Part shown: piece by piece, positions 1 through 64,000 of the stretch
Layout of the letters: the number at the start of each line of letters is the position of its first letter
How positions within the stretch are numbered: position 1 is the first letter of the stretch
Source: Hyalangium gracile
GTDB taxonomy: Bacteria > Myxococcota > Myxococcia > Myxococcales > Myxococcaceae
Direction of reading: 5' to 3'
Length of the DNA: 64,000 nucleotides
Assembly (NCBI RefSeq): GCF_020103725.1
Contig: NZ_JAHXBG010000017.1
Location: 62,001 to 126,000 of the forward strand
Notes under the pieces: model-generated
Told to the model about the DNA's origin: nothing
What the model saw: the letters and a program-made list of their open reading frames with translations, nothing else
Database searches by the model: none
Program-made: the position numbers and the translations under genes

Positions 1-1331
1 TCGCCAAGGTGCAGGCGGCGGTGGGGCAGACGCGGCCGGGCGTGGTGCGCGGGAAGATGGACTACCTGGCGCCGGAGCAGCTGCGCTTCGAGCGGCTGGA
101 CTCGCGGGTGGATCAGTTCGCCGCGGGGCTCACCCTCTTCTTCCTGGCCACCGGGCGCTCCCCCTTCGCGCGCAGCAACACCCAGGAGTCGCTGAAGGCT
201 ATCCAGCACGATCCGCTCCCGATGCTGGAGACGCTGCGGCCGGATCTGCCGCGCGGGCTGGTGGAGGCCATCAAGCGGGCCACCGAGAAGGACCCCAGCC
301 GTCGCTTCGCCAGCATGCTCGCCTTCCGTGAGGCGCTGCCCCCGCCCTCGGCCGCCGAGCGCCCCGAGCTGCTGGGCGCCCTGGTGCGGGAGGTGTGTCC
401 CACGGTGGTGGGCACGCTCGACCGGGCCTCGCGCACCCTGGCGGCGCTCAATGCCGCCTCGGGAGGCATCGTCGCTTCGCCTCGGCCCGGGACGCTGAGC
501 ATGTCCCAGGACGCCGGGGCGTTGCAGGCGGGCACGTTGCCCGGACAGCCCGACTCGCACGCGATGACGCTCTCCGAGCCGTCCCTGTCGCCGGTGGGCA
601 CCGTCACCGAGACGGTGCTGCCGGAGGGGACGGTCGCCGCGCCGAACATGGCGGAGCTGGAGCCCTCGCGAGGCGACGCGGCGCCCTACGTTCCTCGGCC
701 CGCGGAGGAGCGGGGGGATGGGACCGTCCCCATGGAGCCTCCGCCGCTGAGGCGTCCGCTGCCCTGGGGCGCGATCGCGGGCGTGGCGGTGGGGCTGCTC
801 CTGGTGGCGGGAGGCCTGGTGGGGTGGAAGGTGATGGGCGCCCGAGGGCAGGCCCGCCCGCCGCCGCCGGAACCTCCGGGTGCCGAGACGACGCAGACCT
901 CCGATGGAGGGGTCGGCAAGGAAGAGTCGGGGACGAAGGTCGAGCCCGCCCCGGGCAGCCAATCCAACCCGCCGCCTGGGAATCCGCTCCAGGTGGAGCC
1001 GCCGTCGCCGACTCCGACTCCGACCCAGGTGGAGCCGCCGCCGCCGACCCCGGCTCCGACGACTCCTGCTTCCACGGATCCGGCACCGCCCGTGAAAGGG
1101 ACGGGCCCAGCCAGGCCACGCAAAGTTGGCCTGCTGACCCTGGATGCCGAGCCCTGGGGCGATGTCCGCATCTCTGGGAAGAGCGTCGGACAGACGCCCC
1201 TGGCGAAGCTCAGCGTCCCCGCGGGGAACGTGGACATCGAGATACGCAATCCCGAGACCGGTAAGATGGCTCGCAAGCGGGTGAAGGTGCAGCCTGGCAA
1301 GGAGACCTTCGTGAAGCTGGAGCTAAAGTGA
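1..1331 (+). CDS. Ser/Thr protein kinase with PEGA tail, 5' truncated by window edge
   Basis: C-terminal part of a eukaryotic-like Ser/Thr kinase; the reading frame is open to the left edge, so the start lies outside the window. The first visible residues (AKVQ) fit the segment just after the DFG motif. The APE-like motif (APEQL) and the C-lobe follow. Then come a long low-complexity linker, one transmembrane helix (around bases 760-835), a proline-rich periplasmic spacer, and a C-terminal PEGA-type beta domain from about base 1120. The arrangement predicts an inner-membrane kinase with its catalytic domain in the cytoplasm and PEGA outside. The stop overlaps the next gene by 4 bp, so kinase and activator are probably made together. 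The substrate is unknown; the neighbouring FHA protein is the obvious candidate partner, which is inference. Confidence 0.93.
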   Translation, partial: AKVQAAVGQTRPGVVRGKMDYLAPEQLRFERLDSRVDQFAAGLTLFFLATGRSPFARSNTQESLKAIQHDPLPMLETLRPDLPRGLVEAIKRATEKDPSRRFASMLAFREALPPPSAAERPELLGALVREVCPTVVGTLDRASRTLAALNAASGGIVASPRPGTLSMSQDAGALQAGTLPGQPDSHAMTLSEPSLSPVGTVTETVLPEGTVAAPNMAELEPSRGDAAPYVPRPAEERGDGTVPMEPPPLRRPLPWGAIAGVAVGLLLVAGGLVGWKVMGARGQARPPPPEPPGAETTQTSDGGVGKEESGTKVEPAPGSQSNPPPGNPLQVEPPSPTPTPTQVEPPPPTPAPTTPASTDPAPPVKGTGPARPRKVGLLTLDAEPWGDVRISGKSVGQTPLAKLSVPAGNVDIEIRNPETGKMARKRVKVQPGKETFVKLELK

Positions 1332-2704
1332 GCACCGGGGGCGACAAGGAGCAGAAGCCTGGGGGGCCCATGGACTTCGCCACGGGGGAGATCTCCTCCG
1401 GCAAGACCGTGGATCTGACGGTCTCCGAGGGCCCCGGCGGCCTGGAGCCCGTGGTGGTCGAGGCCATCGAGGGGCCTGGCCGCGGGGCGCGCGCCACGCT
1501 GTCCTCGGGCACCCTGCTGGTGGGGAGCGACTCCGCGTGCGAGCTGCCGCTGGAGGATCCGACGGTGTCCCGCCGTCACGTGGTGCTCGAGCTGCTGGCA
1601 GGCGCGGTGCGGGTGAGGGACCTCGGCAGCCGCAACGGCACGCGCTACCTCGGGGCGCGCATCCGCGAGGCGCGGGTCCCCGTCGGTGGCTCGGTGACGG
1701 TGGGGAAGACCACGCTGCGCATCAGCCCGGCCAAGGCCTCGCGGCGTGTCCTCAGCGAGCGCGAGGAGCTGCACGGGCTGCTCGGCAAGTCGGTGGCCAT
1801 GCGTCAGCTCTTCGCGGACCTCGAGCGGCTGGGGCCCCAGAAGGCCCCGGTGCTCATTCGCGGCGAGACGGGCTCGGGCAAGGAGATGGTGGCGCGGGCG
1901 CTGCACGCCCTGTCCGGCCCCGAGGAGAGCCGCGGGCCCTTCGTCGTCTTCGACTGCTCGTCCGTCAGCCCCAACCTGCTGGAGAGCGAGCTGTTCGGCC
2001 ACAACAAGGGCGCCTTCACCGGAGCCGACCGGGACCGCGTGGGCGTCGTCGAGGCGGCCAACGGAGGCACGCTCTTCCTGGATGAGATTGGAGAGCTGCC
2101 GCTCGCGCAGCAGCCCAAGCTGCTGCGGCTGCTCGAGACGCAGGAGTTCCGCCGGGTGGGAGATGGGCAGGTGCGCCGCTCGGAGTTCCGGCTGCTGTCG
2201 GCCACCCACCGCGACCTGGAGGCCGAGGTCCGCGCGAAGCGCTTCCGGGAGGACCTCTACTTCCGGCTCGCCGTGACGTCCGTCACCATTCCGCCCCTGC
2301 GCGAGCGGCCGGAGGACATCCCGCTGCTCGCCGCGCACTTCGCGCGTCAGCTCACCGGGATGGACATCGCCCTGGCGCCGGCGACGCTCGCCGCGCTGCA
2401 GTGCGACCCGTGGCGCGGCAACGTGCGCGAGCTGCGCAACGCGGTGCAGCGGGTGGTGGCGCTCGGCAGTCTCGAGGCTCCCGCCCCGGAGCAGAGCGGG
2501 GCGCCGCTGGCCTTCAACGAGGCGCGCGACAAGCTGCTCGAGCAGTTCGAGCGCGACTACCTGGGAGCGCTGCTGGCCCGCCACAAGCGGAACATCTCGG
2601 CCGCCGCGCGCGAGTCCAAGCTGTCCCGCAGCCAGTTCTACCGGCTGCTCGAGCGCCACAAGCTGGCGCGCGCCGAGGACCGCGACGCGTCCGACGGGGA
2701 GTGA
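1328..2704 (+). CDS. FHA-domain sigma-54-dependent transcriptional activator
   Basis: 458-aa enhancer-binding protein. An FHA domain (about residues 58-130, with the SRRH and NGT signatures) replaces the usual receiver domain. The AAA+ module has Walker A GETGSGKE (179-186), the sigma-54 contact loop GAFTGA (228-233) and Walker B DE (252-253). A Fis-type helix-turn-helix lies at about 420-445. It should drive sigma-54 promoters once its FHA domain binds a phosphothreonine partner. The GTG start overlaps the upstream kinase stop (GTGA), which argues that the kinase is the input. FHA-type activators are a known myxobacterial speciality. Target promoters cannot be read from this window. Confidence 0.95.
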   Translation: MSTGGDKEQKPGGPMDFATGEISSGKTVDLTVSEGPGGLEPVVVEAIEGPGRGARATLSSGTLLVGSDSACELPLEDPTVSRRHVVLELLAGAVRVRDLGSRNGTRYLGARIREARVPVGGSVTVGKTTLRISPAKASRRVLSEREELHGLLGKSVAMRQLFADLERLGPQKAPVLIRGETGSGKEMVARALHALSGPEESRGPFVVFDCSSVSPNLLESELFGHNKGAFTGADRDRVGVVEAANGGTLFLDEIGELPLAQQPKLLRLLETQEFRRVGDGQVRRSEFRLLSATHRDLEAEVRAKRFREDLYFRLAVTSVTIPPLRERPEDIPLLAAHFARQLTGMDIALAPATLAALQCDPWRGNVRELRNAVQRVVALGSLEAPAPEQSGAPLAFNEARDKLLEQFERDYLGALLARHKRNISAAARESKLSRSQFYRLLERHKLARAEDRDASDGE

Positions 2705-2731
2705 GCCGCCCTGCGCGAGGGGCCCCGGCCG

Positions 2732-3556
2732 TCAGGGCTTGGGGCTCTCGCTGCTCGGGGGCGAGGCGGGCTGCGGAGTCTCCGGGAGTGTGCGGCCGGA
2801 GGCCGTCGACGGCTGCTCCATATAAAGGAGGACGGTCGAGCCGCCCGGGTCCAGGAGGTTCGGCCCCGTGTCCGCCCCCTTGTTCGGGCCCGAGCCCTGG
2901 ATGCCCTCGGGCGGCGTGGCAGCCGCCACCGGCTCTCCGACGGCGAGGAAGCCCGAGGAAGGCAGCTCCTCGAAGTTCTCCGCGGGGACGTCGGCGGCGC
3001 AGTCGATGAACCGGTCCAGCACGTAGACCAGGGCCTTCTGCCGCTGCGTCTTCGAGGCATCCAGCGCGGCCCTGGCGCCCTCTCCCGTGAGCGCCGCCAC
3101 CTTCTGGGCGCGGGCCAGGGTGGCCGGAGGCTCGGAGGAGAGCGTCGTCTGGGTGAGGACCTTGTAGCCCACCACCCAGTGCCGCTCCGCCCGAGCGCGC
3201 CGGGTGAGGATCTCCGCCGGATCATCCAGCGTCTTGGGGGCTCCGGCCGTCAGCGCGCCCACCGCGCCCACCACGGCGGAGGCCCGGCGGGTGCTCGTCT
3301 TGTTGAGGAAGGCCGCGGCGATGCTCCCCGCGGCACCGGCCGAGGCGCCCAGCAGCACCAGCACGTCCGAGAGGTTCAGGGCATTCTGGGCCCGCTCGCG
3401 GTCCCGGTTCAGGCGGTCGACGCAGGTGCGCGCGCTGGACTGGAGCCGCGTGTCGAGCTTCTCCGGGAGGGCGATCTCCGAGGGGCCCACGCTGCGGCAC
3501 CCGGTGGCGCCCGCGCCCAGGGCCGCGAGGAAGAGGAGGTGGCGGACTCGGCTCAT
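2732..3556 (-). CDS. Hypothetical lipoprotein
   Basis: 274 aa with a clear type II signal peptide: basic start, hydrophobic core, lipobox ATGC with the lipidated Cys at residue 20. The middle holds a Gly/Ala-rich hydrophobic stretch (about 65-85) that could be membrane-embedded. The C-terminal third is rich in Pro, Ser and Gly and looks disordered. I recognise no domain. The start codon overlaps the stop of the small upstream gene (ATGA on the minus strand), so the two are probably translationally coupled. It ends 28 bp from the convergent sigma-54 activator. Confidence 0.85.
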   Translation of the reverse strand: MSRVRHLLFLAALGAGATGCRSVGPSEIALPEKLDTRLQSSARTCVDRLNRDRERAQNALNLSDVLVLLGASAGAAGSIAAAFLNKTSTRRASAVVGAVGALTAGAPKTLDDPAEILTRRARAERHWVVGYKVLTQTTLSSEPPATLARAQKVAALTGEGARAALDASKTQRQKALVYVLDRFIDCAADVPAENFEELPSSGFLAVGEPVAAATPPEGIQGSGPNKGADTGPNLLDPGGSTVLLYMEQPSTASGRTLPETPQPASPPSSESPKP

Positions 3557-3801
3557 GGCCCCAGTGTCGCAGATACCTCCGCTCTTAGCGCGTCCATCAG
3601 CGCCTCCAGGTCCGCGTCCGAGGGGAAGGACGCGGGGAAGCGCGCGAGGTTCTCGGCGGGAGGGGCCCAGGGCAGCACGGGGAGGTCTTGCCCCCGGGTG
3701 GCGCTCGCCAGGTAGTCGGCGAGCTGATCCACGAGCTGGTGGCCCTGGCGGCGGAAGCGCTCCGCGTCATAGGCGGCGGCGCGGTCTCGGAAGCTCTGCA
3801 T
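3553..3801 (-). CDS. Small protein resembling the N-terminus of a group II PLP decarboxylase
   Basis: 82 aa starting at the Met of MQSFRDR. Residues about 14-60 (a FRRQGHQLVDQLADYL segment followed by LPVLPWAPP) closely resemble the N-terminal helical arm of aromatic-amino-acid/PLP group II decarboxylases, normally 450-500 aa. The PLP-binding Lys domain is absent and the frame closes cleanly, so this cannot be an active decarboxylase. It overlaps the downstream lipoprotein by 4 bp. It could be a degraded decarboxylase or a small protein retained for another role. No strong Shine-Dalgarno sequence is visible, and a longer in-frame start at 3873 is possible but would add low-complexity sequence. 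Confidence 0.65.
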   Translation of the reverse strand: MQSFRDRAAAYDAERFRRQGHQLVDQLADYLASATRGQDLPVLPWAPPAENLARFPASFPSDADLEALMDALRAEVSATLGP

Positions 3802-3884
3802 GGCGGCGCACCGTAGAACGGGGGGCGCCCGGGGGAACGGATAGGCCGTGAGCCTCGGTCCGCTTCGAGTCATACTGGGGCGGA

Positions 3885-4664
3885 ATGAGACACTTCATCT
3901 GGGTGGGCTGTCTCCTCGTGCTGTCGGGCTGTGGGGCGATGGGACGGGCGCACCGCCGCTCCCAGCCGGAAGCCTTCACCTGTCGTGGCCGGCAGCCCCC
4001 GCCGCGCACGTCCATCAACCGCGCGGATGCACCGGTGGGACGGCTGGAGCTGAAGCGGCTGGCCTCCGAGCCCGAGCCTTCGGCCACGAGCACCGCCGAG
4101 CCGGCTCCTGGAACGGGACGGCTTCCACCGACGCGGTTCCAGCTCGTGGCGGAGGCGGTGCCGCTCGGCTCTCTCGGGGCCGCGCTGGCCAGCGAGCTGG
4201 GCATGAGCGTCGTCGTGGCCGCGCCGCTGGTGGACCTGCGCGTCTCGCTGGCGCTGCCGGACACGGACACCGCGCGGCTGCTGGGGCTGCTGCGCGCCCA
4301 CTATGGCGTGGGGAGCACCTTCACCCAGGGCGTGCTCTCGCTGGAGGAGCGCGAGGAGCTGCTGGAGCGGCTGCTGCTCGTCGAGCCCTCGCCGCTCATC
4401 ACCCAGCTCGTCCCGGTGGAAGGCCTGCCCGCGGAGCAGATCGCCAGCGCCTGGTGCGAGCAGGCGGCGAGCTCGCGCGGAATGGCATCCGTCATCGGCG
4501 AGCACCTGCTCGTGAAGGACTCGGAGGAGCGGGTGCGGCTCGTCTGGCGGATGATCGACGCCCTTCGAGGCAGGAAGCCCCTGCCGGAGGAGCAGTCGGG
4601 AGCCGAGGCCCGACCCGAGGAGTCGCCCGGGGTGGATCTGGAGCCGGACCTCGAGGGTGGGTGA
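3885..4664 (+). CDS. Lipoprotein with secretin/STN-like N-domain
   Basis: 259 aa with a lipobox LSGC (Cys16). Residues about 85-150 have the pattern of the secretin and TonB short N-terminal (STN/N0) fold: a start like FQLVAEAVPLGSL, then an LGMSVVV strand, then LRVSLALPD. A second secretin N1-like segment follows at about 165-225. There is no secretin pore domain, so it is not itself an outer-membrane channel. It may be an accessory of a secretion or pilus system, or a stand-alone envelope protein. It is divergent from the decarboxylase-like gene. A CATACT hexamer 8 nt before the ATG, with no Shine-Dalgarno, suggests a leaderless mRNA. Confidence 0.85.
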   Translation: MRHFIWVGCLLVLSGCGAMGRAHRRSQPEAFTCRGRQPPPRTSINRADAPVGRLELKRLASEPEPSATSTAEPAPGTGRLPPTRFQLVAEAVPLGSLGAALASELGMSVVVAAPLVDLRVSLALPDTDTARLLGLLRAHYGVGSTFTQGVLSLEEREELLERLLLVEPSPLITQLVPVEGLPAEQIASAWCEQAASSRGMASVIGEHLLVKDSEERVRLVWRMIDALRGRKPLPEEQSGAEARPEESPGVDLEPDLEGG

Positions 4665-4716
4665 GCCGCCTGGCGCTTCACGAGGATTGGCGGCGGTGCG
4701 GGCGGGCGCTTATCTC

Positions 4717-4722
4717 TAGGGT
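4717..4722 (+). promoter_or_regulatory. Putative -10 hexamer of the selenoprotein gene
   Basis: TAGGGT lies 44 bp before the ATG at 4767. The same TAGRGT hexamer precedes several other genes in this window. It would give a leader of roughly 38 nt containing the ribosome binding site. I see no convincing -35 element. Confidence 0.3.
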
Positions 4723-4766
4723 ACGGGCGCATCCTGAGCGCGCCCGCCATCTGAAGGAGGGCCGCC

Positions 4767-5003
4767 ATGGCCGACACGAAGATCACCATCACGTACTGCA
4801 ATTCCTGAGGCTACAAGCCTCGAGCCGTCCGTGCGGCGGTTGCATTGAAGGATGAGCTGGAGCTGGATTCGGAGCTGAAGCCGGGACCGTCCGGGAGCTT
4901 CGAAGTCTCGGTGAATGGCAAGACAGTGGTGAAGAAGCAGACGCTCGCATTCCCCACGGAGAAGGAGATCGTGGACGCGGTGTCCCGGGAAATCGGGCGC
5001 TGA
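4767..5003 (+). CDS. SelW-like selenoprotein (Rdx family), TGA read as selenocysteine
   Basis: 78-aa protein read through an in-frame TGA at 4806-4808 (residue 14). The protein begins MADTKITITYCNS, then U, then GYKPRA. This is the CxxU redox motif on a beta-strand/turn typical of the SelT/SelW/SelH thioredoxin-like family. The segment after the TGA continues the family pattern: helix, a GSFEVSVNGK strand, then FPTEKEIVDAV. A strong ribosome site (AAGGAGG) sits 7 nt before the ATG. A SECIS-like hairpin follows the TGA, and a strong hairpin terminator lies 8 nt after the stop. Coding quality is intact on both sides of the TGA, which argues against a pseudogene. Gene callers that treat TGA as stop will miss it. 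Function is probably thiol/selenol redox, with an unknown substrate. It requires selA, selB, selC and selD elsewhere in the genome. Confidence 0.85.
4806..4841 (+). promoter_or_regulatory. Bacterial SECIS-like element
   Basis: It begins at the TGA selenocysteine codon. A 7-bp stem (4823-4829 with 4835-4841, including two G-U pairs) closes a 5-nt loop (4830-4834) whose second base is G. The loop starts 21 nt after the TGA. A small apical loop with an early G at this spacing fits the general rule for SelB-binding bacterial SECIS elements. A separate 6-bp perfect hairpin (4807-4812 with 4816-4821, loop ACA) includes part of the TGA itself. Confidence 0.6.
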
Positions 5004-5011
5004 GCGGGCGT

Positions 5012-5045
5012 GAGGAGAGCCCCTGGCGTCTCGGGGCTCTTCCTC
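5012..5045 (+). terminator. Hairpin terminator after the selenoprotein gene
   Basis: AGAGCCCC (5016-5023) pairs perfectly with GGGGCTCT (5033-5040) across a 9-nt loop. Four more base pairs (5012-5015 with 5042-5045) continue the stem past one bulged T. It starts 8 nt after the stop codon, and a short pyrimidine run follows. This supports a monocistronic unit. Confidence 0.6.
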
Positions 5046-5155
5046 CCGGGTGGAGCCCTCCGCCATGCACCCGGGCGGCCGAGCGCTCCCGTGGCCGGTG
5101 TGAACTCGCCCGGGCCGCGCCGCCGACCCACCTTGGAGGGTGTCGGAGGTGGCGC

Positions 5156-5470
5156 ATGGCATGGTGGGACTCGGCGATGGAGCGCCGCTCCATCCAGGCG
5201 GGAATGCGGGTGCGCACGCAGGACGGGAAGCGACTGGGGTGGGTGCTCCTCATCGGCCGGGAGGTGCTGTACGTGCGGCCGTGGCGCTTCTCGCGGCGGG
5301 AGTACGCGGTGCCGCTCTCGCGCGTGACGGGGGTGACGGGCAGGGCCGTCACCGTGACGGGGACGCCCGCCGAGCTGTGCCAGCCCGTGGGAGAGAGATT
5401 GCTCCACGACATCCCCACGCACATCCACCCGCTGGCCGAGGCAGGCCTGAACCGTCAGGCCCACGCCTGA
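5156..5470 (+). CDS. Small PRC-barrel/DUF2171-like protein
   Basis: 104 aa. The segment IQAGMRVRTQDGKRLGWV, followed by alternating strands, resembles PRC-barrel or DUF2171-type small beta-barrel domains that occur in envelope and stress proteins. There is no signal peptide and no membrane segment. A GGAGG ribosome site 6 nt before the ATG supports this start; two later Met codons are possible. The C-terminus is His-rich. I assign no specific function. Confidence 0.75.
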   Translation: MAWWDSAMERRSIQAGMRVRTQDGKRLGWVLLIGREVLYVRPWRFSRREYAVPLSRVTGVTGRAVTVTGTPAELCQPVGERLLHDIPTHIHPLAEAGLNRQAHA

Positions 5471-5552
5471 GCCGGCCCGGCTTTCTTCGGGCCGTGAACG
5501 CCGGACGCACCGGAATGCGGCGGGCCGGGCGGATTTGTGGTTCAAAGAGGCC

Positions 5553-6374
5553 ATGTCCCTCGAAGCCTTGTCCCAGAAGGTGTCCGCGGCGTTCGCCGAT
5601 CGGACGAAGCTGAAGGAAGCGGAGTACGCGGCCGCGGTGCGCGAGACGCTGGCGCGGCTGGACGCCGGCGAGCTGCGCGTGGCCGAGAAGGGCCCCCAGG
5701 GCTGGCGCGTCAACGCCTGGGTGAAGGAGGCCATCCTCCTGTTCTTCGCCGTGTCGGAGATGCAGGTGATGGAGGTGGGCCCCTTCGAGTTCCACGACAA
5801 GGTGCCGCTGAAGAAGGGCCTGAAGGCGGCCGGCGTGCGCGTGGTGCCTCCGGGCGTGGTGCGCTACGGCGCCTTCGTCGAGCAGGGCGCGGTGGTGATG
5901 CCGGGCTACGTGAACATCGGCGCGCGCGTGGGCTCGGGGACCATGGTGGACACGTGGGCCACCGTGGGCAGCTGCGCGCAGGTGGGGCGCAATGTCCACT
6001 TGTCCGGTGGTGTAGGCCTGGGTGGAGTGCTCGAGCCGCCCACCGCGTCCCCCGTCATCATCGAGGACGGCGCCTTCATTGGCAGCCGCTGCATCATCGT
6101 CGAGGGCGTGGTGGTGGAGGAGGAGGCGGTGCTGGGCGCCAACGTGGTGCTCACCGCGTCCACGCAGATCATCGACGTCACCGGGCCCGAGGAGCGCATC
6201 TACAAGGGGCGGGTGCCCGCACGCAGCGTGGTGATTCCAGGAATGCGCGAGAAGCAGTTCCCGGCGGGGAAGTATGGCGTGCCCTGCGCGTTGATCATCG
6301 GCCAGCGAACACAGAGCACCGACCAGAAGACGAGTCTCAACGCCGCCCTGCGCGACTTCGCGGTTCCCGTGTAG
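5553..6374 (+). CDS. dapD: 2,3,4,5-tetrahydropyridine-2,6-dicarboxylate N-succinyltransferase
   Basis: 273 aa, matching the usual DapD length of about 274. It has an N-terminal helical domain, then a left-handed beta-helix of hexapeptide repeats from about residue 100 (runs such as GAFVEQGAVVMPGYVNIGARVGSG), and a C-terminal region with the conserved RVPARSVVIPG. It transfers succinyl from succinyl-CoA to tetrahydrodipicolinate in the cytosol, the step before DapC and DapE in lysine and meso-diaminopimelate synthesis. The ATG at 5553 is preceded by AGAGG; an upstream GTG would add six residues with no better site. dapE lies 1.7 kb downstream on the same strand. Confidence 0.96.
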   Translation: MSLEALSQKVSAAFADRTKLKEAEYAAAVRETLARLDAGELRVAEKGPQGWRVNAWVKEAILLFFAVSEMQVMEVGPFEFHDKVPLKKGLKAAGVRVVPPGVVRYGAFVEQGAVVMPGYVNIGARVGSGTMVDTWATVGSCAQVGRNVHLSGGVGLGGVLEPPTASPVIIEDGAFIGSRCIIVEGVVVEEEAVLGANVVLTASTQIIDVTGPEERIYKGRVPARSVVIPGMREKQFPAGKYGVPCALIIGQRTQSTDQKTSLNAALRDFAVPV

Positions 6375-6439
6375 GGATGGAAATCCACCGGGTAGTCGCA
6401 TCCGTAGAAGGAGTGGAGCCTGAGGGTCTGTGACGTGAA

Positions 6440-7072
6440 ATGAGCCACCTGGACGACATCCTGCCGGAGCTGCTGCTGGGCACGCTGGACTTGCCTGGCC
6501 GGCAGGAGGCCGAGCGTCACCTGGCCGTGTGCGAGCGGTGTCGAGCCGAGGTGGCCCGGCTGTCGCCCGCGATGGACGGGCTGACGGAGCTGGTGGCGTC
6601 CGAGGAGCCTCCGCCGGGAGTGCTCGCTCGGGTGGTGGGCGAGATGGAGGGCCCCGGGCGCTTCGCGCGCTTCGCCGAGAAGGTGGCGGCGCTGCTGGAT
6701 GTGACGCGGGAGCGGGCGCTGGCGCTGCTGGAGTCGCTGAGCAATCCGGAGGCGTGGCTGCCGGGTCCGGGCGAGGGCATCCTGCTGCTGCCGGTGGAGA
6801 CGGGGCCCGCGAAGCAGGGGATGCTGGCGGCGTTCGTGAAGCTGCCGCCGGGAGTGCGCTTCCCGCGCCACACGCACCACGGGCGCGAGTGGAACCTGGT
6901 GCTCGAGGGCGGGTTCCGCGAGGGCTCGGGGCGGGAGACGTGGCCGGGCGAGCTGCTGGAGATGGACGAGGGCAGCGCGCACGACTTCGTGGCGCTGGAG
7001 GGCCCCGACTGCATCGCCGCCGCCGTCATCGACGGCGTGACGAGCTTCGACGAGGAGCCCCCCGCGAAGTGA
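6440..7072 (+). CDS. ChrR-like anti-sigma factor with zinc-binding site and cupin domain
   Basis: 210 aa. The N-terminus carries the zinc anti-sigma signature H26-x3-C30-x2-C33 in a helical domain. The C-terminal half is a cupin fold with the metal-ligand pattern HTHHGRE and a downstream His. This matches the ChrR family, which holds an ECF sigma factor until singlet oxygen or peroxide triggers release. No ECF sigma gene is adjacent, which is unusual because ChrR is normally next to rpoE. Its partner must be encoded elsewhere, or the protein has another role. There is no transmembrane segment, as expected for a cytosolic sensor. Confidence 0.88.
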   Translation: MSHLDDILPELLLGTLDLPGRQEAERHLAVCERCRAEVARLSPAMDGLTELVASEEPPPGVLARVVGEMEGPGRFARFAEKVAALLDVTRERALALLESLSNPEAWLPGPGEGILLLPVETGPAKQGMLAAFVKLPPGVRFPRHTHHGREWNLVLEGGFREGSGRETWPGELLEMDEGSAHDFVALEGPDCIAAAVIDGVTSFDEEPPAK

Positions 7073-7120
7073 GCGGTGCGTGAGCTGGAGCGCGCCCGCC
7101 ATTCGACATAAAGAGGGGGC

Positions 7121-8023
7121 ATGGGCAACGGGAGTCCAGCGTCGAGTCCAGGCCAGGGTCCGCGGCCACCCCCACATAACCTTCAGGGCATGGAGCTTCG
7201 GGGTCTGATGCAGCCCGAGCAGTCCGAGGAGCTGCTGGAGCTCTACGGGAAGATCGTGGAGAAGGGCCGTGAGGTGATGGCCTGGTACTCCCGCCAGAAG
7301 GACAGCATGAAGCTGTGGGGGCGGAGGTTCCGGATCGCGGCGATCCTGCTGGGCTCGGCTGCGAGCATCACGCCCATCATCGTGCAGCTGCTGCCCAACG
7401 AGGTGGGCTTCCAGCGGTGGAGCGTGCTGGCCTCGGTGTTCGCGGTGCTGGGTGCCACCTCCGTGGGGCTGGACAACTACAGCGGTTCGTCCTCGGGGTG
7501 GATGCGCTACGTGTCCGCCTACCTGGAGCTGAGCGCGCGGCTCGAGGCGCTGCAGTTCGGCTGGGCCCGGCTGGCGCTGTCCTCGCCGGGGCTGTCGAAG
7601 GAGCAGCGCCTGGCCGCGCTGTTGGATCTGCTCCAGGGCTTCCTCACCAGCGTCAACGAGGTGGTCAAGCAGGAGACGCAGGAGTGGATGGCCGAGTTCA
7701 AGGGCAACCTGGCGCTGCTGGAGCAGCGGATGGAGGCCCAGCGCACGGCCCTGGCGAACACGCCCTCGGGGGCGTACGGGGCGCTCAAGGTGCAGGTGGA
7801 GGGCGCCGAGCGGCTCAAGGACGGCCAGTGGAAGGTGACGCTGGAGACGCAGCGGGAGATTGTCGGGAGCGGGAGCAGCGCGGCGGTGGCCACGGGGCTG
7901 GGGGCGGGGCTGCTGGGCCTGCGGCTCGAGGCGACGCTGGTGGACGGCAGGCCGCTCCTGACGGAGGAGGTCGTCGCCATCCGGGCCGGAGAGATCACGC
8001 TGCACACCTTCAAGGTTCCCTGA
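7121..8023 (+). CDS. SLATT-domain two-helix membrane protein
   Basis: 300 aa. A cytoplasmic helix precedes two transmembrane helices (about 71-92 and 100-117), then a SGWMRY segment and long amphipathic helices. This is the layout of SLATT proteins (2TM effectors associated with SMODS nucleotidyltransferases and SLOG domains, including the DUF4231 group). In defence systems, SLATT proteins are predicted pore-forming effectors triggered by a nucleotide signal. Here no SMODS, SLOG or nucleotidyltransferase gene is adjacent; the neighbours are an anti-sigma gene and dapE. The C-terminal 80 residues form a beta-rich domain I cannot name. A purine-rich AAGAGGGGG site precedes the ATG. Confidence 0.8.
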   Translation: MGNGSPASSPGQGPRPPPHNLQGMELRGLMQPEQSEELLELYGKIVEKGREVMAWYSRQKDSMKLWGRRFRIAAILLGSAASITPIIVQLLPNEVGFQRWSVLASVFAVLGATSVGLDNYSGSSSGWMRYVSAYLELSARLEALQFGWARLALSSPGLSKEQRLAALLDLLQGFLTSVNEVVKQETQEWMAEFKGNLALLEQRMEAQRTALANTPSGAYGALKVQVEGAERLKDGQWKVTLETQREIVGSGSSAAVATGLGAGLLGLRLEATLVDGRPLLTEEVVAIRAGEITLHTFKVP

Positions 8024-8104
8024 GCAGAGCTATTCGGAGGCCCAACGGGCTTCCTTCAAAGGGGAAGCAGCGGGAGGGCCGAGCGTTTATGGTTGGCGCC
8101 CTCC

Positions 8105-9181
8105 ATGTCCCAACTCGCCGCACGCCTCGCCCAGTCCACGCTTGCCCTCTGCCGTATCGCCAGCCCCATCGGGCAGGAGGGGCCGCTCGCCGACCATGTC
8201 GAGCGCTGGGCCCTGGAGCGGTTTGCTCGCGAGGCGGTGTGCCGGGTGGGGCACTCGCTGGTGGTGGGGCGGCTGGATGATCCGCGGCCCACGGTGGCGC
8301 TGGTGGGGCACCTGGACACGGTGCCGGCGCATCCGCACGACGGGCCGGCGCGCATCGAAGGGGAGCGGGTGTTCGGGCTGGGCGCCTCGGACATGAAGGG
8401 CGGGCTGGCGGTGATGATGGCGCTGGCGGAGGACCTGCCGCTCGCCGAGCTGCCTGTGAACCTGGCGCTCATCCTCTATGAGCGCGAGGAGGGCCCCTAC
8501 CTGGAGAGCGGGCTGGGGCCGCTGTTCGAGAAGCGGCCGGAGCTGAACCGGGTGAGCTTCGGCATCGCCATGGAGCCGACGGACGGGGTGGTGCAGGTGG
8601 GGTGCGTGGGGACGCTGCACGCGACGCTGAGGTTCACGGGGCGCAGCGCGCACTCGGCGCGGCCGTGGCAGGGGGAGAACGCCATCCACAAGGCGGGGCC
8701 GCTGCTGAGCGAGCTGCTGGCGCGCCAGCGAGTGGAGGTGGTGCACTCGGGCTTCGCCTTCTACGAGGTGATGAGCGCGACGCTGGCGAACGGAGGCCGG
8801 GCGCGCAACGTGGTGCCGGACACGCTGGAGCTGAACCTCAACTACCGGTTCGCGCCGGGCAAGTCGCTGGAGCAGGCGCAGGAGGACGTGCGGGCGCTGG
8901 TGGCGGGCAGGGCGGAGGTGACGTTCACGGACCTGTCGCCGAGCGGGCGGGTGTGCGCGGACAACGCGCTGTATCAGAAGCTCCTGGCGGTGACGGGGCT
9001 GCCGGCGGCCTCGAAGCAGGCGTGGACGGACGTGGCGCGCTTCGGCGAGTGGGGCGTGGACGCGGTGAACTACGGGCCGGGAGAGACGGCCCAGGCGCAC
9101 CAGGCCAACGAGAGCGCGCCCATTCCGGGGCTGGCGGTGGCGTACCAGAAGCTCGCCGCGTTCCTGGGGGGCGCGGGGTAG
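8105..9181 (+). CDS. dapE: Succinyl-diaminopimelate desuccinylase
   Basis: 358-aa M20-family metallopeptidase fold. The dizinc ligands are visible: H69-x-D71 in GHLDTVP, and the YEREEGPY segment with the catalytic Glu pair. The SDMKGG motif and a GRSAHSARPW dimerisation-domain His motif are present. It removes succinate from N-succinyl-L,L-diaminopimelate, completing the branch begun by DapD. The ATG at 8105 is preferred over a TTG 12 nt upstream. No Shine-Dalgarno is obvious, and a TTATGGT element lies close upstream. It is convergent with the hexosaminidase gene, 7 bp away. Confidence 0.93.
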   Translation: MSQLAARLAQSTLALCRIASPIGQEGPLADHVERWALERFAREAVCRVGHSLVVGRLDDPRPTVALVGHLDTVPAHPHDGPARIEGERVFGLGASDMKGGLAVMMALAEDLPLAELPVNLALILYEREEGPYLESGLGPLFEKRPELNRVSFGIAMEPTDGVVQVGCVGTLHATLRFTGRSAHSARPWQGENAIHKAGPLLSELLARQRVEVVHSGFAFYEVMSATLANGGRARNVVPDTLELNLNYRFAPGKSLEQAQEDVRALVAGRAEVTFTDLSPSGRVCADNALYQKLLAVTGLPAASKQAWTDVARFGEWGVDAVNYGPGETAQAHQANESAPIPGLAVAYQKLAAFLGGAG

Positions 9182-9188
9182 GGCGCGG

Positions 9189-11423
9189 TCACTTCTTCTT
9201 CTCGGGAGGCTTGGGGATGGCGGCGAGGGCCTCGGCCTTGACCCGGGCCTGCCAGGCGGCGGCGGGAAGGGCCGAGGCCTCTGGCTGCAACGCCGCGGCG
9301 AGCACGAGCTCGCGGAGCGGCTGAAGGGTGGCGAGCTCCACCTGGCCATGAGGGCGCGCGGCCTCGTTGAGGCGTTGGAGCGCTTCCTCGCGCCAGCCTG
9401 GACGTGGCGTCGTGCCGCTCTCGAGAGACGCGAGGGCCTCCAGCCCCGTCTGGGCCATCAGGAGCAGCGCGTCCGCCAGCGGTCGGGCTTCATGCAGGGC
9501 GGGCGAGTTGTCCAGCAGCTGGCGCAGCTCGGGGTGGAACTCTCGCCACTGGTGGAAGGTTCGGGTCAGCCGCTCCGCCCCACGATCGAAGCGCGGCGCA
9601 TCGCTCAGGAGGTCGTCGACGGAGCTCCACAGCGCCCGGGCCTCCAGGCTCTCTGGCCGGGCTGCGTCCACGAGCCGGGTCAGCGGCATGCCCTGGGTTG
9701 CTTCCTGGAACTGCACGGGTCGGTCGTAGAACTTCACGGGCTCCACGAGGTTGGCCAGGGCTCGGAGCGGGCCGATCTCGTTTGAGCCGGCAAGCCGGCG
9801 CAGCAGCACCTCTCCGATGCGCTCGTGCATCAGGCCGTGCTCCTCGAGCTGGACGCTGATGCGAGCCATCCGGCGGTACATGTCCTTCACATCCGTCACG
9901 TTCCTGGGGGACCACAGGCGCTCGGCGACGGCCGTGAGCCGGGGCCAGAGACGCGAGTCGATCGTCTCGGCGTCCACGAACTCGGACCACATGCACGCCT
10001 CGCCGCCGAGGACATGCACGGCATTCTTCTCGGGGATCGCCACTTCGGGCGGCTTGAACTGGAAGCGGTGGTACCAGGAGACCGGGATCCAGCGGTTGGC
10101 CTCCTCGGACATCCGCTTGCCGTCGGCGGGCAGCGGGTCCACTGTGTAGTGCAGGCCAGCGGGCAGCATGTGGTCCAGGTAGTAGCCCCAGGAGAGAATC
10201 CCCGAGTAGCCCTGCCGTGCGCTCTCGGCGAGCGCCTTGGGGCCGCGCCACGTCTGCACGACAGCATCCCTGGGCAGCGTGGGGTGGAGGATCTCGTCCC
10301 AGCCCATCATGCGCTTGCCGTGCTTCTGGAGGAGCTGGGCGACACGGTCATCGAAGTAGGCCTGGAGGGCGTGGGCATCCGCGAGGCGATGCTGGGCCAT
10401 GAACGACTGGATGGCGGGGTTGAGCCTCCAGTGGTTGCCAGTGTTCTCGTCCCCGCCGATGTGCATCCACGGGTCGGGGAAGAGCTGCGCCATCTCGCCG
10501 AGGAACGCGTCGAGGAACGCGTAGACCTGGTCACGGGTGGGATCGAGCGTCGGATCGAAGATGCCCCACTTGCGCTGGATGGAGTAGGGACCCATGACGC
10601 TGGCGAGCTCCGGGTGGCTCACGAGCCAGCTGGTGACGTGGCCGGGCATGTCGAACTCGGGGACGACGCGGATGCCTCGGTCGGCGGCGTAGGCGATGAG
10701 TTCGCGCACCTGTTCCTGGGTGAAGTAGAGGCCATCCGAGCCCTGCTCGTGGAGCTCGGGGAAGCGGCGGCTCTCGACGCGGAAGCCCTGGTCATCGGTG
10801 AGGTGCAGGTGCAGCACGTTGAGCTTCACCGCGGCCATGCCATCGAGGTTGCGCTTGAGCACGTCCATCGGCATCCAGTGCCGGCTCACGTCGATGAGCA
10901 ATCCTCGCCACGGGAAGCGCGGGCGGTCCGAGATGGTGACGGCGGGCAGGTACCAGCCGTCGCGGTCTCCTTGGAGGAGCTGAAGCATGGTTTCGATGCC
11001 ACGCAGGGCGCCCACAGTCTGTGTGGCTCGGAGCGTGGCCCGGCTTCCGTCGACCTCGAGCGAGTAGGACTCATCATCTCCCAGCGTGGGGAGTGCGTTT
11101 CCCGGGCCCTTCACCTCTAGGACGAGGGTGGCCTTCTGTGGCTCGGCGGGCTCTCGCGAGAGGGTGAGGCTGGTGCGGCCTTCGAGCCGCCGGAGCATGC
11201 GCCGAAGAGCCTCCTCCAGTCGGCGGTCCGTGGAGCCCTGGACGTGGATGGAGAACGCCGCCGTGACGGGCAGACGACCGTCTCGGAATTGCAGCGAGGC
11301 CGGGACCGGCATGAGCCCATGCGGACGGGGAGCCCTCCGAGCCGCAGGACTGGCGGCGGACGCCCAGGCGCTCAGCAGCAGTACTCCGGCGAACATCCAT
11401 CCGCGCCACATCGCGTGCGTCAT
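9189..11423 (-). CDS. Secreted beta-N-acetylhexosaminidase, GH20
   Basis: 744 aa with a signal peptide (hydrophobic residues about 7-25, cleavage near WASA). An N-terminal GH20b domain (about 40-160) is followed by the GH20 TIM barrel. The catalytic Asp-Glu pair is D325-E326 in HIGGDEN, and an RGLLIDVSRHW strand starts the barrel. About 230 C-terminal helical residues follow. It probably removes GlcNAc from chitin, peptidoglycan or glycans, which fits predation and cell-wall recycling. The start was chosen at the Met preceded by GGGGAG; a longer start would add 22 residues ahead of the signal peptide. Confidence 0.93.
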   Translation of the reverse strand: MTHAMWRGWMFAGVLLLSAWASAASPAARRAPRPHGLMPVPASLQFRDGRLPVTAAFSIHVQGSTDRRLEEALRRMLRRLEGRTSLTLSREPAEPQKATLVLEVKGPGNALPTLGDDESYSLEVDGSRATLRATQTVGALRGIETMLQLLQGDRDGWYLPAVTISDRPRFPWRGLLIDVSRHWMPMDVLKRNLDGMAAVKLNVLHLHLTDDQGFRVESRRFPELHEQGSDGLYFTQEQVRELIAYAADRGIRVVPEFDMPGHVTSWLVSHPELASVMGPYSIQRKWGIFDPTLDPTRDQVYAFLDAFLGEMAQLFPDPWMHIGGDENTGNHWRLNPAIQSFMAQHRLADAHALQAYFDDRVAQLLQKHGKRMMGWDEILHPTLPRDAVVQTWRGPKALAESARQGYSGILSWGYYLDHMLPAGLHYTVDPLPADGKRMSEEANRWIPVSWYHRFQFKPPEVAIPEKNAVHVLGGEACMWSEFVDAETIDSRLWPRLTAVAERLWSPRNVTDVKDMYRRMARISVQLEEHGLMHERIGEVLLRRLAGSNEIGPLRALANLVEPVKFYDRPVQFQEATQGMPLTRLVDAARPESLEARALWSSVDDLLSDAPRFDRGAERLTRTFHQWREFHPELRQLLDNSPALHEARPLADALLLMAQTGLEALASLESGTTPRPGWREEALQRLNEAARPHGQVELATLQPLRELVLAAALQPEASALPAAAWQARVKAEALAAIPKPPEKKK

Positions 11424-11651
11424 TCCTGCTCCCCGGCAGCCCCAGCGAGAGCCCCAAGTTACAGAAGCTCGTCGCGCTTTGTCGCCCACGACAATCTCCG
11501 GGGAGTACCGTCTTCCACGCTGGACTCACCGTCTACCGCTGTGACTCTTGGCCGCCGTGACGGACCTGGGAACTTCCCCTCCACGCTCGGAGCCGTGGGA
11601 TTTCCCAAGGTGCTGAGGCGTTGGCACGGGCCGTGCTGAACAGCGCGCCGC

Positions 11652-12653
11652 ATGTCGGGCCCTCATGACTTGTTCGTGCGCCACACCTTCGACTCGCCCG
11701 AGCGGGCGGCAGCGGAACTGCGCGCCGTGTTGCCGCCGGAGGTGGTGTCTCAGGTGGACTGGAGCAGTCTGCGCCGGGAGTCGGGCAGCGTGGTGGATGC
11801 GGAACTGAGGGAGCGCCAGAGCGACCTGCTGTTCTCGGCGAGGATGCACGGGGGACAGCCGCTGCTGTTGTACCTGCTGCTGGAGCACCAGTCGTCGGTG
11901 GACAAGTGGATGGCGTTCCGGATGCTGCGGTACGTGGTGCGGCAGCTGGAGCGCTGGCTCCAGCAGAACCCGGACAGCGAGAAATTGCCCGTTGTCCTTC
12001 CCGTCGTGATGTACCACGGGCCCGAGGGGCGATGGACGGCGGCGCGGAGGATGGAGGAGTTGTTCCATCTTCCTGACGAGGCGCTGGAACTCTGGCGAGA
12101 GCTGGTGCCGCGCTTCGAGTATCGGCTGGACGACCTGACGACCGAGCGAGAGGAAGCCCTGCGGGCGCGAACGGCTACACCGCAAGTAGTGCTGACGTGG
12201 TTGCTGCTGCGTTCGGGCCGCTCAGAAGACCTGGCTGCACGGTTGGAGGACTGGCGCTCGGTGTTGGCCGAGGTGCTGCTCTCTCCGGAAGGGCCGGAAG
12301 CTATGCGCGCGGCAGTGCACTACGTGCACAAGGTGGGCTCCGAGGGAGCGCTGGCGGCCTTGTGGCGCGTGTTAGATTCAATCGCGAGAGAGAGACGAGC
12401 GGAGGACGTAATGGGACCCTACAACGTGGAGTTCCTCGACGAGGCGCACGCCAAGGGAGTGGTGGAAGGGCAGGCTCAAGCGCTCTCCAAGGGGGTACTG
12501 CGGATCCTGGCCGCGCGAGGAATCTCCGTGGATGAGAGCACTCGCCAGAGGATCCTGGCGTGCACGGATCCGGTGCTTCTGGACGAGTGGCAGGAAAAGG
12601 CCCTCAAGGCCACGAGTCTTGCTGACCTGGAGGGTCTCGAGAGGAACGGGTAG
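11652..12653 (+). CDS. Rpn-family PD-(D/E)XK nuclease (transposase_31-like)
   Basis: 333 aa. The N-terminus (HDLFVRHTF, then LRRESGSVVDAELRERQSDLLF) and the LEHQSSVDKWMAFRMLRYV segment match the Rpn family of recombination-promoting nucleases, related to PF04754 transposases. The acidic D...E-x-Q core (SDLLF... LLLEHQS) is intact. The C-terminal part is helical with a variable tail, as is usual in the family. Such proteins nick or cut DNA and are linked to RecA-independent recombination or phage defence. No inverted repeats flank the gene, so I do not call an insertion sequence. The start at 11652 leaves a 228-bp divergent spacer. Confidence 0.88.
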   Translation: MSGPHDLFVRHTFDSPERAAAELRAVLPPEVVSQVDWSSLRRESGSVVDAELRERQSDLLFSARMHGGQPLLLYLLLEHQSSVDKWMAFRMLRYVVRQLERWLQQNPDSEKLPVVLPVVMYHGPEGRWTAARRMEELFHLPDEALELWRELVPRFEYRLDDLTTEREEALRARTATPQVVLTWLLLRSGRSEDLAARLEDWRSVLAEVLLSPEGPEAMRAAVHYVHKVGSEGALAALWRVLDSIARERRAEDVMGPYNVEFLDEAHAKGVVEGQAQALSKGVLRILAARGISVDESTRQRILACTDPVLLDEWQEKALKATSLADLEGLERNG

Positions 12654-12658
12654 CACCC

Positions 12659-13894
12659 CTACCGCCAGAACCCCACCGAGAAGCCCACGTTCGAGTAGCG
12701 CTTCGCCAGATCGAACGAGGCACTGAAGGCCCAGTCCTCCCAGTAGCGGAACAGGAACACCTCGAAGCCACCCGTCAGATGCGGCCGAGGCACCTGCCCC
12801 TCGAACGAAGACGGCTCCACGAAGATCCCCAGCCGCGTGCGCACCCGCCCTGGCCACGTGTCGTGCTCGGCGCCCAGGTGGGGCTGGATGAGCACCGTCT
12901 GCCCCACCGGCTCTGGATCGCTGAATGTGGCCACCGAGCGCAGCGCCACCGCGTTCTCCGCGCTCGAGATGAAGTCCACCTGCCCCGACACCAGGAAGTT
13001 GCCCGCGGGCGCGTCCGGTGCCTCCTCCTCCGGCACGTTCAGCGCCCCGTCCGCCAGCAACTGCCGCCGCGCCGCCGGTGAGAGGCGGTTGTAGCGATGG
13101 GCCCCCTCTCCGAACCGATAGCTCACCCCCAGCGAGAGCGTCGCCGGCGCCACCAGCCCCGCGTAGATGGGCCGCCCGGCCAGCACCGGCTCCTGCTCGT
13201 CCTTCCGCTGCCAGTCACCCACCACCTGCGGCCGCACCGAGATGCCCACCCGATAGGGCCGCGCCTGGGGCCGGAACAGCAGATCCAGCGAGAGCCCCGT
13301 CCCCCCGTAGCGCCACTCCTCCTTCTTGTACGCCAGCGTCGCCTGCGCCGAGTAGATGCCGAGCGAGACGATGAACTCGTCCTGCCCGAACGCCAGCGCG
13401 CCCGCCAGCGCCGACTGCGTGACGGCCACCTGGATGTAGTCCTCCGAGTCGTCCTCCGCCGTGGCCCGGTAGCTCACCGTCCGGTTGCGCAGGAACGTCC
13501 CCAGGCCGAAGTACTTGTACTGGAGCAGCAACCCGAAGAGGTACTGGCGGCTCGACGGGGCTTCGTCCGGCGCTCCGTCGTTGTCCAGGTCCCGCCGCAG
13601 CCGGCTGGTGAGCGGCACGTCCAACCAGGACAGCGTGACACCCACGTCCCAGTCCTTGTCCAGCTGCGGGCTGCGGTGCGCCAGCGCCGCCAGGTTGCTG
13701 GCGAACCCCGCCGTGCCCTCGGCGATGCCCACGTACGCACCGCCCAGCGCCACCATGCGCGTGGAGCCCAGCAGCACTCCCGTGTTCACGTACAGCCGCT
13801 CCGAGCGAGGCTCGGCCAGCGGCGCGTCCTGGGCCCACGCCCCCGGGGCCAGGCCGAGCACCACGCCGAGCGACAACAGTGCGAGCGCGCGCAT
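12659..13894 (-). CDS. Outer-membrane beta-barrel protein (PorV/FadL-like)
   Basis: 411 aa with a signal peptide cleaved after AWA (residue 21). The stretch TRMVALGGAYVGIAEGTAGF with following SNLAAL is the signature of the PorV/UPF0164/FadL-type barrels, in which an N-terminal segment plugs the pore. Alternating amphipathic strands continue to the C-terminus, which ends in FWR as outer-membrane proteins often end near an aromatic residue. It follows the pterin dehydratase by 13 bp on the same strand. No good Shine-Dalgarno is visible. The transported substrate is unknown. Confidence 0.85.
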   Translation of the reverse strand: MRALALLSLGVVLGLAPGAWAQDAPLAEPRSERLYVNTGVLLGSTRMVALGGAYVGIAEGTAGFASNLAALAHRSPQLDKDWDVGVTLSWLDVPLTSRLRRDLDNDGAPDEAPSSRQYLFGLLLQYKYFGLGTFLRNRTVSYRATAEDDSEDYIQVAVTQSALAGALAFGQDEFIVSLGIYSAQATLAYKKEEWRYGGTGLSLDLLFRPQARPYRVGISVRPQVVGDWQRKDEQEPVLAGRPIYAGLVAPATLSLGVSYRFGEGAHRYNRLSPAARRQLLADGALNVPEEEAPDAPAGNFLVSGQVDFISSAENAVALRSVATFSDPEPVGQTVLIQPHLGAEHDTWPGRVRTRLGIFVEPSSFEGQVPRPHLTGGFEVFLFRYWEDWAFSASFDLAKRYSNVGFSVGFWR

Positions 13895-13907
13895 AGGAAG
13901 GAGCCGG

Positions 13908-14216
13908 CTACCGGCCCGCCACCTCCGTGAACAGCCGATCCGCCTCGGCCGCCAGCTTCGTATCCCGCCACGTCAGCCCGCCCGCGTCATGCGTCACCAG
14001 CGCCAGCGTCACCTTGCACCAGCGGATGTCGATGTCCGGGTGGTGGTTCGCCGCCTCCGCCGCCTGGGCCACCTTCTCCACGAAGGCGATGCCCTTCAGG
14101 AAGGCAGGGGCTTCATAGGTGCGGCGGATCATCCCTCCCTCGTGCTTCCAGTCGGGATGCTCGGCGAGGAAGGTCTGCAGCGCCTCGGAGGTGAGCAGCG
14201 TACGGTCGTAGGCCAT
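13908..14216 (-). CDS. phhB: Pterin-4-alpha-carbinolamine dehydratase
   Basis: 102 aa, the normal size for the family. The active-site block EAANHHPDIDIRW and the VTLALVTHDAGGLTWRD segment are diagnostic. The enzyme dehydrates 4a-hydroxytetrahydrobiopterin to recycle the cofactor of aromatic amino acid hydroxylases; in some bacteria it substitutes in pterin metabolism. A GGAGGT ribosome site precedes the ATG. No phenylalanine hydroxylase gene is nearby. It probably heads a two-gene operon with the outer-membrane protein. Confidence 0.93.
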   Translation of the reverse strand: MAYDRTLLTSEALQTFLAEHPDWKHEGGMIRRTYEAPAFLKGIAFVEKVAQAAEAANHHPDIDIRWCKVTLALVTHDAGGLTWRDTKLAAEADRLFTEVAGR

Positions 14217-14271
14217 GGCGCTTTTTACCTCCGAGCGCGACGGATGGAAGCCGGGAACACACCACCCCGTG

Positions 14272-15591
14272 TCAGGGAGTGGATGGCCGGATGCGCACGC
14301 GCTGGCCCGTCCCTCCCGTCGCCGGGGTCCCCCACAGCAGGCCGCTGGAGGCGTTGGGCTCGGGGATCTCCGTGTCCAGCAGTTCCAGGAGGAGGTCCCG
14401 GCGGTCCGGAGAATAGACGGGCACGGTCGGGCGGTTGCGCCCGGGCACCACGGGGATGGAGGAGAGGATGACCGGGACGATGGTGTTGCGTGACTCGGGC
14501 ATCCGGAGCGGGATGCGGAAGTTCGTCCCGAGCGGCAGCGAGGCCTGCTCCACCAGCGAGGTGCCCGTCCACTCCATCCGCCGCACGTCGTTGACCGAGT
14601 CCGAGAAGGTGAACTTGCTCGCCGTCCACAGGACGCTCGGCTCGAAGCCCACCACCTCGTTGCCGATCTTCTGGCAGGCCGCGGTCGTGCGGACGAACCG
14701 GCCCGCCTGCAGCTGGTAGGCGCAGATCTCCAGGGTGATGAAGCTGCCGTTCGTCACGCTGCCAGCGACGGTGGCCAGCCTGTCCCCCGCGCGCAGCAGG
14801 ACGCCCCGCAGGTTCGAGGGACCGACCGAGCCGGTGCCGGGCACCCAGTTCGTCAGCCCCGTGGACGTCAGCTGGGTGCCGTCGAAGACGAAGCGCTGCA
14901 GCGTGGTGTCGTGCATGAGCACCACCTCGTCGGCGGAGGCCAGCACGAACCGGATGGCGGACGGGCCGTAGTTCAGGGTCGCGGTGCTCTCGAGCGCCGT
15001 GCCCGTGTCCACGAAGCGGAGGATCTGCGTCGTGCTGATGGCCCACACCACGTCTCCGGACACGGCCAGCCGGAAGCCGGGGAAGCTCTCCATCAGGACG
15101 CCATCCCGCACGAAGGTCGAGTCGCACGCCCACCCGCCGCGCCGGGTCCGCTCCAGCGACTGGCACGGCTGGGACAGGAGCTGCACCGGGGCCTCGGCGG
15201 AGCGGTCGCGCGCGGCGTACAAATCAAACTGCTGGATGCCGCCCACCGGATCGAACGCGGCGAAGACATGGTGGCGGCCCTGCTTCTCCGGAGTGAACCG
15301 GACGGTGGCGGAGGACGAGGGCGGGGAGCCCAGCGTGGCCTGGCTCGACACGGGCAGGTTGTCCGGTCCGGAGATCTCCGCCGAGAGGGAGAGCGGCGTG
15401 GGGGCCTCGATGTCCCCATCGCAGCTGCTCTGGCCCAGCGGGGAGATGCGCAGGCGCACCTCCTCGCCCACCAGCACCACGCTCGTCTGCTGCGGGGGCG
15501 CGGACGTGCTGCCGTTGAAGCAGGGACTGGTGGGGCACCCGGACAGCCCGAGCAGCGCCCCGAGCAGGCAGGTGAGTCGAAGGATGTTCAT
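14272..15591 (-). CDS. Hypothetical lipoprotein, likely beta-propeller
   Basis: 439 aa starting with a type II signal peptide; lipobox LSGC, Cys19. After a Cys-containing, Ig-like N-terminal region (to about 140), the rest is a series of short beta-strand repeats (such as SGDVVWAISTTQILRFVD and ASADEVVLMHDTTLQRFVFD) that resemble propeller blades. I recognise no catalytic motif. Upstream in-frame codons are low-complexity, so the start was placed at the Met directly before the signal peptide, with GGAG 8 nt ahead. It lies downstream of glpK on the same strand with a 106-bp gap. Confidence 0.82.
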   Translation of the reverse strand: MNILRLTCLLGALLGLSGCPTSPCFNGSTSAPPQQTSVVLVGEEVRLRISPLGQSSCDGDIEAPTPLSLSAEISGPDNLPVSSQATLGSPPSSSATVRFTPEKQGRHHVFAAFDPVGGIQQFDLYAARDRSAEAPVQLLSQPCQSLERTRRGGWACDSTFVRDGVLMESFPGFRLAVSGDVVWAISTTQILRFVDTGTALESTATLNYGPSAIRFVLASADEVVLMHDTTLQRFVFDGTQLTSTGLTNWVPGTGSVGPSNLRGVLLRAGDRLATVAGSVTNGSFITLEICAYQLQAGRFVRTTAACQKIGNEVVGFEPSVLWTASKFTFSDSVNDVRRMEWTGTSLVEQASLPLGTNFRIPLRMPESRNTIVPVILSSIPVVPGRNRPTVPVYSPDRRDLLLELLDTEIPEPNASSGLLWGTPATGGTGQRVRIRPSTP

Positions 15592-15697
15592 CTCGAGAAC
15601 TCCGGGGCCGCCCATCCGGCCCTGTGATGGGCGGCGGTCTCCAGCGGGGGGAGATTTCATACCCTCTCGGGCGTCCAGGGAAGCGGGGAGCGCCGGC

Positions 15698-17182
15698 TCA
15701 GGCCCGCTCCACGGCGCGCCTCCACTTGGCCAGGTGCCGCTCACGCACCTCGGGCTTCATCCTCGGCTTGAAGGTGCGCTCGGCCTTCCAGGCCCGGCGG
15801 ATGGCGTCCGGGCTGCTCCACACGCCCGCTCCCAGGCCACCGAGGAAGGCGGCGCCCAGGCTGGTCGTCTCCAGGTTGCGCGGGCGCACCACCGGCGTGT
15901 CCAGCACGTCCGCCTGGTACTGCATCAGCAGGTTGTTGGCCGCCGCGCCGCCGTCCACCTTGAAGGCCGGGATGTCCCGCCCGCTGTCGTGACGCATCGC
16001 GTCCGCCAGGTCGCGGATCTGCAGGGCGATGCCCTCCAGCACCGCGCGCGCCAGGTGCGCCACCGTGGTGGAGCGGTCCATGCCCGCGAACAGGCCGCGT
16101 GCCTCGGGCCGCCAGTGCGGCGCGCCCAGGCCCGCCAGCGCCGGCACGAAGACGACGTCCCCCGAGTCCTTCACGCTCTGGGCGAGCGCCTCGATGTCCG
16201 GCGCCTTCTTGATGACCTTGAGCCCGTCGCGCAGCCACTGCACGGCGGCGCCGGCGATGAAGGAGCTGCCCTCCAGCGCATAGCAAGTCCTATCGCCCAG
16301 CCGCCACGCCACCGTCGTCAGCAGCCCCGCGGTGGAGCGCACCGGCGTCTCGCCCGTGTTCATCAGCAGGAAGGCGCCCGTGCCGTAGGTGCACTTGGAC
16401 TCGCCGGGCTCGAAGCACGCCTGCCCGAAGAGGGCCGCCTGCTGGTCTCCCGCCATGCCCGACACGGGGATGCCGTCCGGCAGGCTCTTCATGCCCTTCG
16501 TGGTGCCGTACACCTCCGCCGAGCCCCGAATCTGGGGCAGGCAGGCGGCCGGCACGCCCAGCAGCGAGCGCAGCTCGTCATCCCAGGCCAGCGAGCGCAG
16601 GTCCATCAGCAGCGTGCGGCTGGCGTTGGACACGTCCGTCACGTGGGCCTCGCCGCCGGTGAGCTTGTAGACGAGCCAGGTGTCGATGGTGCCGAAGCAC
16701 ACATCCCCCTTCTCCGCCCGGGCGCGCGCGCCCTTGAGGTGCTCGAACATCCACGTCAGCTTGGTGCCGGAGAAGTACGGGTCCAGCACCAGGCCCGTCA
16801 CCTCGCGCACCCGGGGCTCCACGCCCTTGGCCTTGAGCTGCTGGCAGATGTCCGCGGTGCGCCGGTCCTGCCAGACGATGGCTCGCCCCAGCGGCCGGCC
16901 CGTGCCGCGCACCCACAGGCCCGTCGTCTCGCGCTGGTTGGTGATGCCCACCGCGGCGATGTCCTGGCCCTCGAGCCCCGCATCCTTGAGCGCCCGGGCG
17001 ATGCAGAACTCGCTGGAGGCCCATATCTCATCCAGGTCGTGCTCCACCCAGGAGGGCTTGGGGAAGTGCTGGGTGAACTCGCGGTAGGCGCGGCCGGCCA
17101 CCTGGAGCCGGGCATCGAGGATGGTGACGTGCGTTCCGGTGGTGCCCTGGTCGATCGCCAGGACGTGCTTCGCCTTCGCCAT
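15698..17182 (-). CDS. glpK: Glycerol kinase
   Basis: 494 aa, the standard length. The N-terminal FGGY-family phosphate-binding loop reads AIDQGTTGTH (residues 10-18), and the TNQRETTGLW and GMAGDQQAALFGQ motifs, along with DGGAAANNLLMQ, are intact. It phosphorylates glycerol to sn-glycerol-3-phosphate with ATP in the cytosol. The GGAGGG site before the chosen ATG supports this start over a longer upstream one. No glycerol facilitator or GlpD gene is adjacent, so it stands alone. It is divergent from the FHA-domain gene. Confidence 0.96.
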   Translation of the reverse strand: MAKAKHVLAIDQGTTGTHVTILDARLQVAGRAYREFTQHFPKPSWVEHDLDEIWASSEFCIARALKDAGLEGQDIAAVGITNQRETTGLWVRGTGRPLGRAIVWQDRRTADICQQLKAKGVEPRVREVTGLVLDPYFSGTKLTWMFEHLKGARARAEKGDVCFGTIDTWLVYKLTGGEAHVTDVSNASRTLLMDLRSLAWDDELRSLLGVPAACLPQIRGSAEVYGTTKGMKSLPDGIPVSGMAGDQQAALFGQACFEPGESKCTYGTGAFLLMNTGETPVRSTAGLLTTVAWRLGDRTCYALEGSSFIAGAAVQWLRDGLKVIKKAPDIEALAQSVKDSGDVVFVPALAGLGAPHWRPEARGLFAGMDRSTTVAHLARAVLEGIALQIRDLADAMRHDSGRDIPAFKVDGGAAANNLLMQYQADVLDTPVVRPRNLETTSLGAAFLGGLGAGVWSSPDAIRRAWKAERTFKPRMKPEVRERHLAKWRRAVERA

Positions 17183-17278
17183 AAGTCCCTCCCGCCGGCG
17201 GGTGGTGCCGGATGGGGGCACCTTACCCGACCCATGGGGGTGGGCAGGGGGCTTCGAGCGGGTTAACCTGTGGACAGT

Positions 17279-17809
17279 ATGCCGTCCGTGCATCAGCTCC
17301 GTCCCTTCGCCGAGGCCCCCCTCGAGGCCTTCCGTGCCGCCTCGGGCCCCGTGGCGCTGATCCAGCAGCCACCGGAGCCCGTGTTCCAGCGGGTGGCGCA
17401 GCAGCTCGAACTGGCGCGCTCAGCGGCCTCGGAGAGCCAGCCCCGGGTGGCGGAGCGGCTGCTGACCATGCTCCAGGGCTTCCAGCACCTGGAGGTGCAC
17501 CTGCTCCAGCCCCGCGTGGATGGAGAGGAGTTCACCGTCGGCCGGATGGACACCTGCATGCTCGTGCTGAAGGATCCGTCGGTGTCCAAGCTTCACGCCC
17601 GGCTGCGCTGGAGCGAGCCGTCCGGCGCGTACACGGTGCGCGACGCGGGCTCGATGAACGGCACCTTCGTCAACACCGTGCCGATCCGCGCCCGCGAGGA
17701 GTTCCAGCTGCGCGACGGGGATGCGCTGTCCTTCGGCGACGTGCAGTTCCTCTACCTGCACACCGACACGCTGCACGCGCACCTGAGGCTCATCCAGGAC
17801 CCGGTGTGA
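17279..17809 (+). CDS. FHA-domain protein
   Basis: 176 aa. Residues about 75-160 form an FHA phosphothreonine-binding domain: VGR, SVSKLHARL and the GSMNGTFVN loop are all present. The N-terminal 70 residues are helical without a recognised domain. There is no membrane segment, so it should be a cytosolic reader of Ser/Thr phosphorylation. It lies 112 bp upstream of two Ser/Thr kinases in the same direction, which makes them likely partners; that is inference. Confidence 0.9.
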   Translation: MPSVHQLRPFAEAPLEAFRAASGPVALIQQPPEPVFQRVAQQLELARSAASESQPRVAERLLTMLQGFQHLEVHLLQPRVDGEEFTVGRMDTCMLVLKDPSVSKLHARLRWSEPSGAYTVRDAGSMNGTFVNTVPIRAREEFQLRDGDALSFGDVQFLYLHTDTLHAHLRLIQDPV

Positions 17810-17906
17810 ACCCCGAGCGCCTTGCCCGGAGGACGCGCGCCGCGTCAGGGCGCACTCGGAGTGTGTGCCCCGCGGCTCCTGGGAACCGGAATCCGGCGCT
17901 GGCTGA

Positions 17907-17912
17907 TAGAGT
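17907..17912 (+). promoter_or_regulatory. Putative -10 hexamer of first tandem kinase
   Basis: TAGAGT, followed by GCGCCCGGC and then the TTG start at 17922. The same hexamer and next six bases occur before the second kinase. No Shine-Dalgarno intervenes, so a transcript would start at or within a few bases of the start codon. Confidence 0.35.
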
Positions 17913-17921
17913 GCGCCCGGC

Positions 17922-20546
17922 TTGAACGAGACCCAGGTCACCCCGTTTGGAAAGTACGAGCTGCTCGAGCGCCTGGGCGCTGGCGGCATGGCCATCGTCT
18001 ATCGCGCGCGCTACACGGCCGCGCCGGGCATCACCAAGCCGGTGGTCATCAAGCGGGTGCTGAGCCACTACGCCGAGGACACCGCCTTCGTGGAGATGTT
18101 CATCCAGGAGGCGCGCATCACGGTGGGGCTCAACCACGGCAACATCGTCCAGGTCTTCGACTTCGGGCAGGTGGACGGCGAGTACTTCCTGGCCATGGAG
18201 CTGGTGGACGGCCAGCCGCTGTCGCGGGTGCTCAAGAAGGCCCAGGCGCTGGGGCTGGGGCAGCTGCCGCCGCCGCTGGCGGTGAGCATCACCATCGAGA
18301 TGTGCAAGGGGCTGCACCACGCCCACACGCGCAAGGACGAGCGCGGGCGACCGCTGGGGCTGGTGCACCGCGACATCTCTCCGGACAACGTCCTCGTCAG
18401 CTACGAGGGCGAGGTGAAGATCTCCGACTTCGGCATCGCCAAGGCGCAGCTGGCGGGCCGGCCGGTGACCGAGGCGGGGATGGTGAAGGGCAAGTACCCC
18501 TACCTCTCGCCGGAGCAGGCGCGCGGGCAGGATGATCTGGACGCGCGCTCGGACGTGTACGCGGTGGGCGTGGTGCTCTACCTCATGCTCTGCGGCCGGC
18601 TGCCGGCGGAGGGGCATGAGCTGTCGGTGTTGCAGCGAGTGATTCAGGGGCAGCTCACCCCGCCGCTCCAGCTCAACCCGGACCTGGACGGCGGGCTGGT
18701 GCAGATCCTCCAGGACGCGCTGGCGCACGACCGCGGCGCGCGCATCCCGAGCGCCGAGGCGCTGCACCAGCAGCTCTCCCACTGGCTGGCCACGCGGGCG
18801 CCGCTCTTTCCGGTGCACTCGCTGAAGCACCTGATGGGCCTGCTCTACGAGGCCGAGCTCACGGCGATGGACCGGGCGCCCCAGCTGCCAGAGAAGTTCC
18901 GGGAGCAGGTGGAGCTGTGGACCAGCTCGCAGAAGCGGGTGGTGCCGCAGGTGGGCAGCCCGGCCCGGACTCCGATGTCTCCGGGCCCGTCCGAGCCGGG
19001 GCCGGAGCGCAGGGAGCCACGCAGGAGCCAGTCGGGGCCGCAGCACACCATGGCGGCCCCACCGGCGACGCAGGCACGCCCGTCGCCCGCGCGTGCGGCG
19101 TCCGCGACCCGAGCGGCACCTCCGACCCGGGCGGCCCCCGTGACGAGTGCGCAGGCCTCGGAGCCAGAGGCAGGCTATCCCCAGACGGAGGAACTGCCGG
19201 CCCAGACGGACAGGCTGCCGGCCCAGACGGAGAAGCTGCCGGCCCAGACGGACAGGATGCAGGCCGTGGAGGGGGAGGACGACGACGACGACGACACCAC
19301 GGGCCTGGTGCCACCCCCACGCAGGCGCCGGGAGCAGCGCGTGCGCCCGGCGCCGGAGGACGCCACGGAGGCGGCGGATCTCCCCGCCGTCCTGCGGACC
19401 CAGCACTTCTGGCTCTGGATCCTCGGCGCGGTGTGCGTGACGGCGCTGATGATCAAGCTGACGATGTCGTTCCTCCTGACCGTTCCGCCGCTGGAGGTCC
19501 ACTCCCAGCCGCCCGGCGCGCTGGTGCGCGTGGACGGCGTCGTCAAGGGCGTCACGCCGCTGACGGTGCAGGGGGTCGCGAGGAAGGAGCCGCACACGGT
19601 GGAGCTGGTCCTGCCCGGCATGAAGGCATGGAGCCAGAGCTTCGACCCCGGCACGCTGGAGGAGAAGCTCCGCGTCACCCTGGAGCCGCAGCCGTCGGCT
19701 CCGCCCGCGCAGCCGGCCCAGCCCGCGCAGGCCGCCCAGCAGAAGTCCCCCACGCCGTCTCCCGCGGCGCCGGAGTCCTTCGCCACCCGGTTCGGCACGG
19801 AGAAGCTGCCCGCGCGCTTCACGCTGCAGGAGAAGTGGCACTCCTTCAGTGCGACGGCGCGCTCGCTCCGCGAGCCGCTCGAGGCGCGGCGCACGTACTC
19901 GGTGTGGCTCTCCGGCTCCTACGTCGGCGAGGCGCCGATCTCGGAGAAGGACTTGCAGCAGGGGCTGACGCCGGACTCGGTGCGCTCCTCGCAGGTGTAT
20001 GCCTTCCTGGAGGGAGCGTCGCTGGCTCCCGAGGACCAGCTGTTCATGGTGACCGCCAGACCGCGCGTCCTGCCGAGCGCCCGGGCGCTGCACGTGTTCG
20101 TCCTGGTGGGGACGAGCTCGGAGCGCAACGTGGACCGGGACCTGACGCTCTTCGTGCGCGACAACACCTCCAAGCAGGTGGTGAAGCGTCGGCTGGAGAC
20201 GAAGCGGTTCGCGCACCTGCTGGCGCTCGAGAACCGCTACTCGGTGCGGCAGCTGGATCCGGATGCCTCGTACACGCTGGAGATCCTGCCCCACGAGGGC
20301 GCTCCGGCGAGCGCCGCGGCGGTGCTCGCGGTGCCTCGGTTCGGAGGGAAGGTCCAGCTGTCGGGGCAGCCGGCGGGAGAGCTCCGCTACGTGCTCGCGT
20401 CCGGCCGCTACACGGTCCAGGGGGCCCGGGAGCTGTGGTTCGCGCTGCCTCGCTGGGAGGGAGATGGCAACGCGGAGATGGATGTGTCCCTCGGGGCGGG
20501 CGAGGCTTCCGAGCCGGAGCCGGCTGCTCCCGTGGAGAGCGACTAG
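17922..20546 (+). CDS. Transmembrane Ser/Thr kinase with PEGA domain (tandem copy 1)
   Basis: 874 aa with a TTG start. The kinase domain (about 10-275) has the Gly-rich loop GAGGMA, catalytic K44, HRD at 149-151 and DFG at 169-171, so it should be active. A conserved helical extension (to about 330) is followed by a Pro/Ala-rich linker with three 21-bp repeats and an acidic run. A transmembrane helix lies at about 495-515. Outside are a PEGA domain (about 520-585) and a C-terminal domain of about 250 residues shared with the next kinase. It should transmit a periplasmic signal to cytosolic phosphorylation. No Shine-Dalgarno is visible. Confidence 0.94.
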   Translation: MNETQVTPFGKYELLERLGAGGMAIVYRARYTAAPGITKPVVIKRVLSHYAEDTAFVEMFIQEARITVGLNHGNIVQVFDFGQVDGEYFLAMELVDGQPLSRVLKKAQALGLGQLPPPLAVSITIEMCKGLHHAHTRKDERGRPLGLVHRDISPDNVLVSYEGEVKISDFGIAKAQLAGRPVTEAGMVKGKYPYLSPEQARGQDDLDARSDVYAVGVVLYLMLCGRLPAEGHELSVLQRVIQGQLTPPLQLNPDLDGGLVQILQDALAHDRGARIPSAEALHQQLSHWLATRAPLFPVHSLKHLMGLLYEAELTAMDRAPQLPEKFREQVELWTSSQKRVVPQVGSPARTPMSPGPSEPGPERREPRRSQSGPQHTMAAPPATQARPSPARAASATRAAPPTRAAPVTSAQASEPEAGYPQTEELPAQTDRLPAQTEKLPAQTDRMQAVEGEDDDDDDTTGLVPPPRRRREQRVRPAPEDATEAADLPAVLRTQHFWLWILGAVCVTALMIKLTMSFLLTVPPLEVHSQPPGALVRVDGVVKGVTPLTVQGVARKEPHTVELVLPGMKAWSQSFDPGTLEEKLRVTLEPQPSAPPAQPAQPAQAAQQKSPTPSPAAPESFATRFGTEKLPARFTLQEKWHSFSATARSLREPLEARRTYSVWLSGSYVGEAPISEKDLQQGLTPDSVRSSQVYAFLEGASLAPEDQLFMVTARPRVLPSARALHVFVLVGTSSERNVDRDLTLFVRDNTSKQVVKRRLETKRFAHLLALENRYSVRQLDPDASYTLEILPHEGAPASAAAVLAVPRFGGKVQLSGQPAGELRYVLASGRYTVQGARELWFALPRWEGDGNAEMDVSLGAGEASEPEPAAPVESD
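19194..19256 (+). repeat. Three 21-bp repeats in kinase linker
   Basis: CTGCCGGCCCAGACGGA recurs at 19194, 19215 and 19236, encoding LPAQT heptads in the cytoplasmic linker before the membrane helix. Repeat number is likely to vary between strains. Confidence 0.8.
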
Positions 20547-20592
20547 CGAACCTTCATCCCACTCCACGGATATGGCCACGGCCCGGGACTGG

Positions 20593-20598
20593 TAGAGT
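20593..20598 (+). promoter_or_regulatory. Putative -10 hexamer of second tandem kinase
   Basis: TAGAGT, followed by GCGCCCATC and then the TTG start at 20608. It matches the site before the first kinase almost exactly, so the control region was duplicated with the gene or is conserved by selection. Confidence 0.35.
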
Positions 20599-20607
20599 GC
20601 GCCCATC

Positions 20608-22872
20608 TTGAGTGGTGGCACGGTCATTCCTTTCGGGAAGTACGAGCTTCTCGAGCGCCTCGGGACGGGGGGAATGGCCATCGTCTACCGTGCGCGCTAC
20701 ATGGCCGCGCCGGGCGTCACCAAGCCGGTGGTCATCAAGAAGGTGCTGGAGGTCTTCGCCGAGGATCCGTCCTTCGTGGAGCAGTTCATCCAGGAGGCGC
20801 GAATCACCGTGGGGCTCAACCACGGCAACATCGTCCAGGTCTTCGACTTCGGGCAGGTGGAAGGCGAGTACTTCCTGGCCATGGAGCTCGTCGAGGGGCA
20901 CCCGCTGTCCCGGGTGCTCAAGCGGGCGCAGACGCAGGGCATGGCGCAGCTGCCGGCGCCGCTGGCGGTGCACATCGCCATCGAGCTGTGCAAGGGGCTG
21001 CACCACGCGCACACGCGCACCGACGAGCGGGGCCGGCCGCTGGGGCTGGTGCACCGGGACGTCTCTCCGGACAACGTCCTCATCAGCTACGAGGGCGAGG
21101 TGAAGATCTCCGACTTCGGAGTCGCCAAGGTGCAGATGGCCGGGCGGCCGGAGACGGAGGCGGGGATGGTGAAGGGCAAGTACCTCTACTTCTCCCCGGA
21201 GCAGGCGCTGGGCGAGGCGCTGGATGCGCGCTCGGACGTGTACGCGGTGGGGGTGCTGCTCTACCGGATGCTCTGCGGGCGGCTGCCGACCGAGGGCTCC
21301 GAGATGGAGGTGATGCGGCGCATCGTCCATGACGAGCTCATTCCTCCGCTCCAGCTCAACCCGCACCTGGATGCGGGGCTGGTGGAGATCCTCGGCGACG
21401 CGATGGCGAGGAAGCGGGAGGACCGCATCGCGAGCGCGGAGGCGCTGCACCACCAGCTCTCCCACTGGCTGGCGAGGCGGGCTCCGCTGTTCCCGGTCCA
21501 CATCCTGAAGCACATGATGGGGATGCTCTACGAGCGCGAGCTGACCGAGCTGGGCCGGCCGCCCCAGGTCCCGCCGAAGTTCCGGGAGCAGCTGACGCAG
21601 TGGAACGCCTCGCACCGCTTGCGCGAGGTGGCCGAGGACAGCCCGGCTCCGGCCGCGGCTTCGCGCACGAAGGAAGAGGAGCTGCCGCTCAACACGGATC
21701 CTTCCGTCCCCGTGATGATGGAGGCGGTGTCGGGCGTGTCCACCGCGGTGGACGAGAAGCCCGTGAAGTCTCGCGGGAAGAGAGCGCTGCTCTGGCTCGT
21801 GAGCCTCGCCGCCGTGGCGCTGGTGGGGCTGGCAGTGGCCTCGTCGTTGCGCCTGCGCCCGCCGCCGCTGGACGTGCACAGCGAGCCGCCCGGGGCCCAG
21901 GTCATCGTGGATGGCATCTCCCGGGGCGTGACGCCGCTGAGGCTGGAGGGCATCGCCCGCGACGCGCCGCACGCGATGGAGCTGAGCCTGAAGGGCATGC
22001 GGATCTGGACGCGTCAGTTCGAGCCCGGGTCGCTGGCCGAGCAGCTCGACGTCACCCTGGAGCCCGTGCCCGCGCCGCCCCCGCCGCCCGTACAGGAGGT
22101 GGTGCAGCCAGAGCCGCCCGCGGAGGAGGACTTCGCCGCCCGACTGGGCACGGACGAGCTGCCCGCGCGCTTCACGCTGGAGGAGAAGTGGCACTCCTTC
22201 AGCGCGACGGCGCGCTCGCTCCGGCAGTCGCTCAACCCGGAGCGGAGCTACACGGTGTGGACCGCGGGCTCCTATACGGGCGATGCGCCGATCTCCGAGC
22301 AGGACATGCGAAAGGGGATGACGCCGGCCTCCTCGCGCTCGGGCCAGGTGTACGTGTTCCTGGAGGGGGAGGAGGTGCCCGCCGGGGAGCGGCTGTTCAT
22401 GGCCTCCGCGAAGCCGCGCACGGTGACGAAGGCTCGGGCGCTGCACGCCTTCACGCTGGTGGGCAGCAATGTCGAGCGCAACCTGAGCCGGAACCTGATC
22501 CTCCTGGTGCGGGAGAACGCCTCGAAGGAGACGCTGCGCCTGAAGCTGGATGCGAAGCGCTACGCGCACCAGGTGGCGCTGGAGAACCGCTACTCGGTGC
22601 GGCAGCTGGAGCCCGAGTTCTCCTACGTCCTGGACATCCAGCCTCACGAGGACGCTCCCGCGAGCCCCGTGGCGGTCCTGGTGGTGCCCAAGCCTCCGGG
22701 GCGGGTGCAGGTGTCGGGGCAGAGCCCGGGAGAGGTCCGGTATGCGCTGCCTCCGGGGCGCTACACCGTGCAGGGCGCCCGGGAGCTCTGGTTCGCGCTC
22801 CCCCGCTCCGAGGGTGGCGGAGAGACGGAGATGGACGTCTCCGTCGACAGGAACATTCCTCCGGAGCCGTAG
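20608..22872 (+). CDS. Transmembrane Ser/Thr kinase with PEGA domain (tandem copy 2)
   Basis: 754 aa with a TTG start. It is a clear paralogue of the preceding kinase: GTGGMA loop, the same HRD (149-151) and DFG (169-171) positions, the same post-kinase extension, one transmembrane helix at about 392-412, PEGA, and the same C-terminal domain that begins near FAARLGTDELPARF. The linker is shorter and lacks the repeats. The kinase domains are far more alike than the linkers, consistent with a tandem duplication in which input and catalytic parts were kept. The unknown C-terminal domain probably senses or assembles in the periplasm. Confidence 0.94.
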   Translation: MSGGTVIPFGKYELLERLGTGGMAIVYRARYMAAPGVTKPVVIKKVLEVFAEDPSFVEQFIQEARITVGLNHGNIVQVFDFGQVEGEYFLAMELVEGHPLSRVLKRAQTQGMAQLPAPLAVHIAIELCKGLHHAHTRTDERGRPLGLVHRDVSPDNVLISYEGEVKISDFGVAKVQMAGRPETEAGMVKGKYLYFSPEQALGEALDARSDVYAVGVLLYRMLCGRLPTEGSEMEVMRRIVHDELIPPLQLNPHLDAGLVEILGDAMARKREDRIASAEALHHQLSHWLARRAPLFPVHILKHMMGMLYERELTELGRPPQVPPKFREQLTQWNASHRLREVAEDSPAPAAASRTKEEELPLNTDPSVPVMMEAVSGVSTAVDEKPVKSRGKRALLWLVSLAAVALVGLAVASSLRLRPPPLDVHSEPPGAQVIVDGISRGVTPLRLEGIARDAPHAMELSLKGMRIWTRQFEPGSLAEQLDVTLEPVPAPPPPPVQEVVQPEPPAEEDFAARLGTDELPARFTLEEKWHSFSATARSLRQSLNPERSYTVWTAGSYTGDAPISEQDMRKGMTPASSRSGQVYVFLEGEEVPAGERLFMASAKPRTVTKARALHAFTLVGSNVERNLSRNLILLVRENASKETLRLKLDAKRYAHQVALENRYSVRQLEPEFSYVLDIQPHEDAPASPVAVLVVPKPPGRVQVSGQSPGEVRYALPPGRYTVQGARELWFALPRSEGGGETEMDVSVDRNIPPEP

Positions 22873-22890
22873 GGACGCGGTGCCCCGCGT

Positions 22891-24069
22891 TCAGCGGGAT
22901 GGCTCCGGGACATCGCCGTAGCCGGTCAGCTCCACGTAGCCGCGCCCCGTGAGGGGCTGGCCCGCGCGCGTGCCCTGGATGCGCACCGCTCCTTCCCAGT
23001 AGCGCACGGTGACCGGCAGCTCCTGGTCCGCCAGCGCCGGAGTGACTTCGAGCACGAGCTGCCGCGACGGGATGGAGAGCCGCCAGCGCGCCGGGTAGGT
23101 GGCTCCGCTGCGAGGGCTGCGCCACGTGTCCAGCACCTCGATGCGCACCTCGTCGCGCGGCAGCCGCACCGCCTCGCCCCGCGCGGAGATGTCCACGCCC
23201 GCGCTGAACGGATCCACGGAGCCATCCTGGAGGCGGAGCTGGTAGTGCATGAACTCGCTGCCATCCGAGAGCTGGAACGCGAACCAGTCCCAGCCCACCT
23301 GGCCAGCGCCGAGCGACTTCGTGCTCCACTCGCGGTCCATCCAGCTCGCGCCCGTCACCTCGTGGGAACGCCCGTCCACCGTCACCGTGCCGCGCGTGGG
23401 CATCCGCGTGAGCGAGTAGTAATAGGAGGCGCTCCCCTCACCCGCCGACTTCTGGCTCAGGCCCCGGTCGCCCTGGAGCACCGGTGGCTTGCCCTCCTCC
23501 AGCGTCAGGGACAGCGCCACGCCGCCCGCCTCCGCCGACATCCGCATGGGGAACACGCCGGCCTCCGCGCCCTCCACCTTCCAGTTCTCCAGCCAGACCT
23601 GGAAGGGCGGGATGCGTGCACCGGCGAGCCCCACGGCCTCCCGGCTGAAGCGCTCGAAGGCATGGAAGCGCCCGGTGGCGATGTCCGACACCGTGAGGTG
23701 CCCCATGTACACGTGCCGCGAGCCCCACTCGGACTCGCGCTTCGCCTCCTGGGGCGCCAGCGCCTTGCGGAACAGCGTGAGCTGGTAGCCGAAGGCGCGC
23801 CCATCCGCCGTCTCCAGGTTTCCCGTCCAGTACCACCACTCGGTGCGGAACTCGGGATGCGGGCCATGGTCCTCGGGAAAGCGGAACTCGCGGACGCCCA
23901 CGGCGCGCGCGTAGCCCTCGGTGCTCTCCGTGCCTCCGAGCGCCTCCGCCACCGTGAGCCGGGCCTGTCCGGTGGGAAGCGCCGGCTCGCGGGTGACGAG
24001 CCAGACTCCGACGCTCAGCCCCGCCAGCGCCAGCACCACTCCGAGAGCCAGTCCCTTGCCGCCGCCCAT
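22891..24069 (-). CDS. AttH/CrtC-like lipocalin-fold protein
   Basis: 392 aa with an N-terminal membrane anchor or signal (about 5-26). The patterns [23 protein letters not shown] and SWMDREWST are hallmarks of the AttH/carotenoid 1,2-hydratase-like family (COG5621-type predicted secreted proteins). The permease gene is 4 bp upstream, and AttH proteins are known to sit with FtsX-type ABC transporters. It probably handles a lipid or hydrophobic ligand in the envelope. A carotenoid hydratase role is not supported, since no carotenoid genes are nearby. Confidence 0.88.
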
Positions 24070-24073
24070 GTCC

Positions 24074-26611
24074 TCACTCCTCCCGCAGCGCGAGCGCGGG
24101 GTTGGCGCGCGCCATCCGCCACGCGGGGTACAGGCCGGCGAGCGCGGCGGCCACCAGCGCCAGCAGCAGGGCCTGCCCCAGGATGCCGGGAGTGAGCGCC
24201 AGCTGCAGCGTCCACCCGAAGGAGCGCTGGTTGATGACGTAGACGAGGATGGCGGCGAGCGCCACGCCCAGGGGCACGGCGAACAGCCCCGCGAGCAGCC
24301 CCAGCAGCCCCGTCTGCAGCGAGACGAGCCCCCAGAGCTGGCCGGGCGTCAGCCCCGTGGCTCGCAGCACGGCGAACTCCCGCGCCCGCTCCAATTGCAG
24401 CGCCATCAGCGCGCTCAGCACGCCGATGAACGCCACACCGATCGCGAGCAGCCGCAGCACCTGGGTGATGGTGAAGGTCCGATCGAACACCTCCATCGAG
24501 CCCTCGCGCAGCGCGCGGTTGGGGCGGACGATCAGGGTCTGCGCGTCTCCGGTCCGCTCGAGCACGCGCGCCACCAGCGCGTCCACGTCCTGGCCCGGCG
24601 CGGCGTAGAGGGCCAGTCCGCTCACAGCCCGGTCGTCGAAGTGCCGCTCATAGGTGGTGCGGGGCAGGAGCACGGTGCCGGTGTCCGAGCCATAGTCGAA
24701 GTAGACGCCCACCACGCGGAAGTCCTGGGGCCCCCGGTCCGTGGGCAGCCGCACCGTGTCTCCCCGGTGGATGTTCCGGTGGTAGCTGAAGGGCTCGGAG
24801 ACGATCAGCGTGTCGGGCGCCTCCAGCTCGCGCCACACGGTGTCAGGGGCTCCCTCCTTGAAGCGGTAGGGGCGCTCGGGGCCGCGAGCGAACTCCACCG
24901 CGAGCAGGTCCGTGGGGATGCCGTCCACGTTGAGCTGCACCACGCGGATGGTGGAGCCGGCGGCCACCCCGGGGATGTCGCGCAGCTTCTCGACGAGGCC
25001 AGGGACGAAGGGAGAGTACCCGCGCCGGGCGATGAGCGAGGGAGGAGAGACGAAGACATCGGCCTGGAGCGAGGCCTCCAGCCAGGTGACCACGGTGCCG
25101 CGGAAGCTCGTCACCATGAGCCCCACGCCCACCGTGGTGGCCACCGCGACCATCAGCGCCGCCAGGGCCACGGCGGTGCGGCTGAGGCTCGCCCGGACGC
25201 CGCGAGCGGCCATGCGCCCCAGCATCCCGAATGCGGCGCCCAGGGGCCGCGCGGCTCCGAGCGCCAGCCGCTCCGTCGTCCACGGCACCAGCAGCGCCGT
25301 GCCGAGCAGGACGGCGAAGAGCCCCGCGTAGGCGGGCAGCAGCGCGTGCGTGGGCAGCGCGAGCAGACCTCCCCCCAGCCCCAGGATGAGCAGCCCCAGC
25401 AGCGCGAGCTTCGGCGCACGGTTGCGCGTCAGCTCCTCCGCCGTCGAGCGGCGCATCGTGGTGACGGGGGCCGAGCGTGCCGCCTCCCAGGCGGGCATGA
25501 GCGCGGCGACGAGCGTGGCGCCCAGGCCCAGCCCCAGGCCCTTGGCGAGCGTCCAGGGCTCCAGCGACAGCCGCCGCACGCTCACGACGAAGTAGAGGTC
25601 ATTGAGCGTCTGCGTGACGAGCCCCACCAGCCCTCGCCCCAGCAGCACGCCGAGCAGCAGCCCCGCCGCGGTGCCCACCGCGCCCAGCAGCGCGGCCTCG
25701 CCCAGCACCATCGCGAACAGCTCGCCCCGGGTGACGCCGAGCGCGCGCAGCCGCCCCAGCAGCCCGCGCCGCTGCACCACGGAGAACGTCATCGTGTTGT
25801 AGATGAGGAACATCCCCACCACGAGCGCCAGCAGGGACAGCGCGGTGAGGTTGGTGCGGAAGGCCCGCGTCATCTGATCGATGGTCCCGCCTCGCGCGCT
25901 GGGACGCACCACCTCCACGCCCTTGGGCAGCCACTCCCGGAGCCGCGCCAGCTCCGCCTCGCTCGAGAGCTTCAGGTCGATGCGCGACAGCCGCCCCGTC
26001 CGACCGAGCAGCTCCTGCGCGGTGGACACGTCCATGAGCACCAGCCCCTCCAGCGCGCGGGCGGTGCGCTCGTCCGGAGGCGAGAGGAGGGCCACCACCC
26101 GCAGCGATCGGCTCAGTCCTCCGACGACGACCTCGAACGCATCGCCCACGCCCACGCCGAGCAGGCGCGCCGTGGTGGCGGGGATGAGCACCGTCCCTGG
26201 CTCGGTGAGCAGCGTCTCCACCGAGCCGGTCGTCCCGCCTCGGGTATAGGGACGGAAGGGAGCCTCCGCGAACGGATCCACCCCCAGCACGGTGAGCGGG
26301 CGCCGGTCGCCGCGAGTGGCCCGCACGGAGCCCTCCACCACGGGGGCCGCCAGGGGCGCGCCGGGCCGCAGCCGCAGCTCGCGGTACAGCGAGTCCGGAA
26401 CGCCCGTGGGCCCACCCACGAGCTGATGCGTGGCGCTGCCCGCCACCGTCTCCGTGGACTGCTCGAAGGCGCGCAGGGCGCTGGTGCTCGCCAGGTCGAT
26501 GGAGACGACGACAGACACCCCCAGCGCGATGCCCAGCAGCGACAGCGCGGTGAGCCAGGGATGCTTGCCCAGGTGACGCCCGCTCGCGCGAGCCAGCAGT
26601 CGTCGGCTCAC
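24074..26611 (-). CDS. FtsX/LolE-type ABC transporter permease
   Basis: 845 aa. It has an N-terminal transmembrane helix, a large periplasmic loop, three helices forming the first FtsX domain (about 250-380), a second pair of long loops, and a second FtsX domain near the C-terminus (about 720-840). This duplicated form matches COG3127-like exporters. The GTG start overlaps the ATPase stop (GTGA), so the two are coupled. It likely extracts or moves lipids or lipoproteins by mechanotransmission rather than classic import. A longer frame upstream of this GTG overlaps the ATPase and was rejected. Confidence 0.92.
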
Positions 26612-27312
26612 GGGCGCACCTGCCGCTCGTTGAGCCGGCCCGCCTCCATCACGAGGATCCGATCCGCGCGCACGGCCAGGTCCGGGTCGTGGGTCACCAC
26701 GAGCGCGCACGCGTTGTCTCGGCGGATGAGGCCTTCCAGCAGGTCCAGCACCTGCCGGCCGGTCTGCTCGTCGAGGTTGCCGGTGGGCTCGTCCGCCAGG
26801 AGCAGCGGAGGCTTGTGCGCCAGGGCCCGCGCCACCGCCACGCGCTGCTGCTCGCCGCCGGAGAGTCGATCCGGAAAGCTGCGCTCGCGGCCGCCGAGCC
26901 CCACCTGATCCAGCAGCTCGCGCACCCGCCCGTCCGCCTCCGCGCCGGTACGCCCCGTCAGCTCCAGGGGCAGCCGGACATTCTCCTCCACCGTGAGCGT
27001 GGGCAGCAGGTTGAAGGCCTGGAAGACGAAGCCAATCCGCTCGCGGCGCAGCAGGGTGCGCTCGCGCTCGGTGAGGCTGCTCAGCTCCCGGCCCTCCACG
27101 CGCACGGAGCCCCGGGTCGGCAGATCAATCCCGCTGATGAGGTTGAGCAGGGTGGATTTTCCCGAGCCGCTGCGCCCCAGCAGCACCACGAACTCGCCGC
27201 GGTGCAGGGCGAGCCGCGTGCCGGAGAGCACCTCGCGCTGGGCCTCGCCCTCCGCGTAGGTCTTGGAGACGTCATGCAACTCGACGAGAGGCGCGGGCGA
27301 GGAGGAATTCAT
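26608..27312 (-). CDS. ABC transporter ATP-binding protein (LolD/MacB type)
   Basis: 234 aa. Walker [10 protein letters not shown] lies at 46-54, the Q-loop at [10 protein letters not shown], the signature at LSGGEQQR, Walker B with catalytic Glu at LLLADEP, and the switch His in VVTHD. The family powers FtsX-type permeases. It is the second gene of a four-gene minus-strand unit: esterase, 18-bp gap, ATPase, overlap, permease, 4-bp gap, AttH-like protein. Confidence 0.95.
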
Positions 27313-27330
27313 GAGGAGCCAGGAGCTGGC

Positions 27331-28152
27331 TCATACACAGATGCCCGACGCCGAGCCACGTTCCTCGCCCTGGAGCCCTTCCAGGAAGTCACCCACCTCC
27401 AGGGCCAGCCGGGGGCCCCCCCGGTCCCGGGGGATGATATGATAGCCCTCCTGGAGGGACAGCAGCCGCACCAGCGGAGCACCCGTGAGCTGGCCTGCGA
27501 GCCACTTGCCACCCTCGGGGTCCACCACATGGTCCTGCTCGGCTACCGCCACCAGGGTGGGGCAGCGCACGAGCGGGGCTTCCTGGAGCGCCGCCTCCTG
27601 CACCTCCCACAAGTCCTTGAGACGCGCGCTCGGGAAGGCCGGGAGGATGGGCGCCTCCGCCAGCGCCACCGGATCGCTCAGGTCGGTGGCCGTCTTGCGT
27701 ACCCAGGGCTTCACCCGCTCCAGCAGGCCCGTGTTCCGCAGGCTCTTGAGCAGCGCCATCGTGGGCCCCTTGAAGCGCGCGGCCGGGGCGATGAGCACCA
27801 GCCCTCCGACACGCTCCGGGCTCCGGGCCGCCAGCCGCAGCCCGAGCATCGCCCCCATGGACAGTCCGGCAACGAACACCTGGCGGAAGCCGCGCAGCGA
27901 GTACAGGGCCTCCCACGCCGCCTCCTGCCAGTGGTTGTGGTTGGCCTCGAGCATGGCCTCCGGGGTGGTGCCGTGGCCGGGCAGTCGCGGGGCCTTCACG
28001 TACAGGCCTCGGGCCGCCAGCGCCTCTCCGAGCGGCCTCACCTCCCACGGGCTGCCGGTGAAACCGTGCAGCAGCAGACAGGCGTCCTCGCCATGTCCCA
28101 GCTCGAAGGGTGCGGTCTTCCAGGTGTCCATACCGAGGGCGTGCGCGTTCAC
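27331..28152 (-). CDS. Alpha/beta hydrolase, carboxylesterase-like
   Basis: 273 aa. It has the oxyanion motif LLLHGFTGSPWE, nucleophile elbow GLSMG (Ser98), acid Asp in the EQDHVVD region, and His in GYHIIPRD. The lid region is short. This is the pattern of monoacylglycerol lipase or EstD-like carboxylesterases. There is no signal peptide, so it is cytosolic. Its position as first gene in the ABC/AttH unit suggests lipid-related substrates. An internal Met at residue 8 is an alternative start. Confidence 0.92.
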   Translation of the reverse strand: MNAHALGMDTWKTAPFELGHGEDACLLLHGFTGSPWEVRPLGEALAARGLYVKAPRLPGHGTTPEAMLEANHNHWQEAAWEALYSLRGFRQVFVAGLSMGAMLGLRLAARSPERVGGLVLIAPAARFKGPTMALLKSLRNTGLLERVKPWVRKTATDLSDPVALAEAPILPAFPSARLKDLWEVQEAALQEAPLVRCPTLVAVAEQDHVVDPEGGKWLAGQLTGAPLVRLLSLQEGYHIIPRDRGGPRLALEVGDFLEGLQGEERGSASGICV

Positions 28153-28200
28153 GAAGGAACGCTAGTCACGATACTGCCGGAGCGATATTCCCACTGCCTC

Positions 28201-28488
28201 ATGTCCGACACTCCCAAGCCTCCCGCGCCCTCGCTTCAGATTCAACTCGACGAAGATGTGGCCCAGGGCCGCTATGCCAACATGGCCATGGTGGACCACA
28301 GCAGCACCGAGTTCACCCTGGACTTCATCTACGTCTTTCCGCAGCAGCCTCGGGCCAAGGTGTTCTCCCGCGTCATCACCAACCCCCAGCACATGAAGCG
28401 GCTGGTCCAGGCGATGCAGGAGAACATCGCTCGCTACGAGGCGAAGTACGGCATCATCCTCCTTCGAGAGGAGGATCGCAGGCATTGA
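28201..28488 (+). CDS. DUF3467 protein
   Basis: 95 aa. The core GRYANMAMVDHSSTEFTLDF and FPQQPRAKVFSRVITNPQHMKRL match the DUF3467 family, small conserved bacterial proteins without established function. There is no signal or membrane segment. It is followed after 8 bp by the DUF2378 gene, so the two are probably co-transcribed. The ATG at 28201 is the first residue of the conserved region; upstream in-frame codons belong to the opposite-strand esterase. Confidence 0.9.
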   Translation: MSDTPKPPAPSLQIQLDEDVAQGRYANMAMVDHSSTEFTLDFIYVFPQQPRAKVFSRVITNPQHMKRLVQAMQENIARYEAKYGIILLREEDRRH

Positions 28489-28496
28489 GGTCCGCC

Positions 28497-29039
28497 ATGA
28501 CCGCCACTTTGTCCGGCCGCGTCACGCAGGGCTCCTTCTTCGAGGGGCTCTTCGTGCGCGCGCTGGGGGCGGAGGGCGCCTTCGCCGACGCCCTGCGCAC
28601 GGTGGGGGTGGATGTGCGGCGGCTTCAGCCCAGCTACCCCATCGAGGTCTGGAACGAGGCGCTCGAGGTGGCCTGGAAGCAGCGCTTCGCGCACCTGGAG
28701 CGCGAGTCGGCCTACCGCGAGCTGGGCCGACAGCTGGCGTACGGCTTCATCAAGACGCTGGTAGGCAAGGTGGTGGAAGTGAGCCTGCCGCTGCTGGGGC
28801 CCGAGCGCTTCGTGCAGCGCCTCCCCAGCCTCAGCCGGCTGGACACCTTCGACTATGAGGTGGAGGTGGAGCGGCTGGCAGAGCGGCGCTACCGCGTCTC
28901 CTACCGCCGCGATCCGGACGCCAAGCCGGACTTCATGGCCGGGCTGTTCGAGGTGGGCCTGCGCCGCACGGGCGTCGAGCCGACGGTGACGGTGACGATG
29001 CGCGAGCGGGCCGGCTTCGACCTGGAGATGCGCTGGTGA
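28497..29039 (+). CDS. DUF2378 family protein (myxobacterial)
   Basis: 180 aa. The sequence fits DUF2378 (TIGR02265), a paralogous family largely restricted to myxobacteria and present in many copies per genome. Key pieces are the GSFFEGLFVRAL start, the VDVRRLQPSYP motif, and the YRELGRQLAYGFIKTLVGK helix. The fold and function are unknown; members are soluble. This copy is a compact single domain without fusion partners. Confidence 0.88.
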   Translation: MTATLSGRVTQGSFFEGLFVRALGAEGAFADALRTVGVDVRRLQPSYPIEVWNEALEVAWKQRFAHLERESAYRELGRQLAYGFIKTLVGKVVEVSLPLLGPERFVQRLPSLSRLDTFDYEVEVERLAERRYRVSYRRDPDAKPDFMAGLFEVGLRRTGVEPTVTVTMRERAGFDLEMRW

Positions 29040-29046
29040 GCGGCCG

Positions 29047-29604
29047 TCAGCGCTTCTGGCTGGCGAGGTAGATGTCCACCTGCTGCTCCACGTCCTTGGC
29101 GAACTCGGGATCCAGGTGCTGGAGGATGGCCCACTCGATGTCCAGGGCGCGGCTGAACATGGGCTTGGCGGGAGAGTAGGGCTCGCCGGGGACGTAGTTG
29201 GTGGTGCCCTCGCCGCCGCGCTTGCCGCCGTCGCCGCTGGACATGGCGGGGTGCGCGGCCGTGCGTCCCGGCGTCGCCCACGTCACCTGCTGCGCGCGCA
29301 CCACGAAGCGGCCATCCGACTGCGTCTGTCCCGCGACGAGCACCTTGGACCAGCGGGCCATGGCGTCGAGGTCCCCGGTGATGCGCCACTGGGTGCGCAG
29401 GGAGTGGGCCGAGCCGCCCGGTGCGAGGATATAGCCCTGCTCACGGAGGACCGCCCGCGCCGCGTTCATGACCTGCTCGGGAGGCAGTGCGTAGGCCATC
29501 TCTGCGCTCGTCCGCTCCAGCAGCATTCGACGCTCGTCCCGCGTGGTGGCACATCCGGTGCCCAGCAGCAGGACCCCCACTCCCAGCAACAGCCAGCATT
29601 TCAT
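29047..29604 (-). CDS. Hypothetical lipoprotein
   Basis: 185 aa beginning with a clear lipoprotein signal: lipobox GTGC, Cys18. After a short helical segment comes a mixed alpha/beta region with an AARAVLREQGYIL element, as in small outer-membrane-associated lipoproteins with a BamC- or NlpB-like repeat. I would not name it on that alone. The middle is Gly-rich and probably a flexible loop. The start was chosen at the Met immediately before the hydrophobic core, with GAGAGG upstream. It is divergent from the pentapeptide-repeat gene. Confidence 0.82.
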   Translation of the reverse strand: MKCWLLLGVGVLLLGTGCATTRDERRMLLERTSAEMAYALPPEQVMNAARAVLREQGYILAPGGSAHSLRTQWRITGDLDAMARWSKVLVAGQTQSDGRFVVRAQQVTWATPGRTAAHPAMSSGDGGKRGGEGTTNYVPGEPYSPAKPMFSRALDIEWAILQHLDPEFAKDVEQQVDIYLASQKR

Positions 29605-29717
29605 GAGACCACCTCTCAACCGCCCCGACTGGTTGAGAGGAACGACGGAGGCGCGAGCACATATCGCCGCCAGCGTCCCTGGGTACGTTTCCGTGAGGTG
29701 GGCTACGCTCAGTCCGC

Positions 29718-30845
29718 TTGCACTCGCGGCCTGAACTCGTCTCACGCTGGAACACGCCGGATGGCCTGCGCCGGCGCGCGCGGCTCCTGGAGCTGGGGCT
29801 GCGGGGGCCGTGGCGGAGCGTGCTCGCGGGCTTCGCGGCCACCGCCGAGCTGGGGGACAACCTGGGCGATCTTCGGGGCATCGAGCTGAGCCAGCAGGAG
29901 CTTCCCGGGGCGGACCTCCTCCGGGCGCGGCTGGACGGCGCGAACCTGGAGGACGCGGACCTGGCGGGGGCGCGGCTGGAGCTGGCGACGCTCTCGGGCG
30001 CCTCGCTGAACTGGGCCACCCTGGACCGCGCGAACCTGCTGGCCTGCGTGGCGCTGGAGGCCCGCTGGGACGATGCCTCGCTGGAGGAGGCGGTGCTCAC
30101 GGCCTCCAACCTCACGGGCAGCTCCTTCCGGCGGGCGCGGATGAGGGGCGCGCACCTGACGGTGGCCACGCTGAAGCGCGCGGACCTGCGCGTGGCGGAT
30201 CTCCGGGGCGCGGACGTGCGCTACTGCGACTTCGAGGACGCGTGCATCGCCTGTGTCCGGAGGGATCGGCCCCGCCTCTACCGTACGGAATTGGCGCGGC
30301 TGGCGGAGCGGAACGGGTTTCCGACCTTCCGCGACGCGCTGGAGCTGAGCCCGGGGGGCTCCGCGCTCCGGTTCCTCCACTCGCGGGAGCTCTTCCTGCA
30401 TGTGGAGGCGGCCCTGGAGGCGAGCCCCGAGCTCGGCGGGGAGATCATCGCGCTCCTGGAGACACCGGAGCTGTTCAGCCAGCTCCTGGGGGCCCTGGCC
30501 CTGGTGCTGGGCGGAGCCAACGCCAGAACCCTCCAGGCGCTGTGGTCGGCCATGGACCGAGACAGGGCTCCTGCCCAGCTCGCGCTGGTCGCGCTGCTGG
30601 TGGATCAGGAGTTCGAGCGCAAGGCCGCCTCCCGGCTCTCGGGCCCCCCGCGCCCCCCGCGGCCCCAGGTGCGTGCCAGCCTGGCCTGGGCCCACGAGCG
30701 GCTGACGGGCGCCCGCGTCCCCCGGCCCGACGTGACCGAGGAAGAGCTGCGGCACGCCGACTCCGTCAACCGCCGCTGGCTGAAGGGGCTTCGCCGCTTC
30801 GTGGAGCCCGATCTGCAGCTGGCGTGGCCCGCGCTCCTCGTCTGA
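29718..30845 (+). CDS. Pentapeptide-repeat protein
   Basis: 375 aa. Residues about 45-185 are tandem A(D/N)Lxx pentapeptides (for example ADLLRARLDGANLEDADLAGA), giving a right-handed quadrilateral beta-helix. The C-terminal half (190-375) is helical with no recognised domain. The N-terminal 40 residues form an amphipathic start. Pentapeptide proteins range from gyrase-protecting DNA mimics to scaffolds; the sequence does not decide. The TTG start has no Shine-Dalgarno. Confidence 0.85.
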   Translation: MHSRPELVSRWNTPDGLRRRARLLELGLRGPWRSVLAGFAATAELGDNLGDLRGIELSQQELPGADLLRARLDGANLEDADLAGARLELATLSGASLNWATLDRANLLACVALEARWDDASLEEAVLTASNLTGSSFRRARMRGAHLTVATLKRADLRVADLRGADVRYCDFEDACIACVRRDRPRLYRTELARLAERNGFPTFRDALELSPGGSALRFLHSRELFLHVEAALEASPELGGEIIALLETPELFSQLLGALALVLGGANARTLQALWSAMDRDRAPAQLALVALLVDQEFERKAASRLSGPPRPPRPQVRASLAWAHERLTGARVPRPDVTEEELRHADSVNRRWLKGLRRFVEPDLQLAWPALLV

Positions 30846-30964
30846 GCTGCCCGTTGCGCGGCCCGCGGGATGTGTCGTCCGCCGGGCGTCCAGGCGGCCC
30901 CGGTAGAGGGGAACTGCTCGTAGTGCTGGCCTCGGGGCGCGGCACGGCGCAGACTCCACGAGCC

Positions 30965-31717
30965 GTGTACCGACTCGTACTCCTCCTCATGCTGTTGATG
31001 GCTCGGACTGCCTTGGCCCGCTGTGTGGGGGATGGGGTGCAGGTGTTCCCGCGTCCGGGGGCCACCATCCCCACCAACACCCGGCTGCTGCTGGAAGGCA
31101 TCGGCTCCGCCCGCACGCTGGTGGCGGAGCTGCCGGGCAAGACGATGCGGCTGCAGACCAGCGGCCACGAGGTCCGCGTGAAGGCGCAGCGCGGGTGGAG
31201 CAGCCAGCTGGAGCGCGTCACCGTGGTGCTCAAGCTCGACGGGCAGCTGCTCCCGGACAAGACCTATACGCTGCGCCTGGACGACGTGCTGCCCGGCACG
31301 GTGGCGCTGCTCAACGGCACCGGCAAGTCCATGCCCGAGTGGACCTCCGGCAAGGGCCCCGACAAGACCGCTCCCCGCTGGCTCAAGCGCCCCGCCGTCT
31401 CCGAGGGCATCGCCCGGCGCAACGAGGAAGGCGTCACCCGCTACGTGCGGCTCACCATGTCCCTGAGGGAGGAGAGCCCCTCCTATATGGTGGTGACGCT
31501 GACGCGGAAGCAGCCGGGTGTCGCGGCCCAGCACTATGTGATTCCGGTGGTGAATGGCTCGGCCCTGCTGGGCCACGAGCCCTGCAGCGGGGCCTTCGCC
31601 TTCGAGGATGGCAGGAGCTACCGCGCGCGGGTGGAGGTGTTCGACTCGGCGGGCAACCTGGCTCCGCCCGTGCCCCCGCTGGACTTCGAGGCGCCCTCGG
31701 CGCCCCCGGGAGGGTAG
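30965..31717 (+). CDS. Secreted beta-rich protein of unknown function
   Basis: 250 aa from a GTG start, with a signal peptide (LLLMLLMARTALA, cleavage before RC). The mature protein alternates short strands, including YTLRLDDVLPGTVALLNGTG and a C-terminal YRARVEVFDSAGN, like fibronectin or Ig-type sandwich domains. Two Cys could form a disulfide. No catalytic pattern is visible. Its TAG stop directly abuts the ATG of hemF, so the two may be coupled, although no functional link is evident. Confidence 0.82.
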   Translation: MYRLVLLLMLLMARTALARCVGDGVQVFPRPGATIPTNTRLLLEGIGSARTLVAELPGKTMRLQTSGHEVRVKAQRGWSSQLERVTVVLKLDGQLLPDKTYTLRLDDVLPGTVALLNGTGKSMPEWTSGKGPDKTAPRWLKRPAVSEGIARRNEEGVTRYVRLTMSLREESPSYMVVTLTRKQPGVAAQHYVIPVVNGSALLGHEPCSGAFAFEDGRSYRARVEVFDSAGNLAPPVPPLDFEAPSAPPGG

Positions 31718-32638
31718 ATGACGTTGGATGTGCAGAAGGTGGAGAGCCTCAAGCAGCGCATGTCGGAGTTCATCCATCAGCTCCAGGATGAGATCTGCGG
31801 CGGGCTGGAGCGGCTGGATGGGCAGGGGCGCTTCCGCGAGGACCCCTGGCAGCGGCCGGGCGGTGGCGGTGGGCGCTCGCGCGTGCTCGAGGACGGGGCG
31901 GTGCTGGAGAAGGCCGGGGTGAACATCTCCGTGGTGTTCGGCGAGCTGGAGGAGGCCTTCGCCAAGAGACTGCAGGGGCAGGGGCGCCAGTTCTGGGCCG
32001 GAGGGCTGTCGCTGGTGCTCCACCCGCGCAACCCGTTCGTGCCCACCGTGCACGCCAACTACCGCTTCATCCACCAGGGCAGCAAGGCGTGGTTCGGCGG
32101 CGGCGCGGACCTGACGCCGTACTACCTCTTCGACGAGGACGCGGTGCACTTCCACCGCACGCTGAAGGCCGCGTGCGACAAGCACGACCCGGCCTACTAC
32201 CCGCGCTTCAAGGCCACCTGCGACAAGTACTTCCATCTGCGCCACCGCGAGGAGAGCCGAGGCGTGGGCGGCATCTTCTTCGAGGACCTGGGCGGCGACC
32301 TGGAGCGCGAGTTCGAGTTCGTGAAGGACGCGGGCCGGGCCTTCCTGCCCTCGTACCTGCCCATCGCCGAGCGGCGCAAGGACACGCCGTATGGAGAGGC
32401 GCACCGCTTCTGGCAGGAGGTGCGCCGCGGGCGCTACGTGGAGTTCAACCTGGTGTACGACCGGGGCACCATCTTCGGGCTGGAGACGAAGGGGCGCACC
32501 GAGTCCATCCTCATGTCGCTGCCGCCCCAGGTGCGCTGGCGCTACGAGTACCACCCGGAGCAGGGCTCCCACGAGGCGAAGCTGGTGGAGGTGCTGCGCA
32601 ACCCGCGCGACTGGGCCAGCGGAGGCCAGGGAGGGTAG
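31718..32638 (+). CDS. hemF: Oxygen-dependent coproporphyrinogen III oxidase
   Basis: 306 aa, the usual HemF length. The diagnostic blocks are present: RSRVLEDGAVLEKAGVN, HPRNPFVPTVHANYRF, WFGGGADLTPYYLF, HFHRTLK and YVEFNLVYDRGTIFGL. It converts coproporphyrinogen III to protoporphyrinogen IX using oxygen, in the cytosol, in haem synthesis; this fits an aerobe. The ATG follows the upstream stop with no gap. Confidence 0.96.
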   Translation: MTLDVQKVESLKQRMSEFIHQLQDEICGGLERLDGQGRFREDPWQRPGGGGGRSRVLEDGAVLEKAGVNISVVFGELEEAFAKRLQGQGRQFWAGGLSLVLHPRNPFVPTVHANYRFIHQGSKAWFGGGADLTPYYLFDEDAVHFHRTLKAACDKHDPAYYPRFKATCDKYFHLRHREESRGVGGIFFEDLGGDLEREFEFVKDAGRAFLPSYLPIAERRKDTPYGEAHRFWQEVRRGRYVEFNLVYDRGTIFGLETKGRTESILMSLPPQVRWRYEYHPEQGSHEAKLVEVLRNPRDWASGGQGG

Positions 32639-32644
32639 GGGCCC

Positions 32645-33271
32645 GTGTCGTCTCTCGTCTGTCCGCGCTGCGGTGCCACCCACGAACTCGTCGGCCGCAA
32701 GGCCGGAGAGCGCTTCCCGTGCTCGTGCGGCAACGAGCTGGTGACGCCGGAGGTGTCGCCTCGGAGCTGGGGCCGCAAGGGCGCCCTCGTCCTCGCGCTG
32801 CTGGCGCTGCCGTGCGTGGCCGGCATCTGGGGCGTGGCCTTCTACATGAAGCGGATGCGGGAGCTGGAGCAGAGCGCGAACACGGCCTTCCGCGCCGAGG
32901 CGCGCGCGGGCAGCTCCGTCTCGGACGAGGCCCGCATCAACGTGATTGCCCTGTGCGACGCGGTGCAGATGTATCGCAGCGAGAGCGGCGTCTTCCTGGC
33001 GGCGGGGCCCACGCCTCGTGAGGTGCCCAGGGGCGGCCAGCCCATGCCCTTCCCGGCGGACGAGGCCTTCGAGAAGCTCGGCTTCGCGCCCGGGACGGCG
33101 GTCCGCCTCCAGTACCAGGTGGTGGTCCGCGAGGACCCCGTCGGCGAGCCCGAGGTCACCTGCTACGCCCGGGGTGATCAGGACGGCGATGGGCAGAATT
33201 CCGTTTACAGCGTGACACTCGACGCCAACGGAATGACGACCCCCGTCACGGTGGAGAGAGAGGACGAATAG
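32645..33271 (+). CDS. Zinc-ribbon membrane protein with pilin-like domain
   Basis: 208 aa from GTG. Four N-terminal Cys (C6, C9, C26, C28) form a probable zinc ribbon on the cytosolic side. A transmembrane helix (about 46-68) is followed by a periplasmic domain whose start (long helix, then ALCDAVQMYRSESGVF and a GDQDGDGQNSVYSV calcium-loop-like segment) resembles type IV pilin or type II pseudopilin headgroups. The prepilin cleavage site is absent because the helix is internal. It may be a membrane-tethered minor-pilin-like protein. Gap from hemF is 6 bp. Confidence 0.78.
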   Translation: MSSLVCPRCGATHELVGRKAGERFPCSCGNELVTPEVSPRSWGRKGALVLALLALPCVAGIWGVAFYMKRMRELEQSANTAFRAEARAGSSVSDEARINVIALCDAVQMYRSESGVFLAAGPTPREVPRGGQPMPFPADEAFEKLGFAPGTAVRLQYQVVVREDPVGEPEVTCYARGDQDGDGQNSVYSVTLDANGMTTPVTVEREDE

Positions 33272-33317
33272 GGGGGCCCCTCGCAACTTGCCTGCCGGGT
33301 GGGCGAGAATGTGAGAG

Positions 33318-34949
33318 ATGGGACACGTAGGTGACATTGGCGGCGGCGGCAGGCGCGGTCGCGGCGATGGCACCCGTGTCGGCAGGGCCCCGACGGCCGA
33401 AGGCAACCCGTCCGCGGACGCGGCGGACACCCTGCCCGGACGAGGCTCGGGCAGGACCGGCGAGCGCCCCGCCTATCGGACCGGAGAGCGCCCCGCGATG
33501 GGCACCGGCGAGCGCCCCGCCTATCGGACTGGCGAGCGCCCCGCGATGGGCACCGGCGAGCGTCCCGCGCTGCGCACCGGCGAGCGTCCCGCCTATCGGA
33601 CCGGCGAGCGTCCCGCGCTGAATGATCGGGGCCAGTCGCCCCGGACGGGCAGCCGGCCCGCGCTCCCCGCCGCGACCTTCGCCGATGCGCTCACTGACAG
33701 CCAGGCGGGCAGGGTCTCCAGCGGCGCGGAGACCCTGGTGATGCCCAAGGTGGAGCTGCCCCCTGAGTCCGCGAGGATGACGCGGGGCGGCAAGACACGC
33801 GAGATGCCAGCCCTGAAGGACGGGAAGGCCTCGACAAACCCGGACTCTTCCCCTGAGACGCCCGAGGGGCGTACCGTCAACGATATGGATACTCCGATCG
33901 GTCGCGGAGGCGGCACTCGCATCGTCCGTATGCCCGAGGCACTCGGCGGCAGAGGCCGCGCCGAGGGGGCCGAGGGAGGCCCGCCGTCGCGACCGGGCAA
34001 GGGAGCCGACACGCCCGCGCCCACCCCGCGCCGCGACGGCTTCGGCACCGCGCCGACGACGAGCAACCGGCCGGCGCTCGGCACGGGCGAGGTGAAGGGG
34101 CCCGTGCTGCCCGTGGAGCAGCTGATCCCGGAGGGGCTGGACGAGCTGGGCGATCTGGAGGCGGTGGCCAAGCGCTTCGCCTCGGACGGGGCCCTGCTGC
34201 ACCAGCAGATCCGGCCCTCGGATCTGCCGTCCACGGATCGCGCCGTGCGCCTGTGGGCCTTCTTCACGGCCTACGCCGAGGCCGCCGCGGGCAAGGACGG
34301 CCAGGGAGACGCCCAGCAGATCTTCGACAAGGCACTCAAGGAGCAGGGCTTCGGCGAGTACCGGGACGCGCGCACCGGGGACGACGGGGCGAAGGCGGCC
34401 AGGTGGGTGCTCCAGTCCGGCAGCCCCGAGGAGGCTCGGGAGCGGGCGGATCAGGTCGAGCTCGAGCCCCCACCCGAGGTGCTCCTCTCCGAGGCCGCCC
34501 GTTCCCAGGAAGGCGCCAAGGGCACGCAGCCCCAGGAGGCGGCTCGCAGGCCCGACGAGCCCCCGCCGCAGTCCCAGGCCTTGAAGGACAGCGCCTTCTC
34601 GCAGGGCCCCGAGCGCGCGCCGCTGGAGCGGATGCCCGGCCAGTCCGAGTTCGTCCGCGTCAACCCGCAGCTGGCCGACATGCCCAAGGCCGTCATCCTG
34701 CCGCAGAACCCGGATCAGCTCCGGCGCTCGGACGATGACTCGCCCGTCTCCCGCTTCGACGACCTCATGAAGAAGCTGAACGGGAACATGCGCCTGGGCA
34801 GCAACATGCTCTGGAACCTGCTCCACCGCTCTCGCAATGGCCCCGAGGACAGCGCCATTGAAAAAGAGAAGTGGAATCAGCTCGTCTTCGCCGCGATCAT
34901 CGCCTTCGTGGGCCTGATGATCGTCATCATGATGGTGGTCGCCCTCTAG
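33318..34949 (+). CDS. Tail-anchored repeat protein of unknown function
   Basis: 543 aa. Residues 47-102 are seven octapeptides of the form TGERPA(Y/M/L)(R/G). A long disordered Gly/Pro/Arg-rich part runs to about 255. A folded helical segment (about 265-400, LPVEQLIPEGLDELGDLEAVAKRF onward) follows. Another disordered part ends in one C-terminal transmembrane helix (about 520-541) with almost no residues after it. The topology is a cytosolic protein held by a tail anchor. I recognise no family. It is not a zinc finger despite the TGERP resemblance. Confidence 0.82.
   Translation: MGHVGDIGGGGRRGRGDGTRVGRAPTAEGNPSADAADTLPGRGSGRTGERPAYRTGERPAMGTGERPAYRTGERPAMGTGERPALRTGERPAYRTGERPALNDRGQSPRTGSRPALPAATFADALTDSQAGRVSSGAETLVMPKVELPPESARMTRGGKTREMPALKDGKASTNPDSSPETPEGRTVNDMDTPIGRGGGTRIVRMPEALGGRGRAEGAEGGPPSRPGKGADTPAPTPRRDGFGTAPTTSNRPALGTGEVKGPVLPVEQLIPEGLDELGDLEAVAKRFASDGALLHQQIRPSDLPSTDRAVRLWAFFTAYAEAAAGKDGQGDAQQIFDKALKEQGFGEYRDARTGDDGAKAARWVLQSGSPEEARERADQVELEPPPEVLLSEAARSQEGAKGTQPQEAARRPDEPPPQSQALKDSAFSQGPERAPLERMPGQSEFVRVNPQLADMPKAVILPQNPDQLRRSDDDSPVSRFDDLMKKLNGNMRLGSNMLWNLLHRSRNGPEDSAIEKEKWNQLVFAAIIAFVGLMIVIMMVVAL
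33456..33623 (+). repeat. 24-bp tandem repeats encoding TGERPA octads
   Basis: Seven in-frame 24-bp units, sharing ACCGGCGAGCG(C/T)CCCGC cores, encode residues 47-102. Two alternating unit types (ending Y-R and M-G) suggest expansion by pairwise duplication. Confidence 0.9.
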
Positions 34950-35008
34950 GCCGCCGGGCAGTGAACCTTCCCTGCTCGCGGACTTCTTGGGATTTCGCGG
35001 GCTTGTGT

Positions 35009-35014
35009 TAGGGT
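35009..35014 (+). promoter_or_regulatory. Putative -10 hexamer of ECF sigma gene
   Basis: TAGGGT ends 10 nt before the TTG at 35025, with no Shine-Dalgarno between them. It belongs to the TAGRGT set seen at several genes here. Confidence 0.3.
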
Positions 35015-35024
35015 GCCGGCCTCA

Positions 35025-35642
35025 TTGGCCACCGACGATCTCACCCTCGTCAAGCGCGTCCGCAGCGGCGACCAGCGCGCCTTCAAGCTCCTCGTCGAGC
35101 GCTACCAGCGCAAGGTGTACGCCGTCGCGCTCGGAATGCTCAAGGACAAGGAGGAGGCGATGGACGTCTCGCAGGAGGCGTTCGTCAAGGTCTACAAGTA
35201 CCTGGACCACTTCAAGGGTGACGCCTCGTTCTACACGTGGCTCTACCGCATCACCGTCAACATCTGCATCGACATCATCCGCAAGCGCGCCGGCGCGGGC
35301 GGAGAGTCCGTGGAGTTCGACGAGACGCTGCCCATGGACGTGTCCGAGGCGAACATCGGCGCGCTGGGCAGCCGGCTGGGCACCAACCCCCAGAAGAGCG
35401 CGCTGAGGCGCGAGCTGGCCGAGAAGATCCAGGAGGCGCTGGCCGCCGTCCCCGAGAAGCACCGCGCCATCCTCCTGCTCCGGGAGATGGAGGGCATGTC
35501 CTACGAGGACCTGTCTCGCACCCTGGACATTCCCAAGGGCACGGTGATGAGCCGGCTGTTCCACGCCCGGGCCAAGGTCCAGAAAATCCTCAGTCAGTAC
35601 CTGGAGTTGGACGAGGCCAAGAGCGGGGTGGGCAGTGAGTAG
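35025..35642 (+). CDS. rpoE1: ECF RNA polymerase sigma factor, RpoE1-like
   Basis: 205 aa. Region 2 (FKLLVERYQRKVYAVALGML, then DVSQEAFVKVYKYL and WLYRITVNICID) and region 4 (AVPEKHRAILLLREMEGMSYE, then IPKGTVMSRL) are complete. It directs RNA polymerase to a stress or motility regulon. Sequence and operon order resemble Myxococcus xanthus RpoE1, linked to motility, as I recall it; that identity is from memory. The TTG at 35025 is preferred since ATDDLTLVKRV follows directly; a GTG 12 nt upstream is in frame. A membrane anti-sigma gene follows. Confidence 0.92.
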   Translation: MATDDLTLVKRVRSGDQRAFKLLVERYQRKVYAVALGMLKDKEEAMDVSQEAFVKVYKYLDHFKGDASFYTWLYRITVNICIDIIRKRAGAGGESVEFDETLPMDVSEANIGALGSRLGTNPQKSALRRELAEKIQEALAAVPEKHRAILLLREMEGMSYEDLSRTLDIPKGTVMSRLFHARAKVQKILSQYLELDEAKSGVGSE

Positions 35643-35710
35643 CCGAGCTTGGAATATCGGGGGGAAACTCCCGTCACACAGGAGCAGTCGCCAACTACCA
35701 GGGTGAAGCC

Positions 35711-36358
35711 ATGGCCGGAAATCCTGCGTGCGAGCGGTTCGTCCCGCTCCTGTCTCCCTACATCGATGGGGAGCTGTCTCCCACCGAGCGCGTGAACGTC
35801 GAGCGTCATCTCTCCGCGTGCAAGGCGTGCACGGGGCGCACCGCGGACCTGCGAGCCGAGTCCGGGCTGCTGCGGGTGGGCCTGGAGATGGCGGTGGACG
35901 AGGTGGACTTCAAGGACTTCGCCCAGAAGGTGATGGCGCGGGTGACGCCGGAGAAGCCGCCCCTCTTGGAGCGGCTCAAGCTCTCGCTCTCGGAGATGTT
36001 CCTCTACCAGCGCACCACCATGCTCTCCTCGCTGGCCACGGCGGCCGTGGCGCTGCTGGTGGCCGTGCCGCTGCTGATGCGCAACAAGGCCCCGGTGGGC
36101 TACGCCGCCGAGCACATGACGGTGCAGGCCGTGCGCGCCTACGACACGGCCAAGGTGGCCCCGGTGGTGATGGAGGCCGACAACGGCAGCTCCATCATCT
36201 GGCTGGTGGACGAGGACACGCACCGCGACAAGGCCGCGCCCGTCAATGGCGGTGACGAGTCCGCCAGCGACGAGCTGGAGCTGGACGAGAACCCGCTGAA
36301 CCCCAAGCCGTTGCCGGCCGGTAAGGACACCCAGGCTCCCAAGGGAGGCTCCCTGTGA
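35711..36358 (+). CDS. Membrane anti-sigma factor with zinc-finger domain
   Basis: 215 aa. The zf-HC2 anti-sigma motif H33-x3-C37-x2-C40 is intact, followed by a helical segment, one transmembrane helix (about 103-122) and an acidic periplasmic tail. The cytosolic N-terminus should hold the sigma factor encoded 68 bp upstream until a periplasmic signal leads to release or proteolysis. It overlaps the next gene by 4 bp (GTGA). The order sigma, anti-sigma, secreted protein suggests a three-gene sensory unit. Confidence 0.92.
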   Translation: MAGNPACERFVPLLSPYIDGELSPTERVNVERHLSACKACTGRTADLRAESGLLRVGLEMAVDEVDFKDFAQKVMARVTPEKPPLLERLKLSLSEMFLYQRTTMLSSLATAAVALLVAVPLLMRNKAPVGYAAEHMTVQAVRAYDTAKVAPVVMEADNGSSIIWLVDEDTHRDKAAPVNGGDESASDELELDENPLNPKPLPAGKDTQAPKGGSL

Positions 36359-36810
36359 GGATGCAGCGACACTCGAGCGCGGTGCTGGCGCTGCTCGCGC
36401 TGGGGGTGATGTTCTCGCCCCTGGCCGCGCAGGCGCAGGAGCAGAAGGTGAAGATCCAGGTGCAGGTGGTGCTCGCCTCCAACAAGGGCGACACCGTGGA
36501 TCCGCCCGAGCTGGCGCAGATGAAGGAGACGTTCCGCAAGCAGAACTTCAGCTTCACCTCCTTCAAGCGGCTGCAGCTGGAGACGCTCGAGCTGAGCGCG
36601 CAGAAGGCCTCCGAGGTGCGGCTGCCCAACGGCGTCAACGCCTCGCTGAAGCTGTTGGCCCTCAAGGAGGGCATCGCCACGGTGCGCGTGGACATCCCGC
36701 AGCAGTCCGGCGTGGACGTGGAGCTGGGCCGCCAGGGCTCCGTCTACCAGAAGGCCGGCAAGCACGTGGGCGGCGAGCTCATCCTCGTGCTCTCGCCTCC
36801 CGCGCAGTGA
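36355..36810 (+). CDS. Secreted protein of the sigma/anti-sigma operon
   Basis: 151 aa from GTG (an ATG two codons on is equally good). The signal peptide ends near AQA (about residue 27). The mature part starts with a QKVKIQVQVVLASNKG strand and has a repeated beta pattern with no Cys; it may be a small periplasmic domain. Being translationally coupled to the anti-sigma factor, it could modulate signal sensing. No known family is recognised. Confidence 0.85.
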   Translation: MRMQRHSSAVLALLALGVMFSPLAAQAQEQKVKIQVQVVLASNKGDTVDPPELAQMKETFRKQNFSFTSFKRLQLETLELSAQKASEVRLPNGVNASLKLLALKEGIATVRVDIPQQSGVDVELGRQGSVYQKAGKHVGGELILVLSPPAQ

Positions 36811-36818
36811 GCCGGGAC

Positions 36819-36839
36819 GGGCGGCCTCAGAAGCCGCCC
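36819..36839. terminator. Hairpin between convergent genes
   Basis: GGGCGGC (36819-36825) pairs perfectly with GCCGCCC (36833-36839) across a 7-nt loop. It spans the gap between two convergent genes and the last codons of the minus-strand gene. No long T-run is present, so terminator function is tentative. Confidence 0.4.
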
Positions 36840-37249
36840 ATGAAGGCGTAGGGCCGCACCGCCAGGTAGCGCCAGCCCTCGGGGCGGCGCACCACCACGA
36901 AGGCCACGTGCATGGGCACGGCGCGCGTCTGGCCGTCGGCCATGCGCACGCCCTCCACCGTCATCCGCGCGTCCGCGAGCACCGTCCCCGGCGCCAGCGT
37001 CCGCGTGTGGATGATGGTCATCCGCGTGTGCGTGTCCCGCATGGGGCCGGAGTGCTCGGTGGCCAGCAGCTGCTCCACCGCGGCGCGCCCTCGGGCATGG
37101 TGCCCCCGGGTGTTGAGGAGGTCTCCCTCCTCCACCCAGTAGGCCGCCATCCCCGCCGCGTCATGGCGGTTCCACTCGGCGATGAAGCGCTCGACGAAGG
37201 CGTCGAGCTCGCGGCGCTCGGGCTCACCCGCCCCGCTGCCCTCCGTCAC
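36827..37249 (-). CDS. SnoaL-like protein, SgcJ/EcaC type
   Basis: 140 aa. An RFIAEWNRHDAAGMAAYW helix, followed by LLNTRG and a curved sheet ending in VVVRRPEGWRYLAVRPYAFM, fits the NTF2/SnoaL-like fold (DUF4440-like; SgcJ/EcaC family). These proteins are often small enzymes or ligand binders; the ligand here is unknown. The GTG start overlaps the stop of the upstream diiron-like gene (GTGA on the minus strand). A longer frame by seven residues exists but lies inside the neighbour. Confidence 0.87.
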   Translation of the reverse strand: MTEGSGAGEPERRELDAFVERFIAEWNRHDAAGMAAYWVEEGDLLNTRGHHARGRAAVEQLLATEHSGPMRDTHTRMTIIHTRTLAPGTVLADARMTVEGVRMADGQTRAVPMHVAFVVVRRPEGWRYLAVRPYAFMGGF

Positions 37250-38064
37250 AGCGTGGCGACCTCGGGCCACGGGGCGGTGGACTTCTCCTCCGCGTCAGCT
37301 CCCTGCGGCGCCTTCACGGCCGCGGGGGCAGCCTCGACGGTGGGCGCGGCCAGCACCTGGCTGGACGGCTCGGCGCGCTTCTCGTCCACCTTGTTCTCGC
37401 GGCGCTGCGCCAGCTCGTCGCGCAGGCCGTGGAACATGGAGTCGAAGGCGGTGTAGGCCCGGTCCACCAGCGCGATGGCCTCGGCCTGGAGCGCCGGCGA
37501 CAGCGGGATGCCCACGATCTGCCGCTCGATCTCCGACTCGAACACCTCGTGGGCCTGCTCGATGTGCAGGTGGAAGTCCGAGAAGTACTTCAGCTTCTGC
37601 GGGCTCTGCGTCGCCGCGTTGGTGAGCACCGCGGTGCGGCCGAAGAAGACGTGGCCGGTGGACTCCAGCACCAGCACCAGCACGATGCGCAGCCGGTCAT
37701 CCGTCGCGCGATACACCTCGGTGATGAGCTGGTAGGCCGCGTCGCGCGTGGAGGCGCTCGCCCGCCCGTAGAGCGCGCTGATGGTGAGGGGGCCGCCCGT
37801 CAGCTTCGCGATGTCCTCGAGGAACCAGCGCTCGTGGCCCAGGTCCTCGTCCCGGTGGTGACGGGCGATGCGCTTGAGTGCCGGGTCCTGCACCATCTGC
37901 TCGTTGAGGCGCAGGATGTCCTGGAAGGTCATCACCCAGAAGGCCAGGCGCGGGGCGAACGAGGCGATCTGTTCGATGGGGCGATCGAGCCGCAGCTCCG
38001 CGAAGAAAGGATGCTTGGCAAAATTCGCCTGCTTGGCCTCGATGTGCTCCAGGACAGCCTTCAT
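37246..38064 (-). CDS. Heme-oxygenase-like diiron oxidase (HDO) superfamily protein
   Basis: 272 aa. The helical bundle with ARHHRDEDLGHERWF and a later DFHLHIEQAHEVFE carries the paired Glu/His residues of iron-containing redox enzymes of the heme-oxygenase-like fold (CADD/TenA-like HDO group). The C-terminal 55 residues are Ala/Pro-rich and disordered. Such enzymes use diiron and oxygen to oxidise small substrates, often in natural-product pathways; the substrate here is unknown. Its stop overlaps the SnoaL-like start, so the two may act together. Confidence 0.82.
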   Translation of the reverse strand: MKAVLEHIEAKQANFAKHPFFAELRLDRPIEQIASFAPRLAFWVMTFQDILRLNEQMVQDPALKRIARHHRDEDLGHERWFLEDIAKLTGGPLTISALYGRASASTRDAAYQLITEVYRATDDRLRIVLVLVLESTGHVFFGRTAVLTNAATQSPQKLKYFSDFHLHIEQAHEVFESEIERQIVGIPLSPALQAEAIALVDRAYTAFDSMFHGLRDELAQRRENKVDEKRAEPSSQVLAAPTVEAAPAAVKAPQGADAEEKSTAPWPEVATL

Positions 38065-38159
38065 GACATCCTCCCCTGCTTTTCCCTAGGTGCTTCGTCA
38101 GATGTAACGGTTGTCGAGACACCCGAGGAGGCATTCGACCGGAGCTACATGAAAACAGC

Positions 38160-38693
38160 CTACCAAGTGATGAGATATGTGCACGAGGCATCACCTCGTC
38201 TTCGACAACTTCGAGGGTCGTGCTCGATACGGACCCAGAGCGAGTCCTTCGGGCGGTACCGGTCACAGATGGCCTCCACCAGCCCGAGATCCAGATCGCA
38301 CGGGTAGGGGTTGTCGCACACCATCTTGGCGCTGCGACGGTCGCTCTGCTCGTAGTGGTAGCCCCCGATGGGATCGCTGCCACGATGATTCATGTGGTAC
38401 GCCACATCGATGGAACGCAGTCCCTTCTCCAGATTATCCACGTCCGGGGGGAAGTGAGCGTTCTCGGGGATCTTCCGGCCGATGGCTCGAACGGTGCTGG
38501 GGCCGATCTTCTCGAAGATGAGCCGGAACGCGTTGAGCAGGTTCGTCAGCGGGTACCAGGTGTCCGCCTTCAGGGGGGTGATGCCGTTCTCCGCGAGGAT
38601 CCGCAGCGCCCGGGACTGCACCACCTCCATCCCGCCCACGATGGAGAGAATGGCCTGGCCCACCACTTCAGCGTTCGGGAACGGATTGGTCAT
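38160..38693 (-). CDS. V4R/hydrocarbon-binding-like sensor protein (tentative)
   Basis: 177 aa. An N-terminal helical segment leads to RAIGRKIPENAHFPP, AYHMNHRG, NPYPCDLDLGL, and a C-terminal CRRRGDASCTYLITW. The terminal Cys-x3-GD-x2-Cys pattern resembles the 4-vinyl-reductase (V4R) small-molecule-binding domain. There is no DNA-binding or signalling partner domain in this protein. I rate the family match as moderate. It lies upstream of the diiron gene with a 95-bp gap on the same strand. The start was chosen at MTNPFP. Confidence 0.78.
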   Translation of the reverse strand: MTNPFPNAEVVGQAILSIVGGMEVVQSRALRILAENGITPLKADTWYPLTNLLNAFRLIFEKIGPSTVRAIGRKIPENAHFPPDVDNLEKGLRSIDVAYHMNHRGSDPIGGYHYEQSDRRSAKMVCDNPYPCDLDLGLVEAICDRYRPKDSLWVRIEHDPRSCRRRGDASCTYLITW

Positions 38694-39115
38694 CGTGGAC
38701 TCGACCCTGGCAGGGCGCGTCTTTGGGTCCATCTATCGGGTACCCCAGCGATCCCCCTGCTTCCATTGAAACGGTTAAAGCCGTCAATTGCAAATAGTCC
38801 GCGATGTAAGGAGTTCTGCCGTGAGGCAGGTGACGCGCTGCGGCGACACATGTCTTTGTAACAGTGTGTGCGGCAGTGGACGTTCCCCGAGTCCCGGGGC
38901 GGCAGGGGCCAGTCATTCGTTCCGGTCATCCGCCCCATTCTGAAAAAACGACAGGCCCTCGAGGGGTGGGGCTGATCCTCTGGCAGGCATCCTACCTCGT
39001 AAAAACAAGGGTTTGTCGCGCGGCATGGCGGTTGCTGAAGGAGTCTACGCGGGGCGGCGGCGGGTCGGGTGGTCGAGTACGGCACAAGCAACCAGCACCT
39101 CAGGGAGACGAGACC
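38694..39115. other. Intergenic region with divergent promoters
   Basis: 422 bp without a supportable gene and visibly richer in A and T than its flanks. It holds a sigma-70-like pair on the minus strand (TTGCAA at 38788-38793, 17-bp spacer, TTCAAT from 38765-38770) for the V4R-like gene. It also holds a sigma-54-like site on the plus strand. I saw no tRNA cloverleaf or array. Confidence 0.6.
39021..39036 (+). promoter_or_regulatory. Candidate sigma-54 promoter
   Basis: CGGCATG, four bases, then TTGCT has the invariant GG (39022-39023) and GC (39034-39035) with exactly 10 bp between them. It departs from the consensus at two positions. It lies about 80 bp before the small basic-protein gene. 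Sigma-54 sites are common in myxobacteria, but short matches arise by chance. Confidence 0.3.
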
Positions 39116-39349
39116 ATGGCGAAGACTCAGCGGCGTGATCAGGTCAATCGGCGTAAGGCGCGGCAGACGAAGGTGGCGCGGGCGACGGAGAAGGTGGTTC
39201 GGCCCATGAAGCGGGTGCAGGTGACGCTGGGCGATCTGATCGCGGCGGCCTTCGACACGGTGGGTGGTGAGGTGAAGAAGGTGGCGCGCGTGGTGTCGTC
39301 GCCGGCGATGACGCTGGCCACGGGTAAGCACATCGTCGTCGTCGGCTGA
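39116..39349 (+). CDS. Small basic protein of unknown function
   Basis: 77 aa. The first 35 residues are strongly basic (RRDQVNRRKARQTKVARATEK), followed by one amphipathic helix (LGDLIAAAFDTVGGEVKKVARVV) and a short hydrophobic end. A GGGAGACGAG ribosome site precedes the ATG. It may bind nucleic acid or membrane; no family is recognised. It is 53 bp upstream of the phospholipase D gene. Confidence 0.75.
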   Translation: MAKTQRRDQVNRRKARQTKVARATEKVVRPMKRVQVTLGDLIAAAFDTVGGEVKKVARVVSSPAMTLATGKHIVVVG

Positions 39350-39402
39350 GACGCTCCTGCAGGTGGGCTGGCGCCTGGGAGGCTGGCGACCGGGAGTTCA
39401 TC

Positions 39403-40992
39403 GTGAGACGCATCCTCGTTCCCGGATCCAACTGCTGGCTGCAGGCCGAGGCCGCACAGGCGGGTGTGTTCGTCGACGCTCGGGACTACTACCGGGCGTT
39501 CCATCGGGCAGCGCGCCGAGCCAGGCAGTACATCGCCATCACCGGGTGGCAATTCGACAGTGACGTGGCGCTGCTGCGCGGCGAGGACGCGCGGGAGGCG
39601 GGGGGCGAGGTACGGATGCTCCCGCTGCTGCGTGAGCTGTGCGAGCAGAACCCAGAGCTTCAAATCTACATCCTCGCGTGGGACTACAGCCTGCTGCTCG
39701 CGCTCGAGCGCGAGTGGATGCAGCAGGTGCTCTTCAGCTGGCACAGCAACCGGATCTTCTTCCGCTTCGACGGGTCGGCGCCGCTGTCCGGAGCCCACCA
39801 TCAGAAGCTGGTCATCATCGACGGGCAGGTGGCCTTCACCGGCGGCATGGACATCTGCGACTGCCGCTGGGACGACCGGAGCCACCCGGCGCGCTCGTCG
39901 ATGCGCTGCGACACCGGGAGGGATCCGCACGGCCCCTACCACGACGTGCACTCCGTGGTGACGGGCCCGGTGGTGCAGCCGCTGGTGGAGCTGTTCGAGG
40001 CGCGCTGGTTCAACTCCGGAGGCGGCGAGCTGCGGCTGCCCGCGCCCGTGTCGCGCGATGACGTGGAGATTCACTCCACGCTGCCGTTGCCGCCGGGGCC
40101 GGTGGCCATCAGCCGCACCTTCGGCAAGACGCTGGTGCCCTGTCAGGAGGCGGTCCGCGAGGTGCGCGGGCTCTACCTGGACGCCATCGACTCGGCCGAG
40201 CGCGTCATCTACGTGGAGAACCAGTACTTCTCCTCGCGAGCCATCTTCCAGGCGCTGGTGCGCCGCATGCGGCAGCGGGAGCGGGGCCGGCTGCAGATCG
40301 TCTTCATGCTGCCGCGACAGCCCGAGGCGCTGCGCGAGCAGCTGGCCATGGGCGTGGCCCAGGTGCGGCTGCTGCGCGTGCTGCAGCGCGTGGCGAAGCT
40401 GACCGGCCACTCGCTGGGCGTGTACTGCGCGGCGTCACGCGACGAGGACGGCGAGGACCGCTACACCTATATCCACTCGAAGCTGCTCGTGGTGGACGAC
40501 CGCTTCCTCACGCTCGGCTCGGCGAACACCACCAACCGCAGCATGGGGCTGGACTCGGAGCTGAACCTGGCCTGGGAGGCCGAGGACGGACAGGAGGGCG
40601 ACGCACTGCGCCACGCCATCCGCCGGCTCCGGGTGAGCCTGCTGGCCGAGCACGTCGGGCTCCAGGGCCAGGCCGTCGTGCGCGAGCTGACGCGCGCCGA
40701 CCGGCTGGTGTCCTTTCTGGACGAGATGGCGCAGAGCGGCAAGCACCGACTGCGCCCGCACCCGATGGAGACGCTGTTCGATCAAAGCCCGCTGCTCAAG
40801 TCGCTGGAGCCCGACGAGCTCATCATCGATCCCGAGGAGTCGGTGCTGGACGAGAGCCTCTTCGAGTCGCTGCAGCAGGAGCAGGGCCTGCTCGCCACCA
40901 GCTTCCGGTTCTTCACCAGGTGGTTCATCGGCCTGCCCGAGCGGCCTCACCCCGCGAGCCTGCCGGTGGAGCCTCCTTCCGCCGAGCCGTGA
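39403..40992 (+). CDS. Phospholipase D family protein
   Basis: 529 aa from GTG. Both HKD active-site motifs are present: H133-x-K135-x4-D140 (HQKLVIID) and H358-x-K360-x4-D365 (HSKLLVVDD), each followed by the expected GG(M)/GSANTTNRS segment. It should hydrolyse or transfer phosphatidyl groups, like PLD and cardiolipin synthases. The absence of membrane helices favours PLD over cardiolipin synthase. The C-terminal 130 residues are acidic and family-specific. Confidence 0.93.
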   Translation: MRRILVPGSNCWLQAEAAQAGVFVDARDYYRAFHRAARRARQYIAITGWQFDSDVALLRGEDAREAGGEVRMLPLLRELCEQNPELQIYILAWDYSLLLALEREWMQQVLFSWHSNRIFFRFDGSAPLSGAHHQKLVIIDGQVAFTGGMDICDCRWDDRSHPARSSMRCDTGRDPHGPYHDVHSVVTGPVVQPLVELFEARWFNSGGGELRLPAPVSRDDVEIHSTLPLPPGPVAISRTFGKTLVPCQEAVREVRGLYLDAIDSAERVIYVENQYFSSRAIFQALVRRMRQRERGRLQIVFMLPRQPEALREQLAMGVAQVRLLRVLQRVAKLTGHSLGVYCAASRDEDGEDRYTYIHSKLLVVDDRFLTLGSANTTNRSMGLDSELNLAWEAEDGQEGDALRHAIRRLRVSLLAEHVGLQGQAVVRELTRADRLVSFLDEMAQSGKHRLRPHPMETLFDQSPLLKSLEPDELIIDPEESVLDESLFESLQQEQGLLATSFRFFTRWFIGLPERPHPASLPVEPPSAEP

Positions 40993-41108
40993 GCGTCACA
41001 TCGGCGCGGAGGTAGGAGCCAGGACGACGCCTGCCTCTCTGCTCACCGGGCGAGCGTCACCCACACATGTTTCAGGCGTCCGTTCCTTCCCGGATCGCAA
41101 TGGATGGG

Positions 41109-41114
41109 TAGAGT
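41109..41114 (+). promoter_or_regulatory. Putative -10 hexamer
   Basis: TAGAGT ends 8 nt before the ATG at 41123, with no Shine-Dalgarno between, as at the tandem kinases. Confidence 0.3.
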
Positions 41115-41122
41115 GGCCGGGA

Positions 41123-42487
41123 ATGAACGCCGCCCCCTTCCTCGTCCTGCTCACCGTTCTTCATCAGGCCACTTCGACCGGAGGGTACTCCGGGGGAGGG
41201 TACTCCAGCGTGGAGGAGCTCCCTCAGGGGGACGCCTCGTCGGAGAGCTCCTCCACGTCGTTCCGGCTGGCGCTCGAGGTGGGGCCGCTGAGCCTGCCCT
41301 CGGGCACTCCGGGCGGCGGCCAGGACATCTTCGCGCAAGCCATGCCGGTGGCGCGGCTCGTCCACGGAGAGAGCTTCGGCGTGGAGCTGGGCGCCCCGCT
41401 GCGCCTGCGCCTGCTGGATGCCGACCCGAAGCAGACCGACCAGGACTACGGCGGATACCTGCGACGCGAGGACTGGGACACGCTGAGCGACCTGGGGCAG
41501 ATCCTCCGCGAGCTGCGCATCGGTCGCGATGACAACGTCGCCAACCTGCGCGCCGGTCCGCTCCAGGCCTTCACGCTGGGCGAGGGACACCTGGTGGATC
41601 GCTATGACAACCGGCTGTCGCCCAACTACCACCCGACGGGCGCGCTGCTCACCGTCAACGTGGGCCCCACGCGCGTCCAGGCCATGGCCAGCGACGTGCT
41701 CGCGCCCCGGCTCTTCGCGGGCGAGGTGCGGCTGGACATCGGCCGGCTCGCCTCGCAGCAGGACAAGCACTTCGACCGCTACCACGCGATCGCCTCCGTG
41801 GCGCACGACTTCGGGCGCGTGGGGGAGGAGGCCACCGAGGCCATCACCGCCGTGCTCGTGGGCGGCGACGCGGCGCTCTACAAGGGCGAGAACCTCCAGT
41901 TCTTCGCCATCGGCGGCGCCGGCACCCGGGTGGATGCGGGCTCGCCGGACATCGGCGGCTTCGGCGGCTTCTCCATTCGCGGCAACACGGGCCGGGTGGA
42001 CATCAGCGGTCGCGTCGAGGGGCGCTTCGAAGGAGGCAACTTCCGCTTCGGCCTCTTCGGCCCGTCGTACGAGCTGGCCCGCTACTCCGCCACCGGCCTG
42101 TCCGAGCCGCCGCTCGCCGAGGAGCGCATGGACAAGAACCTGGCCGGCTACGCCGAGCTGAAGCTGGGCCTGGGCAGCGGCGCTCCGGAGGAAGTGAACG
42201 CCTCGGCCAGCGCCGCCGTGGAGCACTTCACCACGGGCCGCACCGACACCGACTTCACCCTGGGCCTCAAGTTCCCCGGCGGCAGGACGCTGGCCACCGC
42301 GCGCGTCATCATCGTCGGCATCGGCACCCAGCCGCGCTACTCCGCGCACGCCGAGCTGCGCCAGCGCATCCTCGACTGGCTCTACGTCTGGGGCGCCGGC
42401 GGTACCGTGCACTTCCCCCAGGCGGATGGCTCGCTCGTGCGTGGCTACACGGCGGGGGCCGGCGCGGGCGTGGACTTCGCGCGCTGA
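41123..42487 (+). CDS. Putative envelope protein, beta-rich
   Basis: 454 aa. A short hydrophobic start (NAAPFLVLLTVLHQA) may be a signal peptide and is followed by a Gly/Ser-rich segment. The rest has repeated amphipathic strands (such as FGVELGAPLRLRLLD and SGRVEGRFEGGNFRFGLFG) ending in AGAGVDFAR, compatible with an outer-membrane barrel. I recognise no named family. It lies just upstream of the BlaI-type operators but is transcribed towards them and probably ends before them. Confidence 0.8.
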   Translation: MNAAPFLVLLTVLHQATSTGGYSGGGYSSVEELPQGDASSESSSTSFRLALEVGPLSLPSGTPGGGQDIFAQAMPVARLVHGESFGVELGAPLRLRLLDADPKQTDQDYGGYLRREDWDTLSDLGQILRELRIGRDDNVANLRAGPLQAFTLGEGHLVDRYDNRLSPNYHPTGALLTVNVGPTRVQAMASDVLAPRLFAGEVRLDIGRLASQQDKHFDRYHAIASVAHDFGRVGEEATEAITAVLVGGDAALYKGENLQFFAIGGAGTRVDAGSPDIGGFGGFSIRGNTGRVDISGRVEGRFEGGNFRFGLFGPSYELARYSATGLSEPPLAEERMDKNLAGYAELKLGLGSGAPEEVNASASAAVEHFTTGRTDTDFTLGLKFPGGRTLATARVIIVGIGTQPRYSAHAELRQRILDWLYVWGAGGTVHFPQADGSLVRGYTAGAGAGVDFAR

Positions 42488-42512
42488 GCCGGGCCCGCTT
42501 CGGTCGGCTTGA

Positions 42513-42524
42513 CTACAGCTGTAG
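42513..42524 (+). promoter_or_regulatory. BlaI-type operator 1
   Basis: Perfect 12-bp palindrome CTACAGCTGTAG. It contains the TACA-N2-TGTA core recognised by BlaI/MecI/CopY regulators and sits 53 bp before the regulator start codon. Confidence 0.8.
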
Positions 42525-42544
42525 GCAGGCGTACCTTCTTTCTG

Positions 42545-42558
42545 ACTACAGCTGTAGT
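42545..42558 (+). promoter_or_regulatory. BlaI-type operator 2
   Basis: Perfect 14-bp palindrome ACTACAGCTGTAGT, the same core as operator 1 with centres 33 bp apart. It lies 19 bp before the ATG. Two sites at about three helical turns would let repressor dimers bracket the promoter, implying autoregulation of the pair. Confidence 0.82.
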
Positions 42559-42576
42559 TAGCGAGAAGGGGCCGAG

Positions 42577-42960
42577 ATGAAGTCGGTGGGAGACCAGGAG
42601 CTGGCGGTGCTGCGGTACGTGGCCGAGCACGGGCCCATCACCGTGGGAGAGGTGGCCGAGCGCTTCGGCGAGCCCCAGGGGCTGGCGCGCTCCACCATCC
42701 TCACGGTGATGGAGCGGCTGCGGAAGAAGGGCCACCTCACCCGGACCAAGGTGGAGGGCGTCTTCCAGTACAGCTCGCCGGTGCCGGCGTCGGAGCTCTT
42801 GCGCGGCGTGGTGGGGGACTTCGTTCAGCGCTCGCTCGCCGGCTCCCTTTCGCCGTTCGTCACCTACCTGGCCGAGGCCGAGGACGTCTCCGAGGAGGAG
42901 CTGAAGCAGCTCCAGGACGTCGTGGCGCGGCTGCAGTCCCGCAAGAAGGGGAAGGAGTGA
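42577..42960 (+). CDS. BlaI/MecI/CopY family transcriptional repressor
   Basis: 127 aa, the standard length. A winged helix (VGDQELAVLRYVAEHGPITVGEVAERF, with recognition helix RSTILTVMERLRKKG) precedes a C-terminal dimerisation helix region. These repressors bind TACA-N2-TGTA sites and are inactivated by proteolysis initiated by the BlaR1-type partner. Both partners are here: operators upstream, and an M56 peptidase gene 3 bp downstream. An AGAAGGGG ribosome site precedes the ATG. Confidence 0.95.
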   Translation: MKSVGDQELAVLRYVAEHGPITVGEVAERFGEPQGLARSTILTVMERLRKKGHLTRTKVEGVFQYSSPVPASELLRGVVGDFVQRSLAGSLSPFVTYLAEAEDVSEEELKQLQDVVARLQSRKKGKE

Positions 42961-42963
42961 GCC

Positions 42964-44901
42964 ATGGGCACTCACGGGCTGATGGACCTGGGCTGGGGAC
43001 TCTCCTTGATGGAGGGACTGTGGCGGGCCTCGTGGCAGGGGGCGCTCTGTGCGGCGCTCGTCTGGGCGCTGACGCGCGCGGTGCCGCGCATGCCCCCGTC
43101 CCTGCGCGCGGGGCTGTGGTGGCTCGTCTCGCTCAAGTTCGTGCTGTCCCTGGGCGTGCTCAGCCCGGTGGCGCTGCCGCTGCTGCCCGCGCCTGCGCCC
43201 GCTCCTCTAGAGGTGGGGGCCGCGCCGCTGCCGGAGGGTGAGCCCGTCTCCTGGGTGTCCCTGGGCGGCGCGAGCGCCTCGGCTCCTCGGGAGCGTCCGG
43301 TGCCGTGGCGGCAGGTGGGCATGGCGGCCCTGCTGGCGGTGTGGGGGATGGGCATCGCCTGGCAGCTTCGCGGACACGTGCGGGCCTGGGCCTCCGTGCG
43401 CCGCCTCCGTCTGCGCGCGCTGCCGCTGCGAGACGAGGAACTGGAGGACGTCGTCCGGGAGCTGTCGCTCGAGGCGGGCCTGCGGCGCGTGCCGCGGCTG
43501 CTGGTGTCCAGCGAGGTGGCGAGCCCGCTCGCCACGGGGTTGCTGTCGCCGGTGGTGGTGCTGCCCGCCAGGGCGGTCCAGCGCCTGGATGCGGACGCGC
43601 TGCGGATGGCGCTGGCGCATGAGCTGGCCCACTTCCAGCGGCGGGATTTGTGGCTCGGCTGGGTGCCGGCTGTCGCCGAGACGCTCCTCTTCTTCCACCC
43701 GCTCGTGCGCAAGGCCGCCCGGGAGTACGCGCTGGCCCGCGAGGAGGCCTGTGACGCCGAGGCCCTGCGCCTGACGGGCGCCGAGCCCGGGGACTACGGG
43801 CAGCTGCTCCTCGCCTTTGGTGTCACCCGTTCTCACGGAACCGCCGCGGCGCTCGGCGCTTCCGCCCACCTTCACGCGTTGCACAGGAGGTTGACCATGT
43901 TGGAGCACGTCGATGTCTCGACTCCCCGAGGCCGGGCGCCGCTGAGAGCGGCCCTGCTCGTCCTCGGCGCCGCGGTGCTGGTGCCATTCCAGGTGGTGGC
44001 ACGAGAGCCACCTGCCTCCCCCCCCGCGCCCACGGTGCCTGCCGTGCCTGCCGTGCCGAAGGTAGCAGCGACTCCCAAGGTGGCTGCCGTGCCGGCCACG
44101 CCCCCAGCTCCGGCGTCCGTAGGCGCGAAGGTGTCGCCTCCTCCCCCAGTGGCTCCCAGGGTCGCGGCTCCTCCCGCGCCTCCTGCTCCCGTGGTGGCGC
44201 CCCTGGCTCCGGTCGCCCCGGTGCCTCCCGCGACACCGATGCTGGCCATGTCGGACGATGACGACGATGACCACGACGATGACGTGGATGGCTACGTCCT
44301 CGTCTCGGGCGACCACGTGATGATGTCGGGCTCGACGTCGGACCTCCGCCGCGCCAGGTCGATGCGCACCGGCGGCAAGGACGTCCTCTTCATCCGGCGA
44401 GGCGACAAGGCCTACCTGATCCGGGACCCCAAGATGCTGGAGCAGGTGCGCGCCACCTTCGAGCCGCAGACGAAGCTGGGGCAGCAGCAGGCGGAGCTCG
44501 GGAAGAAGCAGGCCGAGCTGGGCGCGAAGCAGGCGGAGTTCGGGCAGAAGCAGGCGGCCCTGGGCGTGAAGCACGCTCAGCTGGGGTTGAGGAATGCCGA
44601 GCTGAGCCTCCAGCTCTCTCAGGCGGCGATGCGGGGCGACGATGCGGAGCGCGACCGCAAGGAGAAGGAGCTGGAGAAGGTCCAGGCCGCGCTGGAGAAG
44701 GAGCAGGACGCGCTGAATGACGAGCAGGAGGCGCTCGGCAAGGAGCAGGAGAAGCTCGGCGAGCAGCAGGAGAAGCTCGGCGAGCAGCAGGAGAAGCTCG
44801 GCGAGCAGCAGGAGAAGCTCGCGCACGAGAGCCAGAAGAAGGTGAAGGCGCTCATCGACGACGCCATCACCAAGGGGCTCGCCGAGCCGGTGGGCTCCTG
44901 A
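42964..44901 (+). CDS. M56 (BlaR1-type) membrane metallopeptidase with coiled-coil tail
   Basis: 645 aa. N-terminal transmembrane helices (about 20-75 and 115-135) precede the zinc site HELAH (219-223) with a downstream EEACDAEAL Glu, the M56 signature. A further helix lies at about 325-345. The extracytoplasmic part is a Pro/Ala linker (about 350-425), an acidic run of Asp, a YVLVSGDHVMMSGSTSDL beta segment, and a long coiled coil (about 500-630) of seven-residue repeats. It lacks the penicillin-binding sensor domain of true BlaR1, so the signal is not expected to be a beta-lactam. It should cleave the upstream repressor on activation. Confidence 0.92.
   Translation: MGTHGLMDLGWGLSLMEGLWRASWQGALCAALVWALTRAVPRMPPSLRAGLWWLVSLKFVLSLGVLSPVALPLLPAPAPAPLEVGAAPLPEGEPVSWVSLGGASASAPRERPVPWRQVGMAALLAVWGMGIAWQLRGHVRAWASVRRLRLRALPLRDEELEDVVRELSLEAGLRRVPRLLVSSEVASPLATGLLSPVVVLPARAVQRLDADALRMALAHELAHFQRRDLWLGWVPAVAETLLFFHPLVRKAAREYALAREEACDAEALRLTGAEPGDYGQLLLAFGVTRSHGTAAALGASAHLHALHRRLTMLEHVDVSTPRGRAPLRAALLVLGAAVLVPFQVVAREPPASPPAPTVPAVPAVPKVAATPKVAAVPATPPAPASVGAKVSPPPPVAPRVAAPPAPPAPVVAPLAPVAPVPPATPMLAMSDDDDDDHDDDVDGYVLVSGDHVMMSGSTSDLRRARSMRTGGKDVLFIRRGDKAYLIRDPKMLEQVRATFEPQTKLGQQQAELGKKQAELGAKQAEFGQKQAALGVKHAQLGLRNAELSLQLSQAAMRGDDAERDRKEKELEKVQAALEKEQDALNDEQEALGKEQEKLGEQQEKLGEQQEKLGEQQEKLAHESQKKVKALIDDAITKGLAEPVGS
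44749..44811 (+). repeat. Three exact 21-bp repeats in coiled-coil region
   Basis: The unit GAGAAGCTCGGCGAGCAGCA plus G occurs at 44749, 44770 and 44791, with a partial fourth at 44812. Each encodes one EKLGEQQ heptad. Exact identity points to recent expansion by slippage or recombination. Confidence 0.92.
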
Positions 44902-44928
44902 GGCGCTGGAGCCCGGACTCGCCCGGGG

Positions 44929-45336
44929 CTATCCGCCCTGGACGATGTTGAAGAAGGACTTGATGACGCGCTCGCCCTTCACGTCCCAGAGGACGACCTG
45001 GCCCTGGCGGATGAAGTAGCTGTCCCCGGGCCGGTAGGTGTGGCTCTGCCCGCTCTCGTCGGTGATGATGACCTCGCCCTCCAGGATGGTGGCGTGCTCG
45101 GTGAAGGGGAAGGTGACCTCCACCTTTCCCCGGGTCGCCATGAAGAGGCCGGCCGTCATGGCTCCCTCCTTGAAGTCGACCTGGGCGAAGATCTCCGGCT
45201 TGCCCTCCAGCGTCTTTCCGCCCAGGTTCTCCGGAGCTCCCAGCGACACGAACCGCGAGGTGTCTCGAACGGGTCCGGGCGTGTACACGATCATCTTCCC
45301 CTCACGCCCCGCTGCCTTGGCTGCACTCGCTTGCAT
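44929..45336 (-). CDS. Cupin protein, EutQ/DUF861-like
   Basis: 135 aa. A single cupin barrel with FPFTEHATILEGEVIITDESGQ and YRPGDSYFIRQG matches the EutQ/DUF861-type group, related to ureidoglycine aminohydrolases. The usual first metal-binding His cluster is weak here; the TEHATILEGE segment keeps one His and a Glu. It might be a binding or sensory protein. A GGAGAG site precedes the ATG. It is divergent from the aldehyde dehydrogenase gene. Confidence 0.85.
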   Translation of the reverse strand: MQASAAKAAGREGKMIVYTPGPVRDTSRFVSLGAPENLGGKTLEGKPEIFAQVDFKEGAMTAGLFMATRGKVEVTFPFTEHATILEGEVIITDESGQSHTYRPGDSYFIRQGQVVLWDVKGERVIKSFFNIVQGG

Positions 45337-45577
45337 GAATCTCTCCGGGTTGGCTCAGCAGTGAGGATGGTACCCCCATTCGCTCGTGACAGGACCATGG
45401 CTCGTGGGACAGGCGGGCCGACCGCCGTCCGCCTCCATGCGTGCTGCGGAAGGAGAGCGTTGTGCAGCGGGCAGAGACATAGGAGCAGCTGACGGGGCGT
45501 CCCGGAATGCGGTGACGACCCTGGGGGGCTCGCCTAAGGTGACGAGCCCTGGCTTCTGTCGAGGGAGGTCCCTGCTC

Positions 45578-47296
45578 ATGACCCTTGCCGTCGCTCCCAC
45601 GTCCACGCCCATCTCGTCGATGGACTCGCTGGTGCGCCGCCTCAAGGAGGGCGCCCACTCCTGGGTGAAGGTGACGCTCGGCGAGCGCATCGCGTTGCTG
45701 GAGGAGCTGCGACGCGGCTACCACGCCATCGCCGCGCCCAGCGTCCAGGCCGCCTGTGAGGCCAAGGGCATCCCGCCCGGCAGCCCCATCGCCGGCGAGG
45801 AGTGGCTGGCCGGGCCGCTCGTCGTGCTGCGCAACCTGCGCCTCCTCGTCGAGTCCCTGAAGGACATCCAGCGCCACGGCGCGCCGCGCATCCCCTCCTC
45901 GGCGCTGCGCACGCTCGAGGACGGGCGGCTGAGCGCGCGCCTGTACCCGGCCGACCTGCTGGACTCGATGCTGCTCATGGGCCACGTGGGCGAGGTGTAC
46001 TTCCAGCCCGGGGTGACGGCCGAAAACCTCCGCGAGCACCAGGCCTCCTTCTACCGCCGCCCCCACGAGGGCCGCCTGTGCGCCGTGCTGGGCGCGGGCA
46101 ACGTCAACTCCATTCCTCCCGCGGACTGCCTCTACAAGCTCTTCGTCGAGGGCACGGCGTGCGTGCTCAAGATGAACCCGGTGAACGCCTACCTGGGGCC
46201 CTTCCTGGAGCAGGCCTTCGCGCCGCTGGCCCGCCGCAACGTGTTCGCCGTCGTCTACGGCGGCGCGGAGGAGGGCTCGGCGCTCGTCAACCACCCGGAC
46301 GTGGACGAGGTGCACATCACCGGCAGCGACAAGACGCACGACATGCTGATGTGGGGGCCGCCCGGCCCCGAGTCCGACGCCCGCCGCGCGCGCAACGAGC
46401 CGCTGCTCAGGAAGCTCATCACGAGCGAGCTGGGCAACATCTCCCCCGTCGTCGTGGTGCCGGGGCCCTACAGCGACGGCGAGGTGCGCTTCCAGGGCGG
46501 CAACATCGCCGGCATGGTGGCCAACAACGCCTCCTTCAACTGCAACTCCGCCAAGCTGCTGGTGCAGCCGCGCGACTGGGGGCGCCGTGGGCAGGTGGTG
46601 GACGCGGTGCAGACGGCGCTGGGCCGCACCAGCGTGCGCCGCGCCTGGTACCCGGGGGCCGAGCAGCGCTGGAAGCAGTTCACCGAGGGCCGCAAGGGCC
46701 TGCGCCTGGTGGGGACGCCGGGGCAGGGGGAGCTGGCCTTCGCCCTGGTGCCGGACGTGGATCCGTTCCAGGCGGAGGACCGCGTCTTCACCCAGGAGCC
46801 CTGGTGCACCGTGCTCTCCGAGACGGGCCTGCCGGGCGCCGATGATCCGGTGGCCTTCCTGGAGCAGGTGGTGCCGTTCCTCAACGACAAGGTGTGGGGC
46901 ACCCTGTGCGCCACGCTCGTGGTGCACCCGAAGTCGCTGAAGGATCCGGCGGTGAGCGCGGCGGTGGAGAAGGCCATCCGCGAGCTGCGCTACGGCGCGG
47001 TGGCCGTGAACACCTGGCCCGCCGCCGTCTTCGCCCTGGGCGTCCTGCCGTGGGGCGGCCACCCGTCCTCCACGCCCCAGGACATCCAGAGCGGCCTGGG
47101 CTGGGTGCACAACACCAAGATGCTGGAGAGCATCGAGAAGGCCGTGCTCCGGGCGCCGCTGACCAGCTTCCCGCCCTCTCCGTGGATGCCCGGCCACCGG
47201 GGCGTGGCCACGCTGGGGCGCAGGCTCGCGGACTTCGAGATGGCCCCCTCCTGGCTCAGGATTCCGGCCATCGCCGCTGCCGCCATGCGCGCCTGA
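45578..47296 (+). CDS. Aldehyde dehydrogenase family protein, divergent active-site loop
   Basis: 572 aa, longer than the usual 480-500. The family core is visible: VLGAGNVNSIPPADCLYKLF for cofactor binding, HITGSDKTHD, SELGNISPVVV with the general-base Glu, then a catalytic-Cys loop reading NNASFNCNSAK, where typical enzymes have GQxC. Cys is retained but its surroundings differ, so specificity cannot be assigned. The N-terminal 110 residues form a helical extension. A GGGAGG site precedes the ATG; longer in-frame starts are low-complexity. Confidence 0.88.
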   Translation: MTLAVAPTSTPISSMDSLVRRLKEGAHSWVKVTLGERIALLEELRRGYHAIAAPSVQAACEAKGIPPGSPIAGEEWLAGPLVVLRNLRLLVESLKDIQRHGAPRIPSSALRTLEDGRLSARLYPADLLDSMLLMGHVGEVYFQPGVTAENLREHQASFYRRPHEGRLCAVLGAGNVNSIPPADCLYKLFVEGTACVLKMNPVNAYLGPFLEQAFAPLARRNVFAVVYGGAEEGSALVNHPDVDEVHITGSDKTHDMLMWGPPGPESDARRARNEPLLRKLITSELGNISPVVVVPGPYSDGEVRFQGGNIAGMVANNASFNCNSAKLLVQPRDWGRRGQVVDAVQTALGRTSVRRAWYPGAEQRWKQFTEGRKGLRLVGTPGQGELAFALVPDVDPFQAEDRVFTQEPWCTVLSETGLPGADDPVAFLEQVVPFLNDKVWGTLCATLVVHPKSLKDPAVSAAVEKAIRELRYGAVAVNTWPAAVFALGVLPWGGHPSSTPQDIQSGLGWVHNTKMLESIEKAVLRAPLTSFPPSPWMPGHRGVATLGRRLADFEMAPSWLRIPAIAAAAMRA

Positions 47297-47401
47297 AACC
47301 TGAATCGGGCGTCGGGGGCTCGAGAGAAAAGGCGACGCGGCGTCCAGGCGGAGTAAGCTCGACGCCTACCCCTCCAGGGAGGGGGGTGACGCACCTGGGA
47401 G

Positions 47402-50266
47402 ATGGGGATGAGGAAGCCTGCCGTTCGTGGCCAGAAAGCTCGGGCTCGGCCGAGACGGCCCTCCTCTTCCTTTTCCTCCAATCGACAGGAGCTGCTCGAG
47501 CTGCTGCTGCACGACGGCATCCTCCGGGAGTCCACGGCGCCGCACGGCTCCGACGGCCCCGAGCCCGAGAACCCCTGGCGGCTCGACTCACTCGGGGTGA
47601 CGCTCTCCTCGCGCGGGGCGGAGCTGGCGGGACGGTGCCTGCTCCAGCTGCTCGAGAAGTTCGAGGGGAAGCAGCTCGCGACCTTTGGGACGACGGGCGT
47701 TCCCCTGCTCCAGTCCTGCGTCCTGCTGTCGAAGGGCCGGTACCACGGGCTGCTCGTACGCAAGGAGCGAGAGGGCAGCGGCTCGCCCAAGCTCATCGAG
47801 GGGCGCATCGAGCCCTCCGAGCCGGTGATCATCATCAACGACTCCATCGGGCTGGAGACCTCGATGGAGGAGGCCACGGCCCGGCTTGAGGAGGCCGGCC
47901 TGCGCGTCGAGGGCGGAGTATGCCTGGTGCGCTTCGGCTACGAGGGCGGCTTCTCCCGGATGCGCGAGCGCGGCTACCAGATGCTGTCGCTCTTCGACAT
48001 CTGGAACGACGTCATCTCCCACATGCCGGGGGAGGATGCGCTGGCGCCGAACCCGACCCGGGTCTTCCCTCCGCACGAGCCGTCCTCCGAGGCGGCGCCC
48101 GAGGGCCTGCATCCAGCGGAGCTCGCGCGTCGGGTCATCGAGGAGGCGCTGAGGACGGGGAAGCTGCTGCGTCCGCCCAGGCGCATCCAGGGGCGCTACT
48201 CGGGGGCGGGCGGCGTGTGGATCAGCGTGCGGCCCAGGGACGACGTTCGCCAGCGCCACGCGCGCGCCGGCTTCTGGAACTTCCCCGGGGAGAAGGCGCC
48301 CTCGCTGCCCGTGGCGATTGGCGAGGCCGCGTTCCTGGCCGCGCAGACGCTCCTTCAGGAGACGACGGAGCCGCTCGCCGTCCTGGAGCGGAGCGCCATC
48401 GCGGTGACGTTCTGCTCGGAGCTCGAGGAGTGCGAGGTCGGCCAGCTCGACAATGATCGGTACGGGCTCGTGGTGCGCAGCCGCGAGCGGCCCTTCCTCA
48501 TCGGAGGGGCCATGCCGCGGATGCCGAGCATCGAGAACGAGTGGGAGCAGCTCGAGAGCGCGCGCGTCCGGAAGGCACGGCTGCTGCCGTGGGAGCCCTT
48601 CGTCCTCTATCGCTACGAGATCCAGAAGGCCGTCGAGCCCGGCATCGCCTGGCAGCCGAGCGGCGTCCCCACGGAGGCGCCTCCGCGCTGGGTGGCCGCC
48701 AGCGCCTCGCTCGCGGAGCGTGCGCTCGAGGTGGTGCGGGCGCTCTCCGAGGGACGAGAGCCCGCGCCGGCTCGCGGGGATGTCCAGCTCGACAGCACGG
48801 TCGAGTCGCTCCAGCTGAGCGTCTATCGCCAGGGCCGCCTGGTGGGCGCGGCGGTGGCGCGTGTCACGCGTCCCGAGGAGGACCTGGCGACGCTGGCCCG
48901 GAACATCCTCTCGGCGCAGGGCTCCGAGCCTCGCGGGGCGGACGGGCCGCTCGCGGTGATGGTCTCGCTGCTCCACGACGCCGCCGAGCTGGGCGAGCTG
49001 AAGCCCGACCAGGTCGCCGAGCACACGCGCCCCTCGGATCAGGCGCTCATGGCCTATCGCGGGGAGCAGGCCGGGCTGGTGCTGCCGTCCGCCGTCATCG
49101 CTGGCAACCTCTCGGCGTTCGCCTACGCGAGCGCGGCCCTGAAAGAGGCGGGGTTGCCGGAGGGGCCGGCGCACTGGCGCCGCTTCGACTGCACCACGTG
49201 GTTCGCCGACGCCAACGGGGTCCGCCGCGTCATGTACGGCCTGCCCGTCGGTGAGGCGCCCAAGTCCTTCGAGCAGCGCGTCACCCGGCTCACCCAGGCG
49301 CTCTGCAAGTTCCTCCTGCGCCACCTGGGCGAGACGTCCCGCTACGAGCCGTTCGCCGACAAGATCCGCAAGGGGCTGCCCACCGAGTGGCTCGCGCACC
49401 AGGCGTGGACGCTGGCGCGCGCTCACCGGAAGCTGGGGCCCGCGCCGCTGGGGGAGGGCGCTCGGACGCTGCTCACCGCGCTCACCTCGGACCTGGTGTT
49501 CGACGAGGCCGAGCGCGTGTGGATCCGCTCGGAGGGCGAGCCCTCCATCTCCGAGGTGGCGCTCGTGCTGCTCGCGCTGCTGGAGACGGGGGACGACAAC
49601 ACCACCGCCGCGACGCTCGCCGCGACCATCTGGTCGAACATCGGCCCCACGGGCCGGGTCATCTGCCAGATGGATCCGGCGGACGACGACGACATGTTCC
49701 AGGACTCCATCCCGGGCATGGCGCTGCTGGCGCTGGCCCGGGCCGCGGAGCTGAAGGTGTGCGAGCCCGACCGGGAGAAGCTCGAGCAGGCGCGGCGCCG
49801 CTACCGTCACCGCTTCCTTTATAAGCGCCACTGGAGCCAGGTCTCCTGGATGACGCAGGCGGTGGTGGCCTGGTGGCGCGTGGACAAGAATGCCGAGGAG
49901 GCCCGGTTCGCCTTCGAGATCTGCGACTGGGCGCTGACGCACCAGTCCGAGAAGACCGGCGCCTTCCTCAACAACCACCAGCCCGATACGCCCGGGGACA
50001 CCACCGCCCTCTACCTGGAGGCGCTCGCCGCTGGAGTGGAGCTCGCCAAGGGCCTGAAGGACCGGACCCGTCTGCGGCGCTACCTCGATGCGTATGCGCG
50101 TGGGGTGGGCTTCCTCGACTCGCTCGTGTTCCAGGAGCGGGACGTGGCGCTCCTGCCGAACCCGCGCTTCGCCATCGGCGGAGTGCGCAAGAGCCTCGTG
50201 CAGAGCGAGGTCTGGGTGCCCTCCGTGCAGCACGCGCTGGCGGCGCTCCTCGGCCTGGAGCGCTGA
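47402..50266 (+). CDS. Multidomain fusion: PRTase, two AMMECR1-like domains, alpha/alpha-toroid
   Basis: 954 aa. Residues about 28-225 resemble orotate-type phosphoribosyltransferases: GLLVRKERE, KLIEGRIEPSEPVIIINDS as the PRPP-binding loop (one usual acidic residue is replaced), and VCLVRFGYEGGFSRMRERGY. Residues about 236-420 and 428-605 each show the AMMECR1 order: a GVWISV strand in the first copy, and a GLVLPSAVIAG strand plus KEAGLPEGPAHW in the second. About 625-954 is helical with PTEWLAHQAW, GRVICQMDPADDDDMFQDS and FLNNHQPDTPGDTT, like six-hairpin glycosidase toroids. It has no signal or membrane segment. It may be a nucleotide- or sugar-modifying enzyme, with unknown substrate. Domain boundaries are estimates. 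Confidence 0.85.
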   Translation: MGMRKPAVRGQKARARPRRPSSSFSSNRQELLELLLHDGILRESTAPHGSDGPEPENPWRLDSLGVTLSSRGAELAGRCLLQLLEKFEGKQLATFGTTGVPLLQSCVLLSKGRYHGLLVRKEREGSGSPKLIEGRIEPSEPVIIINDSIGLETSMEEATARLEEAGLRVEGGVCLVRFGYEGGFSRMRERGYQMLSLFDIWNDVISHMPGEDALAPNPTRVFPPHEPSSEAAPEGLHPAELARRVIEEALRTGKLLRPPRRIQGRYSGAGGVWISVRPRDDVRQRHARAGFWNFPGEKAPSLPVAIGEAAFLAAQTLLQETTEPLAVLERSAIAVTFCSELEECEVGQLDNDRYGLVVRSRERPFLIGGAMPRMPSIENEWEQLESARVRKARLLPWEPFVLYRYEIQKAVEPGIAWQPSGVPTEAPPRWVAASASLAERALEVVRALSEGREPAPARGDVQLDSTVESLQLSVYRQGRLVGAAVARVTRPEEDLATLARNILSAQGSEPRGADGPLAVMVSLLHDAAELGELKPDQVAEHTRPSDQALMAYRGEQAGLVLPSAVIAGNLSAFAYASAALKEAGLPEGPAHWRRFDCTTWFADANGVRRVMYGLPVGEAPKSFEQRVTRLTQALCKFLLRHLGETSRYEPFADKIRKGLPTEWLAHQAWTLARAHRKLGPAPLGEGARTLLTALTSDLVFDEAERVWIRSEGEPSISEVALVLLALLETGDDNTTAATLAATIWSNIGPTGRVICQMDPADDDDMFQDSIPGMALLALARAAELKVCEPDREKLEQARRRYRHRFLYKRHWSQVSWMTQAVVAWWRVDKNAEEARFAFEICDWALTHQSEKTGAFLNNHQPDTPGDTTALYLEALAAGVELAKGLKDRTRLRRYLDAYARGVGFLDSLVFQERDVALLPNPRFAIGGVRKSLVQSEVWVPSVQHALAALLGLER

Positions 50267-50272
50267 GCCTCA

Positions 50273-50300
50273 CCCCGCCGTCTAGCGAGCAGCGGCGGGG
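50273..50300. terminator. Hairpin between convergent genes
   Basis: CCCCGCCG (50273-50280) pairs perfectly with CGGCGGGG (50293-50300) across a 12-nt loop. It overlaps the end of the GST gene and follows the fusion-protein stop by 6 nt. It probably acts in both directions, although no T-run is present. Confidence 0.45.
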
Positions 50301-50905
50301 GCCATGTCGGTGATGCGGATGTGCTTCGGCTGGGACTGGACGCGCTCGAACCAGGCGCGGATGGCGGAGTAGCGGCTCAGGTCGAACCGGCCCTCCTCGG
50401 CCACGTGGGTGTACGCGTACAGGGCGATGTCCGCGAGGCTGTACTGGTTGCCCGCGAAGTACGGGCGCTTCTGGAGCTCGCCCTCCATGACGTCCAGGGC
50501 GGCATAGCCCTTCTGGATGCGCTCCTCGAGCTCGCGCTCCTTGCCGGGAGGAATGCCGAAGAAGGAGAGCCACGCGCGCGCCACCGCGACGTACGGCTCG
50601 TGGCTGTACTGCTCGAAGAACATCCACTGGAGCATCCGCGCCCGCTCCAGCTTGTCCGAGGGGATGAACGGCGTGCCCTCGGCGAAGTACCAGAGGATGG
50701 CGTTGGACTCGGCGAGGAAGACGCCCGGCTCCAGCTCCAGGGCGGGGACACGGGCGATGGGGTTCTTCGCCTTGAACTCCGGCGTCCGGGTGGCGCCGAC
50801 CATGAGGTCCGTCTCGACGGTCTCGAACGGGATGCCGAGCTGGTGCAGCAGCAGGCGGACCTTGTAACAGTTACCCGACGGGTGGAACTGGTAGAGCTTG
50901 AGCAT
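50282..50905 (-). CDS. Glutathione S-transferase family protein
   Basis: 207 aa. An N-terminal thioredoxin fold (LYQFHPSGNCYKVRLLLHQL, then the cis-Pro region RVPALELEPG and ESNAIL) is followed by the all-helical C-terminal domain with SLADIALYAYTHV. It should conjugate or reduce electrophilic substrates in the cytosol. It is close in length and order to bacterial GSTs of the Ure2p/beta-like groups. No pathway neighbour indicates a substrate. Confidence 0.93.
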   Translation of the reverse strand: MLKLYQFHPSGNCYKVRLLLHQLGIPFETVETDLMVGATRTPEFKAKNPIARVPALELEPGVFLAESNAILWYFAEGTPFIPSDKLERARMLQWMFFEQYSHEPYVAVARAWLSFFGIPPGKERELEERIQKGYAALDVMEGELQKRPYFAGNQYSLADIALYAYTHVAEEGRFDLSRYSAIRAWFERVQSQPKHIRITDMAPAAAR

Positions 50906-50978
50906 GGCGACGGGGAGTGTGCCCCAGCCCGCGCCGGATTACCGCCCAAAGGCAGCGTTCACCTGTAGGAGACTCGTG

Positions 50979-52661
50979 ATGCCGCGTGACAGGAGAAGGA
51001 GGGCTCTCGCGAGGTGGGGGGTATGGGCGGTGCTGCTCGGGCTCTGTGCGTGTGTCGGTGCTTCGCAGCCTGTGGCTGGCTGGAGCAGCAAGGGGAGCGG
51101 AGGTGGACTCGTTCTCGGGTCGAGCGCTTCGAGGAGAGAGCCGGAGAAGGAATACTGGGATTTCATCCTGCGCAAAGAGCAGGTCCTGCGGCAGTCAGGT
51201 GCATCGGAGGAGGACTGGCGGCGGGAGCAGCTGGTGCTCGCGGAGATGACCGTGTGGATGCATGCTCAGGATGCTGTATCACTGGCGCGTACTTCACCGG
51301 AGGAACTGTACCTGCGGTTGAAGGCGGCCCGGCGGCAGTTGGAACGCGAGGAGCAGGAGCGTGCCGAGGCCGTGGAAGTGAAGCTGGAAGAGTTCTTCAC
51401 GTGGGCCATGCGTCGCTGGGCTCAGAGCGCCGTGCGGTTTCGTACCGTGGGGCGTGAGTACCTGCTCACCGAGCATCCTCTGCGCGAGCAGACGCAGAAT
51501 GCGCTGACGGCTGCCGTACTGGATTGGGCCTTCACGCACACACGGGATCCGGACTTCCTGAGCAAGAGCCCCAGCGAGGTGGCCGTATATCTGCTGGCCC
51601 GGAACAGCGTGTTGTTGACCGCTATCGAGCTGGGGCAACAGGCCCCACCCCAGCTGGACTACATACCGCTGCCGGATGAGACGGCTGCCACACCGGAGGA
51701 ACTGGCCATCGAGCTCTTGGTGGGCTTCGTACCGCTGGCGGGAGAAGCGGCCGACTTCCATGCGTTGCTGACGGGACAGAGCATCACGGGTCGCAAGCTG
51801 ACCCGAGAGGAAGAGGCACTGTGCGCAGTGGGGGTGCTGCTGCCGTTCGTGTCCGGCCGGGCCCTGGCGGGCGTGGAGATGGCGGAGCGAGCGGCGTTGC
51901 TGACCGGGAGGGGCCTGGAGGAGGTGCGGGTGCTGCAACGGGTGGCCTCCCACCTGAGCCCCGAGGACGCTGGAGAGATCGATCGGATGCTGCGTGCGGC
52001 GGCGAAGGGCGAACGCCTGGGGACGGGTGACGTGGAGCTGATCCGGGGCGTCGCCCGGAAGCTGGAGCGACCGCTGAGCGAGGCAGCCGATACCTTGCGC
52101 AAGGGCGGCAAGGTGCCCTTTCTGGGAGTGCGCAAGGGAGTGGAGGGAATGAGGGTGATGCCCGGAGAGCCCGCGCATATGGCGCAGTGCTGGGTGGACT
52201 ACCAGTTCCGCCACCCAGGCAGGTACCCGCGCTTCACCTACGCGCCAGATGAGGCCTGGAAGCGGCTCTACGAGTCCATCCTGCGCAACAAGGAAGCAGG
52301 AACAGCCTTCGAAAGGCCCGTGCTGAAGGCGGGCGGTTACGAGAAGAACGTGGCGATGATGATGTCGCCGCCCGGAAGCAGGCTCCAAGGCTTCATTCCG
52401 GACGCGGTGCCCGGCAACCCGGGAGAGCTGGTCTGGGGGCGGGCCTATCGGTTCGTCGAAGTGAAAGCGCGCGCGAAGCTGGACCTGGGCGGCAACCTCA
52501 AGGCCATGCTCGAATATGTGAATGCACACGGAGGCGCCATCGAGCTCTGGGTGCGCTCCGCCAGGCATCCAGAGGGTCCAACCCAGCTTTCAAAGCCCCT
52601 GCGCGATCGCTTGAATGGCCTGGAGGCCCAGGGCAAAGCAACCATCAGGTCCTATCCGTGA
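50979..52661 (+). CDS. SitA-like lipoprotein toxin with pre-toxin domain and nuclease tip
   Basis: 560 aa. An Arg-rich type II signal peptide has a lipobox LCAC (Cys25). The middle is helical, with a pre-toxin TG-type segment (about 240-300: VGFVPLAGEAADFHALLTGQ and a second hydrophobic run) known from polymorphic toxins. The C-terminus has a PD-(D/E)XK nuclease pattern: D475 in FIPDAVPG and E494-x-K496 in FVEVKA. This architecture matches SitA toxins exchanged between myxobacterial cells by outer-membrane exchange, as established in M. xanthus. An immunity gene follows after 13 bp. An AGGAG site precedes the ATG. Confidence 0.85.
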   Translation: MPRDRRRRALARWGVWAVLLGLCACVGASQPVAGWSSKGSGGGLVLGSSASRREPEKEYWDFILRKEQVLRQSGASEEDWRREQLVLAEMTVWMHAQDAVSLARTSPEELYLRLKAARRQLEREEQERAEAVEVKLEEFFTWAMRRWAQSAVRFRTVGREYLLTEHPLREQTQNALTAAVLDWAFTHTRDPDFLSKSPSEVAVYLLARNSVLLTAIELGQQAPPQLDYIPLPDETAATPEELAIELLVGFVPLAGEAADFHALLTGQSITGRKLTREEEALCAVGVLLPFVSGRALAGVEMAERAALLTGRGLEEVRVLQRVASHLSPEDAGEIDRMLRAAAKGERLGTGDVELIRGVARKLERPLSEAADTLRKGGKVPFLGVRKGVEGMRVMPGEPAHMAQCWVDYQFRHPGRYPRFTYAPDEAWKRLYESILRNKEAGTAFERPVLKAGGYEKNVAMMMSPPGSRLQGFIPDAVPGNPGELVWGRAYRFVEVKARAKLDLGGNLKAMLEYVNAHGGAIELWVRSARHPEGPTQLSKPLRDRLNGLEAQGKATIRSYP

Positions 52662-52674
52662 GGAGGTCTCCGTC

Positions 52675-53448
52675 TTGGCAAAGCCTCTCGACACGAAGTT
52701 CAGCCTCTTGCCCGGCGCTCTCTCGCTCTCCGTCGTGAGGGAGTTGTTCCGGCTCGTGTTCGAGAAATACAGGTGGTTTAGCCCCGTGAGGTATGGGGAG
52801 GCATTCCTGGATGGGAGGCTCGATCCGAACCGGGCAGACCTGGATGAACTCCTCGCCTTCTATGAGGAGCGACAGACCATCACGGTGGCGGCCCGCACGG
52901 ACCGGGACTTCGTCATGGTGTACCCCTCGAAGCCGGGTTCAGCGCACCCCTATGCGGGAACCCTCTCCTGGACTACGTCCACCCGCGAGGCAGACAAGAC
53001 CAACTGGCGCGCGGCGCATGCGCGGCAGGTCCAGGAAATCATGTCGCTCCTGGGCTCGCCGTTGGCGCAGGCGGGGCTGGATGAGGACTTCGCCCGTAAG
53101 ACGCGGCGCTGGGTTTCAGCCGGCGATGGACAGGGACAGGAACAGGCCATCACCGTGCGTGATTCGAGCGAGGGACTCGCGGGCATCTACTGGCGCAACT
53201 TCTTCGGGGCGCCTTTCCTTCAGCTCCTGGGTGATCGGCTGGAGGCGCTGCCCGCCGAATGTCGGCAGGAACTCAGCGATGAGCTCGTCCTCGTCCAGCC
53301 TTACGAGCTCCCCGCGCAGGCCGGCACTCCCGAGGGGGATGCGCGTGAGCGTCAGCTCATTTCCCTGCTGGGACCCGAGTGCTTCTACGACCACGAACGA
53401 CATGTGAAGCCCCTGAAGAGGCCTGGCTTCGGTTCTCCCGTGCATTGA
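52675..53448 (+). CDS. Immunity protein, Imm52-like
   Basis: 257 aa from TTG, with GAGGAGG 8 nt upstream. The pattern GIYWRNFFGAPFLQLLG and LSWTTSTRE fit the Imm52 family of immunity proteins in polymorphic toxin systems. There is no signal peptide, so it acts in the cytosol, where the nuclease toxin would act. Placement 13 bp after the toxin gene and in the same direction is typical of toxin-immunity pairs. It should bind and block the nuclease domain. Confidence 0.86.
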   Translation: MAKPLDTKFSLLPGALSLSVVRELFRLVFEKYRWFSPVRYGEAFLDGRLDPNRADLDELLAFYEERQTITVAARTDRDFVMVYPSKPGSAHPYAGTLSWTTSTREADKTNWRAAHARQVQEIMSLLGSPLAQAGLDEDFARKTRRWVSAGDGQGQEQAITVRDSSEGLAGIYWRNFFGAPFLQLLGDRLEALPAECRQELSDELVLVQPYELPAQAGTPEGDARERQLISLLGPECFYDHERHVKPLKRPGFGSPVH

Positions 53449-53477
53449 CGCTGGCAGGGGGCGAGTCGCTCCGCGTC

Positions 53478-54617
53478 CTACCGCCCGAAGAAGCCCTTGC
53501 GCTTGTGGGGAGACGGGGCCGGGACGCCCTGGGCGCGCGAGAGCCGCTGGCCGAGGATGCGGCTCATCTCCAGCGCCACCGCCGGGCTGCCCATCACCAC
53601 GCTGCGGAAGTCCTCGCGGCCCACCACCGCCAGCTCGCACGCGCTGCCCGTCACCGCCGTGGCCATGCGCGGCTCGCCCGTCAGCAGGGCCAGCTCGCCG
53701 AAGAAGCCCCCCGGGGTGATCGTCCCCAGCTGCTGTCCCCCATCCCCCAGCATCCGCACCTCGCCCGCCAGCACCACGAAGAAGCTCTCGCCCGGATCGC
53801 CCTTCTTGAAGATCTCCGTGCCCGCCGGCCGCTGCAGGAACTCCGCGCCGCGCGCCACCGCCGCCAGCTCCTGGTCGCTCAGCGGCGCCAGGAAGTCCAC
53901 CTTGCGCAGCGCCTGCGTGAGCGGCGTCAGGCTCGCGTTCGTCGCCGGCTCGGCCGTGAGGAACTCCACCACCTGCGCCAGCTGCGTGCGCCGCGCCACG
54001 AGGATGACCGTGTGCGCCGCCTTCAGCACCGTGCTCCCGTCCGGCACCACCGTCTGCCCCCCGGGATCCACCACGCCGATGAAGAGGCTCTCGCGCGGAA
54101 AGCCCTCCAGCGCCCGCACCTGCGCCACCGTCTTGCCCGCCACCAGCGCGTGCTGCGGGATGGCCAGCTCGAACAGCAGCGCGTCTCCGCCCGCCAGCGG
54201 CAGCGAGCCCGCCACCTGCGGGAAGTCGATGGCCGTGGACATCTTCGCCACCACCACCTCCGCCTCGGCCACCAGCTCCTTCACCCCCGCCAGGCGGTAG
54301 GCATCGCGGTAGCTCGTGTCCAGCATGCGCACCATCACCCGCGCAGAGGACATGCTGCGCACCAGCATGGCGAAGGCCAGGTTCTCCGGATCCCTCGCCA
54401 GCACCGCCGCGGCCACGTCCGCCGTGGCGATGCCCGCTGACTCCAGCACCTGCGGGTTGGTGGCGTCCCCACACACCGTCACCGCCCCCACCTCCTCGAA
54501 GATGCGGGTGCAGGTGGTGGAGTCCCGCTCGATGACCGTCACGGTGTGCTGCTCGGCCACCAGCCGCGCGGCCAGCACCGAGCCCACCCGCCCTCCGCCC
54601 GCGATGACGATCCTCAT
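53478..54617 (-). CDS. TrkA-N/TrkA-C protein with cyclic-nucleotide-binding domain
   Basis: 379 aa. The Rossmann NAD-binding domain starts GGGRVGS (7-13) with the acidic residue E30 after strand 2. A TrkA-C domain follows (about 145-225), and then a cNMP-binding fold (about 245-355) with FKKGDPGES, GGFFGELALLTGEPRMA. The last is the phosphate-binding cassette, with the Arg kept. The start overlaps the antiporter stop by 4 bp, so it is presumably the regulatory subunit, letting NAD(H) and a cyclic nucleotide gate transport. Confidence 0.92.
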   Translation of the reverse strand: MRIVIAGGGRVGSVLAARLVAEQHTVTVIERDSTTCTRIFEEVGAVTVCGDATNPQVLESAGIATADVAAAVLARDPENLAFAMLVRSMSSARVMVRMLDTSYRDAYRLAGVKELVAEAEVVVAKMSTAIDFPQVAGSLPLAGGDALLFELAIPQHALVAGKTVAQVRALEGFPRESLFIGVVDPGGQTVVPDGSTVLKAAHTVILVARRTQLAQVVEFLTAEPATNASLTPLTQALRKVDFLAPLSDQELAAVARGAEFLQRPAGTEIFKKGDPGESFFVVLAGEVRMLGDGGQQLGTITPGGFFGELALLTGEPRMATAVTGSACELAVVGREDFRSVVMGSPAVALEMSRILGQRLSRAQGVPAPSPHKRKGFFGR

Positions 54618-56200
54618 GGGTGCTTCCTCCCTCCCTCCGGGGTGGCGCCGTCCGCCCGGCCCTGCAGTGCGTGCTCCAGCTCCAGCGTGCGCTCGTCGAG
54701 CCGCGCCAGCAGCGCGTCCGCCGTGCTCTCCGGGATGAGCCCGTTGCGCCGCGCCGCCAGCAGCGCCGTCCGCTCCGAGTCGATGAGGCGCCGGCGCACG
54801 GTGATGAGGTTCCGAGCGCTCTGCGCCAGGTGCTGCTCGTTGAGCCGCCGCAGCTCCCGCTCCGCGCGCGCGATGTTCACCTGGTAGTCGCTGCGCAGGT
54901 GCTCGTACGCCGCCCGAGGCACCAGCCCCTGCGAGTGCAGCAGCTCCAGCTCATGGTGCGCCGCCCGGCTGGAGATGAGCCGCGCCTGCTGCTCCGCCAC
55001 GTCGAGCGCCACCGGATCCTGCTCGATGAGCCCCATGGCCCGCAGCGCCTTGCTCAGCAGCAGCCCCTGGCCCACCAGCGAGAAGAAGGTGACGCCGAAG
55101 GCGGTGGCCACCAGCAGCTCTCGCGAGGGCGTGTTGTCCGGCAACCCCAGCACCAGACCGATGGAGAGCGCTCCCTTGATGTTGCCGATCAGGAAGACGT
55201 GCTGCCAGCGTACGGGCACGGAGGCCGCCGGGCGCAGCCAGCGCAGCAGCAGGAAGGGCAGGTAGATGCCCACCGCCCGCCCGACGAACACGCACGCGAA
55301 CGCGATGCCCGTCTCGGGCAGGTGATCCAGCAGCACCTCGGGCCGCGTGGTGAGCCCCACCGAGAGGAACAGGAAGGTGTTCACCCCGAAGGCGGCGTAC
55401 TCCCAGAAGGTGTGGATGGCCACCTGGCTCTGCGGGGACACGTCCCTGCGCAGCGCCACGCCCACCGTGAGGCCCGCGGTGACCGCGGCGATGGCTCCGG
55501 ACAGGTGCACCTGCTCGGCCGCGACGAAGGAGGCGAAGGCCAGCGCCGTCGTCGCCATGATCTCCGCCAGCGGATCCTCGGTACGGCGGATGACGAAGCT
55601 GGCCACCAGCCCCAGCGCCAGCCCGATGACGCCCCCGCCCACGCTGGCGAGCACCACCCGCCCGCCCAGCAGCCCCAGCGAGGGCGTCTGCCCGCCGGCC
55701 ACCACCGCCGCGATGGCCGCGTAGGCCACCAGCGCGGTGCCGTCATTGAAGAGGCTCTCGCCCTGCATGATGCCGCTGAGCCGCTGGGGCACCGGCGCGC
55801 GGCGGAACGCATAGAGGATGGAGACGGTGTCCGTGACGGAGAGGATGGCGCCCAGCAGCAGCGCCGGCCCCCACCCCAGCGCCAGCAGCTCGTGCAGCGC
55901 TGCCCCCGTGGCGCCGATGGCCAGCACCATCCCCAGCGTGGCCAGCAGGGTGATGGGCACCGCGTTGGAGCGCACGTTGCCCAGGTCCGCGGTGATGCCG
56001 CCCTCGAAGAGCAGCGCCGGCAGGCAGACGAGGAACACCACCTCCGGCTTCAGGGGAGGAACGCCCGGCAGCAGGTTCCCCACGGCGATGAGCAGGCCTC
56101 CCACCACCAGCGCCACGTTGTAGGGAATCCGCGCGCGCTTGGCGGCGATGGCCACGACGATGGCCACGACCATCAGGCCGATGACGATGGGCATCTCCAC
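54614..56200 (-). CDS. CPA1-family cation/proton antiporter
   Basis: 528 aa. About 12 hydrophobic helices span residues 1-400. The family motifs SVTDTVSILYAF and GESLFNDGTALVAY are intact and carry the Asp residues used in exchange. The last 120 residues are a cytosolic helical tail with many Arg and Glu (AERELRRLNEQHL), common in NhaP-like proteins. It exchanges Na+ or K+ for H+ across the inner membrane. The regulator gene is coupled by overlap (ATGA). Confidence 0.94.
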   Translation of the reverse strand: MEMPIVIGLMVVAIVVAIAAKRARIPYNVALVVGGLLIAVGNLLPGVPPLKPEVVFLVCLPALLFEGGITADLGNVRSNAVPITLLATLGMVLAIGATGAALHELLALGWGPALLLGAILSVTDTVSILYAFRRAPVPQRLSGIMQGESLFNDGTALVAYAAIAAVVAGGQTPSLGLLGGRVVLASVGGGVIGLALGLVASFVIRRTEDPLAEIMATTALAFASFVAAEQVHLSGAIAAVTAGLTVGVALRRDVSPQSQVAIHTFWEYAAFGVNTFLFLSVGLTTRPEVLLDHLPETGIAFACVFVGRAVGIYLPFLLLRWLRPAASVPVRWQHVFLIGNIKGALSIGLVLGLPDNTPSRELLVATAFGVTFFSLVGQGLLLSKALRAMGLIEQDPVALDVAEQQARLISSRAAHHELELLHSQGLVPRAAYEHLRSDYQVNIARAERELRRLNEQHLAQSARNLITVRRRLIDSERTALLAARRNGLIPESTADALLARLDERTLELEHALQGRADGATPEGGRKHP

Positions 56201-56365
56201 GGACGCACACCCTAGCTCACACCGGCGCTGGGCACCCAGCGCACCGACAGGTGGATGACACCGGGCGGCGACTCGGGTTGTCCCCGACTAGGCATACCTG
56301 GAGTGAATCTGCCATCATCTAGGAACACCTGAATAAGCCGCGCCCGACTGACCCGGAGGTAGCCG

Positions 56366-59300
56366 ATGCTCACGTCGCTGCGTACCGCCGCCATCCTCAT
56401 GGGGATGTGCGGCCTTCTCTCCGCCTGCGGAGACCGCCTCGAACAGGGCTCACCGCCCCAGGGAGGACGAGCATCCCAGGAGCGAGGGTCAGGCGCGCGG
56501 GCTTCCTCATCGGGCCGGCTGCTGCGCGCGCAGGTGAACGGCCTGGCCAATCGCTACATCGTCGTCTTCAACGACACGAGCGGCCCGCGGGCCTCGCCCA
56601 CCGAGGTCCGCCAGGCCTCCTCCGCGCTGACCGCGGCGTACGGCGGCTCGGTGCGGCGCGTGTTCTCGCACGCGCTCAAGGGCTTCTCGGTCTCCATGAC
56701 GGAGGCCGAGGCGCTGCGCATGAGCGAGGATCCGCGGGTGCGCTACGTCGAGCAGGAGCGCCTCTTCACCCTCCAGGGCGTGCAGTACGGCCCCACCTGG
56801 GGGCTGGATCGCATCGACCAGCGCGTCACCGACCTGGACCAGGTCTACCGCTACGAGTACACGGGCGCCGGCGTGCACGTGTACGTGCTCGACACGGGCC
56901 TGCGGGACACCCACGTCGAGTTCAAGGGCCGGGTGGGCGCTGGCTTCACCTCCATCGAGGATGGGCTGGGCACCTATGACTGCCACGGCCACGGCACCCA
57001 CGTGGCGGGCTCGGCGGGCGGCACCATCTACGGTGTCGCCAAGGGCGTGACGCTCCACCCGGTGCGGGTGGTGGACTGCACGGGCAACGGCACCAACGAG
57101 CAGGTGCTCGCCGGCATCGACTGGGTCACCGCCAATCACGTCTCGCCCGCGGTGGTGAACATGAGCCTCACCACCGACGTGACCCCCTCGGTGGACGAGG
57201 CCGTGAGCCAGTCCATCGCGGCGGGCATCACCTACGTGGTGGGAGCGGGCAATGACTCGCGAGACGCGTGCCAGAACACGCCCGCCCGCGTCCCCGAGGC
57301 CATCACCGTCGGCTCCTCGAACACGCTGGACATCGTGTCCTTCTTCTCCAACTTCGGCGAGTGCCTGGACATCTTCGCCCCGGGAGAGGACATCACCTCC
57401 GCGTGGCCCACGAGCGACACCGCGACGCATGCCACCAGCGGCACCTCCATGGCGACTCCGCACGTGGCGGGAGCCGCCGCGCTCTACCTGGAGGGACACC
57501 CCACCGCGACGCCCGCCGACGTGGCCCGCGAGCTGACGGCGCGCGGCACCCACAACATGCTCATCGGCGCCGAGGGCTCGCCGAACGTGCTCCTGCACTC
57601 GGCCTGCATGGGCTCGGGCGACTCCTCGCCGCCACGCGTCACCCTCACGGCTCCGGCCGAAGGCGCCACGCTCAGCGGCATCGTGACGCTCTCCGCCACC
57701 GCGACCGACGACGTGAGCGTCTCCAAGGTGGAGTTCTACATCGACGGGGCGCTCCTGGGCTCCGACGCGACCGCGCCCTACGAGCTCACCTGGAACAGCA
57801 ATGAAGTGGGCAATGGCACCGCCACCCTCACCGCGCGGGCCTTCGACAGCGGGTGCAACAGCCAGGACTCCTCCGTGACGGTCACCTTCCAGAACACGGG
57901 CAAGGCGGCCTACGACGCGACCCTGCGCGCTCCCGTCTGCGACGCGCCCAGCAGCCAGTGCGACACGGGGAACCTGCTCTTCGGCCGCGGGAGCCTCGGC
58001 CCCGAGCAGCACGCCCCCAACACGCTGTTCGACTCCTGCGCGGATGGCGAGGGGGGCATGTACCAGTTCGATCCCTCGATCGAGCAGCTGAAGATCATCC
58101 GGGATGACGGCACCCTGCTGGCGGGGGGCAAGCAGGTGCGCATCGAGGCCACGGTCTTCTCGGGCTTCGACAGCCCCCGGGAGCGGGTGGACATCTACTC
58201 CGCGCCCGACGCGCTCAACCCGGTGTGGACGCACGTCGCCTCGCTCAAGCCCCTGGACCTGGGCCCCAACGCGCTGAACACGACCATCACCCTGCCCCAG
58301 GGCAGCCTGCAGGCGATCCGGGCCGTCCACCGCTATGGCGGCACGGCCTCGCCCTGCACGGGCGGCACCCTGGACGACACGGACGATCTCGTCTTCACCG
58401 TGGTGCATGAGACGGACACCCAGCCGCCCACCGCTGCGGTGACGTCCCCGCTGGCGGGGGCGACGCTCTCGAAGAGCGTCACGCTCAACGCCACGGCGAG
58501 CGACAACTTCGGCGTCGTCCGGGTCGAGTTCTACGTCGGAGACACGCTGCTGGGGTCGGACGACATCGCGGGCTACAGCCTGCCGTGGGACACGCGCACG
58601 GTGGCCAACGGCACCCACGTGCTGACGGTGCGGGCGTATGACGCGGCCGGCTTCGTCGGCGTCTCGCCGGGGGTGAGCGTGACGGTCCACAACGACGTGA
58701 CGCCGCCCCTCGTCGCCTTCACCGCTCCGGCCACGGGCGCCAACCTCTCGGGTGTCGTCTCCGTCACCGCGACGGCGAGCGATGACGTCGGCGTCAGCCG
58801 CGTGGAGCTCTGGGTGGGGGGCACGCGGCTGGGTTCCGACAACACCGTGCCCTACTCCTTCTCGTGGAACACGCGCCAGGTGCACAACGGAGACCACCTC
58901 CTCGTCCTGAAGGCGTTCGATGCCGTGGGCAACGTCGCCACCGTGGAGCGGCCGGTGGGCACCAGCAACGACTTCACCGCGCCCGCCGTGACGCTCACGA
59001 GCCCGAGCGGGGGCACGACGATGACCGGGACCGTCACCCTCACCGCCGACTCCAGCGACAACGTGGCCGTCACCCGCGTGGAGTTCTACGTCGGCACCGC
59101 CATGGTGGGCAGTGACTCCACGGCGCCGTACACCTACAGCCTCAACACGCGCACCGTGGCCAACGGGGTGAAGCAGCTCACCGTGAGGGCCCGGGATGCG
59201 GTGGGCAACGTGGGCACCTCGGAGCCCGTGGAGGTGATGTTCGACAACGATCTCACCGCGCCCGAGAGCGCCATCACCTCGCCCACCGCTGGCTCCACGC

Positions 59301-59533
59301 TCACCGGCATCGTGCAGATCGAAGCCGAGGCGAGCGATGACCGGGGTGTCGTCGCGAGGGTCGAGTTCTACGTGGGCAGCACCCTGCTGGGGACCGACAC
59401 CACCGCGCCCTACAGCGTGAGCTGGGACACGACGAAGGCCGCCGTGGGGGCCTACCAGCTCAAGACGCGTGCCGTGGATGCGGCCAACAACTCCAAGTTC
59501 GGCGCCAACGTCCAGGTGACGGTGGTGCGCTGA
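56366..59533 (+). CDS. Secreted subtilisin-family protease lipoprotein with Ig-like repeats
   Basis: 1055 aa. The lipobox is LSAC (Cys21). An inhibitor-I9-type propeptide (about 58-135) is followed by the S8 catalytic domain with D176 (VLDTG), H209 (HGTHVAG) and S361 (GTSMATPHVAG). Five bacterial Ig-like repeats follow, each starting near VTLTAPAEGATLSG or a variant: one at about 425-515 and four after about 685. Between the first and second sits a beta domain of about 160 residues (530-690) with a Cys-rich start. It is likely a surface-anchored or released protease for prey digestion. Confidence 0.94.
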   Translation: MLTSLRTAAILMGMCGLLSACGDRLEQGSPPQGGRASQERGSGARASSSGRLLRAQVNGLANRYIVVFNDTSGPRASPTEVRQASSALTAAYGGSVRRVFSHALKGFSVSMTEAEALRMSEDPRVRYVEQERLFTLQGVQYGPTWGLDRIDQRVTDLDQVYRYEYTGAGVHVYVLDTGLRDTHVEFKGRVGAGFTSIEDGLGTYDCHGHGTHVAGSAGGTIYGVAKGVTLHPVRVVDCTGNGTNEQVLAGIDWVTANHVSPAVVNMSLTTDVTPSVDEAVSQSIAAGITYVVGAGNDSRDACQNTPARVPEAITVGSSNTLDIVSFFSNFGECLDIFAPGEDITSAWPTSDTATHATSGTSMATPHVAGAAALYLEGHPTATPADVARELTARGTHNMLIGAEGSPNVLLHSACMGSGDSSPPRVTLTAPAEGATLSGIVTLSATATDDVSVSKVEFYIDGALLGSDATAPYELTWNSNEVGNGTATLTARAFDSGCNSQDSSVTVTFQNTGKAAYDATLRAPVCDAPSSQCDTGNLLFGRGSLGPEQHAPNTLFDSCADGEGGMYQFDPSIEQLKIIRDDGTLLAGGKQVRIEATVFSGFDSPRERVDIYSAPDALNPVWTHVASLKPLDLGPNALNTTITLPQGSLQAIRAVHRYGGTASPCTGGTLDDTDDLVFTVVHETDTQPPTAAVTSPLAGATLSKSVTLNATASDNFGVVRVEFYVGDTLLGSDDIAGYSLPWDTRTVANGTHVLTVRAYDAAGFVGVSPGVSVTVHNDVTPPLVAFTAPATGANLSGVVSVTATASDDVGVSRVELWVGGTRLGSDNTVPYSFSWNTRQVHNGDHLLVLKAFDAVGNVATVERPVGTSNDFTAPAVTLTSPSGGTTMTGTVTLTADSSDNVAVTRVEFYVGTAMVGSDSTAPYTYSLNTRTVANGVKQLTVRARDAVGNVGTSEPVEVMFDNDLTAPESAITSPTAGSTLTGIVQIEAEASDDRGVVARVEFYVGSTLLGTDTTAPYSVSWDTTKAAVGAYQLKTRAVDAANNSKFGANVQVTVVR

Positions 59534-59543
59534 GCGGCCGCGC

Positions 59544-59581
59544 GTCACCGGGTGGAACAGAGCACCCGACCACCCGGTGAC
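59544..59581. terminator. Strong bidirectional hairpin between convergent genes
   Basis: GTCACCGGGTGG (59544-59555) and CCACCCGGTGAC (59570-59581) are perfect 12-bp inverted arms around a 14-nt loop. They fill the 48-bp gap between the protease and sugar dehydrogenase stops. The stem strength favours termination in both directions despite the lack of T-runs. Confidence 0.6.
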
Positions 59582-60745
59582 TCAGCGCCTCAGGCGGAGG
59601 ATGAGATCCCTGCGCGGCCCGCAGTCGCCGCGCCCATCGCAGTTGCTGGTGGTGACGTAGAGGTGCCCGTCCGGCCCCATGAGCACCTCCCGCAGGCGGC
59701 CGTGGGTGTTGCGCAGATAGACTTCGTGCGTCGCGACCTTCTGGGGCTCCCGCGCGTCGAACACCACGCGGTGCAGGTGCCGCGAGCCGAGCGTGCCCAC
59801 CAGCAGCGAGCCCTTCCACTCGGAGATGGCGTCGCCGGTGTAGATGGCGGCCCCGCCCGGAGGCGCGGCGTCCTCGAAGGTGAGGGAGGGAGAGACCTGG
59901 CCCTCCCGCGACTCGCACTTGTAGATGTCCGGCCAGCCCAGGTTGCTGCCCGCGCGGGCCACGCTGATCTCGTCATGTCCCCTGCGCATGAGATCGCCGC
60001 TGGGGCCATGGTCGGTGATGTAGAGGGTCTCGCTGTCCTTCCAGTCCCAGCCCTGGAGGTTGCGCAGGCCCAGGAGGAACACGGGCGAGCCCGGGAACGG
60101 GTTGTCCGAGGGGACCTGTCCCTCCGGAGTCAGGCGCAGCAGCTTGCCCGCCGGGCTCCTCGGGTCCTGCGAGAGGTCCGGATCCCTCGCGTCGCCCGTG
60201 CCCACGTAGAGCATCCCGTCCCGCCCGAAGCGCAGCCGCCCGCCATCGTGGTACTGGGCGGAGGGGATGTTGTCGAAGATGACGCGCTCGAAGGTGGCCG
60301 AGCCGTGGTCCTCCGAGAGCGTCCAGCGCTCCACGCGGTTCTCGGTGCGCCCGGCCGCCTCGGTCGTCACGTACACGTAGAACTGGCGGTGGGTGGCGAA
60401 GTCCGGGTGCGCGGCGATGCCCAGCAGGCCTCCCTCGGAGCTGCTCGCGATGGGGACCTGGGCCACGGGCTGGGGCTGCAACACGCCGCCGCGCAGCAGG
60501 CGCACGCGACCGGGCCGCTCCGTCACCAGCGCGTCGCCTCCGGGCAGGAAGGCGATGCCCCAGGGCACCTGGAGCCCCTCGGCGACGACGTCCACGGTGA
60601 AGGGCACCTTCCCATCCGGTCCCCAGTCGTCCTCCACGAGGATGCAGGACGGGCTGGTCCCCTGCGCCTGTGACTTGCGACAGCCGGAGGCGGCGGTGGC
60701 CAGGACGACGAGGGAAGCCAGGAGGAGCCGGGAGGAGGGGCGCAT
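59582..60745 (-). CDS. PQQ-dependent sugar dehydrogenase-like lipoprotein
   Basis: 387 aa with lipobox ASGC (Cys22). The six-bladed propeller of the GSDH (glucose/sorbosone dehydrogenase) family is visible: VPWGIAFLPGGDALVTERPGRVR, EGGLLGIAAHPDF, HDGGRLRFGRDGMLYVGTGD, and GLRNLQGWDW. It would oxidise sugars in the periplasm with PQQ and pass electrons on. The His before LGIAAHP and the Arg in ERPGR are as expected. Some family members are inactive or bind other ligands. Confidence 0.93.
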   Translation of the reverse strand: MRPSSRLLLASLVVLATAASGCRKSQAQGTSPSCILVEDDWGPDGKVPFTVDVVAEGLQVPWGIAFLPGGDALVTERPGRVRLLRGGVLQPQPVAQVPIASSSEGGLLGIAAHPDFATHRQFYVYVTTEAAGRTENRVERWTLSEDHGSATFERVIFDNIPSAQYHDGGRLRFGRDGMLYVGTGDARDPDLSQDPRSPAGKLLRLTPEGQVPSDNPFPGSPVFLLGLRNLQGWDWKDSETLYITDHGPSGDLMRRGHDEISVARAGSNLGWPDIYKCESREGQVSPSLTFEDAAPPGGAAIYTGDAISEWKGSLLVGTLGSRHLHRVVFDAREPQKVATHEVYLRNTHGRLREVLMGPDGHLYVTTSNCDGRGDCGPRRDLILRLRR

Positions 60746-60845
60746 GGGCCTTCATATGCATGCTCGGGCCGCCCTGTGCCATCGGACCGCGAGGTGAGCG
60801 TCCGGGGACGAACGCCGCCATGAAACCGATCGGGCGGCTGTCCCG

Positions 60846-60851
60846 TATGGT
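60846..60851 (+). promoter_or_regulatory. Putative -10 hexamer
   Basis: TATGGT ends 6 nt before the GTG at 60858; with no Shine-Dalgarno, the transcript would be leaderless. Confidence 0.3.
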
Positions 60852-60857
60852 GCGCGT

Positions 60858-62510
60858 GTGAGCGTCCGCCTCGTTTCGATCCTCCTGCTCCTGCTCGCCT
60901 CCTGTCGCCCTGCCACGGGCCCGGGGGGCATCGTCCGCCCGGGGACTCCGCCCGAGGTGGACATCGTCCGCGCCCGGGAGCGCGGCCTGGCCCAGGCCTT
61001 CACCTGGGAGGAGTGGGGGCCGGAGGCCTTCGCCCGGGCGAAGCGGGAGGGGCGCTACCTGCTCATCGACGGTGCCGCCGAGTGGTGCCACTGGTGCCAC
61101 GTGATGGACGAGACGACCTACCGCGATCCCGAGGTCGGCCGCATCCTGAAGGAGCGCTTCGTGGCGATCCGCGTGGACGTGGACGCCCGTCCGGACCTCG
61201 CCGAGCGCTGGGCGGACTGGGGCTGGCCCGCCACCATCCTGCTGAGCCCCGACGCCGAGGAGGTGGGCAAGTACCGCGGCTATCTCGCGCCCGACAAGTT
61301 CCTCGGGCTGCTGCGGCGTGTGGAGGCGCTCGCGCGCGAGACGCAGGAGTCCATCCGCTCGCTCGTGGTGGATCCACCGGCCACGCCCGCGATGCTGCCG
61401 TGGGTGGCCTCGTCCGTGCTCCAGCGCCTGGACGCGACGTACGACGCGCGCGAGGGGAGCTGGGGCTCGTTCCAGAAGGTCCCCATCGGAGAGAACCTCG
61501 AGTTCGAGGTGCGCCGCGCGGCGCGAGGAGACATGGCCGCGCGCCAGCGCATGGCCTTCACCCTGTCCCGCCAGCACCCCATCCACGATCTCGTGTGGGG
61601 TGGCGTGTACCAGTACTCGGCGGCGAGCCACTGGAACGCGCCGCACTTCGAGAAGCTCATGGTGCTGCAGGCGCCCAACCTGGAGGCCTACGCCCGGGCC
61701 TGGGCGCTCACGAAGGACGACCAGGTGCTCGCCGAGGCCCGTGCCCTCGCACGGTACATGGAGACCTTCCTCGGCGCGCCGGACGGCACCTTCTATACGA
61801 ACCAGGATGCGGACGTGGGGGCGCACGACCGGAGCATCCCCTTCGTCGACGGGCACGTGTACTACGAGAAGGACGATGCCGGCCGCCGCGCGCTCGGGCT
61901 CCCGTGGGTGGACACCCACGTCTACTCCCAGGAGAACGGGCTGGCGATCGCCGCGCTGCTGGCGCTCCATGAGGTGACGGGCGAGCCCGAGCCGCTCGCG
62001 CGGGCCCGCAAGGCCACCGACGTCCTGCTGGGCAGCCACGTGCGGGAGGGCGGCACGGTGTGGCGTGAGGCCTCGCACCGCTCCGGGACGCGCTACCTCG
62101 GGGACGCGGCGGCGCTGGGACGGGCGCTGGCGCTGCTCGCGCAACGGACGGGAGCGCCGCGCTACCGCGAGGCGGCCCTGCGCGTGGGCGAGCGGCTGCT
62201 GCGGGACTTCGGAGCCCCGGAGGGAGGCGCGCTCTTCGAGGCGACGCTGGACCCCGACGCGGTGGGCGTCTTCGCCCGGCGGGAGCAGCCCTTCGCCCAG
62301 AACGTGGTGGCGGCGCGCTTCCTGGCCGCGCTCCACGCGCTGACGGGAGACGGGACGTGGCGGGACCGCGGGCGCGAGGTGCTCGCGGGTATCTCCACGG
62401 CGCGGGGCATCGCCTCGCAGGGGCGCATGATTGGCGAGTACCTCCTCGCCGCGGACGAGCTGGGCGTCTTCCCCTGGCCGTCTCCCGCCGCCACGGCCTC
62501 GGTGCCCTGA
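60858..62510 (+). CDS. Lipoprotein of the DUF255/YyaL family with thioredoxin domain
   Basis: 550 aa from GTG. It has a lipobox LASC (Cys16). The N-terminal thioredoxin-like domain carries the C77-H-W-C80 motif in GAAEWCHWCHVMDETTYRDP, typical of DUF255 (spermatogenesis-associated protein 20/YyaL). The helical alpha/alpha-toroid part follows (SSVLQRLDATYDAREGSW, WGGVYQYS and others). The usual family members are about 650-700 aa and cytosolic; this one is shorter and lipid-anchored. It may be an envelope disulfide or glycan-related enzyme. Confidence 0.9.
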   Translation: MSVRLVSILLLLLASCRPATGPGGIVRPGTPPEVDIVRARERGLAQAFTWEEWGPEAFARAKREGRYLLIDGAAEWCHWCHVMDETTYRDPEVGRILKERFVAIRVDVDARPDLAERWADWGWPATILLSPDAEEVGKYRGYLAPDKFLGLLRRVEALARETQESIRSLVVDPPATPAMLPWVASSVLQRLDATYDAREGSWGSFQKVPIGENLEFEVRRAARGDMAARQRMAFTLSRQHPIHDLVWGGVYQYSAASHWNAPHFEKLMVLQAPNLEAYARAWALTKDDQVLAEARALARYMETFLGAPDGTFYTNQDADVGAHDRSIPFVDGHVYYEKDDAGRRALGLPWVDTHVYSQENGLAIAALLALHEVTGEPEPLARARKATDVLLGSHVREGGTVWREASHRSGTRYLGDAAALGRALALLAQRTGAPRYREAALRVGERLLRDFGAPEGGALFEATLDPDAVGVFARREQPFAQNVVAARFLAALHALTGDGTWRDRGREVLAGISTARGIASQGRMIGEYLLAADELGVFPWPSPAATASVP

Positions 62511-62645
62511 GCCGTCCTTCGCCAGGAAGCGGAGCGGGCAGGGGGGCGTGGCGCCGCTCCTCGCGCCGAGCGCTTCCTGTTGTCACGCTCCATGGCGTGG
62601 GCACCTTGCACTGGGCAGCAGACGCCTTTTGCGAGGAGACGTGCG

Positions 62646-63218
62646 ATGGCTCGAATCATGTTCATCGTGGACTCGGACTTCGAGGACTCGGAGTTCCGCG
62701 TGCCGTACGATCGGGTGAAGCAGGCAGGCCACGAGGCCGTCATCGTCGGCATCGAGGCCGGCAAGCAGCTGAAGGGAAAGAAGGGAAAGGAGACCATCGT
62801 CGCCGAGAAGTCCGCGAAGGACGTCTCCGTGGACGACTTCGACGCGCTCGTCATCCCCGGCGGCTACTCGCCGGACCACCTGCGGATGGATGCGGGCATG
62901 GTGGAGCTGGTGCGCTCCTTCTTCCAGAACGACAAGCCGGTGGCCGCCATCTGCCACGCGGGCTGGATGCTGGCCGAGGCCGACATCGTGGACGGGCGGA
63001 CGCTGACCTCCTGGCCCTCCATCAAGACGGACCTCATCAACGCAGGGGCGCGCTGGGTGGATCGGGAGGTGATCGAGGATGGCAACCTCATCACCTCGCG
63101 CAAGCCGGATGATCTCGATGCGTTCTGCGGCGCGCTGCTGCGGCAGATCGACGAGGGCATCTCCCCGCGCATCGGCCAGGGCATGGGGATCGAGTCGGAG
63201 CAGCCCGCCGTGCACTGA
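62646..63218 (+). CDS. DJ-1/PfpI family protein
   Basis: 190 aa. The nucleophile-elbow ICHAGW has Cys about residue 106; the upstream ALVIPGGYSPDHLR and the Glu near the N-terminus (DFEDSE) match PfpI/YhbO-type glutamine-amidotransferase-like proteins. These are linked to glyoxal and stress protection, with protease activity in some. A GAGGAG site precedes the ATG. It is followed by an amidase gene, with a gap of 97 bp. Confidence 0.93.
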   Translation: MARIMFIVDSDFEDSEFRVPYDRVKQAGHEAVIVGIEAGKQLKGKKGKETIVAEKSAKDVSVDDFDALVIPGGYSPDHLRMDAGMVELVRSFFQNDKPVAAICHAGWMLAEADIVDGRTLTSWPSIKTDLINAGARWVDREVIEDGNLITSRKPDDLDAFCGALLRQIDEGISPRIGQGMGIESEQPAVH

Positions 63219-63315
63219 GGGCGCTCGGACCCATCGCGCCTCGCTCGGGGGCCTCGGTGTCTCTTCTCCAGGAAAAGGTCGATGATGAGGCCTGACCCTG
63301 GAGAGGAGTGCTGTC

Positions 63316-64000
63316 GTGCAACTGAGCGAGTACGTGAAGTTCGATGGTCTCGGGCTGGCGGAGCTCGTCCGGCGCCGGGAGGTGAAGGCCGAGGAGCTCG
63401 TCAAGACGACGCTGAAGGCCATCGAGGCGCTGAACCCGCGACTCAACGCCGTCATCGGTGTGCTGGAGGAGGAGGCTCGCTCCACGCTGGCGAAGGGTCT
63501 GCCCGAGGGCCCCTTCACCGGGGTGCCCTTGCTCTTCAAGGACCTCGTCCTGCACGGGGCGGGCATCCCCTCGGAGCTGGGCTCGCGGCTCTTCAAGGGC
63601 CTGGTGTTTCCCGACGACAGCACCCTCATGTCCCGCTTCCGGCGCGCGGGCCTCGTGCCGCTGGCCCGGACGAACACCCCGGAGCTGGGCTTCAACGCCA
63701 GCACGGAGCCCGTGCTGCACGGCCCCACGCGCAACCCCTGGAACCCGGAGTTCAGCTCGGGGGGCTCCAGCGGGGGCTCGGCCGCGGCCGTGAGCGCCGG
63801 CATCGTGCCCCTGGCCCATGCCAATGACGGCGGCGGCTCCATCCGCATCCCCGCCTCGCTGTGCGGGCTGTTCGGCCTGAAGCCCACGCGCGGGCGAGTG
63901 CCCGTCGGGCCCGACGCGGCGGAGGCGCTCAACGGTCACGGCATCGAGCACCTCCTGTCCCGCACCGTGAGGGACAGCGCGGCCATGCTGGACTTCACCC
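63316..64000 (+). CDS. Amidase signature family protein, 3' truncated by window edge
   Basis: The first 228 codons of an amidase. Catalytic Lys lies in PLLFKDLV and the GGSSGGSAAAV signature carries the cis-Ser and nucleophile region; RNPWN precedes it. The GTG start has GAGAGG upstream. The enzyme hydrolyses amides; because GatA shares the fold, a role in tRNA amidation is possible, but no gatB or gatC is visible. The end lies outside the window. Confidence 0.93.
   Translation, partial: MQLSEYVKFDGLGLAELVRRREVKAEELVKTTLKAIEALNPRLNAVIGVLEEEARSTLAKGLPEGPFTGVPLLFKDLVLHGAGIPSELGSRLFKGLVFPDDSTLMSRFRRAGLVPLARTNTPELGFNASTEPVLHGPTRNPWNPEFSSGGSSGGSAAAVSAGIVPLAHANDGGGSIRIPASLCGLFGLKPTRGRVPVGPDAAEALNGHGIEHLLSRTVRDSAAMLDFT

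Follow-up and report, generated by a model that had tools for sequence, protein, structure and literature searches.

A predicted SelW-like selenoprotein gene with an in-gene SECIS hairpin in the myxobacterium Hyalangium gracile

Introduction

In marine metagenomes, SelW-like selenoproteins rank with the most abundant selenoprotein families (PMC1088965, PMC2398784), and they are also found in Deltaproteobacteria in the older sense of that name (PMC1794560). Genes for selenoproteins are usually misannotated (PMC1088965), and SelW in particular is often missed (PMC4607533). The disulfide potential of MIEN1 has been measured at -225 mV (PMC3527542), and PMC1088965 cites a report that SelW interacts with glutathione. 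Our literature search, which was of partial coverage, returned no paper on SelW or selenoproteins of myxobacteria. Here, we describe a SelW-like locus in Hyalangium gracile. The window is the whole stretch of DNA that was analysed, 64,000 nucleotides in length. An earlier note, made from the letters of the window, had proposed that a short frame with an internal TGA encodes a SelW-like selenoprotein, and we compare this locus with its relatives in 195 genomes of the phylum and with described SelW systems.

Results

The reading frame, the position of its internal TGA, the C-N-S-U motif and the sequence on both sides are all as the earlier note stated, and the strong ribosome site that it described can be read directly upstream of the start codon (Table 1). 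With U for the internal TGA at 4806-4808, the frame translates as MADTKITITYCNSUGYKPRAVRAAVALKDELELDSELKPGPSGSFEVSVNGKTVVKKQTLAFPTEKEIVDAVSREIGR. The gene was also said to have its own terminator, and this holds in part: a strong hairpin follows the stop codon (its folding energy is unremarkable, z -0.8), but it has no T-run, and the terminator scan is negative for that reason. The motif by itself says little. The six frames of the window contain 46 instances of CxxU, four of which have an upstream start and are followed by 50 or more open codons, and the three besides the present one look like off-frame, GC-rich noise. A bare CxxU pattern in GC-rich DNA is weak evidence, and the family match is decisive.

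Table 1. Features of the selW-like locus (positions in the window)
Feature	Position	Strand	Remarks
Shine-Dalgarno-like AAGGAGG	4754..4760	+	6 nt before ATG; read directly from sequence
selW-like gene	4767..5003	+	78 residues; ATG start; TGA stop 5001-5003; in-frame Sec TGA is codon 14
CxxU redox motif C-N-S-U	4797..4808	+	two motif positions are the sole invariant columns of a 49-sequence alignment
UGA read as selenocysteine (predicted)	4806..4808	+	TGA in 98/102 related sequences, Cys codon in the remaining 4
Bacterial SECIS hairpin (predicted)	4823..4841	+	7-bp stem; from fold, covariation, codon bias and synonymous constraint
GC-rich hairpin 3' of stop codon, possible terminator without T-run	5012..5045	+	from fold; not accepted by terminator scan

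The translation matches the Pfam family Rdx (PF10262) at 53.3 bits against a cut-off of 22.6 (E=3e-14) over residues 5-73, and TIGR02174 (CXXU_selWTH) at 50.5 bits against 34.2. The Rdx match thus spans the TGA far beyond chance, as the mention of family-like sequence on either side of the codon had suggested, and a profile search finds no second Rdx match anywhere in the genome (11.7 Mb). The invariant columns of the alignment of relatives are residues 11 and 14, with U written as C. The sequence also matches solved SelW/MIEN1 proteins, of which MIEN1 is the nearest. An AlphaFold model (mean pLDDT 78) has the order strand-helix-strand-strand-strand-helix. In a comparison with the PDB, its top 23 matches among solved structures (E 1e-6 to 2e-4) are without exception SelW-family chains, led by 3DEX, 2OJL, 2OBK, 2FA8, 2OKA, 2P0G, 2LJK and 2NPB, and thioredoxins rank after them. 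Profile score, a CxxC/CxxU motif after the first strand and a thioredoxin-like fold of SelW type therefore all place the protein in the Rdx (SelT-SelW-SelH) family. Given the CxxU motif, the SelW-type matches of the predicted fold and the potential of MIEN1, the protein is most likely a small thiol/selenol oxidoreductase in which Sec would be the attacking residue.

A selenoprotein implies a host with a Sec pathway, as the earlier note had pointed out, and the genome has all four genes, including selB and selC, the two whose absence would speak against the reading. The tRNA-Sec gene (selC), with anticodon TCA, lies in the same assembly, and selA and selD score 577 and 377 bits, respectively. 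SelB is full length (659 residues), with a GTPase domain, a beta-barrel and two winged-helix domains (SelB-wing_2 and SelB-wing_3). The selD gene (G000:C7:46327-47256, L021) likewise has a TGA in frame that is read through (ELSHCAGUAAKL, motif CAGU), so that at least two selenoproteins are predicted in this genome.

The codon at the Sec position was read in 102 fetched sequences, about seven of which are genes counted twice because two collections returned them: 98 have TGA, three TGC, one TGT and none any other codon. As in recognized bacterial selenoprotein genes, the in-frame UGA is thus aligned with Cys or Sec in homologues. Random substitution around the TGA had been named as a sign against the reading; at the position itself only TGA and Cys codons occur, and purifying selection acts on both flanks. 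Against the counterpart in Hyalangium versicolor (L055), dS is 0.32 and dN 0.045 after the TGA, so the part past the "stop" is protein under constraint. The TGA form also extends beyond the phylum: relatives from Chloroflexi, from Acidobacteria and from Bacillus-type records have it as well. These results bear on the idea that the locus is a pseudogene of a Cys-type Rdx protein, made by a TGC-to-TGA mutation and with residual homology that reflects ongoing decay. Cys homologues from which such a gene could derive do occur in the phylum (L025, L027 and a second copy in L103), but TGA is kept at the same codon in 97 phylum genomes and in other phyla, substitution past it is constrained, and the hairpin downstream covaries. 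Conservation of both the TGA and the frame after it already refutes decay, and we regard this explanation as extremely improbable. A separate case is genome G104, where two Rdx genes are neighbours (L103 350-592 and 727-966, both on the minus strand); one has TGA and a SECIS hairpin, and the other has TGC and three of seven stem pairs. The pair is possibly a duplication followed by a Sec-to-Cys change.

As is usual in bacterial selenoprotein genes, a stem-loop with a G in its small apical loop lies 3' of the UGA. Numbered from the U of UGA, nucleotides 18-24 pair with 30-36, leaving a 5-nt loop (nucleotides 25-29, CGUGC, 4830-4834) with its invariant G at 4831; the hairpin begins 14 nt downstream of the UGA. 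In E. coli fdhF, what we take to be the equivalent nucleotides are G23 and U24, closer to the UGA by one codon. The register of the window hairpin is common to most relatives in the phylum, and L029, L031 and L036, from another family, fold a similar hairpin that is slightly shifted. The UGA itself takes part in another hairpin of the window (4806-4822). Many relatives lack such a structure, and we therefore did not count it as part of the SECIS. In the window sequence by itself the hairpin is ordinary relative to synonymous recodings, 12% of which reach seven pairs; its folding z-score is weak, and therefore the argument for a SECIS is comparative. Scanned against Rfam, the locus has chance matches only and matches no SECIS family.

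Covariation was measured in 48 distinct sequences, which leave out the three shifted ones and eight near-identical ones. The stem is paired in 95.8% of cells against 86.7% after shuffling, 26 cells are double-changed against 5.4, compensatory changes occur at five of the seven stem pairs, and slid registers do far worse. When all 59 distinct sequences are used, shifted ones included, 93.2% of cells are paired against 83.5% and 30 are double-changed against 5.1, and none of 500 shuffles is as high. Loop nucleotide 26 is G in 59/59 sequences; at nucleotide 27, 49 have U and 10 have G. Codon choice agrees: of 54 family genes, 44 use CGT and 10 use CGG for the loop Arg, and none uses CGC, against a background of 43% CGC and 7% CGT among Arg codons of nine window genes. 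When the window is compared with 18 relatives, synonymous difference amounts to 0.26 in the SECIS codons, as against 0.49 before them and 0.46 after. Four Cys homologues are not enough to demonstrate that the hairpin was lost in them: two have at most three of seven stem pairs, one has five, and L027 has 7/7; L027, from a genome without selA, would fit a recent change from Sec to Cys.

It could also be supposed that the UGA is a true stop and that a shorter protein is made from a downstream start, such as TTG 4845, where a frame of 52 codons begins. Such a protein would lose the C and U of the motif and the first strand, although the most conserved columns are there; the TGA, and likewise the hairpin located upstream of 4845, would have nothing to maintain them; and the gene co-occurs with Sec machinery. 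We consider a downstream start extremely improbable as well.

That co-occurrence emerges from the phylum survey, in which selA was counted over its cut-off and a strong tRNA-Sec match was one with E at or below 1e-10. Rdx exceeds its cut-off in 99 of the 195 genomes, of which 97 have the form with one internal TGA and two (G015 and G056) have only the Cys form; both of the latter are without selA and without a strong tRNA-Sec match. Of the 97 genomes with the Sec form, 94 have selA, and the total rises to 96 when a strong tRNA-Sec match is accepted in its place. The remaining genome, G142, is a draft that is 87% complete and has neither. The converse does not hold, since 56 phylum genomes with selA are without Sec-SelW, and SelW is therefore not the only selenoprotein. 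Four genomes of the same genus as H. gracile (G095-G098) are without SelW. One of them, G095, has neither a good selA nor a strong tRNA-Sec match either; G096-G098 retain both, with a SelD that has no TGA, so another selenoprotein is probably present there.

Low-level UGA read-through is common in bacteria as a matter of general knowledge, and the UGA might be read by a near-cognate tRNA (e.g., Trp or Cys) with no part for the Sec pathway. This is very improbable: relatives have Cys codons at this position and never Trp or another codon, Cys-only forms occur in genomes without Sec machinery, and the hairpin covaries as a SECIS would.

The proposal of the earlier note, a SelW-like selenoprotein, is thus upheld by the family match across the TGA, the full machinery, the conserved TGA and the covarying SECIS. 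On this sequence evidence, the locus is almost certainly an Rdx-family selW gene whose UGA would be decoded as Sec by SelB with the help of the downstream hairpin. With its C-terminal winged helices, SelB carrying Sec-tRNA-Sec would bind the hairpin (4823-4841) and, so bound, would deliver selenocysteine at the UGA 14 nt to the 5' side.

The surroundings of the gene were also examined. A divergent upstream gene of decarboxylase type is common to many family members and a small downstream gene (5156-5470) to some, and dapD also lies downstream; none of these neighbours suggests a redox partner or functional link. The 106-residue frame upstream, at 3553-3873 on the minus strand, resembles a decarboxylase-type gene (PLP-dependent) that has lost a large internal segment in frame. 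Compared with an intact L056 protein of about 480 residues, its first 80 or so residues match the start and SDADLEALMDALR matches the end, and the L055 counterpart also runs on as a long protein. The remnant has no significant Pfam match, and the decarboxylase name was given by eye. Just past dapD, a gene at 6440-7072 (plus strand) encodes a ChrR-type protein with a putative zinc finger and a cupin domain, possibly a stress-response regulator.

Discussion

A predicted selenoprotein and a complete Sec pathway occur together in a myxobacterium, and SelW occurs as a predicted Sec protein in about half of the sampled phylum genomes. A gene caller that ends frames at TGA would overlook selW. Throughout the phylum, SelW is almost never a Cys protein while the Sec pathway is present, and SelD in the same genomes is often without TGA: among the matches listed, the best SelD match in Sec-SelW genomes has no TGA in 49 and TGA in 46, counts that are uncorrected for kinship. 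In roughly half of the Sec-SelW genomes, then, Sec seems to have been lost from SelD, and SelW seems to keep it more strictly, which we offer as a lead from genome comparison. It is a tentative and rather doubtful extension that SelW of large aerobic myxobacteria needs selenium and is either kept as a Sec protein or lost. If true, SelW would be among the genes on which the persistence of the whole Sec trait in these bacteria depends. Myxobacteria that can be cultured and mutated would offer a practical setting in which to learn the role of bacterial SelW.

Comparison with known systems

Mouse SelW (2NPB) and human MIEN1/C17orf37 (2LJK) have a thioredoxin-like fold with the redox motif in the matching place. 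MIEN1 carries CxxC and the window protein CxxU; the SECIS of eukaryotic SelW lies in the 3'-UTR, unlike the in-gene SECIS here, and the cellular roles of the eukaryotic proteins are not transferable. Epsilonproteobacterial SelW (NF041051, SelTWH_Campy; PMC4607533) has the same position of the Sec motif and a SECIS apical hairpin of 5/6 bp with an invariant G. The window protein differs in scoring 68.2 bits against this Campylobacter SelTWH equivalog, below the curated cut-off of 88, and hence belongs to another subgroup. With the bacterial SelW-like family (PMC1088965, PMC1794560, PMC2398784) it shares size, CxxU motif, Pfam and TIGRFAM membership, an in-gene SECIS with a loop G and co-occurrence with SelA, SelB and tRNA-Sec, with no categorical difference; among the papers retrieved on this family, none mentions a member from myxobacteria. 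SelW-like selenoproteins with a bacterial SECIS have long been known; the selW locus leaves ideas on Sec coding unchanged and adds a member to a known family.

Follow-up and report, generated by a model that had tools for sequence, protein, structure and literature searches.

Two adjacent paralogous Ser/Thr kinases of Hyalangium gracile, which we refer to as K1 and K2, end in a domain that is, judging from profile comparison and structure modelling, an internal tandem duplication of one beta-sandwich repeat of ~ 110 residues. It is this outer domain that is newly described here, while the receptor-kinase type to which the proteins belong is already known. We consider it fairly probable that K1 and K2 are single-pass receptor kinases whose C-terminal module senses a ligand in the envelope or outside the cell.

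Both genes lie in the window, that is, the whole stretch of 64,000 nucleotides that was analysed from the 11.7 Mb genome, the close relative of which, by matches, is Hyalangium versicolor. They are located on the forward strand, flanked on one side by the divergent glpK-FHA pair and on the other by a CrtC-like lipocalin gene in convergent orientation (Table 1). Each product consists of a Hanks-type Ser/Thr kinase domain (PF00069, 117.6 bits for K1 and 124.0 bits for K2 against a cut-off of 31.7, with HRD and DFG present), a juxtamembrane linker, one hydrophobic helix, a PEGA domain (PF08308) scoring above the gathering cut-off of 20.8, and the C-terminal ~ 235 residues. The two proteins are identical at 255 of 337 positions (76%) in the kinase part and at 144 of 235 (61%) in the C-terminal part. 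A preliminary description of this DNA had proposed two neighbouring Ser/Thr kinases with PEGA and an unnamed C-terminal domain in common, and the open reading frames, the Pfam matches and the C-terminal identity bear this out. Its remark that the linkers differ in length and repeats is also correct: the K1 linker exceeds that of K2 by more than 100 residues and contains a 21-bp (7-residue) repeat in about four copies. The kinase domain would face the cytoplasm and the C-terminal part the outside, although the charges flanking the hydrophobic helix follow the positive-inside rule clearly in K2 (5 vs 2) and not in K1 (1 vs 1).

Table 1 Coordinates of the features in the window and of related loci
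Feature	Position	Strand	Basis or remark
-10-like leaderless element, TAACCT + 9 nt up to FHA ATG	17264..17278	+	TANNNT enrichment
FHA-domain protein, 176 aa, divergent from glycerol kinase gene	17279..17809	+	Pfam FHA 67.5 bits
TAGAGTGCGCCC before K1	17907..17918	+	-10-like TAGAGT, with TTG 9 nt past its end; TAG in-frame stop
K1, Ser/Thr kinase, 874 aa, TTG start	17922..20546	+	ORF list, Pfam
K1 kinase domain, residues 12-284	17955..18773	+	Pfam PF00069 E 8.4e-34; HRD, DFG visible
K1 linker repeat, 21 bp x ~ 4	19180..19265	+	codes four T-[DE]-x-[LM] (T422, T429, T436, T443)
K1 predicted transmembrane helix, ~ residues 496-518	19407..19475	+	Kyte-Doolittle scan
K1 PEGA, residues 524-585	19491..19676	+	PF08308 34.8 bits
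K1 C-terminal domain repeat 1	19809..20162	+	hhalign repeat 1 vs repeat 2; model
K1 C-terminal domain repeat 2	20163..20504	+	hhalign repeat 1 vs repeat 2; models
TAGAGTGCGCCC before K2	20593..20604	+	-10-like TAGAGT, with TTG 9 nt past its end; TAG in-frame stop
K2, Ser/Thr kinase, 754 aa, TTG start	20608..22872	+	ORF list, Pfam
K2 kinase domain, residues 12-283	20641..21456	+	PF00069 E 9.4e-36
K2 predicted transmembrane helix, residues 393-411	21784..21840	+	Kyte-Doolittle scan
K2 PEGA, matched residues 421-470	21868..22017	+	PF08308 22.1 bits, cut-off 20.8
K2 C-terminal domain repeat 1	22162..22515	+	alignment, hhalign repeat 1 vs repeat 2
K2 C-terminal domain repeat 2	22516..22857	+	alignment, hhalign repeat 1 vs repeat 2
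gyrB-side orthologue group	L071, L169, L171, L174, L176, L177		gyrB adjoins in 4/6
CarD-side orthologue group	L186, L170, L172, L175		CarD-domain gene adjoins in 4/4
Same-strand receptor-type kinase cluster	L180 5675-17547 (G096:C42)		
Same-strand receptor-type kinase cluster	L178 9035-18481 (G101:C1)		
Same-strand receptor-type kinase cluster	L181 10182-19682 (G110:C1)		

The four T-[DE]-x-[LM] motifs of the K1 linker are possible phosphorylation sites. Neither the K2 linker nor the K1-like gene of another genome (G081) showed any of them, so the repeat seems to be a local feature of K1.

When the C-terminal domain of K1, K2 and related proteins was compared with Pfam and NCBIfam, where a match to a well-known family had been looked for, only weak partial fibronectin type III (fn3) and chance-level matches were obtained, and the domain is indeed without a name in these collections. 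Nor did we find a description of it in the open-licence literature that was searched. For profile building, 34 locus proteins were used, of which four with unclear reading frames (L019, L023, L025 and L029) were dropped; iterated profiles recovered 31 segments of the domain in the 30 that remained, and the final alignment, A1, comprises 28 rows, omitting L004 and L018, in which the domain is incomplete. The alignment of repeat 1 with repeat 2 in hhalign gave a probability of 96 (E 4.4e-9) and a score of 52 over 95 columns, while 200 column shuffles scored at most 17.6 and a reversed control 8.4. Each repeat has an LxPxxxYxV motif towards its beginning and GAxxL ahead of the last strands, often followed by DNxG, and the alignment contains invariant L, Y, G and P columns. 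The AlphaFold model derived from A1 (pLDDT 92.3, pTM 0.88) is all beta apart from one short helix. Repeat 2 modelled alone folds less well (pLDDT 79, with the first ~ 20 residues low), which suggests, as a guess from this weaker model, that the first strands are possibly swapped between the repeats.

Fold searches with these models returned only generic beta sandwiches, so that no known relative can be named. The best Foldseek match in the PDB was XepA (E 9e-4, TM about 0.2), and the best VIA-align Z was 7.1 for the full domain and 5.8 for repeat 2 alone, the matches including GOLD, PliG, CUB, cupin and XepA. The domain has the general beta-sandwich or jelly-roll shape of XepA/YomS, PliG, GOLD and CUB-like proteins, but no sequence similarity to them was found, Z is low and the likeness may be a mere common arrangement of strands. 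A phage DUF7265 protein, the top match in a viral structure library (E 8.4e-5), was set aside at a TM of 0.2. That the domain is a pair of fn3 modules is very improbable, even though weak Pfam fn3 matches occur in 19 of the 28 A1 sequences (best E 7.8e-4) and the PDB profile matches are fn3 chains: the matches span mainly the short LxPxxxYxVxV stretch, and fn3 membership of K1 and K2 was rejected, as the full-length proteins gave no fn3 (PF00041) match at E up to 10. Neither fn3 nor LecA nor PASTA was among the best 50 fold-search matches listed, which is no proof of their absence.

Another question is how widely the domain occurs and whether it is ever found apart from a kinase. The in-depth search covered the phylum, and a scan of genome contigs with two conserved peptides led to two loci. 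With the A1 profile (E 1e-5 or better), 82 of the 195 Myxococcota genomes gave a match, namely, 79 of the 96 genomes of the window's family, three from two further families of its order and none elsewhere in the phylum; at most 15 candidates per genome were scored, and the counts per genome are lower bounds. Conservation of the domain among orthologues, an expectation of the preliminary description, is borne out by these profile matches. Myxobacteria have many Ser/Thr kinases, and at least 153 Pkinase matches were counted in the genome of H. gracile, where the repeat profile finds just six open reading frames, all of them kinases. Across all loci, 132 open reading frames with the domain were collected, a redundant set that includes truncated loci. 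No kinase match was found in 18 of them, of which 16 run open at a locus or contig end, one (L074) is overlapped by a frame that encodes the kinase and one (L079) lies near a contig end; with 17 of the 18 attributable to truncation or a frame break, there was no clear case of a stand-alone copy among the 132. PEGA was present in nine of the ten further domain-bearing kinases tested, and some members have, by eye, TPR-like sequence after the domain. The order-limited spread, the six kinases out of six in the own genome, the lack of a clear kinase-less reading frame and the frequency of PEGA make the domain look like a module that is tied to kinases, belongs to one myxobacterial order and usually follows PEGA.

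Two old orthologue groups, each spread over several genera, are recognisable by their neighbours, one beside gyrB (four of six loci) and the other beside a gene for a CarD-domain protein (all four loci). In Myxococcus-like genomes (g19), kinases of the subfamily stand next to each other in numbers of 4, 5, 4 and at least 3 (G101, G096, G110 and G111, respectively); the domain is carried by 3, 3, 3 and 2 of them, and the others end in TPR-like sequence. The K1/K2 pair of the window therefore appears as one of several amplifications.

The relative pace of evolution of the two ends of these proteins was assessed from quick tree searches without bootstrap on the 50 of 54 distinct rows that have a nearly complete kinase domain. 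The main clades agree between the kinase-domain tree and the C-terminal-domain tree (50 sequences each), and the pairwise distances are correlated (r 0.82), with the C-terminal domain changing ~ 2.9 times faster. K2 is sister to an H. versicolor kinase, and K1 is nearest to a third paralogue of the same genome (K3, C1:274031) in the kinase tree, although that fork is weak. The domain thus changes as a sensor would; such a rate would also be expected of a weakly constrained tail, a reading disfavoured by a conserved fold with invariant columns.

These observations allow a mechanism to be proposed. PEGA and the two-repeat module would lie in the periplasm, where PEGA, described in PMC7159879 as peptidoglycan-associating, may hold the receptor near peptidoglycan, and the fast-evolving module would bind an envelope or extracellular ligand. 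Binding would pair two chains, whose kinase domains would act by phosphorylation first on each other and afterwards on targets in the cytoplasm, in the manner of PASTA-type kinases; one of these, PrkC, binds wall fragments through its extracellular region (PMC5786024). Gene duplication, in the window pair, the third paralogue and the Myxococcus-like clusters, would have given rise to related receptors with diverged sensors.

The inferred topology of K1 and K2 recalls that of the PASTA receptor kinases (PknB, StkP and PrkC), in which a bitopic Hanks kinase bears an extracytoplasmic C-terminal sensor, and the solved kinase domains nearest to K1 and K2 are those of PknA, StkP and PknB. In contrast to the PASTA kinases, K1 and K2 gave no Pfam match to PASTA at E up to 10 and carry PEGA and the unnamed duplicated beta-sandwich in its place; in the NCBIfam model PknB_PASTA_kin (NF033483), they score 242.3 and 236.9 bits, respectively, below the cut-off of 450. 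PknD-type kinases, according to PMC2877116, fuse an outer all-beta sensor, a beta-propeller, to a bacterial Ser/Thr kinase, whereas the domain of K1 and K2 consists of two tandem beta-sandwich repeats and has no propeller repeat. With PEGA-domain proteins they share a PEGA above the Pfam cut-off, which in K1 and K2 is followed by the unnamed duplicated module.

The preliminary description had seen a sensor in this module, and much of that picture holds: the domain is unnamed, probably extracytoplasmic, conserved in orthologues and faster to change than the kinase domain; sensing itself we infer. The module could instead be structural, mediating oligomerisation and binding nothing. A scaffold for dimerisation or wall anchoring that lacks a specific ligand, so that PEGA and the module just position the kinase, seems rather unlikely to us. 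Such a scaffold would agree with structural neighbours that are generic beta sandwiches or jelly rolls, with no binding family prominent among them, and with an outer part that looks modular, since PEGA may be missing and TPR-like sequence added; the fast divergence between paralogues, both in the K1/K2 pair and over the 50 kinases, is, however, more typical of sensors. Among 54 distinct domains, DNxG is present in both repeats of 19, in repeat 1 only of two, in repeat 2 only of 16 and in neither repeat of 17, while shuffled sequences show it in the repeat 1 window at a rate of 0.2%. In a subset of A1 (A5; 14 of the 28 rows, picked for carrying the motif), it is invariant in 28 of 28 repeats. 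A distant family (f8) also has it, in both repeats of L083 and in repeat 2 of L084, and no member of the K1/K2/K3 clade carries it. DNxG is therefore probably ancestral, and its loss in the K1/K2/K3 clade is the simplest history.

The motif is possibly a metal site: in both repeats, it stands before the last strand as D-x(4-6)-DNxG, an arrangement that we take to resemble the calcium site of the galactose lectin LecA. An ancestral domain that bound its target in a calcium- or metal-dependent manner, with the K1/K2 clade having lost the site and now recognising something else or nothing, is possible but somewhat doubtful; the frequency of the motif far above the shuffled level and its distribution between f8 and the K1/K2/K3 clade speak for it, but DNxG may be just a tight beta turn, and no Pfam match to a LecA-like family was found in 28 repeats at E up to 10. 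Returning to the ligand-sensing receptor, we put forward, as a tentative extension with a less than even chance, that an undescribed extracytoplasmic ligand-binding module arose by tandem duplication of a DNxG-bearing beta-sandwich and became a receptor-kinase sensor in one myxobacterial order, that clusters of as many as five neighbouring kinases, with diverged copies on two or three members, grew by gene amplification, and that the putative metal sites disappeared from the branch that includes the window pair, whose specificity changed. The branches with and without DNxG provide a built-in comparison, and a sensor-like module that is confidently modelled and has orthologues beside gyrB or a CarD-domain gene is a concrete target for a signal search.

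The preliminary description had also pointed to an identical promoter-like stretch upstream of both kinases and had taken it for a shared control site. The stretch itself is there, as the 12-mer TAGAGTGCGCCC occurs exactly twice in the window, before K1 and before K2, and again before the third paralogue, with TTG 9 nt after TAGAGT in all three cases; its special role did not stand. Genome-wide, eight copies were found, four per strand (four and none for the backward control). All eight precede possible gene starts, but five of these genes do not encode kinases of this family; of the five copies, two lie 6-8 nt from a start codon, and the other three are followed by leaders of 12-24 nt. In 344 kb of the genome with 211 called genes, 28 of the 107 TANNNT cases (26%) stand 6-10 nt ahead of an in-frame start, against 4-10% (2/20 to 26/302) for seven control patterns, including TANNNA (8/107) and TNNNAT (26/302). 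The kinase orthologues keep a TANNNT-like hexamer 6-9 nt before the start (TAGAGTGGGGCC, TACAGTGCGCCC, TAGTTT, TAGTCT and TAGGCT), while the rest of the 12-mer changes; this comparison leaves out four loci (L100-L103), which the search string missed. With the exact 12-mer before varied genes, the hexamer enriched and the 12-mer variable among orthologues, TAGAGTGCGCCC is most simply a generic -10 element of leaderless transcripts, and a common regulatory site co-ordinating both kinases is extremely improbable. K1 and K2 would each probably have a leaderless -10 promoter of this general type. A sigma-70 and terminator scan of positions 17150-23000 gave no site at the kinase starts.

An in-frame TAG within the hexamer bars any earlier start codon in K1, K2, K3 and the G081 gene, and TTG is the first possible one, so that a leaderless UUG start is likely. 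Three such apparent starts, at 17907-17924 and 20593-20610 of the window and at G000:C1:276464 (L090), have no visible Shine-Dalgarno sequence. Among the papers listed in a search of the open-licence literature, none dealt with leaderless starts in the genus Myxococcus.

Finally, the FHA protein upstream had been suggested as the reader of the kinases, and it does adjoin K1 on the same strand at a distance of 112 nt. FHA domains have a preference that fits phosphorylated T-[DE]-x-[LM] motifs, and the four in the K1 linker would be readable by FHA if phosphorylated. A dedicated phospho-reader of K1 and K2 is nevertheless improbable, as those motifs are confined to K1 in the comparison above, and the FHA gene keeps other company. 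The pairing of glpK with FHA is found in seven of seven genomes of the genus and in a sister genus (G083), where the order glpK-FHA-CrtC, with a CrtC-like gene after FHA, is uninterrupted by a kinase. The 1.5 kb around FHA are free of kinases in G077-G080, and homologues of the FHA protein occur in 90 of the 96 genomes of the family. Because glpK-FHA stands without a kinase elsewhere, K1 and K2 look like later arrivals beside it, or else the kinases were lost in the other genomes; from such gene orders, the adjacency of FHA and kinase is poor evidence of a partnership. In H. versicolor, two opposite-strand open reading frames (L069, 2523-4309) separate the FHA gene from the kinase. One of the two resembles, by eye, a hydrolase of the metallo-beta-lactamase fold.

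Follow-up and report, generated by a model that had tools for sequence, protein, structure and literature searches.

A PRTase–AMMECR1–toroid fusion gene in Hyalangium gracile, probably an orphan of a RiPP-like repeat-peptide cassette of the Myxococcota

The window analyzed here, a stretch of 64,000 nucleotides from Hyalangium gracile (contig NZ_JAHXBG010000017.1, positions 62,001 to 126,000 of the forward strand), carries a gene for a single polypeptide of 954 residues that joins an orotate-phosphoribosyltransferase-like (PRTase-like) domain, two AMMECR1-like domains, and an α/α toroid (Table 1). Position 47408 is an equally likely start, as the closest relative begins at residue 3, and would give a product of 952 residues. 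Our analysis confirmed that this frame is a real gene with a four-domain architecture, as a reading of the DNA letters alone (the sequence-only reading) had proposed.

Table 1. Features of the fusion gene in the window, with positions counted from the first letter of the window.
Feature	Position	Strand	Basis or remarks
Fusion gene, PRTase-like + 2 AMMECR1-like + α/α toroid	47402..50266	+	ORF and translation
Orotate-PRTase-like domain	47465..48043	+	NCBIfam pyrE, 5e-10; PDB OPRTs via family profile
Decayed OPRT catalytic loop, RKEREGSG (relatives RKExKxHG)	47759..47782	+	K103→E, H105→S
Decayed PRPP motif, VIIINDSIGLETS (relatives VVLVDDTLATGES)	47825..47863	+	D124→N, T128→G, G130→E
AMMECR1-like domain 1 (divergent)	48080..48682	+	Pfam PF01871; 1vaj via domain profile
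AMMECR1-like domain 2	48683..49213	+	1zq7/1vaj/1wsc via domain profile; missing in G083 relative
Decayed AMMECR1 motif, LVGAAV (relatives LxGCxG)	48839..48856	+	Within domain 2
α/α toroid	49199..50263	+	AlphaFold model and PDB matches; helices from ~residue 620

The N-terminal domain matched the NCBIfam pyrE model over residues 69–200 (E = 5e-10) with a score of 39.4 bits, below the curated cut-off of 106.8, and a profile of nine family members matched solved orotate PRTases (OPRTs) at E = 9e-16. Pfam PF01871 aligned over almost the whole model with residues 240–409 of the window protein (E = 0.001), where the score for this protein alone was 19.1 against a curated cut-off of 25; the same model matched 9/9 family members, with a best E value of 2.4e-13 that is possibly owed to domain 2. 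A profile of domain 1 only matched the AMMECR1 structure 1vaj at 2.7e-5 across the first 76 columns, a profile of domain 2 matched 1zq7 (1.7e-16), 1vaj, and 1wsc, and a profile–profile comparison of domain 1 with domain 2 returned a probability of 2.4%. The AlphaFold model of the AMMECR1 pair, for which two sequences served as input, was too poor to use, with a pLDDT of 40, and both AMMECR1 assignments therefore rest on sequence. A Pfam AMMECR1 search of the window's own genome (G000) found only a stand-alone AMMECR1 elsewhere in that genome.

An AlphaFold model of the C-terminal region from a two-sequence alignment (pTM 0.76, pLDDT 68.5) matched the α6/α6 toroids of squalene-hopene cyclase, cellobiose 2-epimerase, and GH76 with Z scores of 21–24 over ~260–300 residues, which is far above chance and predicts an α/α toroid fold; the region matched no family model, and its profile matched no PDB sequence. 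Although the predicted fold is like that of GH76, AGE epimerases, and squalene-hopene cyclase, the fusion toroid is only ~6–17% identical to these proteins. These matches bear out the N-terminal PRTase, the two AMMECR1-like middle domains, and the six-hairpin toroid of the sequence-only reading. Its suggestion that the combination might be new also held, as we found no description of a PRTase, AMMECR1, and toroid combination in the open-licence papers searched; the combination thus appears undescribed. Two proteins of another genome, G182 (L061 9252–11171 and L062 7304–9163), have an apparent N-terminal membrane segment and a toroid related to that of the fusion family; their N-terminal region is maybe AMMECR1-like by eye and has no Pfam match.

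We sought relatives in 195 Myxococcota genomes, in which genes at the neighbourhoods were called with a simple script that gives approximate starts. Full-length or near-full-length relatives were present in 10 of the 195, including G000, members of other genera, and G183, which belongs to another class. An eleventh genome, G088, shows only the last ~20 fusion codons at a contig edge, overlapping the start of a radical SAM gene. The G081 relative (L002) is 70% identical to the window protein. AMMECR1 domain 2 is cleanly absent from the G083 relative (residues 428–613), indicating that this domain is a module. Separate PyrE-like genes occur in most fusion-carrying genomes, G000 included, and a plasmid tblastn search returned PyrE/UMP-synthase-type matches only.

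The sequence-only reading had pointed to homologues and their gene neighbours as a check, and these proved informative: the fusion gene lies in a cassette in eight genomes (G084, G088, G089, G090, G132, G133, G136, and G183) and never stands alone outside the clade of the window copy. Six of them (G084, G089, G090, G133, G136, and G088) have a gene of ~610 codons for a B12-binding radical SAM enzyme 3′ of the fusion, which it overlaps or follows within a few bases; the corresponding gene adjoins the fusion in G183 but is divergently transcribed, and G132 carries it on the fusion contig but not adjacent, at a distance of ~21 kb. The partners from G084, G089, and G090 scored 523–539 bits against TIGR03975 (cut-off 282), a model whose name, 'RiPP maturation radical SAM C-methyltransferase' (rSAM_ocin_1), is an annotation, and the remaining partners likewise scored above the cut-off. 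All partners fall in one clade with SH-aLRT support of 100 and a long stem, independently of two tree rows that were read in the wrong frame (L068 and L069), and the Cx7CxxC motif is invariant among them. At E ≤ 1e-180, a profile of this clade hit exactly 8 of the 195 genomes, the same eight that carry the linked fusion. The fusion is nearby in seven of these eight, and the eighth, G088, has the fusion end at a contig edge; under an assumption of independent genomes, which does not hold, the overlap of the seven would arise by chance with a probability of 4e-12.

At the seven linked loci where repeat frames could be read, a tandem proline-rich repeat frame was always present. In six genomes it immediately precedes the fusion, at a spacing of −8 to 18 nt, and in G089 it starts the same gene run. 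Repeat sequences in these upstream frames include RPEVIREIGPRPPKP, RPEIIREIAPHPPP, PPVVMEVGPVRPGKP, PEIRPLPEIRPI, RPEMRPEMRPPTSI, and RPPRPVIEIAPE, and an E[IVM][AGR]P tetrapeptide core occurs 6–30 times per frame, compared to means of 0.1–0.5 in shuffled sequences. A DNA pattern of two tandem cores matched 4 of the 195 genomes, in all four at the fusion locus, with one extra match at the end of another G133 contig; a reversed control gave zero matches. The putative precursors are long and rich in Pro, Arg, and Lys, their core lacks Cys and aromatic residues, and no Cys occurs in any of them. The frame of G183, which belongs to a different class, has the same repeat motif behind a helical-looking N-terminal region; in this precursor (L060 7992–8825) the long N-terminus holds two similar segments, and leaders are short and basic elsewhere.

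The G089 precursor is the only one rich in Ser/Thr (11 residues), and G089 is also the only locus with genes for an LxmK-like kinase (match 2.5e-24, below cut-off) and a HopA1 protein (5e-31) between precursor and fusion. Such pairs have been proposed to carry out dehydration and cyclisation in class V lanthipeptides (PMC7794033). In this single case, then, the substrate and the enzymes of the locus vary together. The likeness to class V lanthipeptide/thioamitide dehydratase pairs ends with these genes, however, as the pair occurs at 1/8 loci and precursors without Cys would form no thioether rings; for the same reason, we consider the toroid unlikely to be a LanC-type cyclase. The G089 kinase and HopA1 genes span L028 550–3257, and the C-terminal half of the HopA1 protein is aldo/keto-reductase-like by eye.

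In the linked relatives, then, a RiPP-maturation enzyme stands beside a candidate precursor gene, an arrangement that the window locus lacks. As in known TIGR03975 RiPP systems, the partner (~240 bits above the curated cut-off) has an adjoining candidate peptide gene; unlike in them, it forms its own clade, the precursor is a long Pro-rich repeat, and the second enzyme is a PRTase–AMMECR1–AMMECR1–toroid fusion. The pairing of an AMMECR1 domain with a radical SAM enzyme is also found in AmmeMemoRadiSam (AMMECR1–Memo–radical SAM), but the cassette enzyme belongs to the different, B12-binding TIGR03975 family, and the scanned partners (G084, G089, and G090) matched no AmmeMemoRadiSam radical SAM model at E ≤ 0.1. 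No Memo gene was apparent from the gene calls beside the partner. The guess of the sequence-only reading that the substrate is ribosylated or glycosylated came from the domains, and the gene context suggests instead a polypeptide of proline-rich repeats, with a radical SAM enzyme of the RiPP type as partner.

We compared active-site signatures using E. coli PyrE numbering and the roles that we take R99, K100, K103, H105, D124, D125, and R156 to have in that enzyme. The linked copies keep R99, K100, D124, D125, and G130, and six of the seven also have K103, which is R in G183. H105 is present in five, G090 having R and G183 Y in its place. The PRPP loop of the linked copies reads VDDTLATGES or a close variant. 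By contrast, the orotate-contacting Arg156 of true PyrEs is F, Y, L, or S in 10/10 aligned members. Thus, the family resembles PyrE in a fold-level sequence match and, in the linked copies, in the PRPP motif and catalytic loop, but differs from it at Arg156 throughout and, in the window copy, also in the loss of PRPP and catalytic residues. Because the PRPP and catalytic residues are mostly kept and Arg156 is lost, PRPP binding seems within reach of the linked copies, and perhaps also transfer chemistry, though not on orotate. The AMMECR1 Gly-Cys motif, canonically LRGCIG (PMC5502304), is present as LxGCxG or VRGCSG in 7/7 readable linked copies.

These signatures are broken in the window copy and its nearest relations. 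G000, G081, and G083 group together in a single clade with 100/100 support that is nested among the linked copies when the tree is rooted on G183, and catalytic residues were lost differently in each: the window copy has K103E, H105S, D124N, T128G, and G130E, the G081 copy has R99P, K100E, K103E, and H105D, and the G083 copy has a deleted catalytic loop and D124H. The AMMECR1 motif reads FVGLAG in G081 and is gone with domain 2 in G083. The clade profile found no partner radical SAM subfamily member in these three genomes, no cassette genes were found in their gene-called neighbourhoods, and no repeats were found upstream of the window fusion. As the three orphans are a single clade, partner loss and motif decay count as one correlated event. 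The sequence-only reading was correct that the PRPP loop is altered in the window (IINDS), but the decay is confined to the window clade, so this is no family trait; judged from the alignments, it is a lineage-specific decay that accompanied partner loss. The window copy probably has no PRTase activity.

For the window and G081 fusions, dN/dS was ~0.41 overall and 0.69 in domain 2, compared to 0.29–0.34 for two neighbouring genes and ~0.31 for a linked fusion pair. In a search of five sister genomes from the same genus, no fusion turned up. Three of these (G082, G077, and G079) were inspected at the locus, and their site is empty, with a cupin gene abutting a GST gene; the locus is otherwise syntenic. 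The empty sites and dN/dS values indicate that the window gene is dispensable and under relaxed constraint, which is nonetheless present, and that it is no plain pseudogene.

We consider it fairly probable that the window gene goes back to a tailoring enzyme of several domains from a RiPP-like cassette, consisting of a proline-rich repeat precursor, the PRTase–AMMECR1–AMMECR1–toroid fusion, and a dedicated B12 radical SAM C-methyltransferase, and is now a decaying or re-purposed orphan. The domain content, the cassette, its conservation over two Myxococcota classes, the co-occurrence, and the retention or loss of signatures were all read from the DNA. In the mechanism that we propose, the repeat precursor would be translated and bound, the radical SAM enzyme would C-methylate its Val/Ile/Glu/Pro-rich cores, and the fusion would add or process a second modification, most likely via a PRPP-binding PRTase site that does not recognise orotate, with the AMMECR1 pair and the toroid as further catalytic or substrate-holding modules. 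The window lineage would have lost the precursor and the radical SAM partner while its fusion persisted. Phosphoribosyl transfer to the repeat peptide is possible, and the window copy is unlikely to perform such a step. The fuller version, in which a polypeptide of proline-rich repeats would be C-methylated by the B12 radical SAM enzyme and would also receive a phosphoribosyl-derived group from a PRPP-dependent fusion, we put forward only tentatively.

Other explanations fit parts of this evidence. We identified no peptidase, transporter, or recognition domain, which leaves a mature secreted RiPP hypothetical; the repeat product could be a structural protein, in which case the fusion and the radical SAM enzyme would decorate a surface or structural proline-rich protein for mechanical or adhesive purposes and yield no small-molecule RiPP. 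The long Pro/Arg/Lys-rich repeats, their core free of Cys and aromatic residues, and the want of a recognised excised core, peptidase, or exporter suit such a protein, but membership of the partner in a RiPP-maturation radical SAM family and the class V lanthipeptide-type dehydratase pair in G089 argue against it, and we regard it as unlikely. It is also conceivable, though doubtful, that the PRTase and AMMECR1 domains have no catalytic role and serve for binding, as a PRPP or peptide sensor that regulates or scaffolds the radical SAM enzyme. Family-wide loss of the base-recognition Arg is consistent with that role, as is AMMECR1 itself, for which no catalysis has to our knowledge been demonstrated; most linked copies, however, keep the catalytic-loop Lys and His, which is beyond the need of binding.

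Retention of most OPRT PRPP-site and catalytic-loop residues in the linked copies, together with a toroid that resembles sugar-processing folds, could also belong to a PRPP-dependent nucleobase or cofactor enzyme whose repeat-gene neighbourhood is incidental. What makes this very improbable is that, in two classes, the fusion strictly co-occurs with and adjoins a single radical SAM subfamily and a repeat gene, and that every member has lost the orotate-contact Arg156. We thus favor descent of the window gene from a tailoring enzyme of a RiPP-like cassette.

The cassette points to an undescribed, RiPP-like system for peptide modification that is built around AMMECR1 and has a new tailoring enzyme of several domains. 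Conservation of AMMECR1 extends from archaea to humans, and we know of no chemistry ever assigned to this protein. In the cassette, AMMECR1 domains are linked to a candidate substrate peptide, to a site of the PRPP type, and to a radical SAM methylase of a known class. A point mutation in the LRGCIG motif of AMMECR1 leads to human disease (PMC5502304). If PRPP-dependent peptide modification were true, it would be a new class of ribosomal peptide modification and give AMMECR1 its first testable substrate. The cassette would add a tailoring-enzyme architecture to RiPP biology, with a type of repeat precursor that short-ORF miners may miss, and its few genes are open to co-expression with a mass spectrometry readout.

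Other genes near the window fusion and elsewhere in G000 deserve mention. Just upstream, at 45578–47296, is an aldehyde-dehydrogenase-family gene (PF00171); nothing at the syntenic loci in G081, G082, G083, G077, and G079 corresponds to it. A secreted-looking protein encoded at 50898–53448 weakly matches the pre-toxin TG family (PF14449, 6.6e-4, below cut-off) and is followed by a 277-residue protein without a family; the two look like a polymorphic toxin/immunity pair. The only TIGR03975 enzyme of G000 (C22, L074 1757–11710) belongs to a different subfamily from the cassette partners, and near it, by eye, are a short peptide gene, a peptidase-type ABC transporter, and a lanthipeptide-dehydratase-sized protein; this region is probably a separate RiPP cluster.
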